Assembly: GCF_024330105.1 (NCBI RefSeq)
Contig: NZ_JANDHW010000004.1
Span: 124,001-188,000 of the forward strand
DNA: 64,000 bases
Reading direction: 5' to 3'
Source of the DNA: Coprobacter tertius
GTDB lineage: Bacteria; Bacteroidota; Bacteroidia; Bacteroidales; Coprobacteraceae
Within the stretch, counting starts at the first letter, position 1. The number at the start of each line of letters is the position of its first letter. Below, in pieces: positions 1 to 64,000 of the stretch. The notes beneath the pieces were generated by a model. The model saw nothing but the letters and a program-made list of their open reading frames with translations. It searched no databases and was not told the DNA's origin. The translations under genes were made by a program, and so were the position numbers.

Positions 1-3000
1 CCTTAAGTACCGTATATTCGTCTTTAAGAATATCTTCTATCAACCAGATAATTTCTTTATTATCATCTACCGCAAGCACCAGAGGCTTATCCGGATCGAT
101 ACCGGTTTTTATAACTTCCAAATCGGATATTTGCGGCTGCTGTATTGCAGAAATTGCAGACATAACCGTACTTTCTTCATTATTATCGGCATCTACCTGT
201 AATTCGGGCAATGACACTTCAAATTCCGCATACTCTCCAACCACACTTCTCACCGATATATTCCCATCGAGCAAATCAGTCATTCCATGACATATCGACA
301 AGCCGAGCCCATTTCGGGAAGTCATATCGGTATAAGCATTACGATCCATGTTCTCAAGAATATTATACCTGTCGAAAAGTGTCGATAACTTATCGGCTTC
401 GATACCATTACCGGTATTATGAACGATAATCTTTAATTCCGAATCCCGAATCTCGGCCAGAATACTTATCTTTCCGTTTCGAGGCGTATATTTAAATGCA
501 TTGGAAAGAAGATTCACGACAATTTTCCCCAGACAGGAAGTATCGGTATTCCAATATAAATCCTCCGGAACTTTCGTTATAAATTCTATACCGTTCAGAC
601 TTGCCACTTCATTATAAGGTAAAACCCACCGATTTACTAATTCTGCAATAGATACACGACGTATATGACGTTCGATGTGCCCACCTTCTTCTATTTTACG
701 AAAATCGATGATTTCCTGAACCAGATCATTCAAATAACGAGAATTAGATTGTAACATCGAAACATATTCCCGAATTTTTTTATCGGTTTTTTCATAAGTC
801 ATTATACGCTCGCAAAAACCATTTATAAGCGTTAAAGGCGTACAAAACTCATGTGTTATGTTGGTAAAGAAATCGATCTTCTCCTGAAATAATTTTTCTC
901 GTTGTTCTTCCTTCAACTTATTGGCAATTGCCATTTGGCGTTGCTTTATCTTTCTCATTCCTACATATATAACTCCCGAACAGATAAGCAGGAATATAAT
1001 TATATACGCTACATAGGCCCAAGGTGAACAATACCAAGGAGACAAAATCGTAATGGGTAACGAGAAAAATTTATCTTCCGAATCATAAACATCGTTTTTA
1101 TACTTTACTTTAAGTATATAGTGCCCGGCCGGAAGATTTGTAAAAGAAGCTTCATTTACTTTCTGAGTACTCATCCAATGAGAATCGAAATTCTCAAGCT
1201 TATAATAGTATTCATAATGCTTACCGTCGATATAATCGAGGGCAACAAAAGAAACGGAAAAAGAATTATCAGAAAAAGGCAATACAAGCGTTCCTTTCTC
1301 TTTTTTAATAAAATCGAAAAGGTTTCTGTCTTCCCCTCTTACTTCAAGACCGGTAAAATAAAATTCTGGTAAAAAATCCTGATTTACTTTTTCATCATGT
1401 TCTACCCACGCCACACCATTTACTCCTCCAAAAAACAAACGCCCGGAATAAGGACACCGATAATAAGCATCATCGCAAAATTCTACCACATCGGTACCAT
1501 ATTTAAAGTAATTATGGAAGAAATTGTTTTTCGGATTATATTTCACAAGACCTTTATTCGTCCCCATCCAAATACAGCCGTTATCATCCTCGAGTATACC
1601 ATGTATCATATCATTCAGAATACCGTCTTTACGATCGAATTGTTGAGCCTGCTGTTTGCCATTCTCATCGACCCAAACTTTGGATAGTCCCGAACTGGCT
1701 CCGAAATAAAATACCGAATCCCGGCTCTGATATACACAAATTACATCACCTATCGCCGAAATGTCATTTGAAACAAAATCATAATCATAAGTACGGATAT
1801 TAAATCGTATGACTCCATATCCGCCACGGCTGCCGAGCCACAAAGTATTATGACCATCATAACTCATCGAAAAGAATTCGCTGCAAAGATTTCCGCTTTT
1901 ATAAAACAGAAAACGTCTTACCGATTTTACGCTTATATCCGGGGTACGTCCTTCGACGACTACGCGCAATAACCCCATTCCGGCTGTCGACATCCACAGC
2001 ACCGAATCATTTTCTTCATACACAGAATGTACCCATTTTATTTCTTTTCCCGTATGGTTAATCAACGAATGCATCCGTGAATCTTTATTGGAAAAATAAG
2101 AAAATCCCGGGCCTTCTGTGGCGATCCAGATAATATCGCGATATCGGCTGCGTAATATACCGAATACCTGATCGCTCGACAACCCGTTTTCGGTCGTATA
2201 ATATGATACTTGTGACACCGGTATTTTACCTTTACCAATCCGGTCGTATTTACTAATGCGTATTATACCGTCACCTTTAGTTCCCAACCACAAATCACCG
2301 TTTTCGTCGGTATAGATCGAACGAACCGGCTTATTGATACTATAAGGCAATTGATCGAGCATTATGTTACGATATAAATCGGAACTGTTATGATACATTA
2401 AAATCCCTTGCCCGTCGGTACACAACCATATAATATTCTGACGTTTATCCTTCCGCATCGAAAATACGCCAATATTCATATTCACGAATTCTACCCGATA
2501 ATTATTATCAGAAAGCAATTTTAAAACACCATTGCTTTTAAACGATATCAAAATATCACCATCACAGGATAGTATCGACGAAATGATACCGTATTTATTC
2601 ACCAACTCCGAAACATCTTTTATAAATGTCTTTTTATGGTGCTCTATATTAAATGAATATAATTTGTTAAGAGAATCTATAAAATAGATAATACCGTCAT
2701 CATAAAAAGCATATTGGGTATTTTTATCATGAAGGGCGATATTACGAACATTTAATTCGATATCTTCCGGATCATATCCTTTTTTAAAACTATAATTCAC
2801 CTTCAAGATACGATTATCCGCACCGAATATCCATAAAGTGTTATAATCATCGATAAAGATCGTTTTTATTCGTTCGGGAATAATCCCCGGTAAAGAAATT
2901 TCTCGAAACTGATGTAACTCAGGATTATAATAAGAAATATGATTTTTGCGAGTAATCACCCAAGCATTACCATTCTTGTCGGATACCAATACACTAGAGT

Positions 3001-3394
3001 CTCTGAATTGCGGATAGCTCTCCACCACTTTTTTAGTATCTAATGAGAATTTATCGACACCTAAAAAAGTATTTACCCACAAACAATTATTATCAGCGTC
3101 TGATATCCCGTGCATTATATTGCTCGATAACGAATACTTATTCCCATATTCGAAACGATATACCTGCACATCGAGTCCATCGTAACGATTCAACCCGTCA
3201 TATGTACCGGCCCAAATAAATCCTCGGCGGTCCTGATGCATACAAAGAACTGAACTGTTCGATAAACCGTTCTCCAGATTTTCTACTTTGCTTACTACAT
3301 AACCTGCTTTTACCGGAACAACCGATAAAATTAAAAACAAGAATAGTAAACAATAATCGGGAAAAAAAATTTTATTCTTAATATATACCACCAC
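1..3394 (-). CDS. Hybrid two-component regulator (HTCS-like), 3' end outside window
   Basis: My translation of the minus strand gives about 1131 codons without a stop, running off the left edge. In order: a signal peptide ending near VKAG, a long series of Reg_prop-type propeller repeats (for example DENGDLWLGTKGDGI) to about residue 690, a Y_Y_Y domain, one membrane helix (about 790-815), a HisKA domain with phospho-acceptor H848 in ITHEFCTPLTLI, a HATPase domain with GLGLSI, and the start of a receiver (LVLAVDD at about 1105). The AraC-type output domain usual in this family would lie outside the window. There is no ATG near the 5' end; an in-frame TGA at about 3421 leaves GTG 3394, GTG 3391 or TTG 3400 as starts. 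Such proteins typically sense glycan breakdown products in the periplasm and switch on nearby polysaccharide-use genes. The target locus is not visible. Confidence 0.88.
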   Translation of the reverse strand, partial: MVVYIKNKIFFPDYCLLFLFLILSVVPVKAGYVVSKVENLENGLSNSSVLCMHQDRRGFIWAGTYDGLNRYDGLDVQVYRFEYGNKYSLSSNIMHGISDADNNCLWVNTFLGVDKFSLDTKKVVESYPQFRDSSVLVSDKNGNAWVITRKNHISYYNPELHQFREISLPGIIPERIKTIFIDDYNTLWIFGADNRILKVNYSFKKGYDPEDIELNVRNIALHDKNTQYAFYDDGIIYFIDSLNKLYSFNIEHHKKTFIKDVSELVNKYGIISSILSCDGDILISFKSNGVLKLLSDNNYRVEFVNMNIGVFSMRKDKRQNIIWLCTDGQGILMYHNSSDLYRNIMLDQLPYSINKPVRSIYTDENGDLWLGTKGDGIIRISKYDRIGKGKIPVSQVSYYTTENGLSSDQVFGILRSRYRDIIWIATEGPGFSYFSNKDSRMHSLINHTGKEIKWVHSVYEENDSVLWMSTAGMGLLRVVVEGRTPDISVKSVRRFLFYKSGNLCSEFFSMSYDGHNTLWLGSRGGYGVIRFNIRTYDYDFVSNDISAIGDVICVYQSRDSVFYFGASSGLSKVWVDENGKQQAQQFDRKDGILNDMIHGILEDDNGCIWMGTNKGLVKYNPKNNFFHNYFKYGTDVVEFCDDAYYRCPYSGRLFFGGVNGVAWVEHDEKVNQDFLPEFYFTGLEVRGEDRNLFDFIKKEKGTLVLPFSDNSFSVSFVALDYIDGKHYEYYYKLENFDSHWMSTQKVNEASFTNLPAGHYILKVKYKNDVYDSEDKFFSLPITILSPWYCSPWAYVAYIIIFLLICSGVIYVGMRKIKQRQMAIANKLKEEQREKLFQEKIDFFTNITHEFCTPLTLINGFCERIMTYEKTDKKIREYVSMLQSNSRYLNDLVQEIIDFRKIEEGGHIERHIRRVSIAELVNRWVLPYNEVASLNGIEFITKVPEDLYWNTDTSCLGKIVVNLLSNAFKYTPRNGKISILAEIRDSELKIIVHNTGNGIEADKLSTLFDRYNILENMDRNAYTDMTSRNGLGLSICHGMTDLLDGNISVRSVVGEYAEFEVSLPELQVDADNNEESTVMSAISAIQQPQISDLEVIKTGIDPDKPLVLAVDDNKEIIWLIEDILKDEYTVLK

Positions 3395-3815
3395 GATCAA
3401 ATCATTGATAACAATAACTCAAACTATAAAACTCTATCTTTTAAAGATATTCGATTTACAAAAATAACCAAGTTTAAGCGTACGAAAGATACACGATCCC
3501 GGTTTCCGATTCATGGCGGGAAAAGTACGCCTCTAATTTAAACAATAAATACCCCTTATTTGCGATCTTCAGGTATTGTTTTTGATATACACAAAATATG
3601 TATCATTGCAAATATACTAAAAGAGACGATATTTTATATCAAAAAAAATGCTTTATGAATAATTTTTATAATTAATATATGCATTTATAGTAAAGTTTTC
3701 ATAATACGATTATTATAAATGATCCCATTATATACTTTTTATCCGAACACATTCAAGCTCTTCTCAAAAAAAGAAACGAAAGATCGATCGACTTATTGCG
3801 TATCCTTTTTATAAA
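3395..3815. other. Intergenic region with putative promoter and long leader of the hybrid regulator
   Basis: No gene is seen here. On the minus strand TATATTTG (3616-3609) matches the Bacteroidetes -7 element, with TTTG about 23 bases upstream. If used, it gives a leader of roughly 200 nt before GTG 3394. The leader contains an imperfect inverted repeat (AAACAATA near 3540 against GGTATTGTTT near 3572). Confidence 0.45.
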
Positions 3816-3852
3816 AATAAAAAAGCGGCCGTTTTTATAAAAAAACGGCCGC
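3816..3852 (-). terminator. Rho-independent terminator after pgi
   Basis: A perfect 12-bp inverted repeat (GCGGCCGTTTTT at 3825-3836 with its complement at 3841-3852) lies 21 bases past the pgi stop codon. It is followed on the minus strand by a T-rich run. Confidence 0.9.
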
Positions 3853-3873
3853 CAGTCCTGATTATCACGCTAA

Positions 3874-5220
3874 TTATAATCTGGCTTTAATTGCTTTTGT
3901 CGCATCCTCATAACCCGGTTTTTCGAGTAAAGCAAACATATTTTTCTTATAAGCTTCGACCCCCGGCTGATCGAAAGGATTCACCTCTAAAAGATAACCG
4001 CTGATACCACAAGCTTTCTCAAAGAAATAAATGAGTTCCCCTAAATATTTTTCCGATATTTCAGGAATCGATATTTTCAGATTAGGCACACCTCCATCTA
4101 CATGAGCGATCTGAGTTCCTAATTCGGCCATTTTATTCACCTCGTCAACACGTCTGCCTGCAAGGTAATTTAAGCCGTCAAGATCCTCTTCATCCTTCGG
4201 AATAGAAACATTGTGTTTCATTTTCTCAACCGAAAGTACAGTTTCGAAGATCGTACGTTCCCCATCCTGAATCCACTGTCCCATAGAGTGAAGATCGGTT
4301 GTAAAATCTACTGAAGTAGGGAAAATTCCTTTATGATCTTTACCTTCGCTTTCACCATATAACTGTTTCCACCATTCGGCAAAATAATGAAGCTTAGGAT
4401 TAAAGTTTACCAATATTTCGATCTTTTTCCCGGCCCGATACAATGCATTACGAGTCGCAGCATATACAGCTGCCGGATTTTTATCGAATGGGATATCTAT
4501 ACCGCATTCTGCTTCCATAATTTCGGCTCCGGCAACCAATTTACGAATATCGAAACCGGCTACTGCAATAGGAAGCAATCCTACCGGAGTAAGAACCGAA
4601 AAACGTCCACCGACATTGTCGGGGATGATGAAGGTTTTATAACCTTCTATATCGGACAATTTACGCAATGCTCCCCGAGAAGCATCAGTAACAGCAATGA
4701 TACGTTTTTTCGCCTCTCCTTCTCCAACTTGTGACTCGAGTTCTTTTTTCAATAAACGGAAAGCGATAGCAGGTTCGGTAGTCGTCCCCGATTTTGAAAT
4801 ATTAATCAACCCGAAACTCTTATTTTTCAGCAGGTCCAGTAATTCATACAAATAATCTTCACCTATATTTTGACCCGCAAAAAGTACCATCGGATTCGAG
4901 CCGCTTCCTTTCAGTTGCACAAAACTGTCTGATAATGCCTCTATAACAGCTTTAGCGCCCAAATAACTTCCTCCGATACCGATTACTACTACAACATCAC
5001 AGCGGTCTCTCAATTGTTTTGCGGCAGTTTCTATCTCAGACAAATGACCCTCGGTAATAGAAGACGGCAAATGTAGCCAACCCAAAAAATCATTTCCTTT
5101 TCCGGTTCCCTCATGCAACTTTACCATACTTTCTTCAACCGCTTTCGCATAAGCAAAAACATCCTTTTCATTCACCGCACCACCTAATGCTTTGCCGATG
5201 TTAACTCGAATCGTTTCCAT
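3874..5220 (-). CDS. pgi: Glucose-6-phosphate isomerase
   Basis: Cytoplasmic glycolytic enzyme that interconverts glucose 6-phosphate and fructose 6-phosphate. The 448-residue protein has the short bacterial PGI form. It shows the SIS-type sugar-phosphate-binding motif ([15 protein letters not shown], about residue 70), [11 protein letters not shown] (about 145) and the PGI signature-like [14 protein letters not shown] (about 205). The start is taken at METIRVNIG (5220), because the longer reading to 5256 adds 12 residues of no recognisable character. The gene is last in a minus-strand run lysS-gpsA-pgi, an order I recall from other Bacteroidales. A strong hairpin between gpsA and pgi means pgi may also have its own transcription start. 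Family assignment is secure. Confidence 0.96.
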
Positions 5221-5274
5221 ACAGATGTTATTTAAATATTTAATTGATCTTATCAAAAATAGTCATAATTATCG

Positions 5275-5313
5275 GGAATAAAAAGAGATATGGTCGTTGA
5301 CCATATCTCTTTT
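5275..5313 (-). terminator. Hairpin terminator after gpsA
   Basis: A perfect 14-bp stem (5282-5295 with 5299-5312) has a three-base loop, followed on the minus strand by TTTTTATT. It lies directly after the gpsA stop codon and before pgi. Confidence 0.85.
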
Positions 5314-5321
5314 ACATTTCT

Positions 5322-6317
5322 TTATCTGAACGTCTCAGTAAGATGCTTTATTTCCGCAAAAGACGACATTTTATTATATAATATATTATACACCGTATCG
5401 AGAATCGGCATATCTACTTTATATTTTTCATTTATCTCTTTAATACATTTAGTCCCATAATAGCCTTCGGCAATCATCTCCATTTCTATCTGTGCTGTTT
5501 TCACAGAATACCCTTTGCCTATCATCGTTCCGAATGTATGATTACGGCTGAATCTCGAATAAGCGGTAACCAAAAGATCGCCTAAATATACAGAATCGCA
5601 AATGTCTCTCCTCATCGGATGCACGGCATTAATAAACCGATTAAGTTCCTGTATCGCATTGGATATAAGTACCGCTTGAAAGTTATCTCCGTATTTGAGG
5701 CCATAGCAAATTCCGGCAGCAATCGCATATACATTTTTCAATACCGATCCGTATTCTATCCCTTCCACATCCTTAGAGGTAGATACTTTGATAAAATGAT
5801 TACTTAACAAATCACTTACTTTACGTGCCCGAGTAACATCAGGGCAACCGATAGTAAGATACGACAATCGTTCGAGAGCAACTTCCTCGGCGTGACAAGG
5901 ACCACCGATCACTGCAAGATTTTCTTCGGGTATATTATAGAATCTCTTCAAATAATCGGTAACAATCATATTTTCATCAGGAACTATACCTTTTATCGCC
6001 GAGAGAACAAATTTATCGTTCATCGACGCAGTAAGTTTCTTTAAGTGCTGTTTAAGATAAGGGGACGGAGTAACGAATACCAACGTATCGGACTCTCTTA
6101 CCACTTTATTTATATTCGAACTGAAATTGATACGATCAATATCGAATTTCACACTCGACAAATAAACGGGATTATGCCCCAAACGCTTAAAATCGGCAAT
6201 TCGGTCGCGCCGACGCATATACCAATTGATAGAATCTACATTGAATAATACCAATTTGGCTATTGCTGTAGCCCAGGTACCGCCTCCTATGATCGCTACT
6301 TTTCCGGGAAAATCCAT
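5322..6317 (-). CDS. gpsA: NAD(P)-dependent glycerol-3-phosphate dehydrogenase
   Basis: Reduces dihydroxyacetone phosphate to sn-glycerol 3-phosphate, the backbone for phospholipid synthesis; cytoplasmic. The 331-residue protein starts with a Rossmann fold (VAIIGGGTWATAIAKL, residues 7-22). It has the conserved central AVIGGPCHAEEVA (about 135) and the C-terminal domain core EYGSVLKNVYAIAAGI with the catalytic lysine (about 190), then GDLLVTAYSRFSRNHTFG (about 245). Length is normal for the family. The stop of lysS lies 18 bases upstream, so the two are surely co-transcribed. A strong terminator follows. Confidence 0.96.
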   Translation of the reverse strand: MDFPGKVAIIGGGTWATAIAKLVLFNVDSINWYMRRRDRIADFKRLGHNPVYLSSVKFDIDRINFSSNINKVVRESDTLVFVTPSPYLKQHLKKLTASMNDKFVLSAIKGIVPDENMIVTDYLKRFYNIPEENLAVIGGPCHAEEVALERLSYLTIGCPDVTRARKVSDLLSNHFIKVSTSKDVEGIEYGSVLKNVYAIAAGICYGLKYGDNFQAVLISNAIQELNRFINAVHPMRRDICDSVYLGDLLVTAYSRFSRNHTFGTMIGKGYSVKTAQIEMEMIAEGYYGTKCIKEINEKYKVDMPILDTVYNILYNKMSSFAEIKHLTETFR

Positions 6318-6335
6318 GATATTTATATTTACTGC

Positions 6336-8063
6336 TTATTTCGCATTTTCTACCCATGTTTTTACCTCGTCGACCGTTGGGTTAGGCATGTCGAGCTTAT
6401 ATTTTTTATTAATTCCACAAATTTCCTGATGCAATTTATTCGGGTTTGCCTCAGACAAGGCCTCAACGGTCAAATAACCGGCTTTTTGTACGGGAGAAAC
6501 CCATTCTTGCGGAACTCCTATAGCTGTATATTTTGCTTCAGCATCCTTTTTCTGTACCTTTTCAGGGCGCATCTGCGGAAAGAAAAGCACTTCTTGAATA
6601 GCCGTTTGTCCGGTCATCAACATTACCAAACGATCCATTCCGATCCCCATTCCCGAAGTCGGCGGCATCCCGTACTCGAGAGCCCGGATAAAATCCTGAT
6701 CGATAAACATAGCTTCATCATCTCCTTTTTCAGAGAGTCTCAACTGCTCTTCGAAACGATATCTTTGATCAATAGGATCATTCAACTCTGAATATGCATT
6801 GCATAATTCTTTCCCGTTTACCATCAGCTCGAAACGTTCGGTCAGTTCAGGATTATCACGATGTTTTTTTGTCAACGGCGACATTTCAATCGGATAGTCG
6901 ATAATAAAAGTGGGCTGAATGTAATTCCCTTCACATTTTTCACCGAATATTTCATCGATAAGTTTTCCTTTACCCATCGTTTCGTCTACCTCTATACCGA
7001 TCTGCTTACAAACGTCTCGTAATTGTTCCTCAGTCATACCGGTAATATCGATCCCCGTAAACTCTTTGATGGAATCGATCATTGTAACCCGTTTAAAAGG
7101 AGTTTTAAAACTGATTATATTCTCCCCTACTTTAATTTCGGTCGTACCGTTTACATCCAAACATATCTTTTCGATCATCTTTTCAGTAAACGACATCATC
7201 CAGTTATAATCTTTATAGGAAACGTAAATCTCCATACAGGTAAATTCGGGATTATGAGTCCGGTCCATTCCCTCATTACGGAAATTCTTAGAGAATTCGT
7301 ATACTCCTTCGAAACCTCCTACAATAAGACGTTTTAAATACAGCTCATCCGCAATACGTAAATACAAAGGGATATCGAGTGCATTATGGTGCGTAATAAA
7401 AGGCCTAGCCGCCGCACCGCCCGGGATAGACTGCAAAATAGGAGTTTCCACCTCCATATATCCTTGAGCGTTGAAATATTCCCGCATCGAGTTATAGACC
7501 TTATTCCGCTTGATAAAAATATCTTTAATACCGTCGTTTACGACCAAATCGACATAACGTTGACGATACCGCATTTCGGGATCTTCAAAAGCATCGTAAG
7601 CCACCCCATCTTTCATTTTTACGATCGGAAGCGGTCTTAACGATTTAGATAATACGGTAAGCTCCTGCGCATGTACCGAGATTTCACCCATCTGTGTACG
7701 AAATACGTATCCTTTGATACCGATAAAATCACCTATATCGAGTAATTTCTTAAAAACAGTATTATAAAGTTCTTTATCCTCTCCCGGGCAAAGATCATCA
7801 CGGGATATATATACCTGAATACGTCCTTTAGAATCCTGTAATTCTATAAAAGAAGCTTTTCCCATAATACGACGACTCATGATTCGGCCGGCGATAGAAA
7901 CCTCACGACGCTCATCCTCATCTTTAAAAGACTCTTTTATTTCTTTAGTATAGGCATTTACCTGATATTCAGCAGCCGGATAAGGCTCGATTCCCCGATT
8001 CCGAAGCTCCTGAAGACTTCCTCGTCTTATTATCTCCTGTTCACTTAATTCAAGTATACTCAT
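6336..8063 (-). CDS. lysS: Lysyl-tRNA synthetase, class II
   Basis: Charges tRNA-Lys with lysine. The 575-residue protein has the N-terminal OB-fold anticodon-binding domain (about 55-155), class II motif 2 ([14 protein letters not shown], about 260), and motif 3 ([12 protein letters not shown], about 475). About 70 further residues follow the usual LysRS end (after LFFPQMRP). This lysine-rich tail, ending [11 protein letters not shown], looks like a helix-hairpin module and resembles extensions I recall from Bacteroidetes LysRS. It is first in the lysS-gpsA(-pgi) run, with a putative promoter about 90 bases upstream. Start chosen at [10 protein letters not shown], which is normal for the family. 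Confidence 0.96.
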
Positions 8064-8152
8064 TGTATATTATTTTCTTTTTTCATCATAAATCCGATCG
8101 ATTTCACGCCTCCAATCTTCGGGGTGAAATCATAGTGGAACACAATTTCTTG

Positions 8153-8160
8153 CAAAAATA
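8153..8160 (-). promoter_or_regulatory. Putative -7 element of lysS
   Basis: TATTTTTG on the minus strand matches the Bacteroidetes -7 consensus TAnnTTTG. It would give a leader of roughly 80 nt ahead of lysS. No convincing -33 element was found. Confidence 0.5.
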
Positions 8161-8258
8161 CAAAACTTTACGCTAAAACAGGCATCGTATTACGTAAAAT
8201 TATTATAACACACCCACCTATACAGTATTATATGATTACATTTGAAAAAGGCATAAAA

Positions 8259-8285
8259 AAAGCCGCCCTGATAGGAGGCGACTTT
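8259..8285 (-). terminator. Terminator after rpsO
   Basis: A stem AAAGCCGCC / GGCGACTTT (one mismatch) lies just past the rpsO stop codon, with a T-rich run (TTTTTTATGCC) following on the minus strand. Confidence 0.75.
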
Positions 8286-8307
8286 CTGTTTTTTTCCAAG
8301 TAATTTC

Positions 8308-8577
8308 TTACTTTCTGATCCCAAGCTCTTTGATAATAGTACGATATCGTTCGATATCCACCTTTATCAGATAATCGAGTAAACGACGACGTTTACCTAC
8401 CAACATTTTAAGAGCTCTCTCAGTGCTATAATCTTTGTGATTTGACTTCAAATGTTCAGTCAAATGAGAGATACGGTATGAAAATAATGCTATCTGCGCT
8501 TCGGGTGAGCCAGTATCAGTATTGGACTTTCCGTATTTCTCAAAGATTTCTCTTTTTTTCTCAGAAGTTAAATACAT
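8308..8577 (-). CDS. rpsO: 30S ribosomal protein S15
   Basis: Primary 16S rRNA-binding protein of the small subunit platform. The 89 residues match the normal S15 length and pattern: NTGSPEAQIALFSYRISHLTEHLKSN (residues 20-45, given here only as a landmark), HKDYSTERAL and LVGKRRRLLDYL. It is a single-gene unit with its own promoter (TTG-N19-TACCTTTG) and a terminator. S15 often represses its own translation through its leader in other bacteria; the short leader here shows no obvious pseudoknot. Confidence 0.98.
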   Translation of the reverse strand: MYLTSEKKREIFEKYGKSNTDTGSPEAQIALFSYRISHLTEHLKSNHKDYSTERALKMLVGKRRRLLDYLIKVDIERYRTIIKELGIRK

Positions 8578-8616
8578 TTCTCCTTGATTTGTTTGTTAAT
8601 AAATTCTTTGAGCGCA

Positions 8617-8646
8617 CAAAGGTAAATATTTGTTTTTTAAAAACAA
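8617..8646 (-). promoter_or_regulatory. Promoter of rpsO
   Basis: On the minus strand TTG (8646-8644) lies 19 bases from TACCTTTG (8624-8617). This matches the Bacteroidetes sigma-ABfr promoter in both motif and spacing. The start codon is 40 bases further on. Confidence 0.8.
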
Positions 8647-8774
8647 TCATTTCATCTGCATTTTATTTTTAATTCTAAATAAACAGACTCAAAATTTACC
8701 GAACGAATCTCTTAAATAACAGTATCTTTATTATAAAATATAAAATGCATCTCTCATAGTAAAAAAATTTATGC

Positions 8775-8782
8775 TACCTTTG
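8775..8782 (+). promoter_or_regulatory. Putative -7 element of typA
   Basis: TACCTTTG, a perfect TAnnTTTG match, sits 20 bases before the typA start codon, implying a very short leader. Confidence 0.7.
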
Positions 8783-8802
8783 CGCGACTCAAAATATATT
8801 TT

Positions 8803-10602
8803 ATGCAAAAGATCAGAAACATTGCTATCATTGCTCACGTCGACCATGGTAAAACGACATTGGTCGATAAAATGCTTTTAGCCGGTCAATTATTTCGCGA
8901 GAATCAGAATTCCGGCGAACTTATTCTCGATAATAACGACCTGGAACGTGAAAGAGGTATTACGATATTATCTAAAAACGTTTCGATACGATACAAAGAC
9001 TACAAAATAAACATCATCGATACCCCGGGACACGCCGACTTCGGTGGTGAAGTAGAACGCGTTCTCAACATGGCCGATGGCTGCCTTTTGCTGGTCGATG
9101 CATTTGAGGGTCCCATGCCTCAAACTCGATTCGTATTACAAAAAGCAATACAAATGGGGTTGAAACCGCTTGTAGTAATTAATAAAGTAGATAAACCGAA
9201 TTGCCGTCCCGATGAAGTGAACGAAATGGTTTTCGACTTAATGTTCAGTCTCGATGCGACAGAAGAGCAACTCGATTATCCGACCATATACGGATCGGCT
9301 AAACAAAACTGGATGTCGGCCGACTGGCATAACCAAACTGACAGCATCGTTCCCCTGCTCGATGCAATTATCGAATATATTCCCGAACCCGTTTATCTCG
9401 ATGGGACTCCGCAAATGCTAATTACTTCACTCGATTACTCCTCCTATGTAGGACGCATTGCCATCGGACGCATTCACCGGGGAAAATTAAAAGAAGGGCA
9501 AGATGTCGCACTTTGTAAAAAAGACGGATCGATAACAAAAACCCGCATCAAAGAACTTCATTTATTCGAAGGTCTCGGACGCACCAAAGTCGCTGAAGCC
9601 GGGTCGGGAGATATTTGCGCATTGGTAGGTATCGACGGATTCGAAATCGGTGATACCATTGCCGATCTGCAAAATCCCGAGCCACTGCCACGTATTGCGA
9701 TAGACGAACCGACCATGTCGATGACCTTTACCAACAACGATTCTCCGTTTTTTGGAAAAGACGGTAAATTTGTAACATCGAGGCATATCGCCGACAGACT
9801 GAAAAAAGAACTCGACCGCAATCTGGCTCTCCGGGTTGAAAAATCAGAAGATGAAGATTCCTGGACAGTTTATGGCCGGGGGGTGCTTCATTTATCGGTG
9901 CTTATCGAAACTATGCGTCGGGAAGGATACGAACTTCAAGTTGGCCAACCACAGGTTATAATCAAAGAGATCGACGGTAAAAAATGCGAACCGGTAGAGC
10001 AACTGACAGTAAATGTTCCAGAGGAATACTCGAGTAAAATCATCGACATGGTCACCCGACGCAAAGGAGACCTGATGAGTATGGAAACTCAAAATGATCG
10101 TATTCATATGGAATTCGTAATTCCATCGCGCGGAATCATCGGATTACGTAATAACGTACTTACTGCATCTGCAGGAGAGGCTATAATGGCCCACAGGTTT
10201 CTCGAATATCAACCCTGGAAAGGAGATATAGAACGTCGTACCAACGGATCGCTCATTGCTATGGAAGCCGGTACGGCATACGCCTATGCTATTGACAAAT
10301 TACAAGACAGAGGAAAATTCTTTATCTTCCCACAAGACGAAGTATATGCCGGCCAGGTTGTCGGAGAAAATGCAAAAGAGGGAGACATCGTCGTAAATGT
10401 AACCAAATCGAAAAAACTGACCAATATGCGTGCATCGGGGGCAGATGATAAAGCGAAAATAATTCCGCCCGTCGTATTCAGTCTCGAAGAAGCATTGGAA
10501 TATATCAAAGAAGACGAATATGTGGAAGTAACTCCTCATCATCTCAGATTACGTAAAATCATCCTTGACGAGAACGAACGTAAACGACAGAATAAAAACT
10601 AA
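8803..10602 (+). CDS. typA: Ribosome-associated GTPase TypA/BipA
   Basis: Translational GTPase related to EF-G that acts on ribosome assembly and stress adaptation. The 599-residue protein carries G1 ([15 protein letters not shown], residues 10-24), the switch I region [12 protein letters not shown]3 (DTPGH, about 73) and G4 (NKVDKP, about 127). Beta-barrel and EF-G-like domains follow, with [10 protein letters not shown] (about 440) and the BipA-specific C-terminal domain. Length is normal. It is a single-gene transcript between its own promoter and a terminator shared with the convergent Crp/Fnr gene. Confidence 0.97.
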
Positions 10603-10621
10603 AAAATACAACGCCAAGAAT

Positions 10622-10652
10622 AAAAAAGCCCGATATAAAATCGGGCTTTTTT
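10622..10652. terminator. Bidirectional terminator between typA and the Crp/Fnr gene
   Basis: Hairpin with arms AAAAAGCCCGA and TCGGGCTTTTT. It has A-runs on one side and T-runs on the other, so it can end transcription from both converging genes. Confidence 0.9.
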
Positions 10653-10672
10653 CATATTTATTTTAATAAAAA

Positions 10673-11380
10673 TCAACATTCATCTGTATCATCCTCTTCA
10701 TTCAGCACGCCTTTCAATCGATCTCTGTCGAGAATCATTATTTCACGAGGTGTATAATCGATAATCCCGTCTTCTTTGAGCTCATTCAACGCATTCATAA
10801 AAATAGAACGCTGTACGCCGAAAAAAGTATATAAATCTTTTTGTTTGCAAATAATACGTATATCGGTAGAACGCCGTTGGGTTAAGCATAAAATCCAAAA
10901 AGCCAGTTTTTCTTTCACATTTCCCGATGATAAAAGTAGAAAAGTTTCGACACTCTTCTGAGACCTGCGAGAAATGATATTCAACAAATTGATCAGGAAA
11001 ATAGGCTCATTCTGCATGATATCTACAAAAGTCGCTTTATCGAGCTGCATAATACCCGTATCTTCTACGGCATACATATCCGATGGATAATACGTACTGC
11101 GTCCGAACATATGATTCGGAGCTAATACATTGGGAGCACTCAACACCTCGGATATTTTAATCTTCCCGCTACGATTGGTAGTTTCAGAACGTACCCTTCC
11201 GGAAATAAGAAATTTCAAATGAGTACATTCTTCCCCTTTAGAAACCACTTTATCCCCTTGGTGATATTTCAAAAAATGGAATTTGGTCTTTTCTATTAAT
11301 TCAGAAATTTTTACTCTGCTTACCCCTTGGAATAAAGGCAATTGCATGAGTACATCATACATACTATCCATTATATTCAT
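10673..11380 (-). CDS. Crp/Fnr-family transcriptional regulator
   Basis: A 235-residue protein with a cyclic-nucleotide-binding beta-roll (about 15-130; GDKVVSKGEECTHLKFLISG) and a C-terminal winged helix-turn-helix (about 165-225; ICKQKDLYTFFGVQRSIFMN, then LKEDGIIDY). The beta-roll lacks the clear RxS phosphate-binding signature of cAMP receptors and there is no N-terminal cysteine cluster for an Fnr-type Fe-S centre. Its ligand is therefore unknown. It is a single-gene unit ending against typA. The targets cannot be told from position. Start at MNIMDSM; MDSM (three codons later) is also possible. Confidence 0.9.
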   Translation of the reverse strand: MNIMDSMYDVLMQLPLFQGVSRVKISELIEKTKFHFLKYHQGDKVVSKGEECTHLKFLISGRVRSETTNRSGKIKISEVLSAPNVLAPNHMFGRSTYYPSDMYAVEDTGIMQLDKATFVDIMQNEPIFLINLLNIISRRSQKSVETFLLLSSGNVKEKLAFWILCLTQRRSTDIRIICKQKDLYTFFGVQRSIFMNALNELKEDGIIDYTPREIMILDRDRLKGVLNEEDDTDEC

Positions 11381-11462
11381 AATTTAATAAGCCAAATTTA
11401 TAAATAATAATCATAATCCAGTGATACTTAAACATAAAATCATCTTAATTGTTTATAAACAA

Positions 11463-11489
11463 TTGATTTATTTTTTTTTGTTAACTTTG
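11463..11489 (+). promoter_or_regulatory. Promoter of marC
   Basis: TTG (11463-11465) followed after 16 bases by TAACTTTG (11482-11489), a perfect -7 match. The start codon is 26 bases downstream. Confidence 0.7.
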
Positions 11490-11515
11490 TAATCTCAAAA
11501 TAAAATACTTGTTTT

Positions 11516-12115
11516 ATGCAGGAATTAAGTTTCAGTTTTCAGGAAGTCATCAGCGCATTCGTCGTTCTGTTTGCCGTAATAGATATTACAGGTCTCATTC
11601 CGATTATTATCGATCTTAAAGAAAAAGGGAATGAAATAAGTGCATGGAAAGCATCATTTTACTCTCTTGCTACATTTATCGCATTTCTCTTTATGGGGAA
11701 TATGGTATTGCAACTGTTTCATGTAGATATCTCATCTTTTGCTATTGCGGGTTCACTGGTTATATTCGTAATGGCGGTAGAAATGATTTTCGGAGTAGAA
11801 ATATTTAAAATGGACGGTCCCAAAGGAACTACAACTATCGTCCCCCTCGTATTTCCTCTTATCGCCGGGGCTGGTTCTTTTACCGCATTACTCTCGTTAC
11901 GTGCGTTATACAGTCTTCTCAATATCATTATAGCATTGGTAATGAATATTGCGGTTATTTACATCGTCATCAGATATGTACATGTGTTGGAGAGGATTTT
12001 AGGGAAAGGAGGCATTTATGTGTTACGTAAATTTTTCGGAATTATCCTGCTGGCAATTTCGGTAAGGATGTTTATCGATAATCTTGTCACTCTTTTGGCA
12101 TCTTTTCCTCATTAA
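11516..12115 (+). CDS. MarC-family integral membrane protein
   Basis: A 199-residue, very hydrophobic protein with about six membrane helices and the MarC/UPF0056 pattern: FAVIDITGLIPIIIDL near residue 20, VEMIFGVEIFKMD in the middle and PLVFPLIAGAGSFTALLSLRA (about 110) before the fourth helix. The family has no proven biochemical activity; an early link to multidrug resistance was withdrawn. It has its own promoter. Its 3' end overlaps the 3' end of the convergent rhomboid gene by 29 bases, so the two transcripts are antisense to each other there. Confidence 0.92.
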   Translation: MQELSFSFQEVISAFVVLFAVIDITGLIPIIIDLKEKGNEISAWKASFYSLATFIAFLFMGNMVLQLFHVDISSFAIAGSLVIFVMAVEMIFGVEIFKMDGPKGTTTIVPLVFPLIAGAGSFTALLSLRALYSLLNIIIALVMNIAVIYIVIRYVHVLERILGKGGIYVLRKFFGIILLAISVRMFIDNLVTLLASFPH

Positions 12116-12788
12116 TATCTTCGGCACGATTTTGATGAAACTCATCTTCTTTTTCCAAAAAGGGAGGGTCTGCCCATTCGGGCCATTCTTCATCATCTTC
12201 GGAAATTTCTCTCTGTGATATGCGGGGACGAAATGCTGCCGCCAATATAAATCCTGACATAGCCCCGCTTAAATGCCCCTCCCAGGAAACATCAGGATCG
12301 ATATATTCAGCTACGGGAAACATATTCCAAAGAATACTCCCATATAAAAAAACTACGACAAGAGAAACAGCCATTAAAGGAAAATCTTTTCTGAAAACAC
12401 CACTGAAAAACAAGAAAAAAACCAGTCCGTAAATAAGACCGCTAGCACCGATATGTGTGCCTGTACGTCCAATAAGCCAGGTAAATATTCCCGATAAAAT
12501 CCAAAGCCATAGCACCACCTTCGGTGCTACATCCCGATAAAAAAGAAATAAAATCCATCCCAATACCAATAAAGGAATCGTATTCGCTAATAAATGAGAA
12601 AAACCAGAATGTATAAAAGAATAGGTAAATATATGTAGAAGGCTCTGCCATCGACGGGGTTCGATACCCAAAAACGAAAAGTCGTAACCGAATTCCCATT
12701 CGATCACTCGGACAATCCAAAGCAAAAGAATAAAAAAAGCAGGGAAAGCCAAGGCATAAACCATTCTTTTTGGCTCGGAGATCGTCAT
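12087..12788 (-). CDS. Rhomboid-family intramembrane serine protease
   Basis: A polytopic membrane protein of 233 residues. The catalytic serine lies in THIGASGLIYGL (GASG, about residue 115) and the catalytic histidine in WEGHLSGAMSG (about 170), both in membrane helices as rhomboids require. HSGFSHLLANTIPLLVLG (about 60-80) matches the helix 2 region. An acidic cytoplasmic tail with several D/E clusters follows. The start is set at MTISEPKR (12788), because the promoter element TAACTTTG (12828-12821) places the transcript start almost on the upstream ATG at 12815. The substrate is unknown. Confidence 0.93.
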   Translation of the reverse strand: MTISEPKRMVYALAFPAFFILLLWIVRVIEWEFGYDFSFLGIEPRRWQSLLHIFTYSFIHSGFSHLLANTIPLLVLGWILFLFYRDVAPKVVLWLWILSGIFTWLIGRTGTHIGASGLIYGLVFFLFFSGVFRKDFPLMAVSLVVVFLYGSILWNMFPVAEYIDPDVSWEGHLSGAMSGFILAAAFRPRISQREISEDDEEWPEWADPPFLEKEDEFHQNRAEDINEEKMPKE

Positions 12789-12820
12789 TGAATAATCATT
12801 TTGATAAATACACAATTATT

Positions 12821-12828
12821 CAAAGTTA
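12821..12828 (-). promoter_or_regulatory. Putative -7 element of the rhomboid gene
   Basis: TAACTTTG on the minus strand, a perfect -7 match, 33 bases ahead of the chosen start codon. Confidence 0.6.
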
Positions 12829-12929
12829 TTCTATTCCGAATAAAAAAACAAGAACTCAGCATTTTTTTAAACTTTAATTAAAAGCGGACTATTTTATTAC
12901 CGTCTTATTCGAATTAGCTGTTTATAAAT

Positions 12930-12960
12930 TTTGTTTATTAATTTAATTTCGCTATATTCG
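12930..12960 (+). promoter_or_regulatory. Promoter of the glycogen operon
   Basis: TTTG (12930-12933), 19 bases, then TATATTCG (12953-12960), one base off the -7 consensus. It predicts a leader of about 65 nt before the debranching enzyme gene. Confidence 0.65.
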
Positions 12961-13030
12961 GCAGAATAAAAAATTTATATTAAATCTAATACTTTAATAT
13001 TCATAACAGTCAATTTATCTTAATAAATCT

Positions 13031-14974
13031 ATGAGTTATCTGAAGTTTGACAAAAGTTTAATGATAAACTTGGAGCAATCCCTCCCTAAGGAGATTTTGC
13101 GAACAAATAAATCAGGGGCTTATCACTGCACGACGATCGTCGATTGCAATACACGCAAACAACACGGTTTATTAGTGATACCGATCCCTGAACTGGACAG
13201 TGACAATCATGTCCTTTTATCTTCTCTCGACGAGACCGTAATACAGCACGGCGCACCTTTTAATCTCGGATTACACAAATATCAGGGAAACTGTTACAGT
13301 CCCAACGGCCATAAATACATCCGGGAGTTTACCTGTGAATCGGTACCACAAACAATTTACAGAGTAGGAGGAGTCGTTCTTACAAAAGAAAAAGTATTTA
13401 TATCACACGAAAACCGCATTCTGATAAAATACACACTTGTCGATGCACATTCTGAAACGACACTGCAATTCAGGCCATTCCTGGCATTTAGAAATGCAAA
13501 TGCACTATGCGTAGAAAATCAGAATATAGACCAAAGTTACGAATTAGCGGAAAACGGAATCAGTTATAGCTTGTATCCGGGCTATCCGAGATTATATATG
13601 CAATTCAGTAAGCCGGTTACGTTTACATTCGGTCCCTATTGGAACAAAGGAATTGAATATATTAAAGATCAGGAACGCGGATACGAATATAAAGAAGACC
13701 TATATGTACCGGGATATTTCGAACTTCCTATAAAAAAAGGAGAAAGCATTATTTTTTCGGCTGGTATCGGAGAAATAAAACCTCGATCGTTAAATGCTTT
13801 ATATGCTCGGGAAATAAAAAACCGAACCTTTCGCAGTAGTTTTTTCAACAGCCTGAAAAACTCGGCGCAACAATTTTATATCAAACGCGGTAAAGACAAC
13901 TATTTATTGGCTGGTTATCCGTGGTTTAAAGTTCGTGCACGAGATACATTTATCGCTTTACCGGGATGTACTCTGGCTATCGGTGATAAGGAAATGTTCG
14001 AAAAGATAATGGCAACAGCCGAAAAGGCGATTCGGCATTTCATGAAAACCGGCGAAAAAGATACTACTATACAAGAAATAGACGAGCCTGATATTATTTT
14101 ATGGTGTATTTGGGCATTACAACAATATGCAAAAGAAATATCTCTTACCGAGTGCTCTGAAAAATACGGTAAATTAATCGATGAAATGATCGATTATATT
14201 ATGAAAGGGCATCATCCTAACCTGTTTTTACACGAAAACGGGCTACTTTACAGTAATGGTAAAGACCAGATTATCTCCTGGATGAATTCTACACTTTACG
14301 GACGACCTTTGATTCCCCGCAGCGGTTATCTGGTAGAATTTAATGCCCTATGGTACAATGCCCTGAAATTTGTGGCATCTCTACCTGTAAATTCCGAAAA
14401 AACCGGTCGCATTGAAAAACTGGAGGCTTTAGCAGAAAAAAGCGGAATGTCTTTCAAAGACATGTTCCTCAATGATTGCGGTTATCTTTTCGATTACGTA
14501 GATGGCAATTTTGCAGATTGGAGTGTAAGACCGAATATGCTTTTCGCTCTTTCGACCGAATTTTCACCTCTCGACAAAACACAACGAAAAACAGCTCTCG
14601 ATGTAGTCACTCGAGAATTGCTTACTCCCAAAGGAATAAGAACCTTAAGTCCGAAAAGTCACGGATATAATCCCACTTACGCTGGATCTCAAGAAGAACG
14701 TGATAAAGCTTACCACCAAGGGTCTACCCGTCCCTGGCTGATGGGCGCATATGCAGACGCTTACCTAAAAGTTTTCGGATTAAGCGGTGTCTCGTTCCTC
14801 GAACGCATGCTTATCGGCTTTGAAGAAGAAATGTCGAATAACTGTATCGGAACGATTTCTGAATTATTCGACGGCAATCCACCTTTCATGGGAAGGGGTG
14901 CGATCAGCTTTGCCCCCAATGTAGGAGAAATTTTACGAATATTGAATTTATTGAAAAAATACAACCACCTTTAA
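13031..14974 (+). CDS. Glycogen debranching enzyme (GDE_N + amylo-alpha-1,6-glucosidase domain)
   Basis: A 647-residue cytoplasmic protein of the archaeal/bacterial debranching type. The N-terminal beta-sandwich (about 20-260) starts with LPKEILRTNKSGAYHCTTIVDCNTRKQHGLL (landmark near residue 20), and the C-terminal (alpha/alpha)6 barrel covers about 290-640. Family-typical segments are YPWFKVRARDTFIALPG (about 300), the acidic motif IDEPDIILWCIWAL and GSTRPWLMGAYADAY. It should hydrolyse alpha-1,6 branch points left after phosphorolysis of glycogen. It is first in an operon with a GT4 glycosyltransferase and a GH57 enzyme (gaps of 12 and 31 bases). Together these form a glycogen synthesis and turnover unit. 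Confidence 0.93.
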   Translation: MSYLKFDKSLMINLEQSLPKEILRTNKSGAYHCTTIVDCNTRKQHGLLVIPIPELDSDNHVLLSSLDETVIQHGAPFNLGLHKYQGNCYSPNGHKYIREFTCESVPQTIYRVGGVVLTKEKVFISHENRILIKYTLVDAHSETTLQFRPFLAFRNANALCVENQNIDQSYELAENGISYSLYPGYPRLYMQFSKPVTFTFGPYWNKGIEYIKDQERGYEYKEDLYVPGYFELPIKKGESIIFSAGIGEIKPRSLNALYAREIKNRTFRSSFFNSLKNSAQQFYIKRGKDNYLLAGYPWFKVRARDTFIALPGCTLAIGDKEMFEKIMATAEKAIRHFMKTGEKDTTIQEIDEPDIILWCIWALQQYAKEISLTECSEKYGKLIDEMIDYIMKGHHPNLFLHENGLLYSNGKDQIISWMNSTLYGRPLIPRSGYLVEFNALWYNALKFVASLPVNSEKTGRIEKLEALAEKSGMSFKDMFLNDCGYLFDYVDGNFADWSVRPNMLFALSTEFSPLDKTQRKTALDVVTRELLTPKGIRTLSPKSHGYNPTYAGSQEERDKAYHQGSTRPWLMGAYADAYLKVFGLSGVSFLERMLIGFEEEMSNNCIGTISELFDGNPPFMGRGAISFAPNVGEILRILNLLKKYNHL

Positions 14975-14986
14975 AAACCACGATGT

Positions 14987-16249
14987 ATGAAAGCTCTCAT
15001 GTTCGGGTGGGAATTCCCGCCCCATATTCTCGGAGGTCTCGGAACAGCAAGTTACGGCCTCACAAAGGGAATGTCGGAATGCGGTGACATGGATATTACA
15101 TTCGTGATACCCAAGCCCTGGGGCGACGAAGATAAAAGTTTCGCCCGCATCATAGGTGCAGGGAATACCCCGGTTGTATGGCGTGACGTTGCATGGGAAA
15201 CCGTAGCTGAAAGATTAGGCCGTTACATGGATCCTCAAGATTATTATAATCTAAGAGATCATATATATGCCGATTTCAATTACATGCATACCAACGACCT
15301 GGGTTGCATCGAATTCTCAGGCCGATATCCCGATAATTTACTGGAAGAAATAAACAATTATTCGATTGTTGCCGGAGTAATTGCCCGTACATTTCCCTGC
15401 GATGTGATACACTCGCACGATTGGCTCACCTACCCGGCAGGAATACATGCTAAACAAGTAACCGGCAAACCTCTTGTCATACACGTACACGCCACTGATT
15501 TCGATCGCAGCCGAGGGAACGTGAATCCGACAGTTTACGGAATAGAGAAAGACGGAATGGACCAAGCCGATCACATTATTACAGTAAGTAACCTTACCCG
15601 GAAAACCGTTATTGAAAAATATAATATCGATCCGGCAAAAGTAACGACAGTACATAATGCCGTAGAACCTTTGAGCAAAGATATCATGGCCATACAAATG
15701 CCCAAAAACACAAAAGACAAAGTAGTTACTTTTCTGGGGCGCATCACCATGCAGAAAGGCCCGGAATACTTTGTGGAAGCAGCGGCTCGTGTATTACAGA
15801 AAACCAATAACGTACGATTTGTGATGGCCGGTAGTGGAGATATGATGGATAAAATGATACGATTAGCTGCACGCAGAAACATTTCTGACCGTTTCCATTT
15901 TACCGGATTCTTAAAAGGGAAACAGGTATATGAAATGCTGAAAGCAAGCGATGTATATATCATGCCATCGGTTTCCGAACCATTCGGTATTTCACCTCTC
16001 GAGGCAATGCAAGTCGGCGTTCCTTCCATTATCTCCAAACAGTCGGGATGTGCCGAAATTCTCACCAATGTAATAAAAACCGACTATTGGGATATCGATG
16101 CTATGGCCGACGCCATTTACTCGATTATTACTTACCCGGCCATGTACCATCAGTTAAAAACCGAAGGGAAACGAGAAGTGGACGAAATAAAATGGAAATA
16201 CGCAGGCCAGAAAGTCATCGATATATACCACCGTATTACCGGGAAATAA
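14987..16249 (+). CDS. GT4-type glycosyltransferase, probable glycogen synthase
   Basis: A 420-residue GT-B enzyme. The N-terminal Rossmann half begins MLMFGWEFPPHILGGLGTA-like (KALMFGWEFPPHILGGLG), where the GGLG loop binds the nucleotide-sugar. HSHDWLTYPAG (about 138) is typical of starch/glycogen synthases and their relatives. The C-terminal half has FLGRITMQKGPEYFVEAA (about 247) and the E-x7-E nucleotide-sugar motif SEPFGISPLEAMQVGVP (about 325). The operon context (debranching enzyme upstream, GH57 downstream) makes glycogen synthesis from ADP- or UDP-glucose the likely job, as in other Bacteroidales that lack a classical GT5 GlgA here. The exact donor is unproven. Confidence 0.9.
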   Translation: MKALMFGWEFPPHILGGLGTASYGLTKGMSECGDMDITFVIPKPWGDEDKSFARIIGAGNTPVVWRDVAWETVAERLGRYMDPQDYYNLRDHIYADFNYMHTNDLGCIEFSGRYPDNLLEEINNYSIVAGVIARTFPCDVIHSHDWLTYPAGIHAKQVTGKPLVIHVHATDFDRSRGNVNPTVYGIEKDGMDQADHIITVSNLTRKTVIEKYNIDPAKVTTVHNAVEPLSKDIMAIQMPKNTKDKVVTFLGRITMQKGPEYFVEAAARVLQKTNNVRFVMAGSGDMMDKMIRLAARRNISDRFHFTGFLKGKQVYEMLKASDVYIMPSVSEPFGISPLEAMQVGVPSIISKQSGCAEILTNVIKTDYWDIDAMADAIYSIITYPAMYHQLKTEGKREVDEIKWKYAGQKVIDIYHRITGK

Positions 16250-16280
16250 ATTCCAATATATGAATTAAACGCAACAAGAT

Positions 16281-17699
16281 ATGAAAACAATCTGCTTTTA
16301 TTTTCAAATACACCAACCTTTTCGTCTGAAACGTTATCGTTTTTTCGATATCGGTAACGACCACTATTATTACGACGATTTCAACAACGAAGAGATCATG
16401 CATCGTATTGCACAACGATCTTATATACCGGCTAACTATACCCTGCTCGAGATGATAAAAAACTCCAACGGGAAGTTCAAAGCCGCCTTTTCCATTTCGG
16501 GTATCGCACTCGAACAACTCGAAATATATGTTCCAGAATTTATCGACAGCATGAAGGAACTTATTAAAACGGGCTGTGTTGAAATGCTTTCCGAAACTTA
16601 TGCACATTCACTGGCATCTTTAAAAGACCCCGAAGAATTCGCCAATCAGATAAAAGCTCATGACGATAAAATAGAAACCCTTTTCGGTGTAAGGCCAAAA
16701 GTTTTCCGCAATACGGAGTTGATATATTCAGACGATATTGCCTCGATGGTTTCGGCCCTCGGATTTAAAGGATGTATTACCGAAGGTGCCAAACATATTT
16801 TGGGATGGAAAAGCCCCAACTACCTATACAATTCGACAGTTGTTCCCAAACTTAAGCTTTTACTGAAAAACTCAAAAGTAAGCGATGACATCACTTTCCG
16901 TTTTTCGAATTATGACTGGAGTGAATACCCGCTCACCGCAGACAAATTTATGCGATGGATACACGACACTCCCGAAGAAGAGCAAATCATAAATCTCTTT
17001 ATGAATTATGAGACTTTAGGGGAACTACAACCACGAGAAAGCGGAATTTTCGAATTTATGCGGGCATTACCGCGCTTTGCGGAGGGAATGGGCATTACTT
17101 TCTCCACACCGTCTGAGGTAATTTCCAAACTGAAACCTGTAGGTTCATTATCGATGCCTTACCCCATATCGTGGGCCGACGAAGAACGGGATACCAGTGC
17201 ATGGTTAGGAAATGTACTGCAAAACGAGGCATTCGAAAAACTTTATTCTGTTGCCGAAAGGGTAAGGCTTTGCGATGACAGAAGGTTGAAACAAGACTGG
17301 AATTATTTGCAAACGAGTGACCATTTTTATTATATGTGCACAAAACATTTTTCAGACGGTGCCGTACACAGCCATTATAGCCCTTATGAAACTCCTTATG
17401 AAGCGTTTACCAATTACATGAATGTACTTAGCGATTTCATCGTTCGTGTAGAAGCCCAATATCCGGCGTCGATCGAAAACGAGGAACTGAATTCGCTGAT
17501 TACAACCATACGTAATCAGGCCTCTGAAATAGAACTTTTACAAAAAGAACTAAAGTCGGCTAAGGCGGAAAAGAAAGCTGCGGCATTAGCTAAAAAAACT
17601 GCTCAAGCTAAAATTCCAACAAAGCCGAAAACCGATAATACCGATAAAAAGGTACAGGAAAAGAAAACTTCTTCATCCTCGAAAAAAACAAAAAAATAA
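16281..17699 (+). CDS. GH57-family alpha-amylase/glucanotransferase
   Basis: A 472-residue cytoplasmic glycoside hydrolase. GH57 region 1 is FYFQIHQPFRLKRY (residues 5-18). A later conserved block, RPKVFRNTELIYSDDIA (about 142), contains the expected catalytic glutamate in NTEL. The barrel ends near residue 390, followed by a coiled coil (residues about 400-440) and a lysine/alanine-rich low-complexity tail ending SSKKTKK. The tail is probably disordered and could tether the enzyme to the polyanionic surroundings or to partners. Last gene of the glycogen operon, followed by a terminator. Family is secure; whether it is a hydrolase, a 4-alpha-glucanotransferase or a branching-type enzyme is not resolved. 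Confidence 0.9.
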   Translation: MKTICFYFQIHQPFRLKRYRFFDIGNDHYYYDDFNNEEIMHRIAQRSYIPANYTLLEMIKNSNGKFKAAFSISGIALEQLEIYVPEFIDSMKELIKTGCVEMLSETYAHSLASLKDPEEFANQIKAHDDKIETLFGVRPKVFRNTELIYSDDIASMVSALGFKGCITEGAKHILGWKSPNYLYNSTVVPKLKLLLKNSKVSDDITFRFSNYDWSEYPLTADKFMRWIHDTPEEEQIINLFMNYETLGELQPRESGIFEFMRALPRFAEGMGITFSTPSEVISKLKPVGSLSMPYPISWADEERDTSAWLGNVLQNEAFEKLYSVAERVRLCDDRRLKQDWNYLQTSDHFYYMCTKHFSDGAVHSHYSPYETPYEAFTNYMNVLSDFIVRVEAQYPASIENEELNSLITTIRNQASEIELLQKELKSAKAEKKAAALAKKTAQAKIPTKPKTDNTDKKVQEKKTSSSSKKTKK

Positions 17700-17714
17700 A
17701 CAGCATACATAAAC

Positions 17715-17753
17715 AACGGCGGTACATTAAATCTTATAATGTGTACCGCCGTT
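17715..17753 (+). terminator. Terminator after the glycogen operon
   Basis: A perfect 12-bp stem AACGGCGGTACA (17715-17726) / complement (17742-17753) with a 15-base AT loop. The T-run after it is weak (ATTCATAATTT). Confidence 0.75.
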
Positions 17754-17816
17754 ATTCATAATTTAATCAGGTATAAACTATATAATTCCTTATATACGTT
17801 ATTCTCTGTAATAAAA

Positions 17817-19355
17817 TCAGAACCCGAAATCCTCGAGAACAATACGTTCCGATGCATTTTCCTCAATTTTACGGGCTTCTCCATGTTCGGACAACCCCTC
17901 TACATAGATTGCTTTTTGAGGAATAGCCGGACATACCGATTCGCAACCTCCACAGCCGACGCAGAGATCCTGTTCGATATGAGGAATCGTTAGTTCTCCT
18001 TCATATTTAACCATACTTACCGCCTGAGTAGGACAATGCTCAGAACAAGCACCGCAACTCGTGTGATCGGTATGTACAATACACCTTTCCACATCGAAGT
18101 GCACTTCTCCCAATTTCAATTTATGTTTTTCTTCCCGTGTTATCGGTTTGAGCGCATGAGCAGGGCAAATATCCGAACATAACGTACAATCGAAATTACA
18201 AAAACCTTTTTCGTATGACAACATAGGCAACATAATTCCAGAAAAACCATATTCAGTAAAAGCCGGTTTAATAACTTTAGAAGGGCATTTGCTTACACAC
18301 AAATGACAGGCAGTACAATGGTCGATAAAATTCTCGGCACTTAATCCTCCCGGTGGGACAATAGGTTGTTTACGGGGCGAATTTCCCCGAGATATTTTAC
18401 CTTTAGGCACGACTTTCGCCTCAACAGCAGTAGCAACCATTAAAGACGACAACGCGAGAAAATAGCGCCGGGAAGCAAAACCGCCTGTCTCTCTTTTCTG
18501 TATTTCCTTTTCTGTTGTTTTTCCGGGAAACCAGGTATATCTTATCGCCCCTTGTTTACATGCCGTAAGACAGTCGAAACAATCGACACAACGGGAATAA
18601 TCGATACGATGCTTGGCCGCATCGATACAGGATGCTTTACACTTGCGGCTACAAACCGTACAACCGTTACATTTCTCGACATCGATATAGGGTTTTAATA
18701 ATGCAAATCGTGATACATACCCGAGCATAGTTCCTACAGGACATACTGTATTACAATAAATACGGCCGTTTTTGAACGCCAATGCCACAATGATAACCAA
18801 TGAAACCAAAGCTATAATAAACGACGACACAGAGGCTATATAAACCTCAATATGGTATAAGGAGTAGTTTCCGAAACGATTAAAAATATATGCCAGTACA
18901 TTATTGATTCCCGCAAATACAGGTAAAAACAAATTATTAACAAAACGTCCGTATATGCTATATGGCTCTATAAGAGCGACAAGAAACGCAATATTAAAAA
19001 CCAGCACCAGAAAAAAGAATACGAGGAACGATATACGCAAACCCTTATTCTCAGCAATATACTTAAACTTCTTTTTCTTATTAAACGCTAAAGCGATACG
19101 ATTGATAACATCCTGAAAAATACCCAATGGGCAGATAACCGAACAATAAATACGGCCGAAAACCAAACTGAGTACGATCACGATAACTGCAGCTACCAAT
19201 GCGATCATACCGCCCGAAAGCAATGCCGGCCCCAATTGAATGTGTTCGAGGAAATGAAATTTATGGGATAATATTCCCCAGAAATCGAGAAAATAGCAAG
19301 TTATTCCCAACATGACCAATACGGCCAATATTTGTCTTATTCTCTTTAATAACAT
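17817..19355 (-). CDS. Membrane-bound polyferredoxin (NapH/NosR-like 4Fe-4S protein)
   Basis: A 512-residue protein. The N-terminal part (to about 215) has about five membrane helices and two CxxxCP motifs (GRIYCSVICPLG, GRIYCNTVCPVG) as in NapH/NosR/CcoG-type electron carriers. Then come several 4Fe-4S clusters: CNGCTVCSRKC (about 230), CVDCFDCLTAC (about 258), CTACHLCVSKCP (about 350), CTLCSDICP (about 395), CGACSEHCP (about 437) and CVGCGGCESVCP (about 468). A twin-arginine-like stretch (SRRYFLALSS, about 295) sits in the middle, where the chain probably crosses the membrane again. It is likely an electron conduit between quinone/ferredoxin pools. It lies 10 bases after the DUF362 gene, so the two act together, but donor and acceptor are unknown. 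Confidence 0.88.
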   Translation of the reverse strand: MLLKRIRQILAVLVMLGITCYFLDFWGILSHKFHFLEHIQLGPALLSGGMIALVAAVIVIVLSLVFGRIYCSVICPLGIFQDVINRIALAFNKKKKFKYIAENKGLRISFLVFFFLVLVFNIAFLVALIEPYSIYGRFVNNLFLPVFAGINNVLAYIFNRFGNYSLYHIEVYIASVSSFIIALVSLVIIVALAFKNGRIYCNTVCPVGTMLGYVSRFALLKPYIDVEKCNGCTVCSRKCKASCIDAAKHRIDYSRCVDCFDCLTACKQGAIRYTWFPGKTTEKEIQKRETGGFASRRYFLALSSLMVATAVEAKVVPKGKISRGNSPRKQPIVPPGGLSAENFIDHCTACHLCVSKCPSKVIKPAFTEYGFSGIMLPMLSYEKGFCNFDCTLCSDICPAHALKPITREEKHKLKLGEVHFDVERCIVHTDHTSCGACSEHCPTQAVSMVKYEGELTIPHIEQDLCVGCGGCESVCPAIPQKAIYVEGLSEHGEARKIEENASERIVLEDFGF

Positions 19356-19365
19356 GGTTTCCGGA

Positions 19366-20316
19366 TTATAATTTTATTTTCTTTACTTTCAAATTGTTGA
19401 CATTCATAGTACCTAACCGCAATTCCTGTGCTTTAGCAAGGTAAGGGACATTCTCGAGTGGCATTTCCCGCAGTTGGTTAAAAAAACGAGTAGCAGCCGT
19501 ATCGGCGGCGACTATATCTGTAGACAAAATAAGGGCTTTCGTTATTACTACATCTCCCTGGTTAGTTCCTCGTGGGCCGTTATTAAGCATAACGCGATAC
19601 GCATCGATAATATTCAATACCGGCTTCTTATCAAGGGTAGAGCAATCGGCTATACATTGCTGTAAATCATTTTGATGAAAATATCCTCTATCCCAAACAA
19701 TACCCATGAGATTTTTCATAGCAATAGTCATTTGAGCGCCTCCATGATTCTTTAAAACCGGAACATTCAACCATACATCACAATCGAGAATAGCTTTATG
19801 AATCAATGCCGATTTTAAAGATTTACCTTTCGGCAGTTCTACTTGAGAATAATAACTTTCTTCGTTTCCGGGTAAAACCTTTGCCCCTTCAGCCTTAGCT
19901 GCTGCTTCAATCCCACTGTTGGCATAGCACAAGCGCCAATTATCACACGTATGATCAAATACAACAACTTCGGAGGCACCTGCTTCAAAACATTGCTTTA
20001 CAATCTCCCGTACAAGAGCCGGATGAGTATTTGCGCCGAATTCGGGGCGTTTATCCCACCCGATATTGGGTTTTACAACAACTTTATTTCCCGGTTTTAC
20101 ATAACGTGACATCCCCCCTGCCTCAACAATCGCTTTACGAAACATGACATCGGGTTCGCCTCCCATCACCGCCACCAAGTCATAATTCCCTCCCGGGGCG
20201 GCAACCCCTTTTTGCGACATTGTTTCCAACTTGTTTTTATTCCCGCTACCCGAACACCCATAAGTAGCAGCCATGCCGGCGACAGCCATTGCTTTTAGAA
20301 ATTCACGTCTCTTCAT
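19366..20316 (-). CDS. Tat-exported DUF362 protein (lipoprotein)
   Basis: A 316-residue protein with a twin-arginine signal (MKRREFLKAMAVAGMAA) and a possible lipobox cysteine (TYGCSG, about residue 21). The mature part is a DUF362 domain: VVVKPNIGWDKRP, VFDHTCDNWRLCYANSGI, NVPVLKNHGGAQMTIAMKNLMG. No Fe-S cluster motif is present. The start is 20316, not the upstream ATG at 20361, because a clear promoter (TATATTTG, 20343-20336) lies between them. Co-transcribed with the polyferredoxin. DUF362 proteins often accompany ferredoxins; their chemistry is unknown. Confidence 0.88.
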   Translation of the reverse strand: MKRREFLKAMAVAGMAATYGCSGSGNKNKLETMSQKGVAAPGGNYDLVAVMGGEPDVMFRKAIVEAGGMSRYVKPGNKVVVKPNIGWDKRPEFGANTHPALVREIVKQCFEAGASEVVVFDHTCDNWRLCYANSGIEAAAKAEGAKVLPGNEESYYSQVELPKGKSLKSALIHKAILDCDVWLNVPVLKNHGGAQMTIAMKNLMGIVWDRGYFHQNDLQQCIADCSTLDKKPVLNIIDAYRVMLNNGPRGTNQGDVVITKALILSTDIVAADTAATRFFNQLREMPLENVPYLAKAQELRLGTMNVNNLKVKKIKL

Positions 20317-20335
20317 ACTCTTACTTTTATATACA

Positions 20336-20363
20336 CAAATATAGGTATTATGACTTTTCACAA
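20336..20363 (-). promoter_or_regulatory. Promoter of the DUF362/polyferredoxin operon
   Basis: TATATTTG on the minus strand (20343-20336) with TTG at 20363-20361, spacing 17. It decides the downstream start codon (20316). Confidence 0.7.
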
Positions 20364-20512
20364 TTCATTTATTTTCTTGTTTTTTTAAACATAAATTTAA
20401 TTTTTTCTTCCTCGAGACGATCGTGACACAAAAAACGGAATATTGTGACACTACTTTCTTATCTGAACCTATGTAAACACAAAGAGATCGATCAAGACAC
20501 AAAAAACAAGAA

Positions 20513-20535
20513 AGGCTGCTTTACACAAGCAGCCT
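20513..20535 (-). terminator. Terminator after the zinc peptidase gene
   Basis: A perfect 9-bp stem AGGCTGCTT / AAGCAGCCT followed on the minus strand by a T-rich run (TTTCTTGTTTTTTG). Confidence 0.88.
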
Positions 20536-20571
20536 GATCTTTTATTCAAAGAAAATATATAAAAAGCTTAG

Positions 20572-21255
20572 TCAGTCGTTTCTTCTTCCTCCTACAAAAA
20601 TAAGAATATAATATATAAGTGTCGCCAGTGAACTCAATGCTGCTACAACATAAGTATAAGCAGCCCAACGCAAAGCATCCTGCGCTTTATCATGCGTATA
20701 AGCATTCGTTACTCCGGCGTTGGTCAACCACGCTAATGCCCTGCGGCTCGCATTTATTTCTACCGGTAAGGTAATAAAGCTGAATAAGGTCGTCACTCCG
20801 AAAAGAATAATACCGAATAACATCAATTGCGGAAATACTTTCAAAGTAAGAATACCAGCCAACAATACCCATGTCATCCATTGAGACGCAAAACTGACGA
20901 AAGGCACCAGTTTGGAACGCATATTCAAAAAGGAATATGCCTGGGCATGTTGCACAGCATGACCACACTCATGTGCCGCCACTGCAGCTGCCGCAATATT
21001 GTTTCCGTAATAAACGTCGGGACTCAGATTTACCGTATGTGTCTGCGGATTATAATGGTCGGTAAGTCGTCCCTCAACCGACAAGACTTTTACATCGTAA
21101 ATACCGTTATCTTTCAACATTTTTTCTGCGATATCATGACCTGTGAGCCCATTCGGTATAGGAATTTTAGAATAAGTTTCGAATTTGTGCTGTAAAGTTT
21201 TTTGAACTAAAAAACTTATCAACGCAAATATTATAAATATAATATATATTCCCAT
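20572..21255 (-). CDS. Membrane zinc metallopeptidase (YugP/Zn_peptidase_2 family)
   Basis: A 227-residue protein with an N-terminal membrane helix (residues 1-15), the zinc-binding motif AAHECGHAVQHA (HExxH, about residue 93) and two or three C-terminal helices (about 120-160 and 195-222). The pattern, including TGHDIAEKML near residue 38 and VNLSPDVYYGNNIAAAAVAAHE, is that of the YugP-like family, which is distantly related to other gluzincins. No substrate is established. It is a single-gene unit with promoter TATATTTG (21281-21274) about 20 bases ahead of the start codon. Confidence 0.92.
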   Translation of the reverse strand: MGIYIIFIIFALISFLVQKTLQHKFETYSKIPIPNGLTGHDIAEKMLKDNGIYDVKVLSVEGRLTDHYNPQTHTVNLSPDVYYGNNIAAAAVAAHECGHAVQHAQAYSFLNMRSKLVPFVSFASQWMTWVLLAGILTLKVFPQLMLFGIILFGVTTLFSFITLPVEINASRRALAWLTNAGVTNAYTHDKAQDALRWAAYTYVVAALSSLATLIYYILIFVGGRRND

Positions 21256-21273
21256 GTCTGATCTTTAGTGATA

Positions 21274-21281
21274 CAAATATA
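21274..21281 (-). promoter_or_regulatory. Putative -7 element of the zinc peptidase gene
   Basis: TATATTTG on the minus strand, a perfect -7 match, directly upstream of the start codon region. Confidence 0.65.
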
Positions 21282-21480
21282 TAGAAAAAGTATATCCGTA
21301 ACTGTTAATTGAATTTCAAATTATAAATAAATATCGTTAACGATACGACGAAATTATAATAAGATGTATATCATAATTAAAACAAAAAATTAAGCTAAAA
21401 GTTTAGCTAAAACAATAAATTCAATAATTTTAAATCGTTTAATAATAAAATAGTGGAAAACGAACTAATTTGATTATAAA

Positions 21481-23148
21481 ATGAAAGAAAAAATCACCAT
21501 CTTTTTAAAGCAGATTACGCTCACGATACGTAATTTCCCTGCCGAAACCGCTTTATCGGTTTATTGTTTTTTTCTTTGTGTTCTCTATAAAGAACATGTT
21601 TGGGTTCATAATACCCAATTCAGGTTTGTTATACCTCTGTTTATGATTTTGTCTTACCTTTTAAACGACTGGTTTAAGACAAAATATCGCTTTATATACT
21701 ATCTCTCGCCTTTGTTATGCGTGCCTTTCTTCTTTATTTTTGTCGACGATTGGGTAACATCTATAGCTTACCCGATTACAATTCTTATCGGTATTTTATT
21801 AGTTACCATACATAAATGGAAAAAGCAAAACACATTTTTCGTGTCGGATACATTACATTATTTACTTTGCGCCTTCTATGCCGTTTTATTTACAGGAATC
21901 GCCTTTTTACTTTTGGTAAGCATCTATTATTCGATAAATTATATTTTCGATGTCGAATTATTTAACGAAAACGAATTTTTATCCTATCTCTCGATGTTTA
22001 TATTTATTATCGGAACTCCTCTTTTATTCTTTACATTCATTTCTCGCCGGGTAATATATAAGCAAGCCGAAAAAAGGAACTTCGGTGATATATTGCTCAA
22101 TTACATCATTAGCCCGGCCATACTTATATATACCCTTATCCTGTATATTTATTTCCTGACTATATTATTTTCCTGGTCGTTACCCAAAGGGGGTATCGCT
22201 TATATGGTTTTCGCCTTTACAATCATTGCGATCATTTCTAAATCATTACAGCCTTTCTTATATAAACCGTTATACAACTGGTACTATAAAAATTTCAGTT
22301 TTATCGCTCTACCGGCCGTTACTATGTTCTGGATAGGCGTTTCTTACCGTATCTGCCAATATGGCTTGACACAATCCCGAACCTATCTCGTCATCTGTGG
22401 ATTCATCATGACAGCGACCCTGTTTATGTTTATGTCAAGAAAAACCGGGAAATATTTATATGCTACGATACTTACTATAATTCTATTCGCCACTTTCACA
22501 TATATACCGGGAATTTCAGCTGGTAATATAGGCATTTATTCACAAATACGGGAAGTGAAAAAAGCGGTCGCGGAATTAAATCTAAAATACGAAAACGGAA
22601 TAATTATTTTACCGGTAGATACGATTCACATCGATAGTATTCAGACCAATTCATATAACCGGTTACTCGACGCGTCTCGTTATATCGAAAATGAAAAAGG
22701 GCGAGAATTCATGATTTCGTATTTTGGTGTATCGAGAGCCGAAATCTCACGTAAATTGTTACCTTATGTCATCGATGGCATAAACAAATCTAGTTCAATT
22801 TACCTGTCCAAATTCAAGAAACCTTATTCCTGTAAAGGTTATTCTTTAGTATACCCCTATGAAACAGGAGGAATGACGATATATAATAATGATAAAACGC
22901 TGATTATGAAAAACAATGATGTTTTAATTTTAGAAATATCTTATGATCGGCTAAAACAGGAACAACTAAAAAAGGCCGGTATTACGTCTCTGTCCCCTTC
23001 AGAAAGAGAAATACGGGAACATAACGACGAACTCATGATATATCGTCACAAAAATTTTATGATCGTATTTTCGTTCTTAAAGTTCGAAATACAGGACGAC
23101 ACACTCTCCCTTGTTTCTTTAGGAATAGACAATATCTTTCTTAAATAA
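21481..23148 (+). CDS. DUF4153-like polytopic membrane protein
   Basis: A 555-residue protein with about ten to twelve hydrophobic helices in its first 360 residues. A soluble, probably extracytoplasmic domain follows (about 365-555; begins GNIGIYSQIREVKKAV and is rich in charged residues). The start MKEKITIFLKQITLTIRNFPAE and the helix pattern match DUF4153 proteins of Bacteroidetes as I know them. No enzyme motif is visible and no function is known for the family. It is a single gene, divergent from the zinc peptidase; only a weak promoter (TAATTTG at about 21465) is seen in the 225-base gap. A bidirectional terminator separates it from nuoN. Confidence 0.8.
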   Translation: MKEKITIFLKQITLTIRNFPAETALSVYCFFLCVLYKEHVWVHNTQFRFVIPLFMILSYLLNDWFKTKYRFIYYLSPLLCVPFFFIFVDDWVTSIAYPITILIGILLVTIHKWKKQNTFFVSDTLHYLLCAFYAVLFTGIAFLLLVSIYYSINYIFDVELFNENEFLSYLSMFIFIIGTPLLFFTFISRRVIYKQAEKRNFGDILLNYIISPAILIYTLILYIYFLTILFSWSLPKGGIAYMVFAFTIIAIISKSLQPFLYKPLYNWYYKNFSFIALPAVTMFWIGVSYRICQYGLTQSRTYLVICGFIMTATLFMFMSRKTGKYLYATILTIILFATFTYIPGISAGNIGIYSQIREVKKAVAELNLKYENGIIILPVDTIHIDSIQTNSYNRLLDASRYIENEKGREFMISYFGVSRAEISRKLLPYVIDGINKSSSIYLSKFKKPYSCKGYSLVYPYETGGMTIYNNDKTLIMKNNDVLILEISYDRLKQEQLKKAGITSLSPSEREIREHNDELMIYRHKNFMIVFSFLKFEIQDDTLSLVSLGIDNIFLK

Positions 23149-23160
23149 ATATTATAAAAT

Positions 23161-23191
23161 AGGAAAGACGCGAAAATTTCGCGTCTTTCCT
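23161..23191. terminator. Bidirectional terminator between the DUF4153 gene and nuoN
   Basis: A nearly uninterrupted palindrome: AGGAAAGACGCGAAA (23161-23175) and its exact complement up to 23191. It is flanked by A- and T-rich runs and ends both converging transcripts. Confidence 0.9.
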
Positions 23192-23207
23192 ATTTTATAT
23201 CAAATGG

Positions 23208-24632
23208 TCAGAGCCCCAACCTGCTGAAAGAAAATATCTGATCGTATATAACACTTACAATACCGATCGCCAATATACCTGCCACACATAACGAGATGCT
23301 CAAACGCATCGCGTTATCAGAACGAAATCCTTCGATCTGACAATCGTCCTGACGGATAAACATCGCTTTTACCACCAGCAAATAATAGTACAACGAGATG
23401 ATCGTATTGATAAGGGCGATAAGTACCAGTATATAATATCCCTGGCCCGCAGCGGCGGCAAATATAAAGAATTTGCTGAAGAAACCCGCAAAGGGAGGTA
23501 TCCCGGCCAGTGAAAACATCGCCAGCATCATAGCCAGACTCAATTTGGGATTGGTACGGTAAAGACCGTTATAATCATCCATACTCAACTTTCCGGTTTT
23601 ATTTTCGATGACCGATATTACACCGAACGCGGCCAGATTTGAAAATATATAAACCAGAACGTAATAGATTAGTGAACTCATTCCTGCCGTGGATCCGGCA
23701 ATAACTCCTAAAAGGATATAACCAGCTTGCGATATAGATGAAAAAGCGAGAAAACGCTTCAGATTTTTTTGTCTTATCGCAAAAAGATTACCTACAGTTA
23801 TGGTTATGATAATGAGTCCGTACAAAATATCCTGCCATACTCCGGCAATAGGAGCGAAAACCTTAAAAAGAACGATCATAAAGGCAAATACGGCTGCACC
23901 TTTTGATATAACCGAAAGATACGAAGTCACTTGCGTTGAAGCCCCTTCATAAACATCGGCTGTCCATAAATGAAAGGGTACGATCGATATTTTGAAACCC
24001 ATACCGGCCATGAAGAATACCAAACCTACCAGTAATAAAGGTGTTGAAACAACACGAGCAGCAATATCATCGAAATAAAGAGTACCCGTTACACCGTATA
24101 TGTATGAAAGCCCCAATAGCATAAGCGCTGATGAAAATACGGCGATAAATACATATTTGGCAGCAGCTTCATAAGAATCGTGCCGATATTTCTCCATAGC
24201 AACAAGGGCCGCGATAGGTAACGACGCCGTTTCGAGACCCACGAAAAACAGGAGGAAATTCCCGGAAGACATCATCAAATACATTCCCAATAAGGTTATC
24301 AGGGTAAGAACGTAGAATTCACCCCTTCGTATAACGACATGCTCGAGTTTCGTCCAGGAAATCGCTTGTATAAATATGAGCAAAGTACCAATATTGAGTA
24401 TGGTCTTTACAACAGAAATCACCGGAGCAGTATTATACATACCTCCGAACGCAGACCCGTTCCCCATCGGTATACTATTTAATACAGTATGCGCAGCCAA
24501 CAGAATACAAGCCGTTACCGAAAAGTATTTAAGGCTTTTTTGAGATCCGAACGTGTCGTAAAGAAACAGCAATACAATGACTGCTATCAGTGACAGTTCT
24601 TCGCGCAACATTAAAAAATTTGAATAATCCAT
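23208..24632 (-). CDS. nuoN: NADH-quinone oxidoreductase subunit N
   Basis: Antiporter-like proton channel subunit of complex I, in the inner membrane. The 474-residue protein has about 14 helices. The conserved charged residues are present: [20 protein letters not shown] (about 135) and the lysine in [23 protein letters not shown]-like ([19 protein letters not shown], about 210). It ends the energy operon; nuoM lies 11 bases upstream. Confidence 0.96.
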
Positions 24633-24643
24633 ACCCTTTCTTG

Positions 24644-26131
24644 TTATAATCGTTCAATAATTACATTTATACTTTGACTGATCATGTCTGAGATCCATGA
24701 CGGCGCCATACCGATACCGGCTACGGCAATAATCAGGGTTATCGTCGACAAACGTTCAAACCAGCTTGCATCTTTCAATTGCAGGTGATGCTCGTCATAT
24801 ACTTTTCCGTAAAGCAGTTTTCCGACCACCCGTAAAATATAGACCGCTGTGATAACGATAGAAGTACAAGCTACAATGGTAAATACACGGTGGAACATAT
24901 CGGTATGTTCAAACGAACCTACGAAAATCGTCATTTCAGCTACAAATCCACTCAACCCCGGAAGTCCTAAGGAGGCAAAACCGGCAATTACATAACAAAC
25001 CGATAGGAAGGGCATTATCTGCATAAGGCCACCCATTTCCCGAATATCACGCGTATGTGTACGACCATATATCATACCGATTAATGCAAAGAACAGAGCC
25101 GTCATAAGTCCATGAGAAAGCATTTGCAATACGGCACCGGTCATCGCAGTCGTATTTAACATAAGTATAGCAAAAAGTACCAATCCGCAGTGACTTACCG
25201 AAGAATATGCATTGATATACTTGAGATCCTTTTGTACACAAGCACTGAAAGCACCATATACTACACTGATACCGGTCAGGATGAGGAAAATCCACGCCAG
25301 TTCGTTTGCGGCTTCGGGCATCAGATAAATCGCGACACGGAAACATCCGTATCCCCCCAATTTCATCAATACACCTGCATGCAGCATCGAGACGGCAGTA
25401 GGAGCCGAAGCATGACCGTCGGGAGACCAGGTATGGAACGGGAACATAGCCCCCAAAACTCCGAACCCGACAAATGTCAACGGGAAGAAAAGATATTGGG
25501 CACTCATCGGGATCGCATGGTTACGTGCTATTTCGAGAAGATTCATTGTATAGTTACCATCAACTGACGAATGAAAATAAATACCGAGTATACCTACCAG
25601 CAAAAATGCCGACCCTCCCATCAACATTAATGTAAGTTTCATTGCGGCATAATTTTTATTTCCACTTCCCCATATACCGATAAGCAAATACATCGGTATA
25701 AGTGCAACCTCATAGAACATGAACATAGTAAAGAGATCGATAGAAATAAAGAAACCGAATACCCCGATAGACAAAAGAATCAACCAAAGGAAAAACTCTT
25801 TTGTCAGCGGTTCGAGCTTCCACGAAGCAAAGACTCCGGTAAATACAATGATAGCCGAAAGCAAAATCATTGCCACCGAAACTCCATCGACTCCAACGGC
25901 ATAGTGAATATTTAATGGCGCATACCACATCGAGCTGGCCGTAAATAACATCTCGGCTGTATTACCGGCCGCACGTTCCTGCAAATACAGGAAAACTAAT
26001 CCTACCGCCAGCAATAACTGAATGGATGAGCCCACTACAGCTACCCATCGTATCTGTTTTATTCCTTTTGATAAAGCCAATCCGACCATCATCAAAAGGG
26101 GAACAAGCACAAATAATGATAAAAAATTCAT
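24644..26131 (-). CDS. nuoM: NADH-quinone oxidoreductase subunit M
   Basis: Proton-pumping antiporter-like subunit of complex I. It has 495 residues, about 14 membrane helices, the essential glutamate in [18 protein letters not shown] (about 140), and [23 protein letters not shown] (about 230) with the histidines typical of NuoM. Length is normal. Tightly packed between nuoL (35 bases) and nuoN (11 bases). Confidence 0.97.
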
Positions 26132-26166
26132 AGTCTCTTTCTTTTAATATCTTGTTTCCGTTTGTA

Positions 26167-28062
26167 TTAAAGACATATTACTAACAACGCTATAATAACA
26201 GCTCCCGCAAGGAATACCCAAGCATACCACTGTAATTGTCCGGATTGTAACCCCCGTATGCCATAAGATACTTTTTGGGTTATCCAGGCAAGGCCGTTCA
26301 TCGATCCGTCGATGACATGACGGTCGAACCACGCAATAGGAGAACATATACCGTTGAAGATAATTTTATGAGTGATAAATTGATATACCTCGTCGATATA
26401 AAAACGATGATAAGCCCACTTATAAAGGCCGCTCATCGAAGCAGCCATACGGGCCGGACGGTTATTGGGTGTTTTATACATCCAGGTAGCCACCAAAATA
26501 CCGATAAGCGCTACCACAACGCTTGTTCCGGCAACACTCCATTCGAGATGGATATGATACGGGAGGCCGTTGCTTGTTACAAATTCACCGAACGGGATAA
26601 ACCCGGCAACGCAAGTCACAAGGGCAAGGAACATTAATGGGAAAACCATTACTTTCGGGGCTTCATGAGGTGTATGTTCATGATGAGCTTCTTTCCCCCA
26701 GAATATATTATAATACAACCTGAACATGTAGAAAGCTGTAAGACCCGCTACCAAAGTCATCCAGATACCCCAGAACATGCTTTTATCGAATGCAGCCGCC
26801 AGAATCTCATCCTTACTGAAAAATCCCGAGAACGGGGGTATCCCCGCTATTGCCAAACAAGCGATTAAGAATGTTATATGTGTTAATGGCATATATTTAC
26901 GCAAACCTCCCATCGACGACATTTCATTGGAATGCACCGCATGTATGATTGCTCCTGCACCCAAGAAAAGCAAAGCTTTAAACATAGCGTGTGTAAACAG
27001 ATGGAACATAGAAGCCATATATCCAAGACCGTGGCTCATGCTCGCAACACCCAGTGCAACCATCATAAAGGCAATCTGAGAAATGGTAGAAAATGCAAGT
27101 ACCCTTTTAATATCGGTTTGTACACAAGCGACCACCGCCGCATACAATGCGGTAAACGCTCCCACGTACGTAATAAGGTCGAGAACCTCGGGAACCTGAC
27201 TGTAAACCGGGAATAAACGAGCGACTAAATACACACCCGCAACAACCATTGTCGCAGCGTGAATTAATGCAGATACCGGAGTGGGACCCTCCATAGCATC
27301 CGGCAACCAAATATGTAACGGGAACATCGCCGATTTACCGGCTCCTCCCATAAATATAAGAGCCATCGCCCACGAAGCTACCGATAAACCGAGGAATGTC
27401 TTCCCGGCCATAGAGGCTAATGGGTTTCCGGTAGTAAGAGACTGGAAGTCGAACGTTTGAGAGAAAAACGACAAAATAAGAATCCCCACCAAAAATCCCA
27501 AATCGGCAAAACGAGTAACGATAAACGCTTTTTTCGACGCCGAAACAGCCGACGCTTTCGTATAATAAAAGCCGATCAAAAGATAGGAAGATGCACCCAC
27601 CAGCTCCCAAAAAATATACATTTGGAAAATATTAGTTGCCACTACAAGCCCCAGCATCGAGAAACTGAAGAGTGATAAAAAGGCAAAATAACGCTGGAAA
27701 CCTTTTTCTCCGTGCATGTAACCTATACTATACAGATGCACCATGAAAGAAATCGTAGTAATTACTACCAGCATCATTACCGAGATAGGATCGAGCAAAA
27801 TGCCCAAATCTATATGAAGGGAATCGGTAAAACGCAACCATTCGAAATTAAAAGGAATTATCGTCGGGTACACCCCCCCGTCAGCTCCTACTCTCGGTAA
27901 AGAGAAGTACTGGTAAGCTACGACGTAGGCAAGTACCGTTATCACACCCAATCCTGTCGTGCCTAAAAGGCCGGCAGTACGATGCGACATTCTATGTCCG
28001 CACAAGCCAAGTAAAAGAAACATGACGAGCGGTAATAAGAGTATAATAAAAGTATATTCCAT
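26167..28062 (-). CDS. nuoL: NADH-quinone oxidoreductase subunit L
   Basis: The distal proton-pumping subunit of complex I, with the long lateral helix. It has 631 residues. FWELVGASSYLLIGFYY (about 130) holds the conserved glutamate, and PLHIWLPDAMEGPTPVSALIHAATMV (about 250) is the Mrp-type core. C-terminal helices ending in the lateral-helix region are present (about 540-630). Slightly shorter than the E. coli protein but normal for Bacteroidetes. Confidence 0.97.
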   Translation of the reverse strand: MEYTFIILLLPLVMFLLLGLCGHRMSHRTAGLLGTTGLGVITVLAYVVAYQYFSLPRVGADGGVYPTIIPFNFEWLRFTDSLHIDLGILLDPISVMMLVVITTISFMVHLYSIGYMHGEKGFQRYFAFLSLFSFSMLGLVVATNIFQMYIFWELVGASSYLLIGFYYTKASAVSASKKAFIVTRFADLGFLVGILILSFFSQTFDFQSLTTGNPLASMAGKTFLGLSVASWAMALIFMGGAGKSAMFPLHIWLPDAMEGPTPVSALIHAATMVVAGVYLVARLFPVYSQVPEVLDLITYVGAFTALYAAVVACVQTDIKRVLAFSTISQIAFMMVALGVASMSHGLGYMASMFHLFTHAMFKALLFLGAGAIIHAVHSNEMSSMGGLRKYMPLTHITFLIACLAIAGIPPFSGFFSKDEILAAAFDKSMFWGIWMTLVAGLTAFYMFRLYYNIFWGKEAHHEHTPHEAPKVMVFPLMFLALVTCVAGFIPFGEFVTSNGLPYHIHLEWSVAGTSVVVALIGILVATWMYKTPNNRPARMAASMSGLYKWAYHRFYIDEVYQFITHKIIFNGICSPIAWFDRHVIDGSMNGLAWITQKVSYGIRGLQSGQLQWYAWVFLAGAVIIALLVICL

Positions 28063-28086
28063 AGTTCGTTGTTTATAAGCTTATTA

Positions 28087-28401
28087 TCAATATTTCATAT
28101 CGTCAAGTTTCTGAGCATATATATTACGTATACTTCGGTATATGTTAATAATAATGGCTATCGCCATAGCCGTTTCAGCTGCCGCTATACCTATTGCGAA
28201 CAACGTAAAGAAAAATCCTTCGAGCTGTCCGGGAAAAAGGTAACGGTTGAAAACGACAAAATTAATATCCACCGCATTAAGCATCAGTTCTAACGAAATA
28301 AGTATCGCCAGCAAGTTACGACGGGTTACAAACCCGTAAACACCGGCAAAAAACATAAAGGCACTGATCACCAAATAATAAATCATAGGTATTTCTTCCA
28401 T
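28087..28401 (-). CDS. nuoK: NADH-quinone oxidoreductase subunit K
   Basis: A 104-residue, three-helix complex I subunit. The two conserved membrane glutamates are visible in ISLELMLNAVDINFV (about 35) and AAAETAMAIAIIINIYR (about 70). Start at MEEIPMIYYLV, like relatives that begin a few residues before the IPMxYYL segment. Six bases after nuoJ. Confidence 0.96.
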   Translation of the reverse strand: MEEIPMIYYLVISAFMFFAGVYGFVTRRNLLAILISLELMLNAVDINFVVFNRYLFPGQLEGFFFTLFAIGIAAAETAMAIAIIINIYRSIRNIYAQKLDDMKY

Positions 28402-28407
28402 AGTTCC

Positions 28408-28923
28408 TTATCTTTTACGGGCAATCATGATGCCTCCGATTATACACGCCAATAACAACACACTTAACGCCTCGAAAGGCAAAATATACTGATATTTTTC
28501 CATTCCCATAAGAGCATGGCCTATTTGTTTCATGTCTAACTCTTCTGATCCAAAGAGGTACATAGAAGGAGAAAATACATGAGTAAGCAATGCATACAGG
28601 CACAAAGCTCCGCCTCCGAATGCAGCGACCAGACCACGTATCCTTTTCTTGTTTACGATACGTTCCGACTTTTCACCCGGAGAACTGGTAAGAAGAATAG
28701 AGAAAACAAATAAAACGACGATTCCTCCGGCATAAACGGCAAGCTGCACAGCGCCCAGGAAATGGTAGTCGAGCTGAAAATACAACCCTGCTGTGGCAAA
28801 CAAGACGAAAAGGAGATATGTGGCAGCCCGTAGAATACGGCGCGTCGTCACCGTAAGTACCGAAAATATAACAATGGCTGCCGAAAGCACATAAAAAATA
28901 ACCTGATTAGCTACTTGTTCCAT
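28408..28923 (-). CDS. nuoJ: NADH-quinone oxidoreductase subunit J
   Basis: A 171-residue complex I membrane subunit with five helices. The conserved helix 3 segment is LGAVQLAVYAGGIVVLFVF (about 55-75), the pi-bulge helix that gates proton transfer. Ten bases after nuoI and six before nuoK; clearly co-transcribed. Confidence 0.95.
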   Translation of the reverse strand: MEQVANQVIFYVLSAAIVIFSVLTVTTRRILRAATYLLFVLFATAGLYFQLDYHFLGAVQLAVYAGGIVVLFVFSILLTSSPGEKSERIVNKKRIRGLVAAFGGGALCLYALLTHVFSPSMYLFGSEELDMKQIGHALMGMEKYQYILPFEALSVLLLACIIGGIMIARKR

Positions 28924-28933
28924 AATACTGCTA

Positions 28934-29404
28934 CTATTCGTTTCCTACAGGTTTTTCTGTAGTATGATTGAGTTGTTTCACCAATTTTTCACGGGTAAAT
29001 ACGGCTTGCTCGAAATCATTAGAAAAAGCGAGCGCATCGTGCGGACAAGTAACGACACAAAGCTGACAGAACGTACAGCTTCCCAAGTCATACATATATT
29101 TATCCAATACCCTTTTTGTTTTGCCGTCTTCTGTTGTCACTTTAGATGAAATGACTTCGATCGTACCGTTCGGACAATTGTTCTGACAAATACCGCAAGC
29201 TACACATTTGTGATTTCCGTCCTTGTCATAAACCAACGTCAGTTCGGCCCGGAAACGATCGGCAATTTTCAACGTGGCCCTGTTTTCAGGATATTGCTCG
29301 GTCACCTTTGGTGTCACGAACTCTCTCCCGGTCACTTTCATCCCCACCAGAAGACTCCATAAACCCTTCCAGAAAGAGACGACGTAATTTTTAAAGCTTT
29401 TCAT
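28934..29404 (-). CDS. nuoI: NADH-quinone oxidoreductase subunit I (2 x 4Fe-4S)
   Basis: A 156-residue peripheral-arm subunit carrying the N6a/N6b clusters: CVACGICQNNCPNGTI (about 73) and CTFCQLCVVTCPHDAL (about 112). It relays electrons from the input side to NuoB. It starts the second half of the split nuo set, 91 bases after atpG. That gap holds a hairpin and a -7-like element. Start at MKSFKNYVVSFWKGL. Confidence 0.96.
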   Translation of the reverse strand: MKSFKNYVVSFWKGLWSLLVGMKVTGREFVTPKVTEQYPENRATLKIADRFRAELTLVYDKDGNHKCVACGICQNNCPNGTIEVISSKVTTEDGKTKRVLDKYMYDLGSCTFCQLCVVTCPHDALAFSNDFEQAVFTREKLVKQLNHTTEKPVGNE

Positions 29405-29453
29405 AAAATGTTATTTGATACTGTCTGTATTTGATGTTTATATTATTTCAGTT

Positions 29454-29488
29454 CAAATATATACCGGAAAGCATATACTCTCCGGTAT
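29454..29488 (-). promoter_or_regulatory. Hairpin overlapping a putative internal promoter between atpG and nuoI
   Basis: An 8-bp stem ATACCGGA (29461-29468) / TCCGGTAT (29481-29488) follows atpG. TATATTTG on the minus strand (29461-29454) overlaps its foot. No -33 element and no T-run are seen, so it may be an attenuator, a processing site, or a weak promoter for nuoIJKLMN. Confidence 0.4.
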
Positions 29489-29495
29489 AAAATGG

Positions 29496-30374
29496 TTATT
29501 GCTGCACTGTACCGCCCAATATATCGAGCAATTCTGCAGTAATACTCTGTTGCCTTAGTTTATTATATTCTAATTGCAAGCTGTCGAGCAACTTATTTGC
29601 ATTATCATTTGCCATTTGCATAGCCATAATACGGGCAGCTTGTTCAGATGTACGACTTTCTGCCCAAGTTTCCTGCAAAGTAGAGCGTACATATAAGGGT
29701 AACACTACTTTAAATATAGTCTCACTATCCGGTTCGTAAATATACGGACCGCAATTTTTACCTTGTACACCTGTTCCCAGTCTGTTCATTTCGATCGGAA
29801 GCAGTACCCGTGTGCTCAGTATCTGGGTTCCCACACTTTTATAATGGTCATAAACAAGAACCACTTTGTCATAAATATGGTCGAGGAAACGGGCGGTAAG
29901 TTCATCCGACATACGTTTTACCGCTTCAGCACCACTTTTAGAGTTAAGATAACGTGCATCTCCCAATTCTATACCCTGCATTTTTGATACAAATCCATAA
30001 ACCTTTTTTCCTACCGGATAAACAGTAAACATAGGACGATATCCGAGTTCATCCACCAGCCGGTCTATGGTCTCGTTCATTTTTTTAATCAACTCTACGT
30101 TGAATGCACCGCAAAGTCCTTCGTCAGAACCGAATACAACCAATGCTACCCGTTGTACAGGACGTTGTTCGGTCAACGGCGATTGATAATCGCTATCGGC
30201 CCCCAACAAATTATTGATGGTATTTTGCAACTGATCTCTGAAAGGCAACACATGACGTAATGCCTGCTCTGCCTTACGCAATTTTGCCGACGAGATCATT
30301 TTCATCGCACCGGTAATCTTTTGGGAAGAATTTACCGAACCGATCCTTCCCTTCAACTCGCGCATTGTTGCCAT
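29496..30374 (-). CDS. atpG: F1Fo ATP synthase subunit gamma
   Basis: Central rotor shaft of F1. The 292-residue protein starts with the coiled-coil segment MATMRELKGRIGSVNSSQKIT and shows GSDEGLCGAFNVELIK (about 75). The C-terminal helix ASRTSEQAARIMAMQMANDNAN runs near residue 245 (here written ESRTSEQ). Last gene of the atp block; five bases after atpA. Confidence 0.97.
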   Translation of the reverse strand: MATMRELKGRIGSVNSSQKITGAMKMISSAKLRKAEQALRHVLPFRDQLQNTINNLLGADSDYQSPLTEQRPVQRVALVVFGSDEGLCGAFNVELIKKMNETIDRLVDELGYRPMFTVYPVGKKVYGFVSKMQGIELGDARYLNSKSGAEAVKRMSDELTARFLDHIYDKVVLVYDHYKSVGTQILSTRVLLPIEMNRLGTGVQGKNCGPYIYEPDSETIFKVVLPLYVRSTLQETWAESRTSEQAARIMAMQMANDNANKLLDSLQLEYNKLRQQSITAELLDILGGTVQQ

Positions 30375-30379
30375 AACGA

Positions 30380-31957
30380 TTAAGCCTTAAATCGGTTAGC
30401 TACATCCGAAGCAACTTCATGCAATAGTTTTTCAACCGTTTCATCGAGTTTGCCCTGATGTAATACATCTAATACTTCCTTTTGATATTTTGTACGTAAT
30501 ATCTGTAAAAACATGTTCTCGAATTCCGATACGTTATCGAGAGGTACCTTCTGCAACAGACCTTTAGTACCACAATATATAATGGCCATTTCTTCTTCCA
30601 CCGGCATTGGCGAATACTGCGGCTGTACCAAAATACGACTGTTTTTACGTCCTTTATCGATCACCATTTCCGTTACCGGATCGAGATCGCCGCCAAATTT
30701 AGAGAACGATTCGAGTTCACGATATTGTGCTTGATCTATTTTCAGAGTTCCGGCAATTTTCTTCATTGCTTTCAACTGGGCATTACCACCCACCCGGGAA
30801 ACCGAAATACCGACATTGATCGCAGGTCGGAAACCTTGATTAAATAGTGCTGTTTCGAGAAATATCTGACCATCGGTAATTGAAATCACATTAGTAGGGA
30901 TATATGCAGAAACGTCTCCGGCCTGTGTTTCGATAATAGGCAATGCCGTAAGCGACCCGCCTCCCTTTACCATAGGTTTCAGCACTTCGGGAAGATCGTT
31001 CATCGTAGCGGCGACTTCATCATTAGCTATAATTTTAGCCGCACGTTCGAGCAAACGGGAATGCAGATAGAAAATATCGCCCGGGTATGCTTCACGTCCT
31101 GAAGGACGACGCAAAATCAAAGATATCTCACGATATGCCACTGCCTGTTTCGACAAATCATCATAAACGACTAATGCATGACGACCGCTATCTCTGAAAT
31201 ATTCTCCGATAGCAGCTCCCGCAAACGGAGCATAATAACGCATCGCAGCAGAGTCGGAAGCATTAGCAGCAACTACAATCGTATAATCCAATGCACCGTG
31301 CTCGCGCAAGGTATTTACCAATGTAGCCACCGAAGAAGCTTTCTGTCCGATAGCTACGTAGATACAATATACGGGATCTCCGGCAAGATAATTTTTACGC
31401 TGGTTTATAATCGTATCGATTGCTATAGAGGTTTTACCGATCTGACGGTCACCAATAATAAGCTCACGCTGTCCACGACCGATGGGAACCATAGAATCGA
31501 CAGCTTTAATACCGGTTTGCAACGGCTGATTTACGGGCTGCCTGAAAATCACACCAGGAGCTTTACGGTCGAGCGGTAATTGTACCGTATCGCCTTGTAT
31601 AGGCCCTGCACCATCGATAGGATCACCTAACGTGTTGATCACACGTCCCAGTAAACCCTCACCTACGGGAATAGATGCGATCTTACCCGTACCACGTACA
31701 CTCATGTTTTCTTCCACTTTTTCGGGAGAACCCAGCAAGATCACACCTACATTGCTCTCTTCGAGATTCATCGCAACCCCTCTTACACCATTTTCAAACT
31801 CGAGGAGTTCGCTGGCCCGTACGTTATCGAGACCGAATACGTGGGCAACGCCGTCACCGATACCGAGTACAGTCCCGACTTCTTCAAAATCGATTTTGGT
31901 ATCGATCTCGTCGAGTTGCTGTTTTAAAATATCAGATATTTCGTTAGGTTTTATCAT
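30380..31957 (-). CDS. atpA: F1Fo ATP synthase subunit alpha
   Basis: Non-catalytic nucleotide-binding subunit of F1. It has 525 residues, the P-loop [15 protein letters not shown] (about 170), [18 protein letters not shown] and [17 protein letters not shown] with the Walker B aspartate, and [12 protein letters not shown] (about 290). Its start overlaps the atpH stop by four bases (ATGA), a sign of translational coupling. Confidence 0.98.
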
Positions 31958-32505
31958 AATCGTTTTTTGCTGTTTAGTAATTTTAAACGCAATAATTTTA
32001 ATTCATTATTTACCGAAGCATCGAGCTGCATCGAATCTACTTTTAAAACAAAGCCGCCGATAATAGAAGGGTCTACCTCATAGGTAAATTCTACCTTATC
32101 GCTAACCTTTTCTCGTACCAGTTCTTTTATTTTAGCTAGCGTTTCCTCATCGAGACCGATCGCCGTAACAATATGCACAAGCGATATTCCTTTCGATTCG
32201 CGATACAACTTCTGATACATCAACCCGATCTGACGCATAAATTCTTCGCGCCGGTTTTTGGTTACCAAACGAACAAAACGAAGGAACTCTTCCGATGGTT
32301 TTTCACCAACAGCCGCAGCCAGAAGCGAAACTTTTTCGGTTGCCGTCAGCACTGGATTAATCAATGCTTTCTGCAAATCGGGATGAGTCGCAAAACTCTG
32401 TTCGAGTATTTTGACGTCCTCATATATGCGATCGGTAATCTTATGTTCCAACGCAAACTTGAGTAAAGCCTTGGCATATCTGCTTGAAATTAACCCTTCG
32501 TTCAT
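31954..32505 (-). CDS. atpH: F1Fo ATP synthase subunit delta
   Basis: Stalk protein linking F1 to subunit b. The 183-residue protein has the usual N-terminal helical domain ([18 protein letters not shown]) and the C-terminal signature with [22 protein letters not shown] (about 145). Six bases after atpF and overlapping atpA. Confidence 0.95.
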
Positions 32506-32511
32506 GTTCTA

Positions 32512-33009
32512 TCAGTTTTTATTCTCTATATCATTCAACATTTTGTCGATCATCTCGATCTGAGTCTTATCTTTCGACAATTCTTTTCGAGTAAGCTTTT
32601 CAGCTATTTGCAAAGCAAACTCGCTGACTTCGTTTCGGAATTGCTGTTCAGACTCCTTCCGAGCCTGCTCTATCGACACGGCTGCGGCGTCCATTACTTT
32701 TTTGGCTTCTTCTCCGGCCGCTTTTTTCGCCTCTTCAATAATCTGAGACTTCATCTTAGCAGCTTCACGCAGAATATCCATTTGTTGTTTATGGGCCTCA
32801 GCCAATAGGGCCTGTGCATCTTCAGTAGCATTGTCCAAGCGTGCCTTCGCTTCTTGCGAATAAGTGACTCCCTTATCGATAAGATCGGCACGCTCGTCGA
32901 TACTTTTTACGATAAAAGGCCATGCATATTTCGCCAATATGGCAAACAGCACCACAAAGACAAAAAACATCCAGAAAACAAGCCCGAATTCAGGCTTAAA
33001 CAGTTCCAT
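32512..33009 (-). CDS. atpF: F1Fo ATP synthase subunit b
   Basis: Peripheral stalk. The 165-residue protein has one N-terminal membrane helix (FGLVFWMFFVFVVLFAILAKYAWP) and a long alpha-helical coiled coil rich in A/E/K/Q. Length is normal. There is a single b gene, so a homodimeric stalk is expected. Twelve bases after atpE. Confidence 0.96.
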   Translation of the reverse strand: MELFKPEFGLVFWMFFVFVVLFAILAKYAWPFIVKSIDERADLIDKGVTYSQEAKARLDNATEDAQALLAEAHKQQMDILREAAKMKSQIIEEAKKAAGEEAKKVMDAAAVSIEQARKESEQQFRNEVSEFALQIAEKLTRKELSKDKTQIEMIDKMLNDIENKN

Positions 33010-33021
33010 GATGTCTACTTA

Positions 33022-33291
<270 letters not shown>

Positions 33292-33331
33292 TTAAAAGTT
33301 ATACATTAATCATTTTTCTATATCGAAAGTC

Positions 33332-34387
33332 TCAATGATGCTCTTCTTTTACTCTCGCTAAACTAATAAAGAGAGCCGAAAGCATCGTGAATACATATGC
33401 TTGAATAAAACAAATAAGGAAATGCAATACATTCATAAATACCGAAAATGCGACCGATAATACAGTCGTCCCGCTAAGTACCGCAACTCCCATTGTTCCG
33501 AAAATAAATATCAAAGAAATTAAGACCAGTACTATAAGATGTCCGCCGAGCATATTGGCAAAAAGACGAATCATCAATGCTACCGGCTTAGTAATTACAC
33601 CAAATACTTCGATCAACGGCATGATCGGCATCGGAAACTTAATCCAAGTAGGCACATCGGGCCAAAAGATCTCCTTCCAATAATGTTTGGTTCCGGTAAG
33701 ATTCACTACCAAAAACGTACATACTGCCAAAACAAGTGTTACCGAAATGTTTCCCGACAAATTGGCCCCTCCCGGAAATACTACGATCATACCGAGTATA
33801 TTTATACCGAGTATAAAGAAAAAAAGAGTCAGTAAATATGGTGCAAACTTCGTAGCCTCCTTACCCAGAATAGGTCTTATCACTCCCCCATATACGAAAT
33901 CGATTACAAACTCGATAGAACCGAGCCAACGACGGGGAGCTTTGTAAGGGTGTTTACGATACCAACGAGCCAAGGGGAAAATGCATAGACAAATAAGGAA
34001 GGCCGCCACTATAAGAGCCATTACATTTTTTGTAATCGAAAAATCGAGAGGACGATATGCGTTTCCGTTATCATCGATACCTACGATTTTCCCTTTATGA
34101 TCTCCCTCTGACGCTATATAAAAACCATTATATGACTGTCCGTGCTCGAGTTTCTGAGAACTGAAGATATTCCATTTTCCGTTATGGTCACGAACGATGA
34201 CCGGTAAGGGCATACGATTTTCGTGAGAGAAAGGCAACTCCCACCCGTAATTATCGAGAAGATGCTCGAAAATAGCCTCTTTGGCATCAAAAGGCTTTTC
34301 TTCTCCTTCGTTGTTCCCGGCAGCAAATACTCCCGTAATAAACAGAGTAAGAAAACCTATGACCAAACAAATTACTTTATTCTTCAT
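33332..34387 (-). CDS. atpB: F1Fo ATP synthase subunit a
   Basis: Stator half-channel subunit of Fo. It has 351 residues: a signal peptide (MKNKVICLVIGFLTLFITGVFAAG), then a non-membrane N-terminal domain of about 90 residues with AIFEHLLDNYGWELPFSHE. This extension is common in Bacteroidetes. Then come the helices, with the essential arginine in KPVALMIRLFANMLGGHL (about 280). The start is 34387; the longer reading from 34432 would prefix 15 charged residues and spoil the signal peptide. Confidence 0.95.
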   Translation of the reverse strand: MKNKVICLVIGFLTLFITGVFAAGNNEGEEKPFDAKEAIFEHLLDNYGWELPFSHENRMPLPVIVRDHNGKWNIFSSQKLEHGQSYNGFYIASEGDHKGKIVGIDDNGNAYRPLDFSITKNVMALIVAAFLICLCIFPLARWYRKHPYKAPRRWLGSIEFVIDFVYGGVIRPILGKEATKFAPYLLTLFFFILGINILGMIVVFPGGANLSGNISVTLVLAVCTFLVVNLTGTKHYWKEIFWPDVPTWIKFPMPIMPLIEVFGVITKPVALMIRLFANMLGGHLIVLVLISLIFIFGTMGVAVLSGTTVLSVAFSVFMNVLHFLICFIQAYVFTMLSALFISLARVKEEHH

Positions 34388-34435
34388 TTCTTTATCTCCT
34401 TTGAAAAAAGACAATTTCCCGTCTTCCGGCATTCG

Positions 34436-34669
34436 TCATTGCAGACATACCGCAACACGATTATTATTTACATCTACAAATCCGCCATCGATAGGCACCG
34501 TTTTTACTTCTCCTTCGGCCTCATATTCAATTACTCCGGGCGTAAGAGTCGAAAGCAACGAAGCATGGTCTTCGAGAACCGTAAAAGACCCCATCGTACC
34601 GGGAAGAGTAACCCGACGTACTTTACCTCTAAAGAGTACTTTTTCTGAAGAAATAATTTCGAGATCCAT
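34436..34669 (-). CDS. atpC: F1Fo ATP synthase subunit epsilon, short form
   Basis: A 77-residue protein that contains only the N-terminal beta-sandwich of epsilon (MDLEIISSEKVLFRG, MGSFTVLEDHASLLSTLTPG). The C-terminal two-helix domain, which inhibits ATP hydrolysis in E. coli and Bacillus, is absent; the frame ends at a normal stop codon. Short epsilon subunits are usual in this phylum as I recall. Six bases after atpD. Confidence 0.95.
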   Translation of the reverse strand: MDLEIISSEKVLFRGKVRRVTLPGTMGSFTVLEDHASLLSTLTPGVIEYEAEGEVKTVPIDGGFVDVNNNRVAVCLQ

Positions 34670-34675
34670 AGCGAA

Positions 34676-36184
<1,509 letters not shown>

Positions 36185-36231
36185 TCATCGTTTAAAACTG
36201 TTTATACTATATGATGAAACCGTTTCCGGCA

Positions 36232-37308
36232 TTAAAAATGCAAACCGAATATTACGATCAGTACCATCACAAAAAGATTGACAAGACTGATGGGCACCAG
36301 ATATTTCCATTCGAGTCGTAATAACTGATCGATACGCAGACGGGGAAAAGTCCATTTAAACCACATCGAAATGAACATTACCACCGCAGTTTTACCGAAA
36401 AACCATATTACAGACGGTATATAATCCATTACCTGATTGAATCCTTCCCAACCACCGATATGCAAAGGCATCCAGCCCCCGAGGAAAAGCAATGTCGCAA
36501 TTCCCGATACAATAAAGAGGTTAAGGTATTCGGCCAAATAATAAAACCCGAAATGTATTCCCGAATATTCTGTATGATAACCTGCCGTCAACTCCGACTC
36601 TGCCTCTGGAAGGTCGAACGGACCGCGGTTGGTTTCTGCTGAACCGGCAACCAAATAAATAATAAATGCGACCACTGCAGGAAGATGCCCTCGAAAGAGG
36701 AACCATCCTGAATTTTGGGCTTCTACAATTGCCGAAGTCTGCATCGTACCGGCAAATATGACTACCGTAAGAAACGATAACCCGATAGACAATTCATAGC
36801 TTATCATCTGGGCACCGCTTCGCATAGCCCCGATAAGCGTAAATTTATTGTTACTCGACCATCCTGCAAGTAAAATACCTACCACCCCGATCGAAGAAAC
36901 GGCCATAATAAAGAATATCCCAATATTAAAATCGATTACCTGCAATCCGCGTCCGAAAGGTAAACATCCGAAAGCAAGCATCGATGATACGACCACAATA
37001 TAAGGAGCCAGGTTAAAAAGGAATTTATCGACATGTTTTATTTCAATAAGTTCTTTTATCAACATTTTAAACATGTCAGCAACACTCTGTATAATTCCAT
37101 AAGGTCCTACACGGTTCGGCCCGATACGGCACTGGAAAAAAGCACAAACTTTACGTTCGGCATAAATCAACGCCAATGCGATTACGGCGTAAGTCAATAA
37201 TAACGCGACACCCACCAGAACGAATTCGACAAAGAGTGCTGCACCGCCAGGCATCCACGACCGCAACGTAGCATCTATCCAATGGGTTATGACTGAAAAA
37301 TCGAACAT
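36232..37308 (-). CDS. nuoH: NADH-quinone oxidoreductase subunit H
   Basis: Membrane subunit that forms much of the quinone chamber. The 358-residue protein has eight helices, with [23 protein letters not shown] (about 45-67) and the acidic loop [24 protein letters not shown] (about 215-240) that couples quinone reduction to pumping. The start is [11 protein letters not shown] (37308), like other Bacteroidales NuoH; the upstream ATG at 37320 adds only four residues. Confidence 0.96.
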
Positions 37309-37344
37309 GATATATTTCAATTATATGAGTTTGTAATTACTGTT

Positions 37345-38973
37345 TCATCGGTCGATATCGGGTACTACATAATCGAGTGATCCACCGATAGCGATAAGGT
37401 CGGCAATCTTTGATCCGCGCGTCATGTGGTCGATCGCACCAACGAGCGTCAATCCCGGAGAAGTGACTTTCAATCGATACGGAGTTTTATCGCCACGGCT
37501 TTCAAGATAAACGCCGAATGCTCCGCGGGCTGCTTCCACTTGCTGAAAATAACGACCTTCCGGCACTCTGATAACCGGTTTTGTTTTTGCGCAATAATCC
37601 CCTTCAGGAATATTATCTACCAACTGTTCGAGAATACGTAACGACTGTTCTACCTCTTTGAGACGCAACAGATAACGTGCGTAAGAATCACCCTCTGTAA
37701 ATAACACTTCTTCAAAATCTACCTTATCATAAACACCGTAAGGAGTACATTTACGCACATCGCAAGCCCAACCGGACGCCCGTCCCGAAGGGCCGGTCAC
37801 TCCATAATTAATCGCATCTTCGCGGGAAAGTACCCCTACCCCTTTTAATCGTTGTTGAGCGATCACATTTCCAGAAAATACCTGATGATATTCTTTCAGT
37901 TTATCGGGTAAATAAGCGATAAGGTCTTTTACTTTACGCTGAAAATCGGGATGCAGGTCGGCAATAACTCCTCCGATCACATCATAATTCATCGTCATTC
38001 GCGCGCCACAAGTTTCTTCGAAAATATCAAGAACTTTCTCGCGGTCGCGAAATCCGTAAAAAAATGCAGTAAGAGCACCTAAGTCCATACACATTGTTGC
38101 AAAGAACAATAAATGCGAGGAAATACGCATCAGCTCGTCCATCATCGTACGAATATACTGCGCTCTTTCAGGAACTTCCAGTTGCATCGCTTTTTCTATA
38201 CAAAGACAAAGCGCATGGCGGTTATTATGAGCCGAAAGATAGTCGAGACGGTCGGTCATATGCAAAGTTTGCGGATAAGTCATGCTTTCCCATAACTTTT
38301 CTATTCCGCGATGGATATAACCGCTATGTACATCTATTTTTTTGATATTTTCACCGTCGAGCGAAGTCTTAAACCGTAATACTCCGTGTGTCGCGGGATG
38401 CTGCGGCCCTATATTTATCACATATTCGTCTTCTTCAAATAGAATACGTTCTTTTTCTTCGATCTTTCCGTCGGGAGTTTCTACCAACATGATCGTTTTA
38501 TCATTGCACTCCTCATTATCGACAGGGATCGGGTTCAGTTCGGGATTAGCATCATAATCTTTACGGAAAGGGAAACCGACCCAATCTTCCCGTAAAAAAA
38601 GATGACGCATATCGGGATGGTTAATAAACCGTATTCCATAAAAATCATAAACTTCCCGTTCGTTTAACGTAGCGCTTTTCCAAAGATCACAAACACTATA
38701 TAACAAAGGATTCTCACGATCGGAAGTTTCTGTTTTAAGAATGACCCAATGATTATAAACCGTTGAATTAAGATAATAAACAACTCCGAGAGTCTCACCC
38801 CAATCATTTCCGATAAGCGAAGCCAAATTATCGAATTTCAGGTCTTCGTTATCACGGAGAAAACGGGCTAATTCGTGCAATTTGCCCGAAGGCACCGATA
38901 CCGTCAGATACTGGCCTTCTTCAAAAACAGCTTCGGGCATAAAGCTGGATATTTTTTCTTGTATATTTCCCAT
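37345..38973 (-). CDS. nuoCD: NADH-quinone oxidoreductase fused subunits C/D
   Basis: A fusion of NuoC (30 kDa, residues about 15-160; GVPFRKDY-like block GFPFRKDYDANPE) and NuoD (49 kDa, about 175-542; INIGPQHPATHGVLRF, VHSGYIHRGIEKL, GVTGPSGRASGWACDVR). It supplies the quinone-binding face. The fusion also occurs in E. coli and other Bacteroidetes. Length of 542 is normal for the phylum. Gap of 21 bases to nuoB. Confidence 0.96.
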   Translation of the reverse strand: MGNIQEKISSFMPEAVFEEGQYLTVSVPSGKLHELARFLRDNEDLKFDNLASLIGNDWGETLGVVYYLNSTVYNHWVILKTETSDRENPLLYSVCDLWKSATLNEREVYDFYGIRFINHPDMRHLFLREDWVGFPFRKDYDANPELNPIPVDNEECNDKTIMLVETPDGKIEEKERILFEEDEYVINIGPQHPATHGVLRFKTSLDGENIKKIDVHSGYIHRGIEKLWESMTYPQTLHMTDRLDYLSAHNNRHALCLCIEKAMQLEVPERAQYIRTMMDELMRISSHLLFFATMCMDLGALTAFFYGFRDREKVLDIFEETCGARMTMNYDVIGGVIADLHPDFQRKVKDLIAYLPDKLKEYHQVFSGNVIAQQRLKGVGVLSREDAINYGVTGPSGRASGWACDVRKCTPYGVYDKVDFEEVLFTEGDSYARYLLRLKEVEQSLRILEQLVDNIPEGDYCAKTKPVIRVPEGRYFQQVEAARGAFGVYLESRGDKTPYRLKVTSPGLTLVGAIDHMTRGSKIADLIAIGGSLDYVVPDIDR

Positions 38974-38994
38974 GAATCGAACTCGATTATGTTT

Positions 38995-39579
38995 TTATTT
39001 ATCAAAATCTTTCGGTCTCTTCTCTTGCCGGTTAACTCCACCGAAGAAACGTTCGGCTTTTACTTTACGTTGTAGTTGCATCATACCGTAAAGCATAGCT
39101 TCGGGACGGGGAGGACAACCGGGAATATAAACATCTACCGGAAGAATCTCGCCTACACCTTTCAGCACATGATAAGAATTTTTAAAGGGGCCCCCTGATA
39201 TGGCACACCCTCCTACGGCAATTACATATTTTGGTTCAGCCATTTGGTCATACAAACGCTTAAGAACCGGTGCCATTTTATGAACGATCGTACCTGCGAC
39301 CATAATAAAATCGGCCTGACGAGGGGAAGCCCGCGCTACCTCGAAGCCGAAACGGGCCATATCGTAACGGGCTGCGCCCACCGACATGAACTCGATACCG
39401 CAACAGCTGGTTGCAAACGTAAGGGGCCACAAAGAATTAGAACGCCCCCAGTTAATAAGTTCATCAAGACTTCCGACCACCACATTGGTACCCGATTCAC
39501 GAAGCTGCTGAACCAACTTATCGATATATTCATTGTCTTTGAAGTCATCATGCTTCATTGATTTTATTTTCACTTCCAT
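38995..39579 (-). CDS. nuoB: NADH-quinone oxidoreductase subunit B
   Basis: A 194-residue subunit holding the terminal N2 cluster: [12 protein letters not shown] (tandem cysteines, about 58), VGGCAISGG (about 125) and IPGCPPRPE (about 155). Start [12 protein letters not shown] overlaps the last codons of nuoA by 10 bases, which implies translational coupling. MKHDD, seven codons later, is possible but less like relatives. Confidence 0.96.
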
Positions 39580-39920
39580 TCTAACGCTCCTTTCCTCCAG
39601 GCATATGCTAATCCGAATATCAGGATTATCATGAAAAACAAAATATTAATGAGTCCGGCTACCCCTAAATCTCTGACGATCACCGCCCAAGGGAATAAAA
39701 ATACGGTTTCGACGTCGAACATCAGAAAAAGAATGGCAAACAGGTAGTAACCTACTTTAAACTGCATCCACGATGTCCCATGAGTTGGAATACCACACTC
39801 GTATGCTTCTCCTTTCTGCGGATTATACGACCGGGGTGCAATAAGTCCGGCTACCAGTAATGCTGCAGCCACTAAGGCCAGTCCTGTAAGAAATACAACG
39901 ACAAATAATGCAGAATTCAT
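39570..39920 (-). CDS. nuoA: NADH-quinone oxidoreductase subunit A
   Basis: First gene of the energy block. It has 116 residues and three helices, with the conserved loop [17 protein letters not shown] (about 33-50; the family cysteine is present) and [17 protein letters not shown] (about 65-80). No nuoE, nuoF or nuoG is present in the window, so this is the 11-subunit form that lacks the NADH-oxidising module, as usual for Bacteroidetes. No clear -7 element is visible upstream. Confidence 0.96.
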
Positions 39921-40691
39921 ATCAATACAATAATATATTTGAAATTATACTTATCACTAAACGTATTTCACGAATATTTCTTCGCTTTTATTTTTGATAA
40001 AATTTATGGCACTCCCAGTAAATAAAATAGGATATTCCAAATAATCACGTCCCTACGGTAGAGCATGTAATAATTTGAAACATCATCCGGTAATGCGTAA
40101 TACTTTACCCATTTTATCATCAGGATAAAAAATCATTTTCGAAAACGATCATCGGTATAAAAGGCCCGTATTTCCGCAATACTATCAATCTTTTATGATT
40201 TCCTCAGAAACAGAAAATACTAAAAACAATAATCTCCTGTAAATAAACATCATAAAAGAAATGTAAACATTCGAAAATCAAGCATAGTCTATATTATGAT
40301 CTCTTATCCTCCTCGTTTGTAGGAGTATATAAAATTCCCTTTTTATGTACTCCTTTTAAACGATTTTCATTAATCGAGTCCAAAGTAACACAATTAATAA
40401 AAGGCGAACAAATTATTCGGAGTTATTTTTGAGATGCTTAAAATAAAAAAAACGTTAATACATCTTTATCAAAATTACATTTATGTCTTATAGAATGAAG
40501 AATAAGAGTTACAGACTAACTTTCGGACAACAAATATTAAATCCCATAAATAAAACATACTTAATTATTCGTCGAAAATTTTCCACCGTCAGATTAAATC
40601 TAACAAAAAGTCAGATCAATATTCAAAATAATTATTCTCAAGCCTATTTATCTATAAAATTTAACTCCATTCAAATAAGAAACATGACATA
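39921..40691. other. Long AT-rich intergenic region with one strong hairpin
   Basis: About 770 bases upstream of nuoA without a credible gene. The main landmark is a 14-bp stem with one mismatch, AGGAGTATATAAAA (40321-40334) against TTTTATGTACTCCT (40341-40354), followed by TTTT on the plus strand. It looks like the terminator of a short plus-strand transcript, but no promoter motif was found for one. It should also hold the nuoA promoter. Confidence 0.5.
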
Positions 40692-40721
40692 TTGCCGTTT
40701 TTATAATAAATAGTATATTTG
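40692..40721 (+). promoter_or_regulatory. Promoter of the small membrane protein gene
   Basis: TTG (40692-40694), 19 bases, TATATTTG (40714-40721). Both elements and the spacing match the Bacteroidetes consensus. This supports the 94-codon gene downstream as real. Confidence 0.75.
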
Positions 40722-40783
40722 CATATAAGAAGTGCATTACAAAATATAATCTGATTACTTACAGTCCCCCAAAAACAAGCAAA

Positions 40784-41068
40784 ATGGTAAAGATATTCTG
40801 GCCGTACAGTTTTATTCTTACGGCACTTTTCATCATCTCTTTTTATACTTTATCTTACACGCTCGACGTTTATAATAGCAAACCGGTTTTTTATACCGCA
40901 TTCTCTATACTTTGCTTAGCATTTATTCAACTTGTCATAAACCTGATATATACGATTTCCTGTATAAAAAAGGGGCCTTTAGAATCCCTCATTCTGGGTG
41001 TGTTCGAAATCGGATTTCTCACATTAGGAATTCTATACATGTGGAATTTTCTATTTCTGGATTGCTGA
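40784..41068 (+). CDS. Small three-helix membrane protein of unknown function
   Basis: A 94-residue protein that I do not recognise. Hydrophobic segments lie at about residues 8-26, 36-62 and 70-90, with a KKGP turn between the second and third. It has no signal cleavage site and no catalytic motif. Evidence that it is a gene: a full promoter, a 62-base leader, continuous hydrophobic patterning and a terminator straight after the stop. It stands alone between the nuoA upstream region and meaB. Confidence 0.65.
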   Translation: MVKIFWPYSFILTALFIISFYTLSYTLDVYNSKPVFYTAFSILCLAFIQLVINLIYTISCIKKGPLESLILGVFEIGFLTLGILYMWNFLFLDC

Positions 41069-41077
41069 TAGTAGCAA

Positions 41078-41115
41078 AAATACCCCGAAACCCATATGGA
41101 TTTCGAGGTATTATT
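41078..41115. terminator. Terminator between the small membrane protein gene and meaB
   Basis: A 12-bp stem with one mismatch, AATACCCCGAAA / TTTCGAGGTATT, flanked by A-run and T-run. It serves both converging genes. Confidence 0.8.
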
Positions 41116-41134
41116 TTCGATAAATATTATATTT

Positions 41135-42226
41135 TCATTTTTTAAAATAATAGTCGAGAACATCCCGAGCCGCGGTAAATGAACTCTGTTCGTCAGAGAG
41201 AATACGCGATTCTTTTATTTTAAGCATTTCTTTGATTTCATTATTCCGATAAAAATGCTCTTTTAATTGTTCGTTTATCGTCTCGTACATCCAATATTTA
41301 GCCTGTTCCTGACGTTTATGATTAAAATAACCGTTTTTCTTTACAAACTCCATATATGAATCGATCATATTCCATACCTCAGGAATCCCCAATTCATAAT
41401 AGCCCGAATAAGTCAGTACCTGCGGTTGCCAACCCGACATCGTAGGAGGGAAAAGATGCAAAGCATTTTTGAACTGTGCCTGAGCCAAACGAGCCTTTTC
41501 AATATTATCTCCATCGGCCTTATTGATGACAATGCCGTCAGCCATCTCCATTATGCCCCGTTTTATTCCCTGTAACTCATCCCCGGTCCCGGCCAATTGT
41601 ATTAACAGAAAAAAATCGACCATGGAATGTACCGCTGTCTCCGATTGTCCCACTCCGACGGTTTCGACAAATACAGTATCGAAGCCCGCAGCCTCACATA
41701 AAACAATTGTTTCCCGTGTCTTACGGGCTACTCCTCCCAATGATCCGGCCGAAGGAGAAGGGCGAATGAATGCTCCGGGATGAATCGAAAGCTTCTCCAT
41801 ACGAGTTTTATCTCCCAATATACTGCCTTTAGAACGTTCACTACTGGGATCGATGGCTAAAACAGCCAACTTACCTCCTTTTTTAAGCACATGTAAACCG
41901 AATACATCGATAGAAGTACTTTTCCCCGATCCGGGAACTCCGGTTATTCCGATACGTATAGAATTTCCGGCATACGGAAGGCATTTTTCTATCACCTCCT
42001 GGGCTAAAGCCTGATGATCCGGCAAGTTACTTTCAACTAACGTAACCGCTTGGCTTAATATAGAGATATCTCCCTTCAATATTCCTTCTATGTATTCTCC
42101 AGCCGTATATTGTCTCCGCTTTATTTTGCGCATACGATTAAGATAAGGATTTACAGAAGGAGGTTGTTCAACACCTTTATTTACAGCAAGTCCCTCAAAG
42201 CAGGAGTCATTCTCAATGTGTTCCAT
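41135..42226 (-). CDS. meaB: Methylmalonyl-CoA mutase-associated GTPase MeaB
   Basis: A G3E-family GTPase (formerly ArgK) that protects and reloads adenosylcobalamin-dependent methylmalonyl-CoA mutase in the succinate-propionate pathway. The 363-residue protein has P-loop GVPGSGKST (about 98), AIDPSSERSKGSILGDKTRM (about 125), the switch ETVGVGQSE (about 190) and a base-recognition NKAD (about 235). The mutase genes are not in the window, which is unusual since they are often adjacent. It lies 20 bases after the larger DUF1573 gene, so the three genes look like one operon. Confidence 0.95.
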   Translation of the reverse strand: MEHIENDSCFEGLAVNKGVEQPPSVNPYLNRMRKIKRRQYTAGEYIEGILKGDISILSQAVTLVESNLPDHQALAQEVIEKCLPYAGNSIRIGITGVPGSGKSTSIDVFGLHVLKKGGKLAVLAIDPSSERSKGSILGDKTRMEKLSIHPGAFIRPSPSAGSLGGVARKTRETIVLCEAAGFDTVFVETVGVGQSETAVHSMVDFFLLIQLAGTGDELQGIKRGIMEMADGIVINKADGDNIEKARLAQAQFKNALHLFPPTMSGWQPQVLTYSGYYELGIPEVWNMIDSYMEFVKKNGYFNHKRQEQAKYWMYETINEQLKEHFYRNNEIKEMLKIKESRILSDEQSSFTAARDVLDYYFKK

Positions 42227-42246
42227 GTACTAAAATCAATATATTA

Positions 42247-43341
42247 TTATTTAAAATTACCGATGACCGGTAAAGAAACCGTTGGTGTAACAGGATCGTT
42301 AGTAATAATAAATACTCGTTGGTTTAGTAACCGACTGCGCGTTTTACGCGGATTTACAGTTATCTTTAATTGTATCGTTTTTCCCGGCTGTACGCTCATT
42401 CTCGATATAGTTGCTGTCATAACAGACGATTCATTAGACACTTTACGTATCTGCAAGTTCATTTTCCCCTCGTTGGTAATATTCACAACAGCAACGACCG
42501 GTTTATCTCCGGATATATCTCCAAAATCTACGGTATTCTTGTCTAATACAATTTTCGGAGCTTTTTCTTTTTGTTCTTCTGAGAGACCCGAATAATCCTC
42601 TCGTATATCTGCCGAAACCGTTATCTTGTTAAAAGGAGATGCCATAGATTCCCCTGGAAACCGAATAAGAAATTCATCGCGACGCATACCCCAATCTTTT
42701 GCCGCAGCCGCATCATATTCAACCTCAATTTCTCCCTTTCCACCAGGAGCAACGACATCGGGAACTTGTTTGACCGTAAGATGAAGAGGCACCCGCTCGA
42801 AATTTAATTTCAAAGGAGAATGCGTATTGTTTTCAAAGCCGACCGATAAGACTCTGGGCTGCCGAGTATATACTTCAAAAAAAGGCAAATGCGTAGATTT
42901 AAGAGTTATACCCTCCATTTTTACACCGCTCAATGCCCCTGTACTCCTACCCTCTGAATTTACATTTCCTTTAATATACAGAATTTGTTTATCCGGATCG
43001 GTATTAGCATAAACGTAAACATTTTTCAGAAAACGCCCCGGACGCCCTTTCGCATTGTATGTTACTTTTATTTTTCCGGTTTTTCCAGAAGCTATCGGTT
43101 CTTTGGGATATTCAGGACGAGTGCATCCGCAAGATGCTGTTACGCGAGTGATCACTAACGGAGAATCTCCCGTATTTTTAAATTTAAATTCACATGTCAC
43201 ACTACCGATACTTTCCGAAAAACTGCCGAAATCATGGTTCGTCTCCGTAAATTCTATTTTTGGGCTGGACTGCGCAAATAACAAAAGCGGAGAAAAAGAA
43301 AAAAGAATGATAAAAAAATATAACCGACTGATTATTTCCAT
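42247..43341 (-). CDS. Exported DUF1573 protein, multi-domain
   Basis: A 364-residue protein with a signal peptide (to about LLLFAQ, residue 23). The first DUF1573 domain (about 28-125; HDFGSFSESIGSVTCEF, RVTASCGCTRPEYP) is followed by two further immunoglobulin-like domains of the same kind (about 140-250 and 260-364, the last with VDFGDISGDKPVVAVVNITNEG). DUF1573 domains are ASH/MSP-like beta-sandwich folds, usually periplasmic or surface-exposed, with unknown function. The first domain is clearly homologous to the small protein encoded just upstream, so the pair arose by duplication. Confidence 0.88.
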   Translation of the reverse strand: MEIISRLYFFIILFSFSPLLLFAQSSPKIEFTETNHDFGSFSESIGSVTCEFKFKNTGDSPLVITRVTASCGCTRPEYPKEPIASGKTGKIKVTYNAKGRPGRFLKNVYVYANTDPDKQILYIKGNVNSEGRSTGALSGVKMEGITLKSTHLPFFEVYTRQPRVLSVGFENNTHSPLKLNFERVPLHLTVKQVPDVVAPGGKGEIEVEYDAAAAKDWGMRRDEFLIRFPGESMASPFNKITVSADIREDYSGLSEEQKEKAPKIVLDKNTVDFGDISGDKPVVAVVNITNEGKMNLQIRKVSNESSVMTATISRMSVQPGKTIQLKITVNPRKTRSRLLNQRVFIITNDPVTPTVSLPVIGNFK

Positions 43342-43361
43342 AGCCTGTAAATCCTTATCAT

Positions 43362-43757
43362 TTATTTTTTATTTACCGACGGAATCACCGTCCCTTTAAT
43401 CGTCAATATCGATTTATCGGGTTTAGTATTACTGTAAACATAAACGTTTTTCTGAAATGCTCCCGGACGACCTTTTGCATTATAAGTTACTTTTATAATA
43501 CCTTTTTTACCGGGAGCAACCGGCTGCTGCGGATATTCGGGTATCGTACATCCACAGGAAGCTGAAGCGCGTATAATAATAAGAGGTGCATTCCCTGTAT
43601 TCACAAATTCAAATTCACAACTTACAGTACCATCAGATTCCTGAACGTTACCAAAGCTATGTGTAATTTCTTTAAACTGTATGCGCGCTTCTTTTTGAGC
43701 AAACGCAAGCGTAGTACCGATGAGAATCATCGCAAAAAACAAGATTATTCTTTTCAT
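43362..43757 (-). CDS. Exported single-domain DUF1573 protein
   Basis: A 131-residue protein: signal peptide (MKRIILFFAMILIGTTLAFAQ), then one DUF1573 domain (HSFGNVQESDGTVSCEFEF, RASASCGCTIPEYPQQP, NAKGRPGAFQKNVYVYSNT). It matches the first domain of the next gene nearly residue by residue. The start is 43757, because a -7 element (TATATTTG, 43794-43787) lies between it and the upstream in-frame ATG at 43808. Twenty bases before the larger DUF1573 gene. First gene of a probable operon ending in meaB. Confidence 0.9.
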   Translation of the reverse strand: MKRIILFFAMILIGTTLAFAQKEARIQFKEITHSFGNVQESDGTVSCEFEFVNTGNAPLIIIRASASCGCTIPEYPQQPVAPGKKGIIKVTYNAKGRPGAFQKNVYVYSNTKPDKSILTIKGTVIPSVNKK

Positions 43758-43786
43758 ATCAATCTTATTTAAATTAAACCGAAAGA

Positions 43787-43794
43787 CAAATATA
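43787..43794 (-). promoter_or_regulatory. Putative -7 element of the DUF1573-meaB operon
   Basis: TATATTTG on the minus strand, 30 bases ahead of the chosen start codon and inside the longer ORF reading. It decides the start. Confidence 0.65.
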
Positions 43795-43915
43795 TTCATT
43801 TTATGCATTCATGGGTAAATCTTTGCAAAGTTTATTACTTCTGATAAATCTACAAACATCGCCTAATGAATTACAAAAATCCTACCAATAAGTTTATCCA
43901 GGAGTTCTTTTGAAT

Positions 43916-43923
43916 TATATTTG
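43916..43923 (+). promoter_or_regulatory. Putative -7 element of the MutS-like gene
   Basis: TATATTTG, a perfect -7 match, 23 bases before the start codon. No clear -33 element. Confidence 0.6.
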
Positions 43924-43945
43924 CACTTAACAATAAACAATTAAT

Positions 43946-45766
43946 ATGGATAAAATACAAAAAAATCCTCTCAATTATTACAAAGAATTAATACTATCGA
44001 ACGAGGAGAAACTCGCTTTTACACAAAAAAGAATATATCTGATCGGCACTTTACGACTTCTCATTGTTCTTTTTACTCTCGCCGCAATTTATTTATTGTG
44101 GGATAAAGGTGCGACCGTTATTTTCTCGGTTTTTATTACCGGTTTAGCGATATTTTTGACATTGATGCGTATTCACAACCGTTATTTTATAAATAAAGCG
44201 ATGCAAGAAGCGATTCGTGATATTTGCAAAAAAGAGTTACGGCTTTTTCAATATGATTTCGAAGGATGCGACACAGGAAGCGAATATACCGATTCGGCGC
44301 ACGACTATTCAAATGACCTCGATATTTTCGGACCAAAGTCGATATTTTCGTATATCGACCGAAGCGCCACCTCTATCGGACGAGATAAACTTGCCGAAAT
44401 GTTAAAATACCCCTCATCTGATATTCGGGATATTCGCCGGAAACAACAAGCGATAAAAGAACTTTCGAGAATGAATAAACTAAGGTTAGAACTTTTAGCG
44501 CAAGGCATGATATCGGAAGAAAACCGTTCGAACCGATATATTATCGAAGAAATATCTGATTTAAAACCGGCTCCGGCCTTATGGTTGCGTATTGTTTCAC
44601 GTTATATACCCTACATTTTCATCTTCCTTTTTGCAACATGGCTCTCTGGTTTTATTCCCGGTATTGTCATATTATATCTTTTTATTGCCTGCTTTTTATT
44701 AGCGATTTTTAAAAGTAAAAAAATAACTCGTATACAAGAACAATTAAACAATGGACTAAAATCACTCAAAAGCTACGCCGTACTCATCAGTCAAATAGAA
44801 TCGACCGATTTTTCGAGTTCTTTATTAAAAGACCTGAAAAATAAACTCGAAACAGATGGTATACCCGTTTCGGTAAGAATAAAAAAACTCGGGCAATTAT
44901 TATCTAATCTCGACCAACGTTATAACGGGATAGGCTTTGCACTACTTAACGGCTTTTTACTATGGGACTTCCGGCAACTTTCAGCAATCGGAGAATGGCT
45001 CGATAAAAACGCAAGCGAATTAAAAAAATGGTTACAAGTTCTCGCCCGCTTCGATGCATTATGTTCTTTAGCAACTTACACTTATAACCATCCGAACTAT
45101 ATTTTCCCTTCACTTAATGACTCTGATTCTCCCGTAATTCGAGCCCGAGAGATGGGACATCCTCTGATAAATGCAGACCGTTGCGTATGTAACGATATCT
45201 CAATGGAAAGTCGTCCCTCATTTCTGGTAATTACAGGAGCAAACATGGCAGGTAAAAGCACATATTTACGAGCCATAGGTGTAAATTTTCTTTTAGCTTC
45301 AGCCGGAGCACCGGTGTACGCAAAAGAATTTATTTTTAGCCCTTGCTCTTTATTTACCAGTTTACGGACAACCGACTCGTTAAGCGACCAAGAATCATAT
45401 TTTTTTGCAGAATTGAAAAGATTGAAAACAATTGTCGATAGATTGCATACCGGAGAAAAAATGTTTATCATTCTCGATGAAATATTAAAAGGGACTAACT
45501 CGACCGACAAACAAACCGGGTCACTGGCCCTTATCGAACAATTGATCGGATTAAATGCATCGGGAGTTATCGCTACACATGACCTCATGCTGGGTAAATT
45601 AGCCAATGATCATCCGGGCATTATTTTTAATTATCGGTTCGAAGCCGATATCACCGATAACGAACTCTCGTTTTCTTATCGGCTACAACCCGGTATCGCA
45701 CAAAATATGAATGCTTGTTTCCTAATGAAAAAAATGGGTATTATTCCCGAAAGCCGCTCCTTGTAA
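43946..45766 (+). CDS. Membrane-anchored MutS-family ATPase
   Basis: A 606-residue protein. Two membrane helices near the N-terminus (about 30-73) and two more (about 215-255) flank a soluble segment. Then come a MutS core-like helical region (about 270-400) and a MutS ATPase with Walker A TGANMAGKSTYLRAIG (about 430), a signature-type DSLSDQESYFFAEL (about 475), Walker B MFIILDEILKGTNS (about 510) and the ATHD histidine (about 550). The mismatch-recognition domain I with its Phe-x-Glu is missing, so it is not canonical mismatch repair. Such MutS-like membrane proteins occur in Bacteroidetes and are annotated only as MutS-like; the job is unknown. Single-gene unit. Confidence 0.88.
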   Translation: MDKIQKNPLNYYKELILSNEEKLAFTQKRIYLIGTLRLLIVLFTLAAIYLLWDKGATVIFSVFITGLAIFLTLMRIHNRYFINKAMQEAIRDICKKELRLFQYDFEGCDTGSEYTDSAHDYSNDLDIFGPKSIFSYIDRSATSIGRDKLAEMLKYPSSDIRDIRRKQQAIKELSRMNKLRLELLAQGMISEENRSNRYIIEEISDLKPAPALWLRIVSRYIPYIFIFLFATWLSGFIPGIVILYLFIACFLLAIFKSKKITRIQEQLNNGLKSLKSYAVLISQIESTDFSSSLLKDLKNKLETDGIPVSVRIKKLGQLLSNLDQRYNGIGFALLNGFLLWDFRQLSAIGEWLDKNASELKKWLQVLARFDALCSLATYTYNHPNYIFPSLNDSDSPVIRAREMGHPLINADRCVCNDISMESRPSFLVITGANMAGKSTYLRAIGVNFLLASAGAPVYAKEFIFSPCSLFTSLRTTDSLSDQESYFFAELKRLKTIVDRLHTGEKMFIILDEILKGTNSTDKQTGSLALIEQLIGLNASGVIATHDLMLGKLANDHPGIIFNYRFEADITDNELSFSYRLQPGIAQNMNACFLMKKMGIIPESRSL

Positions 45767-45833
45767 TAACATGCCTATACTGACAATTTTCTTTTTTAAC
45801 GCATTCGATTCCTTTTTTATTTACTTAATGTCG

Positions 45834-45841
45834 TATATTTG
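45834..45841 (+). promoter_or_regulatory. Putative -7 element of the queuosine precursor operon
   Basis: TATATTTG, perfect -7 match. The predicted transcript start (about 5 bases further) falls at the first base of the riboswitch-like P1 stem. Confidence 0.7.
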
Positions 45842-45846
45842 CGGCC

Positions 45847-45877
45847 CGTGTGCTTGTACAACCACGTAAAAAACAAG
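45847..45877 (+). promoter_or_regulatory. Candidate preQ1-I riboswitch
   Basis: The 31 bases form the minimal preQ1-I H-type pseudoknot on paper. P1 is CGTG (45847-45850) with CACG (45863-45866). The loop contains CTTGT (45853-45857), which can pair with ACAAG (45873-45877) as P2. The linker TAAAAAAC is the A-rich strand that fills the P1 groove in this class. The start codon ATG follows at 45882, so folding would hide the translation start. It precedes a queuosine-precursor transporter and queF, the expected targets. The P1 stem is short and the ACCC core is AACC here, so this is a candidate. Confidence 0.65.
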
Positions 45878-45881
45878 ATTT

Positions 45882-46562
45882 ATGAGAAAAAATGTAAGCA
45901 TTCCCTTTATGGCATTAGGGATTTTATTTTGCGTATGCCTTATTATCTCCAATATTTTGGAAGTTAAAATGATTGAAATAGGCAGTATTACCGCCACTGC
46001 CGGGCTTATCGTTTTCCCTATTTCTTATATTATCAACGACTGTATCGCCGAAGTTTGGGGCTATAAAAAGGCACGGCTTATCATATGGGCCGGTTTCGCC
46101 ATGAATTTTCTCGCGGTAGCATTCATACAGATAGCAATTTTATTACCAGCTGCCGGTTTTTGGAACGGGCAGGAATCTTTTGCCTCGGTCTTTTCCGCCA
46201 CCCCAAGAATAGCCGTAGCGAGTTTATTAGCATTTCTGGCCGGTTCGTTCCTGAACGCTTATGTAATGAGCCGAATGAAAGTTGCCAGTAATGGTAAAAG
46301 ATTTTCATTAAGGGCTATGGTTTCTACATTAGTGGGAGAAAGTGCCGATTCACTGATTTTTTTTCCTATCGCATTCGGAGGAATCGTTCCATTTGAAGAT
46401 TTATGTAAACTTATTATAACACAAGCCATTCTTAAATCAGGATACGAAGCCCTAATATTACCGGTGACCATACAAGTAGTAAAATACATTAAGAAAATCG
46501 ACGGAAGCGACGTATATGATAAAGACATTTCTTACAATATTCTGAAAATAAAAGAAGTATAA
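45882..46562 (+). CDS. Queuosine precursor transporter (YhhQ/DUF165 family)
   Basis: A 226-residue inner-membrane protein with about six helices and the family pattern: GLIVFPISYIINDCIAEVWGYKKAR (landmark about residue 40-64) and a later SLRAMVSTLVGESADSLIFFPIAFGG (about 148-173). YhhQ imports preQ0/preQ1 or queuine-like bases. It is 13 bases from queF, and the leader has a candidate preQ1 riboswitch. The three together form a scavenging and conversion unit for tRNA queuosine. No queC, queD or queE is nearby, which fits salvage rather than de novo synthesis, though those genes could be elsewhere. Confidence 0.93.
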   Translation: MRKNVSIPFMALGILFCVCLIISNILEVKMIEIGSITATAGLIVFPISYIINDCIAEVWGYKKARLIIWAGFAMNFLAVAFIQIAILLPAAGFWNGQESFASVFSATPRIAVASLLAFLAGSFLNAYVMSRMKVASNGKRFSLRAMVSTLVGESADSLIFFPIAFGGIVPFEDLCKLIITQAILKSGYEALILPVTIQVVKYIKKIDGSDVYDKDISYNILKIKEV

Positions 46563-46574
46563 ATATCCTCAATA

Positions 46575-47024
46575 ATGGAAAATAAAGGACTTACCCTGCT
46601 GGGTGGAAAAACGGAATATAAACAAAATTATGCCCCCGAAGTATTGGAAGCATTCGAGAACAAGCATCCCGAAAACGATTATTGGGTAAGATTTAACTGC
46701 CCCGAATTTACAAGTTTGTGCCCAATTACAGGACAACCGGATTTCGCAACGATACAAATCGATTACATTCCGGATATAAAAATGGTAGAAAGTAAAAGTC
46801 TGAAATTGTATTTATTCAGTTTTCGCAACCATGGAGCTTTTCATGAAGATTGCGTTAATATTATCATGAAAGATCTTATAAAGCTTATGAACCCCAAATA
46901 CATCGAAGTCACCGGCTTTTTTACCCCGCGTGGAGGTATAAGCATATATCCGTATTGCAATTACGGACGACCCGATACCGAATTTTATGAAATGGCCAAA
47001 AATCGGCTCAAAAATCATAAATAA
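46575..47024 (+). CDS. queF: NADPH-dependent 7-cyano-7-deazaguanine reductase
   Basis: Reduces the nitrile of preQ0 to the aminomethyl group of preQ1. The 149-residue protein is the short type I (YkvM-like) form. The catalytic cysteine is in [16 protein letters not shown] (about 53), and the QueF motif [20 protein letters not shown] is at about 76-95. Directly downstream of the precursor transporter. A terminator follows within 50 bases and marks the end of the core region before the mobile island. Confidence 0.96.
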
Positions 47025-47073
47025 CAGAAATTAAGGGTAGATTTTTGTATATTTCCTACTCCAAATTAATAAT

Positions 47074-47118
47074 AAAGTGCACCCTACCGGTTTATTCGAC
47101 TTACAGGGCGCACTTTTT
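47074..47118 (+). terminator. Terminator after queF
   Basis: Stem AAAGTGCACCCT (47074-47085) / AGGGCGCACTTT (47105-47116), 11 of 12 paired, followed by TT; A-run on the other side. Confidence 0.8.
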
Positions 47119-47160
47119 CACAAAAAAATGCATTAGAGGTAATAAAACGCGCGAGACGGA

Positions 47161-47397
47161 GCAATAGAATTGTGAAACAATGATTTAAGGTAAGATGCTG
47201 GTAAATAGCTAAGCCAACGGAAACCTCCGTTGCGTTACCAAGTCATAACCGTTTTCGGGGATTGAAAGGAGGTAACGAAGAAGGGAGAATGCGGCGAAAG
47301 TAGGTAGCTTGCGGCAATTTCCCGGCCTTTGCAGAAAGCAAAGGTAAGCGATCTTTCGGTGAACGTTGCAAAAAAGAGGGCTTTCAGATTCTATTGC
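47161..47397 (+). ncRNA. Candidate closed multi-hairpin noncoding RNA upstream of the integrase remnant
   Basis: The outer arms GCAATAGAAT (47161-47170) and ATTCTATTGC (47388-47397) are exact complements and would close a 237-nt domain. Inside are several further helices. CAACGGA/TCCGTTG (47215-47232) has an AACC loop. CGTTACC (47233-47239) pairs with GGTAACG (47271-47277) and encloses CCG-TTTT-CGG. GGGAGAAT/ATTTCCC (47283-47323) has one bulge. CCTTTGC/GCAAAGG (47326-47344) is also complete. There is no open reading frame of note. It could be an RNA (including a group II intron domain), an oriT, or arm sites for the integrase. No family was recognised with certainty. Confidence 0.45.
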
Positions 47398-47471
47398 GCT
47401 AATTGGCTGCGATTTGCGTATCGACGAATAACTCCATAGTTAATAGTTTTGAACCGTTAAAAATGGGAGTT

Positions 47472-47761
47472 ATGAGAAGTACGTTCAGCGTTTTGTTTTA
47501 CCTGAAAAGAAAAGATGTCAGAAAAGACGGTACGGTTCCGGTTATGGGGCGTACCACCATCGAAAACGGGTGGCTCATGCGCGACCCGTTTGTCTGTCGA
47601 ACAATATGCCCATCGAAACGGTCAGTTCGATTCTGGGGCAAAAGAACATCCGCACGACACAAATCTACGCCAAGATTACCAAAGAGAAAGTTAAAAATGA
47701 TATGACCGCTCTTGCTGCGCAGTTAAACGCTATCGAGGAGTTTGCTGGTGTGGCAATCTAA
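47472..47761 (+). pseudogene. Tyrosine recombinase (integrase) remnant with internal deletion
   Basis: The first about 40 codons (MRSTFSVLFYLKRKDVRKDG, then TVPVMGRTTI) are the N-terminal arm-binding start of Bacteroidales phage-type integrases. At about 47590 the frame shifts by two and continues as LSNNMPIETVSSILGQKN followed by IRTTQIYAKITKEKV, the very C-terminal part with the catalytic tyrosine. The core domain with R, H-x-x-R and the rest, roughly 280 codons, is missing. A -7-like TAGTTTTG (47444-47451) precedes it. It cannot encode a working recombinase. It marks the left part of the island and is 14 bases ahead of the RhuM-like gene. Confidence 0.85.
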
Positions 47762-47775
47762 TAATCTAAAAGGAT

Positions 47776-48137
47776 ATGAAAAGAGACAGCATCACAATCG
47801 GCGACAACGGCGTAACCCTGACGGGGAGCGAGGTATGGATGACGGCAATGGAGCTTGCCGAGCTGTTCGGCACGACTGCCGGAGCGGTAAACGCGGGCAT
47901 CAAGGCAATCATCAAAAGCAATACGCTGCATGATTACGGGGTCTGCAAGTACGTTCGTCTGGGAAACGGCAACGGTGCGGACGTGTATAGTATAGAGGTC
48001 GTGGCCTCCCTTGCGTTCCGGCTCAATACGCGCAATGCGCCGCTGTTTTGTGTAAATGGCTGATCCGACGAGCAACCTTCCCAACACAGGCGACGGCTCC
48101 GATTATCATTCGGTACAAAGAGGAATTTAGCTGTTAA
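47776..48137 (+). pseudogene. RhuM-like/KilA-N-type helix-turn-helix protein, frameshifted near the end
   Basis: The first frame (47776-48063) gives 95 residues. EVWMTAMELAELFGTTAGAV (about 20-39) resembles the winged DNA-binding start of RhuM-family proteins, followed by YSIEVVASLAFRLNTRNAPLF. It then stops after CVNG. Reading on with a two-base shift at about 48049 gives CKWLIRRATFPTQATAPIII and stops at 48137, which looks like the natural tail (relatives have LFRKWL here). So there is a two-base insertion, or the short form is real. The family often sits near integrases and restriction or toxin genes in Bacteroidales; its function is unknown. Confidence 0.6.
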
Positions 48138-48256
48138 AAATGCGATTTTCCAATCGCAGCAGATTTATTTATCGATTTGAAATTTAATTATTTGGCTCGA
48201 ACAGCCAAAATAGCTACTTTTGGAGTGTCCCATCAGACGCGGACGAGAACAAGTAT
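48138..48256 (+). promoter_or_regulatory. Promoter and palindromic operator of the AraC-type regulator gene
   Basis: TTTG (48191-48194), 20 bases, TACTTTTG (48215-48222) form a full Bacteroidetes promoter. The -33 element is the left arm of a perfect 7-bp palindrome TTTGGCT-CGAAC-AGCCAAA (48191-48209). A repressor or the regulator itself binding there would cover the promoter. Confidence 0.7.
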
Positions 48257-49372
48257 ATGTGGCTGGATTTTTATATGTTCGTGACCCTCGCGGCAGGCAT
48301 TGCCCTGACCGTTCTGGGTTGGCAGTTGTGCGGTATCCATATCCCCCGCGGGGAGGATACCCACCGGCTGCGCACGGCACGCGCCATCCTTGCCGCATCC
48401 TATTTCATCCTTGCCGCTCCTGCTTTCTGCGAGCTTCTCAGCGGAGGAGAAGCCGACCGGAAAATCATTGCAGTCCTTACGGTAGCCACAGCCGCCTGTC
48501 AATCCCTGCTGTTCACGGCCACGCTGCTGACCTTTATCCAGCCGTTGTACGTCACCCGCCGCCGGGTGTGGACGCAGGTGGGGATCGTTGCGGCTGCAGC
48601 GGCCCTGTTCCTGCTGGTGGCGCTCGGAAGCGATGCACGGTGGATATTCTACGTTGCATTGGCGGCCTACGCGATACAGTTGGCCTGGTATACGCTGGTG
48701 TTCCGCCGCGAATATGCCGAAAGCCTGCGGCTGTTGGAGGAGTATTACGACGAAGACCAGCATACGCGGCTGCGTTGGGCGAAATTCGGATTCTATGCCG
48801 CGCTCACGGTCGGTATCGTCGCCTCGCTGTCCGTGTGGCTGCCGCCGGCCGTCTATAATCTCTTTACCGTCGGTTACGTCCTGTTCTACGGGTGGTTCGC
48901 CAACCGTTTTTCCAACTATGCGGCAAAAATCAATTATTACCTGCCTGCCGTCATGCAGAAACCGGAGCCGGTTCTCCCGCAAGCGGCGGATGTGGCCGTG
49001 GCCGGATTGTCCGCATCGGAGATAACGAAGGAGAAAGAGCATCTGCGGATCGCGCTCGAACGCTGGGTTGCCGGGCGGGGTTTCACCCGTCCCGAAGAGA
49101 GCCGGGAACAAATCACACGGGAGCTGGGGACGACAAAGGATTTTCTTAATTGGTATTTCAAAACCGAAATCCGGCAGGATTTCCGCTCGTGGCGGATCGG
49201 GTTGCGTATCGAATACGCCAAACAGTCGATGGCCGAAGAATCCGGTCTCTCCATGAACGGTCTCGCAAAAAAGGTCGGTTACGCCACCAAAAGCAATTTT
49301 TACGGACATTTCAAAAAACTCACGGGCGAAACTCCGGTCGAGTACCAGCGGCGGATCGCATCGAAACGCTGA
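48257..49372 (+). CDS. Membrane-embedded AraC-family regulator
   Basis: A 371-residue protein. The first about 240 residues are mostly hydrophobic, with about six or seven membrane helices separated by short charged loops. The last about 100 residues are an AraC-type DNA-binding domain with two helix-turn-helix units (ITRELGTTKDFLNWYFKTEI and MNGLAKKVGYATKSNFYGHF) and the closing KKLTGETPVEYQRRI. Such proteins are thought to sense a membrane or periplasmic signal and act on DNA from the membrane. It is extremely GC-rich compared with its surroundings, which suggests acquisition from a GC-richer Bacteroidales such as an Alistipes- or Parabacteroides-like donor (inference). It lies upstream of the LRR lipoprotein gene with a symmetric repeat array between. 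Confidence 0.88.
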   Translation: MWLDFYMFVTLAAGIALTVLGWQLCGIHIPRGEDTHRLRTARAILAASYFILAAPAFCELLSGGEADRKIIAVLTVATAACQSLLFTATLLTFIQPLYVTRRRVWTQVGIVAAAAALFLLVALGSDARWIFYVALAAYAIQLAWYTLVFRREYAESLRLLEEYYDEDQHTRLRWAKFGFYAALTVGIVASLSVWLPPAVYNLFTVGYVLFYGWFANRFSNYAAKINYYLPAVMQKPEPVLPQAADVAVAGLSASEITKEKEHLRIALERWVAGRGFTRPEESREQITRELGTTKDFLNWYFKTEIRQDFRSWRIGLRIEYAKQSMAEESGLSMNGLAKKVGYATKSNFYGHFKKLTGETPVEYQRRIASKR

Positions 49373-49445
49373 AACCACACCCTTTCTTCGAGTAAATAAC
49401 AGACTCCGCAGGAAACGTCAAACGTGTTTTTGCGGGGGATCAGGC

Positions 49446-49508
49446 GGTCTATTTCGTGTAAAAAATGAAATAGACCGGTCTATTTCACGCCACAACATCA
49501 AATAGACC
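49446..49508. promoter_or_regulatory. Four-half-site operator array between the regulator and LRR genes
   Basis: Four copies of GGTCTATTT(C) in alternating orientation: 49446-49455 (+), 49467-49476 (-), 49477-49486 (+) and 49500-49508 (-). They form two inverted pairs. Sites 1 and 3 are 31 bases apart and sites 2 and 4 are 32, close to three helical turns, so all four can lie on one face of the DNA. The likely ligand is the adjacent AraC-type regulator. It sits about 90 bases upstream of the LRR gene start. Confidence 0.7.
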
Positions 49509-49596
49509 ACCCGCGTCCTTGCCTCCATGCCCTCCGTGACGTAAATTTATGGCTATTAAATAGCGAATATTAATATTTTATTACTGTAAAGAACTT

Positions 49597-51288
49597 ATGA
49601 AAGCGAAATTCTTGACTCTTTTCTTGTCGGCGGTGGCGCTGCTGGCAGCGTGCGATAAAGACAATGATCCGGTAGCGGTGTCGGATGCCGTGCCGGAAGG
49701 TATCACCGTCACCACCTACGACACCCTCCTCGAAGCCCTGAAGACGGGCGGCGCCTCGGCCGACGCCCCTACACTCATCACGCTGGGCGGCGACATCACG
49801 ATACCCGCGGGAGGTGACAACACCAACCCTCCCATAAACGGCAGCGGCCACTTCAAGATAGACGGCGGCGGCCACACCCTCACCTGGGAAGGGGAAGACA
49901 ACAACTTCCACTTCCTCGGCAATGCCAGCCCCGACGCCGATGCCGTTTATATAGAACTCACCAATATCAATCTGGTCCGACAAGGTATGAACGCCGCGGT
50001 AGGTGTTTACAACGGCAGGATTACGCTGGGCAAAGACGTGGCATTGAACGGGCAATATAAAACCATGATTGTGGCTGTCGGCGAGAAAGCGGCATTGGAA
50101 CTGGGTGACGGCTGCGAATTGTCTTGCACGGCAGTCAGCGGTTCGTGCTGTGTAAGCGTCTGGTATGGCGCCACCCTCGTGCTGAACGGGGGAAAGACCG
50201 CTGCCGGGGCTTACATAGACCTAAGCTGCTATTTTTACCCGGCCGTCTCCTATCCCCTCATCTCCGTTCCGAAAGCCCTCACGGGTGATGTGCAACTCCT
50301 TCTCACCACGATCGGTGTAACCTCCATCGCCCAAGGTGCTGGCGGTTACCAACTGACGCAGGCGGACTGCGACCGTCTGAAAGTGGATCCGGAGTCAACG
50401 GTCAGCCTCTATGGAGAGCCGCATCAGAAGTACGGCGACAACTTCGAGCTTTACCTCGACCCGGCGGCGGAACATCAAATCAAGCTGCGCCTGAAGAATT
50501 TCACACCCCCCACTTCCGGCAACATCGACATGACCTCTATGACTGCCGACGAAGCGCAGCTAACTATCCTTGCCGCCCTCGCCGCAGGCTTCACCGAAAT
50601 CAAGCTGACGGGCGAACTTTACAAAACAGGAATTGGCGGTAACTGGGGTACGTTTATCAATAATAAAAAAATCACGAAATGCGACCTCACCGGAGTGACG
50701 GACTGGGGTAGAACGCCAACTCTACCCGATGTCGCCTTTGCGAATTGCACCGCCTTGCAGGAGGTGACGCTGCCCGATGATATGAAGGTAATCGGAAATG
50801 GTGCTTTTTTAGGTTGCGCTGCGCTGACTACGGTGAATCTTTCGCAGGTTACCTGGATTAATCTAAACGCATTCTGGGGATGCACTTCATTGGAGACGCT
50901 CGCTTTGGATAATGTGACTGCGATAGGCCAAGAGGCTTTCTACGGATGCACGGGCCTCGAAACGCTCAAAATACCGAAGTGTACCCAGTTCGGCACTTAT
51001 ATCGTAACGGGCTGCCGCAGCCTCACCCGGATAGAAGCCACCGCAGCCGGAGATTTCGTTGACATAAGTGATGGTACCAACAGTATAGAGCGTATCGCCG
51101 TTTTTCACAACAGAGACGGTCATTCCGGAGATAGCGCATTCAATCCCGCCAAGTGCGACCTCGTGCTGAACGCCGACAAGAAGCAGGATGGCAATGCCAC
51201 CCCCCAAGTCTTCAGCGGCAACGAATGGCTTATGATGCCCAGCGGCGAACTCATGAGATGGAATAGCATCACCTTTGCGCAGCAGTAA
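49597..51288 (+). CDS. BspA-like leucine-rich-repeat surface lipoprotein
   Basis: A 563-residue protein with a lipoprotein signal (MKAKFLTLFLSAVALLAAC, cysteine 19). The N-terminal half (about 50-200) has short beta-rich repeats (INGSGHFKIDGGGHTLTW, then ALNGQYKTMIVAVGEKAALE) that look like a parallel beta-helix or pectate-lyase-type fold. The C-terminal part (about 370-500) has LRR_5 repeats of the Treponema/Bacteroides BspA type: FANCTALQEVTLPDDMKVIG, FLGCAALTTVNLSQ, FWGCTSLETLALDN, FYGCTGLETLKIPK. Such proteins are exposed on the outer membrane and can bind host matrix proteins or other bacteria. It is GC-rich like the regulator upstream, and the pair likely moved together. Confidence 0.88.
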   Translation: MKAKFLTLFLSAVALLAACDKDNDPVAVSDAVPEGITVTTYDTLLEALKTGGASADAPTLITLGGDITIPAGGDNTNPPINGSGHFKIDGGGHTLTWEGEDNNFHFLGNASPDADAVYIELTNINLVRQGMNAAVGVYNGRITLGKDVALNGQYKTMIVAVGEKAALELGDGCELSCTAVSGSCCVSVWYGATLVLNGGKTAAGAYIDLSCYFYPAVSYPLISVPKALTGDVQLLLTTIGVTSIAQGAGGYQLTQADCDRLKVDPESTVSLYGEPHQKYGDNFELYLDPAAEHQIKLRLKNFTPPTSGNIDMTSMTADEAQLTILAALAAGFTEIKLTGELYKTGIGGNWGTFINNKKITKCDLTGVTDWGRTPTLPDVAFANCTALQEVTLPDDMKVIGNGAFLGCAALTTVNLSQVTWINLNAFWGCTSLETLALDNVTAIGQEAFYGCTGLETLKIPKCTQFGTYIVTGCRSLTRIEATAAGDFVDISDGTNSIERIAVFHNRDGHSGDSAFNPAKCDLVLNADKKQDGNATPQVFSGNEWLMMPSGELMRWNSITFAQQ

Positions 51289-51297
51289 TCCGCGCCT

Positions 51298-51342
51298 TTC
51301 CCGAAGTTGAACTTTACCCGACTCGAAGTTCGGCTTCGGGAA
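51298..51342 (+). terminator. Hairpin after the LRR lipoprotein gene
   Basis: A 17-base stem, 15 paired (TTCCCGAAGTTGAACTT with AAGTTCGGCTTCGGGAA), starting 10 bases past the stop codon. No T-run, so it may act as an RNA end or stabiliser. Confidence 0.65.
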
Positions 51343-52015
51343 ATAGTAGGCATAACTATTTCCGACTATCAAATGTCTGTCAAGGAAGGAAAAACATAAA
51401 AATCATTCAATAGGATAGAGTTTACGAGTACGTTTGTGTGGTATCGGCTACAAGTATGCTTGCGGCAAGCTTTTTTTTCTTGCTTGATGAGGAGTGCACT
51501 CTATTTCGTGAAGCGTATCGCCGGCCTTGTCGGGCTTAGGTAGCTTGCTTCCGCCACTTCATTTTATGCCGTTAAATGAAGATAAACGAATTATCAGGCA
51601 GATTCGAGACGGTAAGAATAGTGCCTGCGCTATTCGCAATATAAGGGGCGGAGCCACCGCCCGAAAAAGAAAATCTTTCCGTTTCTTACGAAGCGGGGAG
51701 CCTTTATACGGTTATACTATTGTTGGAGAAAAGGCGAGAGAAAGGATCAGAAAATGCGGAAATCTTTTGCCATATCCGGTTTTGATCTATATTTGTATAG
51801 AGTTGTTTGAAAAATATGCAAAGCGCGGCAATTCACAGCAGTTGCACGTTCGCTAAAGCATAACCTACCTTATTTCAAGGTCATACTCTATGGCTTATTT
51901 TCAATAATTTGTCTCAAATCTGCATTTTTTATTTAAAAATCATTTATAAATTCTTTAAGAAACAGATTTACCCGAACAACATAAGTCATTCGGGCTTTCA
52001 TCTTTTTTATATTTT
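51343..52015. other. Right part of the island: terminator-like hairpin and no credible gene
   Basis: This stretch holds a strong terminator GCTTG-CGG-CAAGC followed by eight T (51458-51478, plus strand). A hairpin GGGCGG-AGCCA-CCGCCC lies at about 51645-51661, and a 12-base copy of TAGGTAGCTTGC (51537-51548) is also found at 47301-47312 in the left part. An open frame of 109 codons (51527-51856) has no protein-like pattern. The AT-rich piece from about 51880 looks like host sequence. A short CCCGAA/TTCGGG hairpin near 51975 may end the minus-strand operon that follows. Confidence 0.5.
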
Positions 52016-53134
52016 TCAAACATTTATAAGCTCGTAATCTCTATTCCCGAGGCCTATCTTTTCGGCGTGTTCAAGACCGGCACGCCAATCGGTATCAGGA
52101 TGCAAATACGTAAATTTATCCTTTCCCGCTAAATGATCATGACTATGCGCTTCGTATAATTTACTGCCCGGAATGGCCGGTGCACCTGTTACCAAATCGG
52201 CGCAAGCCATATCTAAAGCGACCGGGTCGAAAGATGCCGCAATACCTAAATCGGGAACAATAGCTGCATCGTTATGGTTCCAGCAATCACACTCCGGCGA
52301 TACATTCATGATAAAACTGACATGAAAATGCGGTTTTCCCTTCAATACCGCCAACGTATATTCGGCGATTTTACAATTTAGGCGTTGCGAGGTATCGTCT
52401 TTTCCCAATTTCGCCGCATCAAACTGACAAAGCGCCACACACTGCCCGCAACCGACACATTTTTCATAATCGATAGTCGCAATATGTTCCATATTTAAAT
52501 GAATCGCGTCGTGCGCACAATTTTTTACACAGATATTGCAGCCACGACAATTTTCAGCAACGACTATGGGAGCCGAAGCGGAGTGTAATTCTAACTTACC
52601 ACCTACACTCGCACAACCCATCCCCAAATTTTTCAACGCTCCACCGAAGCCTGTCTGCTCATGTCCTTTAAAATGATTCATTGTAACGATAATATCAGCA
52701 TCTGCAATCGCTGTTCCGATTTTTGCCGTACGGCAAAATTCCTGATCGATCACGATTTCACGATAGTCAGTACCTTTCAGGCCGTCAGCAATAATCACTT
52801 GACATTTGGCCGATATGGGGTTAAAACCGTTATCCATTGCACTCTGTAAGTGGTCTACAGCATTAGAGCGGTGTCCCGAGTACAAGGTATTACTATCGGT
52901 AAGAAAAGGTTTTGCACCCATTTCTCTCAGAACATCGGCCATACGAGCCGCATAATTAGGTCGTATATAGGCCAAATTGCCGGGCTCCCCGAAATGTATC
53001 TTTATCGCTGTAAACTGATGATTAAAATCGATGTCGGCAATACCGGCCTTTCGGACCAAACGCTCCATTTTATCCAGTAAATTGGAAGAGGGAGTAGTGT
53101 GTAAATTTGTAAAATAAACTTTTGACTTTTCCAT
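52016..53134 (-). CDS. DUF362 protein with 2 x 4Fe-4S ferredoxin domain
   Basis: A 372-residue cytoplasmic protein. The DUF362 domain has FNHQFTAIKIHFGEPGNLAY, DSNTLYSGHRSNAVDHL and NHFKGHEQTGFGGALKNLGMGCAS. The inserted ferredoxin unit has CRGCNICVKNCAHDAI (about 195) and CVGCGQCVALCQFDA (about 224). Unlike the exported DUF362 protein elsewhere in the window it has no signal peptide and carries its own clusters. Function unknown; a redox role is implied. Start set at MEKSKVYF (53134); the ATG at 53143 adds three residues. Last gene of a four-gene minus-strand operon with aroC first. Confidence 0.9.
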   Translation of the reverse strand: MEKSKVYFTNLHTTPSSNLLDKMERLVRKAGIADIDFNHQFTAIKIHFGEPGNLAYIRPNYAARMADVLREMGAKPFLTDSNTLYSGHRSNAVDHLQSAMDNGFNPISAKCQVIIADGLKGTDYREIVIDQEFCRTAKIGTAIADADIIVTMNHFKGHEQTGFGGALKNLGMGCASVGGKLELHSASAPIVVAENCRGCNICVKNCAHDAIHLNMEHIATIDYEKCVGCGQCVALCQFDAAKLGKDDTSQRLNCKIAEYTLAVLKGKPHFHVSFIMNVSPECDCWNHNDAAIVPDLGIAASFDPVALDMACADLVTGAPAIPGSKLYEAHSHDHLAGKDKFTYLHPDTDWRAGLEHAEKIGLGNRDYELINV

Positions 53135-53175
53135 ATAGATCATTTTTTCAACAAACCACTTTCTTTTTTAACATA

Positions 53176-54096
53176 TCATTTAAATAAACGTCCTTGTGAA
53201 GCATTCCGCTCTCTCATCTTACGCAATAAACGTGCAGTAAATTCGTGATTCTTTATTCCCCAACGGGGAGCAATCAATAACTCATCGGGCGATTGAGACA
53301 CAAAACGCTCGAGTATGATATTCGGCCGCAACATTTCTATAAAATCCACGACCAAATCGATATATTCGTCAAGCTGATATAAATGAAACCCTTCGGGATC
53401 TTTTTTATATTCAGCCGCCATGCGGGTATTACGTATAAGTTGCAGTTGATGTAGTTTAAGTGTCGTCAACGGTAACTCAGACAATTTTACGGCATGTTGC
53501 AATATCATATTCCGCGACTCTCCCGGCAATCCCATAATCATATGGGCTCCTGTAAATATACCGGCTTCTGCCGTACGACAAATAGCTTTTACAGAATCTG
53601 AATACCGGTGTCCCCGATTTATTCGCATAAGCGTTTCATCAAAAGTAGATTCTACGCCATATTCAACCAGAACAAATACTTTTCGAGATAACTCCCGTAA
53701 ATAACCCAACAATTCATCGGGCATGCAATCGGGCCGTGTACCGATGATCAGACCCACTACTTCCGGATACCGTAAAGCTTGTTCATATTTTTCAATCACA
53801 TCCGCTACATCTCCGTAAGTATTTGTGTAAGCCTGAAAATATGCCAAATAACGCATCTCGGGATATTTACGTCGAAAAAACGAAATTCCTTCACTTAGTT
53901 GCCGGTCGATACTTTTATCTGTATGGCAATATTGCGGACTAAAGGTCTGATTATTACAATAAGTACATCCGCCCCAGCCCTTTTCACCATTCCGGTTAGG
54001 GCAAGTAAAACCTGCATTTACCGATATCTTCTGCACTTTAAACGGGAAACGACTTTTCAGAAAATCTCCGAATTCGTTATATCGTTTCTCTTCCAT
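53176..54096 (-). CDS. TIGR01212-family radical SAM protein
   Basis: A 306-residue protein. The radical SAM cluster lies in CPNRNGEKGWGGCTYC (about 30-45), a spacing wider than the standard CxxxCxxC and typical of the YhcC/TIGR01212 family. It is followed by YLAYFQAYTNTYGD and GTRPDCMPDELL. It is related to the Elp3-like radical SAM group; the reaction is not established. It begins three bases after the dipeptidase stop, so it is translationally linked to it. The C-terminus is basic (LLRKMRERNASQGRLFK), suggesting RNA or nucleotide contact. Confidence 0.92.
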   Translation of the reverse strand: MEEKRYNEFGDFLKSRFPFKVQKISVNAGFTCPNRNGEKGWGGCTYCNNQTFSPQYCHTDKSIDRQLSEGISFFRRKYPEMRYLAYFQAYTNTYGDVADVIEKYEQALRYPEVVGLIIGTRPDCMPDELLGYLRELSRKVFVLVEYGVESTFDETLMRINRGHRYSDSVKAICRTAEAGIFTGAHMIMGLPGESRNMILQHAVKLSELPLTTLKLHQLQLIRNTRMAAEYKKDPEGFHLYQLDEYIDLVVDFIEMLRPNIILERFVSQSPDELLIAPRWGIKNHEFTARLLRKMRERNASQGRLFK

Positions 54097-54098
54097 CC

Positions 54099-55457
54099 CT
54101 ATTTACCGAATTCTCTGTAAAACTCAATAACAGCTTCTATTCCTTTTTCAAACACTTCGATCTGATGATTCTCATTGGGAGAATGAATTGCATTTGATTC
54201 GAGTCCGAATCCCATTAAGACCGTTTTAGTACCCAAAATTTTTTCAAACGAAGCAATAATCGGGATACTTCCTCCACGTCGTACTGCCAGCGGTTTCTTT
54301 TCGAAAGCCTTTGTATAAGCTTTTTCGGCAGCCTTATACGCCGGTAAGTCGATAGGACACACGTAACTTTCACCGCCGTGCATCGGAGTAACTTTCACTT
54401 TTACGTAATCGGGGGCAATACGTTCGATATAATCGATGAACAATTTAGATATCTTTTCATGTTGCTGATGCGGAACCAACCGGCTCGATACTTTAGCTGT
54501 AGCCTTCGATGGCAACACAGTTTTAGAACCTTCAGCCGTATATCCTCCCCAAATTCCGCAAACATCGAACGTAGGACGTATAGCTGTACGCTCGAGTGTC
54601 GTATATCCTTTTTCTCCAAAAAGCGACTTTACTCCGATAGCCTCTGCATACGCTTCATCACTATGAGGAACTTCAGCAAGCATTTCCCGTTCGATCGTTG
54701 AAACTTCCTCTACATCATCATAAAAATGAGGAATAGTAATTCGGCCATCTTTATCGGTAATATCGGCAATCATTTTACACAATATATTTATAGGATTAGC
54801 TACGGCCCCACCGAATATCCCCGAATGCAAATCTCTATTGGGACCGGTAACTTCTATTTCCCAATATGCCAAACCACGCAATCCCGTCGTAATAGAAGGA
54901 GTCTCTTTTGCTACCATACTGGTATCTGAAACCAAAATCACATCTGACTTCAATAGATCTTTATTTTCCCGGCAAAAATCCTCCAAACCGGGAGAACCGA
55001 TTTCCTCACCCCCTTCTAATAAGAATTTTACATTACATTGTAATAATCCACTTTTCAACGCAGCTTCAAAACCCTTCACCTGAATAAACGACTGGCCTTT
55101 ATCATCGTCGGCCCCTCGAGCCCATATACGCCCATCTCTTATCTCCGGTTCAAAAGGATCGCTTTTCCATAACTCGAGAGGTTCTACCGGCATCACATCA
55201 TAATGACCGTAAACCAAAACGGTAGGAGCATTATCATTAACCGTTTTAGAGGCAAAAACTACCGGATTTGCCGATGTAGGCATAATCTCCGCTTTATCTA
55301 CCCCCGCTTCGAGCAACAGCTCTGCCCAACGTTTAGCACACGCCAACATATCGCCTTTATGAGATGGCTTATCACTTATCGACGGTATACGCAGTAACGA
55401 AAACAACTCACGATAAAATCGATCGGAATTAGCAGTTATATATTCCTTTGCATTCAT
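54099..55457 (-). CDS. M20-family dipeptidase
   Basis: A 452-residue zinc metallopeptidase of the CNDP/carboxypeptidase G2-like branch. Metal ligands and catalytic residues are visible: VYGHYDVMPVEP (about 80), RGADDDKGQ (about 113), LLEGGEEIGSPG (catalytic and metal glutamates, about 147), VSDTSM (about 176) and ESNAIHSPNE (about 425). The dimerisation lid domain lies at about 200-370. It likely cleaves dipeptides taken up as a nitrogen source. Ten bases after aroC and three before the radical SAM gene. Confidence 0.93.
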   Translation of the reverse strand: MNAKEYITANSDRFYRELFSLLRIPSISDKPSHKGDMLACAKRWAELLLEAGVDKAEIMPTSANPVVFASKTVNDNAPTVLVYGHYDVMPVEPLELWKSDPFEPEIRDGRIWARGADDDKGQSFIQVKGFEAALKSGLLQCNVKFLLEGGEEIGSPGLEDFCRENKDLLKSDVILVSDTSMVAKETPSITTGLRGLAYWEIEVTGPNRDLHSGIFGGAVANPINILCKMIADITDKDGRITIPHFYDDVEEVSTIEREMLAEVPHSDEAYAEAIGVKSLFGEKGYTTLERTAIRPTFDVCGIWGGYTAEGSKTVLPSKATAKVSSRLVPHQQHEKISKLFIDYIERIAPDYVKVKVTPMHGGESYVCPIDLPAYKAAEKAYTKAFEKKPLAVRRGGSIPIIASFEKILGTKTVLMGFGLESNAIHSPNENHQIEVFEKGIEAVIEFYREFGK

Positions 55458-55467
55458 AGGATTAAAA

Positions 55468-56541
55468 TTATAAATGTTTTGTTTTATTCAATAAATAATG
55501 ATCGAGGACGACCATAGCAGCCATAGATTCTACAATAGGTACTGCTCTGGGTAATACGCACGGATCATGCCGGCCTTTCGCTTTCAGTGTAACTTCACGA
55601 CCTGATGCATCGACCGTCTGAATATCGCGCAATATAGTCGCAACCGGTTTAAAAGCTACCCGAAAATAAATATCTTCACCATTGGATATTCCTCCTTGTA
55701 TACCTCCCGAATGGTTGGTAAGCGTCGTAACCTTTTCCCCATCGACAGTAAAAACATCATTCATTTGTGAACCTCGATACTGTACTCCGTTAAATCCCAT
55801 ACCATACTCAAATCCTTTTACTGCATTTATTCCGAGCATCGCAGCACCAAGATCGGCATGTAATTTATTGAATACAGGATCGCCCAACCCGACAGGAACG
55901 TTACGTACAACACAGGTTATCACCCCACCGACCGTATCGCCCTGAGAACGCACCTCATCGATCAATTCTATCATACGAATCGCAGTTTCGTCATCGGGGC
56001 AACGTACGATATTCGACTCGGCATGAGAGATATCGTATTGGGTATACTCTCCGGGTAACTTAACATCACCTACCTGTGAAGTAAAGGCATTTATTTCTAT
56101 CGATAACGAACGCAATGCCAACTTGGCAAGAGCACCGGTTACAACCCGCGCAATCGTTTCCCGGGCCGACGAGCGCCCTCCACCACGGTGATCACGATTC
56201 CCATATTTACTAACATAAGTATAGTCGGCATGCGACGGACGATACGTTTCACGAAGATTATCATAATCGGACGAATGTTGATTTTCATTATAAATAACAA
56301 AACCGATAGGAGCACCCGTAGAACGGCCTTCGAATATACCGGAAAAAAATTCGACCCGATCGTTTTCTTTACGAGGGGTAACAATAGATGATTGCCCCGG
56401 GCGCCTGCGGTCGAGTTCGTGCTGTATAAAATCCATATCTATTTCTATTCCGGCAGGCATACCGTCTATCACTCCACCAACTCCAATACCATGAGATTCA
56501 CCAAAGGAAGTGAGCCTGAATAATGTTCCGAATGTATTCAT
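55468..56541 (-). CDS. aroC: Chorismate synthase
   Basis: Last step of the shikimate pathway: converts 5-enolpyruvylshikimate 3-phosphate to chorismate with reduced FMN. The 357-residue protein has [16 protein letters not shown] (about 14), [16 protein letters not shown] (about 118) and [22 protein letters not shown] (about 275-296), all family signatures. Length is normal. First gene of the operon, with a -7-like TTACTTTG about 20 bases upstream. Confidence 0.97.
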
Positions 56542-56710
56542 CTGTTTCTATAATTAAGCAAAGTAAAGATACTTCTTTTTATGAAAAAATAATGATAAAA
56601 AAAGAACAATTTCCCGACAAAAGAATGAACAAAATACGTTTTTACCTCCCAATAATTAACTTTTTAAACTAAATAAAACTAATCTACTTTAACTTTTTAT
56701 CCAAAATTGG

Positions 56711-56718
56711 TATTTTTG
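56711..56718 (+). promoter_or_regulatory. Putative -7 element of the OmpA-family gene
   Basis: TATTTTTG, a perfect -7 match, about 54 bases before the start codon. Confidence 0.65.
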
Positions 56719-56771
56719 CGCTTGTAATATTCATTATTATATGCTTATATAAACTCAAAAACAAGACAACG

Positions 56772-57467
56772 ATGAAAAATGTAAGATTTATGGCTGTTTT
56801 ATTATCAGCCTCTCTTTTATTCAGTAGTTGCGGTACTATGAACAATACCGGAAAAGGTTCGTTAATCGGAGGATCGGGCGGTGCAGCATTAGGGGCAGGA
56901 CTCGGTGCTCTTATCGGAAAAGACAAGGGTAAATCGGCGGCTATAGGTGCGGCTGTAGGCGTAGCTGTAGGTGCGGGAGCCGGTGCTCTTATTGGCCGTA
57001 AAATGGATAAGCAAAAAGAAGAACTTGAAAAAATACAGGGTGCCGAAGTAGAAACGGTAACCGATGCCAATGGTTTACAAGGGGTAAAAGTAACTTTCTC
57101 AAGCGGTATTTTATTTCCCACCAATGGTGTTAGTTTAAGCAGTAAATCACAAACAGCATTACGTGATTTTGCAGTTTCTCTTGTCAATAATCCCGAAACT
57201 GATATCACCATATGGGGCCATACCGATAATACGGGTACTGACGCTGTAAACGAACGAATCTCGACCCAACGCGCACAAGCTGTGGCTACATTTCTCAACC
57301 AAAACGGTATATCTACAAATCGTATGACAGTTGCCGGAAAATCTTATTATGAACCGGTTGCGGATAATTCCACAGTTGAAGGAAGAGCACAAAACAGACG
57401 GGTAGATATTTATATTACGGCAAACGAAAACATGATTAAACAAGCCGAAGCAGGAACACTAAAATAA
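56772..57467 (+). CDS. OmpA-family lipoprotein with glycine-zipper domain
   Basis: A 231-residue protein: a lipoprotein signal with lipobox LLFSSCGTM (cysteine about 22), a glycine-zipper region of small residues (GSLIGGSGGAALGAGLGALIG and a second similar run, about 30-80), and an OmpA C-terminal peptidoglycan-binding domain (about 110-220; DITIWGHTDNTGTDAVNERI, RMTVAGKSYYEPVADNSTVEGRAQNRRVDI). The conserved aspartate and arginine that bind diaminopimelate are present. It should tether the outer membrane to peptidoglycan. Single-gene unit with promoter and a strong terminator. Confidence 0.95.
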   Translation: MKNVRFMAVLLSASLLFSSCGTMNNTGKGSLIGGSGGAALGAGLGALIGKDKGKSAAIGAAVGVAVGAGAGALIGRKMDKQKEELEKIQGAEVETVTDANGLQGVKVTFSSGILFPTNGVSLSSKSQTALRDFAVSLVNNPETDITIWGHTDNTGTDAVNERISTQRAQAVATFLNQNGISTNRMTVAGKSYYEPVADNSTVEGRAQNRRVDIYITANENMIKQAEAGTLK

Positions 57468-57491
57468 ACACATAGCGGGAAAGTAAATCTG

Positions 57492-57538
57492 AATAAAGCG
57501 TAGCGAAATAGCTGGAAAAAAGTTCGTTACGCTTTATT
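57492..57538 (+). terminator. Terminator after the OmpA-family gene
   Basis: A 16-base stem with one mismatch, AATAAAGCGTAGCGAA (57492-57507) / TTCGTTACGCTTTATT (57523-57538), 15-base loop. Confidence 0.85.
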
Positions 57539-57545
57539 CTTCTAT

Positions 57546-58035
57546 AGCGTAGAGCCAACTAAAAGCCAAATTGCACAGAGTTCAGTTACCACTTAATTGC
57601 TCCCGTAATAGGTGCAGATTTCTTGCTAAACAAATTTTTCACTGCGGTTTTCGCTAATTTGCATAGCTGTCGGCAACTCACTGTAACTTATTTTTTTTAA
57701 CCCCCAAAAGAGTAAGTTATGCTACTCTCAAAGTATTATTTTACGTGAAGAAAAAAAAACGTTTCCCCGTGTGAAACGACGGTCGTCTGTCGTTTAATCC
57801 CTTTGCGGAGTATATCAACTTCCCGTAAACGTCAATAAAACTTATCTTACTCAAAAAAATACAGACGTTCATGAACGCACCAATGAAGGGCCTGAACCAC
57901 GAACTTGCGATGGATTTGTTTGTCTTTTTGGGGTTCACAGGTTTGCCGTATTCAGCCCCAGAACATCATCTTTTGTAAATATAATGCCGATGGCGAAAGT
58001 ATTCTGCCTTTATGTTTGGTAAATAGCCGGCCATC
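57546..58035. other. Palindrome-rich gap of unclear origin before the hybrid kinase gene
   Basis: About 490 bases with no convincing gene. It contains AGAGTA-N8-TACTCT (about 57710), AAACGAC-ggtcgtct-GTCGTTT (about 57774-57795), the perfect 12-base palindrome CGTTCATGAACG (about 57867), and long T/A runs. A 65-codon minus-strand frame (57741-57938) is not protein-like enough to call. The texture suggests a decayed insertion at the edge of the GC-richer kinase gene. Confidence 0.4.
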
Positions 58036-61000
58036 TTACATGAATATCATCCGGGTGCGAATCAGTTCCACCATTTGTTTTTTCAACTTAACGGCCTGGA
58101 TAGGCTTGGGTATATAGGCATCGAAGCCGTTGGAAAGCATTCGCTGTTCGTCATCGGCGAAAGCGTAGGCGGTAACGGCGATTACGGGTATGCTGTCCGA
58201 TAGTTCACGGATTCTCCGGGTTGCCTCATAGCCGTCCATTACCGGCATATTCACATCCATCAGAACGATATGGGGACTATATTGCTTGAACATGGTAACT
58301 GCCTCTTCGCCGTTCCAGGCATGAAGCAACTGGTATTCTTGCCCCAGAATAGACTGGAACAATTCGTAATTATCCACATTGTCCTCAGCGATCAATACCA
58401 TTAACTTTTCCTTCTCTATTTTCAATGGCTGGATGTCATAAACCGGCGTGTCCTTTCTCACGCTACGCTGATAAGGTACGGTAAACCAAAACAAAGCCCC
58501 TCGTCCCTCTTCCGACTCCACGCCGATCTGACCGCCCATCTTTTCAACGAGCGTCTTGCAGATAGATAGTCCGAGCCCTGTTCCTTGAGCAAAGGCATTA
58601 AGTTTCACGAAGCGCCCGAAAACAGAATCCAGCTTATTTCCGGGAATACCGCAGCCGGTATCCTTAACGTAGAAATAGAGGAAATCCTGATTTTGCAAAC
58701 GATACCCGAACCGGATCGTTCCGTTTTTCGTAAATTTCGCGGCATTGGTCAACAGATTCGAGATTACCTGTGTCAGACGATTCTTTTCCGTATGCACATA
58801 ACAGTCGTCCAGCCCTTTGTCCAATTCGAGCTTAACATTATTTTCATCCACCCGCGTTTCAAAGGCAATCCGCAATTCTTCCATAATATGGTTTATATCC
58901 ACATCGGAATAGACAAACTCCAATGTGCCGGCTTCGATTTTCGATAAATCGAGAATATCTCCGATCAATTGCAACAATAATTCATTATTGTTTTCAATAA
59001 TACTCACATACCTTTGTTTCTCCGTATCCTCTTTTTCATCCGCCAAAACTCCAGAGAATCCGACAATAGCATTCAACGGAGTACGAATCTCATGGCTCAT
59101 ATTGGCGAGGAATGCGGATTTCAACCGATTGGACTCTTCAGCTTTCTCCTTAGCCGAAATCAGGTCGGCTTCCATACGTTTACGCTCACTGATAACCAGT
59201 GACGAACCGATCAATGACAAAGGGCGACCGTTGCTGTCCCGCCTATCGACCGCCGCCTGTCCCTCTACCCAATCAAACTCCTTCTTGCCGTTATTCTGCC
59301 TGAATACACGATACTCCATTTTTATTTTATTGGTTTTTCCTTCGATCAATTCGCGGTATGCCTGTTTCACCCGTTCCCGGTCTTCCCTGCAAATCTTTGC
59401 AAAATACTGATAGTCTGGCACCGAAAGATGTTCCTCATCGGCGTTCTCCTGTCCGCTCAATTCAATCGGGCGATTGATATCGCACAATATCGTTCCCTTT
59501 TCCAGATCCCAGCGCCAAGGGACGATATTCGCCACATCCAACACCATCGCCAGTTTGCCGTTGACTTTCTGCAACAGTTGTTGTATATGAGCCAGTTCGG
59601 TATTGTCCATCCAGAAAACATCGATATCCCCATCCTGAGATGACGGAACTGCAATGACGCTAAAATGCTCATTCGTCTGCTTGTGATAATATTGGAATAA
59701 TATTTCCCGCTTATCCCGGACCACCAACTGGTAAAGTTCGCTCCACTCGGAAAACTGATCGGGGAAAATTTCGCTGATCATACGACCCATACACTTATCT
59801 CCAGATTCAAAGTGTTTCTCAAAACAGGGATTCACTTCCATAATACGATAATCCGCAATCTCACTGCTGGAATATTTCCGCAATTGTAATTTCATATAAA
59901 CGACCGGCATATTCCGGAAGAGAACACTGTAATCCGCCCGCAATTTCAGTTGTGCGGCCTGTATATTGCGGATTTTCCGTATGGAGCGGTAACGGATGAG
60001 CAGGATGAGCACGATAAGGCCCATGGCACAGAGCAATACGATATGCTTGTTGGCCTGCCAGAAAGAGGGCGGCCGCTGAAAGAACAGGCTGTGTGGCGGA
60101 CAATCCCCCGGCGACAGATTAGCGGCCAGTAATGCGGGATAATTGAACTCATAGAACGGGGGACCCGCTTTCTGGTGCGGGATGTCCCGGGCGGCCTTCC
60201 CGTCCAGAATTTGGGAAACGGTTTTTCCCAACTGAATCCCGACCTTCTCCTGCGAAGCGAAATAACCGCCCACCATATCGGAATGAACCACCGGATATTG
60301 AGTCAGTGAGAATATGGGTAAGTCTGTATATCCGCCCAGGATCTTGTACAACTGCGTCATAATCAAAACGTCGATCCCGGAGCGGCTGGTCGTGTGGCTG
60401 GAATAAAACAGGATGCCGTACTCCGGGCCGGCACTCTTTACCCGCCTGACCAGCGAATCCATGGAGATATCACCGGGAATCAGGTATTCCGCCTCGATAT
60501 CGGGATAGGACTTTGCCATCAGTTCACGGGACTGACGGGCCAGTTCCAGTCCCACGGGCCGTTTGCAGATAATGAACAGCAGTTTCTTCATATCCGGCAA
60601 CATCCTTCGCATCAGGGATATATTCTTATCCAGGTAAACCGGGTCGTACACAACGGTTGCATTCACATCTTTCAGCGCCTCAGTCCACGATATGCGCTGC
60701 TCTTCGGGGATGGCTTTTGACAGACTGAACTGGCCAGGACGGCAAGTGTAATCGGTCTCTACGCATAACACGCACGGTATATCGTCCCATCGCTTTGTAA
60801 CGTCCTCTCCGATGAGCATAGAGCTGGTCTCGCCTAAAAAAACGACCGCCCTGGGGCGTTTGCGGTAACGCGAGAAAATCTTCTTTTTATAAGCCTCTAC
60901 CTGCTCGGGAGTATCCCATCTGAGGGCAATCATGTGTTCGACCAAAACATCGACTTTACCGTTGGCGGCACGGATCTCTTTTTCCATTGCTTTCCGGATC

Positions 61001-61131
61001 TCGGTGCTCCAGTAAGTGGATTCGGTATAGGAATTCAAAACCAGGACATAATCTTCATGTTCGGACGATTCTGCAAATACCTGATTGACAGACACGGAAA
61101 ACAGCAGTAATAAAATGAATAGAATGCGCAT
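58036..61131 (-). CDS. Hybrid sensor histidine kinase with ABC substrate-binding-like sensor domain
   Basis: A 1031-residue protein. In order: a signal peptide (MRILFILLLLFSVSVNQVFA); a periplasmic domain (about 25-320) like the ABC-type substrate-binding family PF04392 (YVLVLNSYTESTYWSTEI, then RPRAVVFLGETSSMLIGEDV); a membrane helix (about 345-367); two PAS-like domains (about 385-660); HisKA with NMSHEIRTPLNAIVGF (about 690); HATPase with GTGLGLSICKTLVEKMGGQI (about 860); and a receiver with LIAEDNVDN and VLMDVNMPVMDGYEATRRI (about 920-1031). It has no DNA-binding output, so a partner must take the phosphate. The start MRILF is preferred; a -7-like TTACTTTG lies at the upstream ATG 61194. 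GC is higher than in its neighbours. Confidence 0.9.
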   Translation of the reverse strand: MRILFILLLLFSVSVNQVFAESSEHEDYVLVLNSYTESTYWSTEIRKAMEKEIRAANGKVDVLVEHMIALRWDTPEQVEAYKKKIFSRYRKRPRAVVFLGETSSMLIGEDVTKRWDDIPCVLCVETDYTCRPGQFSLSKAIPEEQRISWTEALKDVNATVVYDPVYLDKNISLMRRMLPDMKKLLFIICKRPVGLELARQSRELMAKSYPDIEAEYLIPGDISMDSLVRRVKSAGPEYGILFYSSHTTSRSGIDVLIMTQLYKILGGYTDLPIFSLTQYPVVHSDMVGGYFASQEKVGIQLGKTVSQILDGKAARDIPHQKAGPPFYEFNYPALLAANLSPGDCPPHSLFFQRPPSFWQANKHIVLLCAMGLIVLILLIRYRSIRKIRNIQAAQLKLRADYSVLFRNMPVVYMKLQLRKYSSSEIADYRIMEVNPCFEKHFESGDKCMGRMISEIFPDQFSEWSELYQLVVRDKREILFQYYHKQTNEHFSVIAVPSSQDGDIDVFWMDNTELAHIQQLLQKVNGKLAMVLDVANIVPWRWDLEKGTILCDINRPIELSGQENADEEHLSVPDYQYFAKICREDRERVKQAYRELIEGKTNKIKMEYRVFRQNNGKKEFDWVEGQAAVDRRDSNGRPLSLIGSSLVISERKRMEADLISAKEKAEESNRLKSAFLANMSHEIRTPLNAIVGFSGVLADEKEDTEKQRYVSIIENNNELLLQLIGDILDLSKIEAGTLEFVYSDVDINHIMEELRIAFETRVDENNVKLELDKGLDDCYVHTEKNRLTQVISNLLTNAAKFTKNGTIRFGYRLQNQDFLYFYVKDTGCGIPGNKLDSVFGRFVKLNAFAQGTGLGLSICKTLVEKMGGQIGVESEEGRGALFWFTVPYQRSVRKDTPVYDIQPLKIEKEKLMVLIAEDNVDNYELFQSILGQEYQLLHAWNGEEAVTMFKQYSPHIVLMDVNMPVMDGYEATRRIRELSDSIPVIAVTAYAFADDEQRMLSNGFDAYIPKPIQAVKLKKQMVELIRTRMIFM

Positions 61132-61317
61132 CAATCTGTTGAAATTATAATATATAATAAATATGTAAAGATAATATAAAAAATTGTTCTTCAAAGTAAA
61201 AATATTCAGGTAACGGATATCGGTCTTTTCATCGATATTCGTTTTTTATATTAAAAAAACGGGAAGCATTTATCATTCCTTCTAAAAAACTCTCTTCGGA
61301 TATAAAGATAGTTTTTT

Positions 61318-61437
61318 ACAGCATAGTACTAAAATCGCACGGTTGCTAAATCGTTATCTCTGCTTCTCAAATAATCTGCTAAATATCTATTTTTCATACG
61401 TTTATATCAGAACATTGAAAATCTAAAAAAATGAAGT
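61318..61437. repeat. Imperfect direct repeat, copy 1
   Basis: Begins ACAGCATAG and contains CGCACGGTTGCTAAATC, GCTAAATATCTATTT and TTGAAAATCTA. It matches copy 2 at 62338-62456 with small gaps. On the minus strand it reads MKNRYLADYLRSRDNDLATV (from 61397), ending at a stop after RF. It lies in the 400-base gap between the divergent kinase and nucleosidase genes. Confidence 0.7.
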
Positions 61438-61467
61438 TCTTCATTCGTGATCAACAGTGTTTTTATG

Positions 61468-61475
61468 TAACTTTG
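61468..61475 (+). promoter_or_regulatory. -7 element of the nucleosidase gene
   Basis: TAACTTTG, a perfect match. It lies inside the longest open frame (GTG at 61457), so that frame's first 24 codons cannot be translated and the real start is ATG 61529. Confidence 0.7.
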
Positions 61476-61528
61476 CATATAGTCAGAAGGCATGGAAAAA
61501 TATATATATTTATAACCCAACTAATGAC

Positions 61529-62221
61529 ATGAAAGAAAAAATAGGAATATTATGCGCCAGTGATACTGAATTAATGCCATTTTTAAATAGCATCCATCCG
61601 CACCAGACCATAAAAAAAGCAATGTTGGAATTTCATATCGGCCGAATTGGGAAAATCGATGCTATCATGGTGTATAGTGGTGTTTGTAAAGTAAATGCAG
61701 CAATTGCATCTCAATTGCTGATTGATTTTTTCCATGTAGATGCCATCATCAATGCCGGAGTTGCTGGAGGAATTGATTCAAACATTCAGTTATTCGATAC
61801 TATCATATCCGAACGGATGGTTTACCACGATGTATCCGATGATATTCTGACAGAATATCATCCTTGGCTGGAAAGCAATTATTTTTTTGCAGATCCAGCT
61901 TTGCTCGCCATTGCTCGTGAATACAGCTCAACTGCAATGTATCCGGTTTTATTCGGTACGATGGCTACCGGAGAACAATTTATTGATGATGAGAATAGGG
62001 ATAAAATCAATCAAAAGTATGCTCCACTTTCGGTTGATATGGAGACAACAAGTATCGCTCATGTTTGTCATGTAAATAGAATTCCATTTTTAAGCGTCAG
62101 GACAATCACGGATACTTCTACACATAAAGGTATGGAAAATTTTGAAAAGAATTGCGAGGTAGCTTCCGAAATATCTGCCGGAATCGCATTAGGGATATTG
62201 AGTTTATTAGAAGGAAAATAA
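61529..62221 (+). CDS. mtnN: 5'-methylthioadenosine/S-adenosylhomocysteine nucleosidase
   Basis: Hydrolyses the glycosidic bond of methylthioadenosine and S-adenosylhomocysteine; it clears SAM by-products and feeds autoinducer-2 precursor. It has 230 residues. MKEKIGILCASDTEL is the MTAN start (usual form GIIGAMxxE, here with a serine-aspartate in place of methionine). Then come YSGVCKVNAAIASQLLIDFF (about 52), INAGVAGGI (about 75), MATGEQFIDD (about 148), VDMETTSIAHVCHVNRIPFLSVRTITD (about 170-196, catalytic glutamate and aspartate). The start is fixed by the promoter. It is flanked on both sides by the direct repeat. Confidence 0.9.
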   Translation: MKEKIGILCASDTELMPFLNSIHPHQTIKKAMLEFHIGRIGKIDAIMVYSGVCKVNAAIASQLLIDFFHVDAIINAGVAGGIDSNIQLFDTIISERMVYHDVSDDILTEYHPWLESNYFFADPALLAIAREYSSTAMYPVLFGTMATGEQFIDDENRDKINQKYAPLSVDMETTSIAHVCHVNRIPFLSVRTITDTSTHKGMENFEKNCEVASEISAGIALGILSLLEGK

Positions 62222-62337
62222 ATATGAATTTCAAAGACATATACAATTGATAATAAATGATTTATAATAAAATACATTCATCGATATTTGTACATTCCAA
62301 TATATGTTATATTTTTGTGTTCTGAAAGAATTATGTG

Positions 62338-62456
62338 ACAGCATAGCACCGTAAATCACTAAAATTCGCACGGTAGCTAAATCTTTACTAAAATTCCTCA
62401 AATACTCCGCTAAATATTTATTCCTCAAACGGTTTTGTTAAACCGTTGAAAATCTA
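62338..62456. repeat. Imperfect direct repeat, copy 2
   Basis: Matches copy 1: ACAGCATAG, CGCACGGTAGCTAAATC, GCTAAATATTTATT, TTGAAAATCTA. On the minus strand it reads RNKYLAEYLRNFSKDLATVR and continues open. It also carries a hairpin AAACGGTTT-TGTT-AAACCGTT that copy 1 has lost or never had. Confidence 0.7.
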
Positions 62457-62483
62457 CAATAAAACCGGCTCACTAATTTATAA

Positions 62484-62527
62484 AAAAGAGTGTTAGCAAG
62501 CATTAAGTTCCGACCAACACTCTTTTT
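62484..62527. terminator. Terminator in the gap after copy 2
   Basis: A 12-bp stem AAAAAGAGTGTT / AACACTCTTTTT with T-rich and A-rich flanks; works in both directions. It may end the nucleosidase transcript. Confidence 0.8.
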
Positions 62528-62545
62528 CTTTTAAGGTAAAACCAG

Positions 62546-62553
62546 TATATTTG
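62546..62553 (+). promoter_or_regulatory. Putative -7 element of the DJ-1/PfpI gene
   Basis: TATATTTG, perfect match, about 80 bases ahead of the start codon. Confidence 0.65.
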
Positions 62554-62632
62554 TTAACAGGCACAAACCTGTAATCTTTAATATTACTTTAATACGATAA
62601 TATAAATAGGTATTCATTTAATAAATATTTCT

Positions 62633-63184
62633 ATGAAAACATCTTACTTATTTCTGGCCGAAGGCTTTGAAGAAATAGAAGCACTGACCATAATCGACAT
62701 GTTACGTCGTGCCGGAATGGCGATAAAAACCGTCTCTATTACATCTCAAAAAGAAGTAAAAGGAGCTCACAACATTACCGTGCTTGCCGATATGCTTTTT
62801 GAACCGAATCGCATTACCGATATCGATTGGTTGATTTTACCCGGTGGTATGCCAGGGACCAAACATTTAGGTGAATTCAAACTGTTGAAAACTCTCTTAA
62901 AAGAGCATTATAAAAATAATGGAAAAATAGCGGCTATTTGCGCTGCTCCCTCGATTTTAGGAGATATGGGATTACTCAACGGACGTAAAGCAACCTGTTA
63001 TCCCGGCTTCGAATCTCATTTACAAAATGGAGACTGTACCGGTAATCCGGTAGAAATATCGGGAAATATCACCACCGGTAAGGGACCGGGTGTGGCTCCC
63101 GAGTTTGCTTTGGCAATTATAAAACAGGCGTTAGGAGACGAAACAGCCAAAAAAGTAGCAAAAGAAATGCTTCTTGTAGATTGA
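62633..63184 (+). CDS. DJ-1/PfpI family protein (YajL/ThiJ-like)
   Basis: A 183-residue protein of the DJ-1 superfamily: LFLAEGFEEIEALTIIDMLRRAGM (landmark, residues 7-30, with the conserved glutamate), LILPGGMPGTKHL (about 68) and the reactive cysteine in IAAICAAPSILGDMGLLNGR (about 105). Members act as glyoxalase/deglycase-like or redox-protective enzymes; which applies here is not known. Single-gene unit with promoter and a bidirectional terminator. Confidence 0.93.
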   Translation: MKTSYLFLAEGFEEIEALTIIDMLRRAGMAIKTVSITSQKEVKGAHNITVLADMLFEPNRITDIDWLILPGGMPGTKHLGEFKLLKTLLKEHYKNNGKIAAICAAPSILGDMGLLNGRKATCYPGFESHLQNGDCTGNPVEISGNITTGKGPGVAPEFALAIIKQALGDETAKKVAKEMLLVD

Positions 63185-63200
63185 AAATGTTTTGTTGGGA

Positions 63201-63248
63201 TAATCGCCGCAGAAATGGTCGATAAGCTTTTTTTGCGGCGATTATTTT
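63201..63248. terminator. Bidirectional terminator between the DJ-1 gene and the CBS protein gene
   Basis: A perfect 11-bp stem TAATCGCCGCA (63201-63211) / TGCGGCGATTA (63234-63244) followed by TTTTTT; T-run inside the loop as well. Confidence 0.9.
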
Positions 63249-64000
63249 TTATTTCAGATCATCTTTCTTAACCAAAACCTTATCGATTCGCGCCCCGTCC
63301 ATATCGACGATCTCAAGTTTAAAATTCATCCATTCGAGTTGTTCACCCGTAGCCGGTATGTGTTGTAAAATCCCGAGAATCAATCCACTTAACGTATTGT
63401 AATTATAATCAGGATAAAGTTCTTCCATATCGAAATATGCCAAAAAATCATAAAACGAGCATTGCCCGTCTACCAGGCAAGAACCATCGCTTCTCACAAC
63501 AATATCCAATTCTTCTCCCGGATCGGGAAGTACTCCGATAAGAGCCTCCATAATATCACTCGAAGTTACAATCCCCTGTATACTACCGAATTCATCGGTA
63601 ACCAACGCATATTTTAGCCGTTCTTGCTTCATCCTTTCAAGACCGTTATAAACGCTAAGGGTTTCGGGCATATAATTGGGTGTTTTCAATAATATACTCA
63701 GATCGAAATCTGCTTTATCCACCTTATCAATCAAATCTCTCAAAGTAACCACCCCGAGAATATTATCGATACGGCCTTCACATACCGGGTAAACATGAAA
63801 CAAGTTAGCCAATATCACCCGGTTAATTTCTTCGGGCGGCCAACTGATATCGAGCCATACCAAATCATTTCTGTGCGTCATAATAGACCCCACATTACGG
63901 TCTCCCAAGTTAAAAACCCGTTCGACAATATCTTGTTCTACTTCCTGAACTTCACCGTCCTCAGTACCTTCTCTTATAATGGCTTTTATCTCGTCTTCGG
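63249..64000 (-). CDS. CBS-domain CorC/HlyC-type membrane protein, 5' end outside window
   Basis: The visible about 250 codons are the C-terminal part of a DUF21-CBS-CorC_HlyC protein. The frame runs through 63908 to the right edge (EVEQDIVERVFNLGDRNVGS), so the TTG at 63908 is internal, not a start. It has two CBS motifs (VGSIMTHRNDLVWLD and LKYALVTDEFGSIQGIVTSSDIMEALIG) and a CorC_HlyC tail (DGSCLVDGQCSFYDFLAYF to VDMDGARIDKVLV). The membrane DUF21 half lies outside. Relatives include CorC, TlyC, the magnesium transport-linked proteins and GldE of gliding bacteria; the specific role cannot be set. Confidence 0.9.
   Translation of the reverse strand, partial: EDEIKAIIREGTEDGEVQEVEQDIVERVFNLGDRNVGSIMTHRNDLVWLDISWPPEEINRVILANLFHVYPVCEGRIDNILGVVTLRDLIDKVDKADFDLSILLKTPNYMPETLSVYNGLERMKQERLKYALVTDEFGSIQGIVTSSDIMEALIGVLPDPGEELDIVVRSDGSCLVDGQCSFYDFLAYFDMEELYPDYNYNTLSGLILGILQHIPATGEQLEWMNFKLEIVDMDGARIDKVLVKKDDLK

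Follow-up and report, generated by a model that had tools for sequence, protein, structure and literature searches.

A candidate compact class-I preQ1 riboswitch in front of yhhQ-queF in Coprobacter tertius and other Bacteroidales

The yhhQ-queF locus and its leader

The window analyzed here is a 64-kb stretch of the 3.3-Mb genome of Coprobacter tertius, a member of the Bacteroidales; among named relatives, Coprobacter secundus is the closest as judged by YhhQ (84% identity). It contains an operon of two queuosine-related genes, yhhQ and queF, which is preceded by a compact preQ1-I-like element of 31 bases (45847-45877; CGUG-UG-CUUG-UACAAC-CACG-UAAAAAA-CAAG). The end of the 3' strand of P2 (P2'; 45877) is separated from the yhhQ ATG (45882) by 4 nt. 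The features of the locus, all on the + strand, are as follows.

45834-45841, +: Bacteroidota-type -7 promoter element TATATTTG (TAnnTTTG), read from the sequence
45847-45850, +: 5' strand of P1, CGUG, with compensatory changes in two of the four pairs
45851-45852, +: loop L1 (UG), the first U of which is invariant in 58/58 leaders and is the equivalent of the U that contacts N9 of preQ1
45853-45856, +: 5' strand of P2, CUUG, identified by pair counting across leaders
45857-45862, +: loop L2, with AC at its 3' end; C45862 takes the position of the specificity cytosine and is invariant in 58/58 leaders, partly because the pattern used to collect them required a C, which is, however, seen also in unfiltered leaders
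45863-45866, +: 3' strand of P1 (P1'), CACG, identified by covariation
45867-45873, +: loop L3 (UAAAAAA), a run of A at -14 to -9 relative to the start codon that overlaps the Bacteroidota A-rich initiation region
45874-45877, +: 3' strand of P2, CAAG, identified by pair counting and a descriptor match
45882-46562, +: yhhQ (QPTR), queuosine precursor transporter (TIGR00697, 134.7 bits)
46575-47024, +: queF, preQ1 synthase (preQ0 reductase) (TIGR03139 QueF-II, 175.4 bits)

An earlier, sequence-only reading of this DNA had described P1, P2, and an A-rich linker in this order between the -7 element and the yhhQ ATG, and all three are located there. The P2 pseudoknot that it proposed holds for four pairs (CTTG/CAAG), whereas the fifth, T45857-A45873, is unsupported because the T45857 position varies freely and A45873 is nearly constant. 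Similarly, the assignment of yhhQ-queF to queuosine metabolism stands but not the restriction to salvage: the genome also encodes QueC, a QueD homolog (scoring below the curated cut-off), and Tgt, so that the operon takes part in salvage as well as in de novo synthesis. Downstream of queF, at 47403-47761 of the window, there are short ORFs that resemble fragments of a tyrosine recombinase (IETVSSILGQKNIRTTQIYAKITKEKV) and probably represent what is left of an integrase gene.

If the transcription start of yhhQ is placed from the promoter box, at a predicted 45845-45848, the leader would be about 35 nt long, and the element would take up almost all of it. This length is ordinary for Bacteroides, where the median length of 5' UTRs is 32 nt (PMC7366714). 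Riboswitches are seldom sought in such UTRs. Plain minimum free energy folding of this leader is uninformative (z = 0.89) because the method cannot form pseudoknots. A pseudoknot descriptor (a P1 of 4 bp with a closing G-C pair, followed by U; AC ahead of P1'; then AAAA and a P2 of 4 bp) produced a single match when both strands of the window were searched, at the yhhQ-leader site on the + strand; there were no matches on the opposite strand or in 10 shuffled windows.

Conservation, covariation, and spread of the element

We located YhhQ homologs in 392 Bacteroidales genomes and read 90 leaders, distant controls included. Within the close YhhQ subfamily, 62 leaders (58 of them distinct) carry the motif directly 5' of the start codon; it is absent from the leaders of a distant subfamily (approximately 40% identity; L083-L098). 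The collecting pattern listed the observed P1 and P2 words without forcing matched combinations and thus did not predetermine the base-pair statistics. In the alignment of the 58 distinct leaders (A1), standard pairs account for 97% of the cells compared to 88% in shuffles, and 25 cells are changed on both sides, where shuffles give 3.6 such cells and slid controls 0-9; the covariation score is 0.202 against 0.043 in shuffles, and the signal is lost when the partner strand is slid. Because L3 is variable, some P2' strands were out of register in this first alignment, and P2 was therefore recounted on hand-defined segments; in the hand-curated segments, 231/232 cells of P1 and 230/232 cells of P2 are paired. 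P1 is the main source of covariation, with pair 1 appearing as C-G, A-U, or G-C and pair 3 as U-A, A-U, or G-C, in several families. In P2, the changes are fewer (C-G to A-U in two families and U-A to A-U in one), and the covariation is modest, many of the pairs being invariable. At the level of aligned leaders, covariation establishes the pseudoknot: compensatory changes, which the sequence-only reading had named as a check on its proposal, are present in P1 and, more weakly, in P2. Together with the queuosine gene context, found wherever it is readable, they support its identification of a preQ1-I riboswitch.

The conserved unpaired bases point in the same direction. The U of L1, the C preceding P1', and the adenines of L3 make ligand or minor-groove contacts in class-I structures (PMC11625349), and all three sites are conserved in the Bacteroidales leaders, with T7 (the start of L1) and A26-A29 (L3) of alignment A1 invariant. 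The spacing between P2' and the ATG is 1-6 nt in the 58 leaders, with a mode of 4. Some leaders depart from the common form: two look degenerate (L073 and L074), and one lacks the motif (L020). In two others (L056 and L079), a long insertion in L3 separates P1' from the AAAACAAG tail. One clade (L021, L024, L032, L037, and L076) has a shifted P2 (UUCY with GGA), the 3' strand of which holds a Shine-Dalgarno (SD)-like GGA.

The promoter box ends 5-8 nt 5' of P1 in 12/62 leaders, as it does in the window, an arrangement in which the aptamer would begin at or near the first transcribed base. In about 19 leaders, roughly a third (L014, L017, L018, L041, L051, L059, L061, L080, and others), a hairpin of 5 bp or more ends right where P1 begins, which suggests coaxial stacking or protection of the 5' end; the match in the window itself overlaps the promoter box and is meaningless.

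A short, highly conserved sequence right after a -7 box could also be a protein-binding leader element or a DNA operator for a queuosine regulator, and the S15-Flavobacteria leader model gives a weak score here (18.6 bits, cut-off 46.5). We rejected this match because it derives from the promoter box and the A-rich tail. Given that the pairs of the pseudoknot change in a compensatory manner, that the ligand-contact bases of class I are kept, and that the distance from the promoter box to P1 ranges from 5 to 76 nt across leaders, such an element appears very improbable.

A covariance model built from the yhhQ leaders of alignment A1 detects two strong sites in the C. tertius genome (E about 1e-8), one 5' of yhhQ-queF and the other 5' of queC. 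The latter site, 80 nt upstream of the gene, was outside the training set and has an E-value of 2.2e-8; the QueD homolog of this genome lacks the leader element. In other genomes, sites were found before queC-queF and before queD-queE. A scan of public genomes with the exact pattern returned at least 81 matches; among the matches listed, the next recognized gene is YhhQ in 69 and QueC in 9, and the sequence ends first in 3. The genomes with exact matches include gut and oral Bacteroidales, such as Bacteroides graminisolvens, Odoribacter laneus, Tannerella forsythia, and C. secundus. No exact copies were found in viral contigs. Among 392 genomes sampled across the phylum, the matches came from the Bacteroidales only, under strict filters that may lose weak or divergent forms. 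The motif is short and Rfam is silent on it, as would be expected of a chance pseudoknot in an A-rich leader, but the match in the window against none in shuffles, the genomic E-values, and conservation across many families make this vanishingly improbable; covariation and gene context refute it.

The element was also identified in Desulfovibrionaceae (Mailhella), where it accompanies yhhQ, often with queC and queF, in loci of 56-61% GC (L118, L151, L171, L174, L176, L180, and L183). The spacing between P2' and the ATG is 2 nt in 6/7 of these loci compared to mostly 4 nt in Bacteroidales. In the YhhQ tree, Desulfovibrionaceae are nested within Bacteroidales at two places. Horizontal transfer of the operon along with the switch into Desulfovibrionaceae is likely, and the two places of nesting are consistent with at least two transfers. 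In one Mailhella metagenome-assembled genome, a yhhQ-queC-queF operon is headed by a tandem pair of complete preQ1-I aptamers, which are 3 nt apart and leave 2 nt to the yhhQ ATG (L186:5710-5772 and L249, G779:C2, about 155065-155134); this arrangement comes from a single genome and lies at a contig end. A 2022 survey lists preQ1-I among the riboswitch classes not found in tandem (PMC9481103).

Relationship to known preQ1 riboswitches

A search of Rfam, another check proposed in the sequence-only reading, was negative: the preQ1-I model (RF00522) never reported the yhhQ-leader site, at either the gathering or relaxed thresholds, and the preQ1-II (RF01054) and preQ1-III (RF02680) models had no match. 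RF00522 yielded nothing above the cut-off in any of the 295 Bacteroidales genomes searched (0/295), and the best yhhQ-leader relative tested (L081) scored 22.9 bits against a cut-off of 39, at the same place as the motif. The gathering cut-off is a detection threshold rather than a structural definition, and divergence of the Bacteroidales form from the model apparently explains why the site is missed. Five other Bacteroidales loci (L250, L251, L252, L253, and L255) contain type-I-like preQ1-I elements that score 25-30 bits with RF00522, also sub-threshold, and differ in sequence from the yhhQ-leader form (AGACAGUUCG...AUCCUGUCU...AAAACUAGG); one of these (L251) has a QueC-like start downstream. 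Bacteroidales thus hold at least two preQ1-I-like forms.

With respect to structure, the yhhQ leader combines an H-type pseudoknot, the specificity cytosine, the U of L1, the adenines of L3, and location at queuosine genes, all features of class I. The subtypes are told apart by AC before P1' in type II, UC in type I, and UU plus an AAGG SD in type III (PMC11625349, PMC10622847). The mark of type II is present at 45861-45862 and in 56/58 leaders. Type I, with UC before P1' and UU after P1, does not fit the window, which has AC at 45861-45862 and UG at 45851-45852, and neither does type III, with UU after P1 and the AAGG SD in P2', because the window has UG and CAAGA, 4 nt from the ATG. Considering all these features, we regard the yhhQ leader as a probable translation-repressing preQ1 riboswitch of class I, compact and nearest to type II.

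The type II riboswitches of Thermoanaerobacter tengcongensis (Tte) and of Bacillus subtilis queC (Bsu) share with the window element the H-type pseudoknot, AC before P1', and an A-rich L3; Tte controls translation, as proposed here, and L3 plus P2' of one leader (L081; UUAACAAAACAAG) is identical to that of the solved Tte type II aptamer (Tte sequence from PMC10639078). The window element differs from both in having a P1 of 4 bp instead of 5, a P2 that is a full 4-bp Watson-Crick helix, a CAAGA tail without the GG of an SD, and no recognition by RF00522. The Escherichia coli yhhQ type III riboswitch (Eco) likewise controls yhhQ and has AC before P1', but its P1 is followed by UU, its loop is rich in pyrimidines, and its P2 buries an AAGG SD, where the window has UG, CUUG, and an SD-free leader. 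The closest mechanistic precedent is the type I riboswitch of Carnobacterium antarcticus (Can), which has the class-I fold and represses without full burial of the SD, by indirect occlusion (PMC11625349); unlike the window element, it binds a pair of ligands and has UU following the 5' strand of P1 and UC preceding the 3' strand.

The same aptamer could respond in the cell to preQ0, or to preQ0 together with preQ1, instead of preQ1. YhhQ imports both bases (PMC10622847), the controlled genes include queC, the product of which is preQ0, and the type II Tte riboswitch discriminates only about 17-fold (PMC10622847). Nevertheless, the controlled operon encodes QueF, which makes preQ1, and the class-I aptamers characterized in the cited papers favor preQ1, so we consider preQ0 an unlikely physiological ligand and retain preQ1. 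PreQ1-I riboswitches of types I and II have already been reported from Bacteroidota, reportedly by McCown et al. in 2014, and these records may include the leaders described here. The riboswitch class is known; the new points are the proposed SD-free platform, the gap in Rfam, and the tandem copy, and the spread of the SD-free arrangement through Bacteroidales is also noteworthy.

A proposed mode of control without Shine-Dalgarno pairing

Bacteroidota start translation without SD pairing. Adenines are enriched at -14 to -11, and in Flavobacterium johnsoniae, initiation correlates with adenines at -13, -12, -6, and -3 (PMC6847099). The window leader contains no SD, SD-like motifs are present in 3/58 leaders, and G is nearly absent at -14 to -8. 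At -12 to -9, the leaders are 92-98% A, compared to 42-53% for 43 genes in the window. In class-I structures, the adenines of L3 pack into the minor groove of P1, and one of them touches preQ1 (PMC11625349). From the positions of the L3 adenines, at the sites of initiation, and this packing, we infer that ligand binding would hide the A-tract and block the 30S channel, with preQ1 as the ligand and an OFF switch as the presumed outcome.

Under this scheme, the A-rich leader would stay open at low levels of preQ1 and ribosomes would start on yhhQ-queF, leading to import of preQ0 and preQ1 and reduction of preQ0 to preQ1. At high levels, preQ1 would pair with C45862, the CAAG tail would close P2, and the adenines of L3 would enter the minor groove of P1. 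The folded state would hide the A-tract (-14 to -9), the region where adenines favor SD-free initiation, and the pseudoknot, 4 nt from the AUG and inside the 30S footprint, would block initiation. Conceivably, this is an order-wide SD-free expression platform in which the A-tract of L3 doubles as the A-rich initiation signal that ligand binding directly removes; we find this idea plausible and advance it tentatively. Alternatively, the coincidence of the A-tract with the initiation region could merely reflect the chemistry of L3.

The geometry in which the aptamer is flush with the start codon and blocks translation is not universal because, in the Coprobacter queC leaders (L100:1501-1619, L234, L235, and L236), the aptamer lies 75-170 nt before the ATG. 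These leaders contain downstream segments complementary to the 5' flank of P1 (CTTCCG/CGGAAG and CCTTTC/GAAAGG), and for two of the leaders, the 5' side of P1 is predicted by folding to pair with the downstream segment (CUUCCG/CGGAAG), resembling an alternative helix. This suggests a second expression platform, possibly of the anti-aptamer type. The distant aptamers and the predicted helix, along with the termination mechanism of the Bsu type II riboswitch (PMC10639078), would also accord with an aptamer whose main target is not translation initiation but transcription or the stability of the mRNA (through pausing, Rho, or degradation). For yhhQ, such action seems rather unlikely: the gap between P2 and the AUG is only 4 nt, a scan predicted no terminator in the leader, where there is no room for one, and this geometry is common to most leaders. 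For the yhhQ leaders, we thus favor repression of translation initiation.

A 2024 review of preQ1 riboswitches forecasts translation-controlling riboswitches in bacteria that do not use SD sequences and points out that the absence of the SD makes translational riboswitches hard to find by computer (PMC11625349). The Bacteroidales yhhQ-leader family, missed by Rfam, fits this forecast, and the yhhQ leader is a small natural system that makes SD-independent control directly testable.
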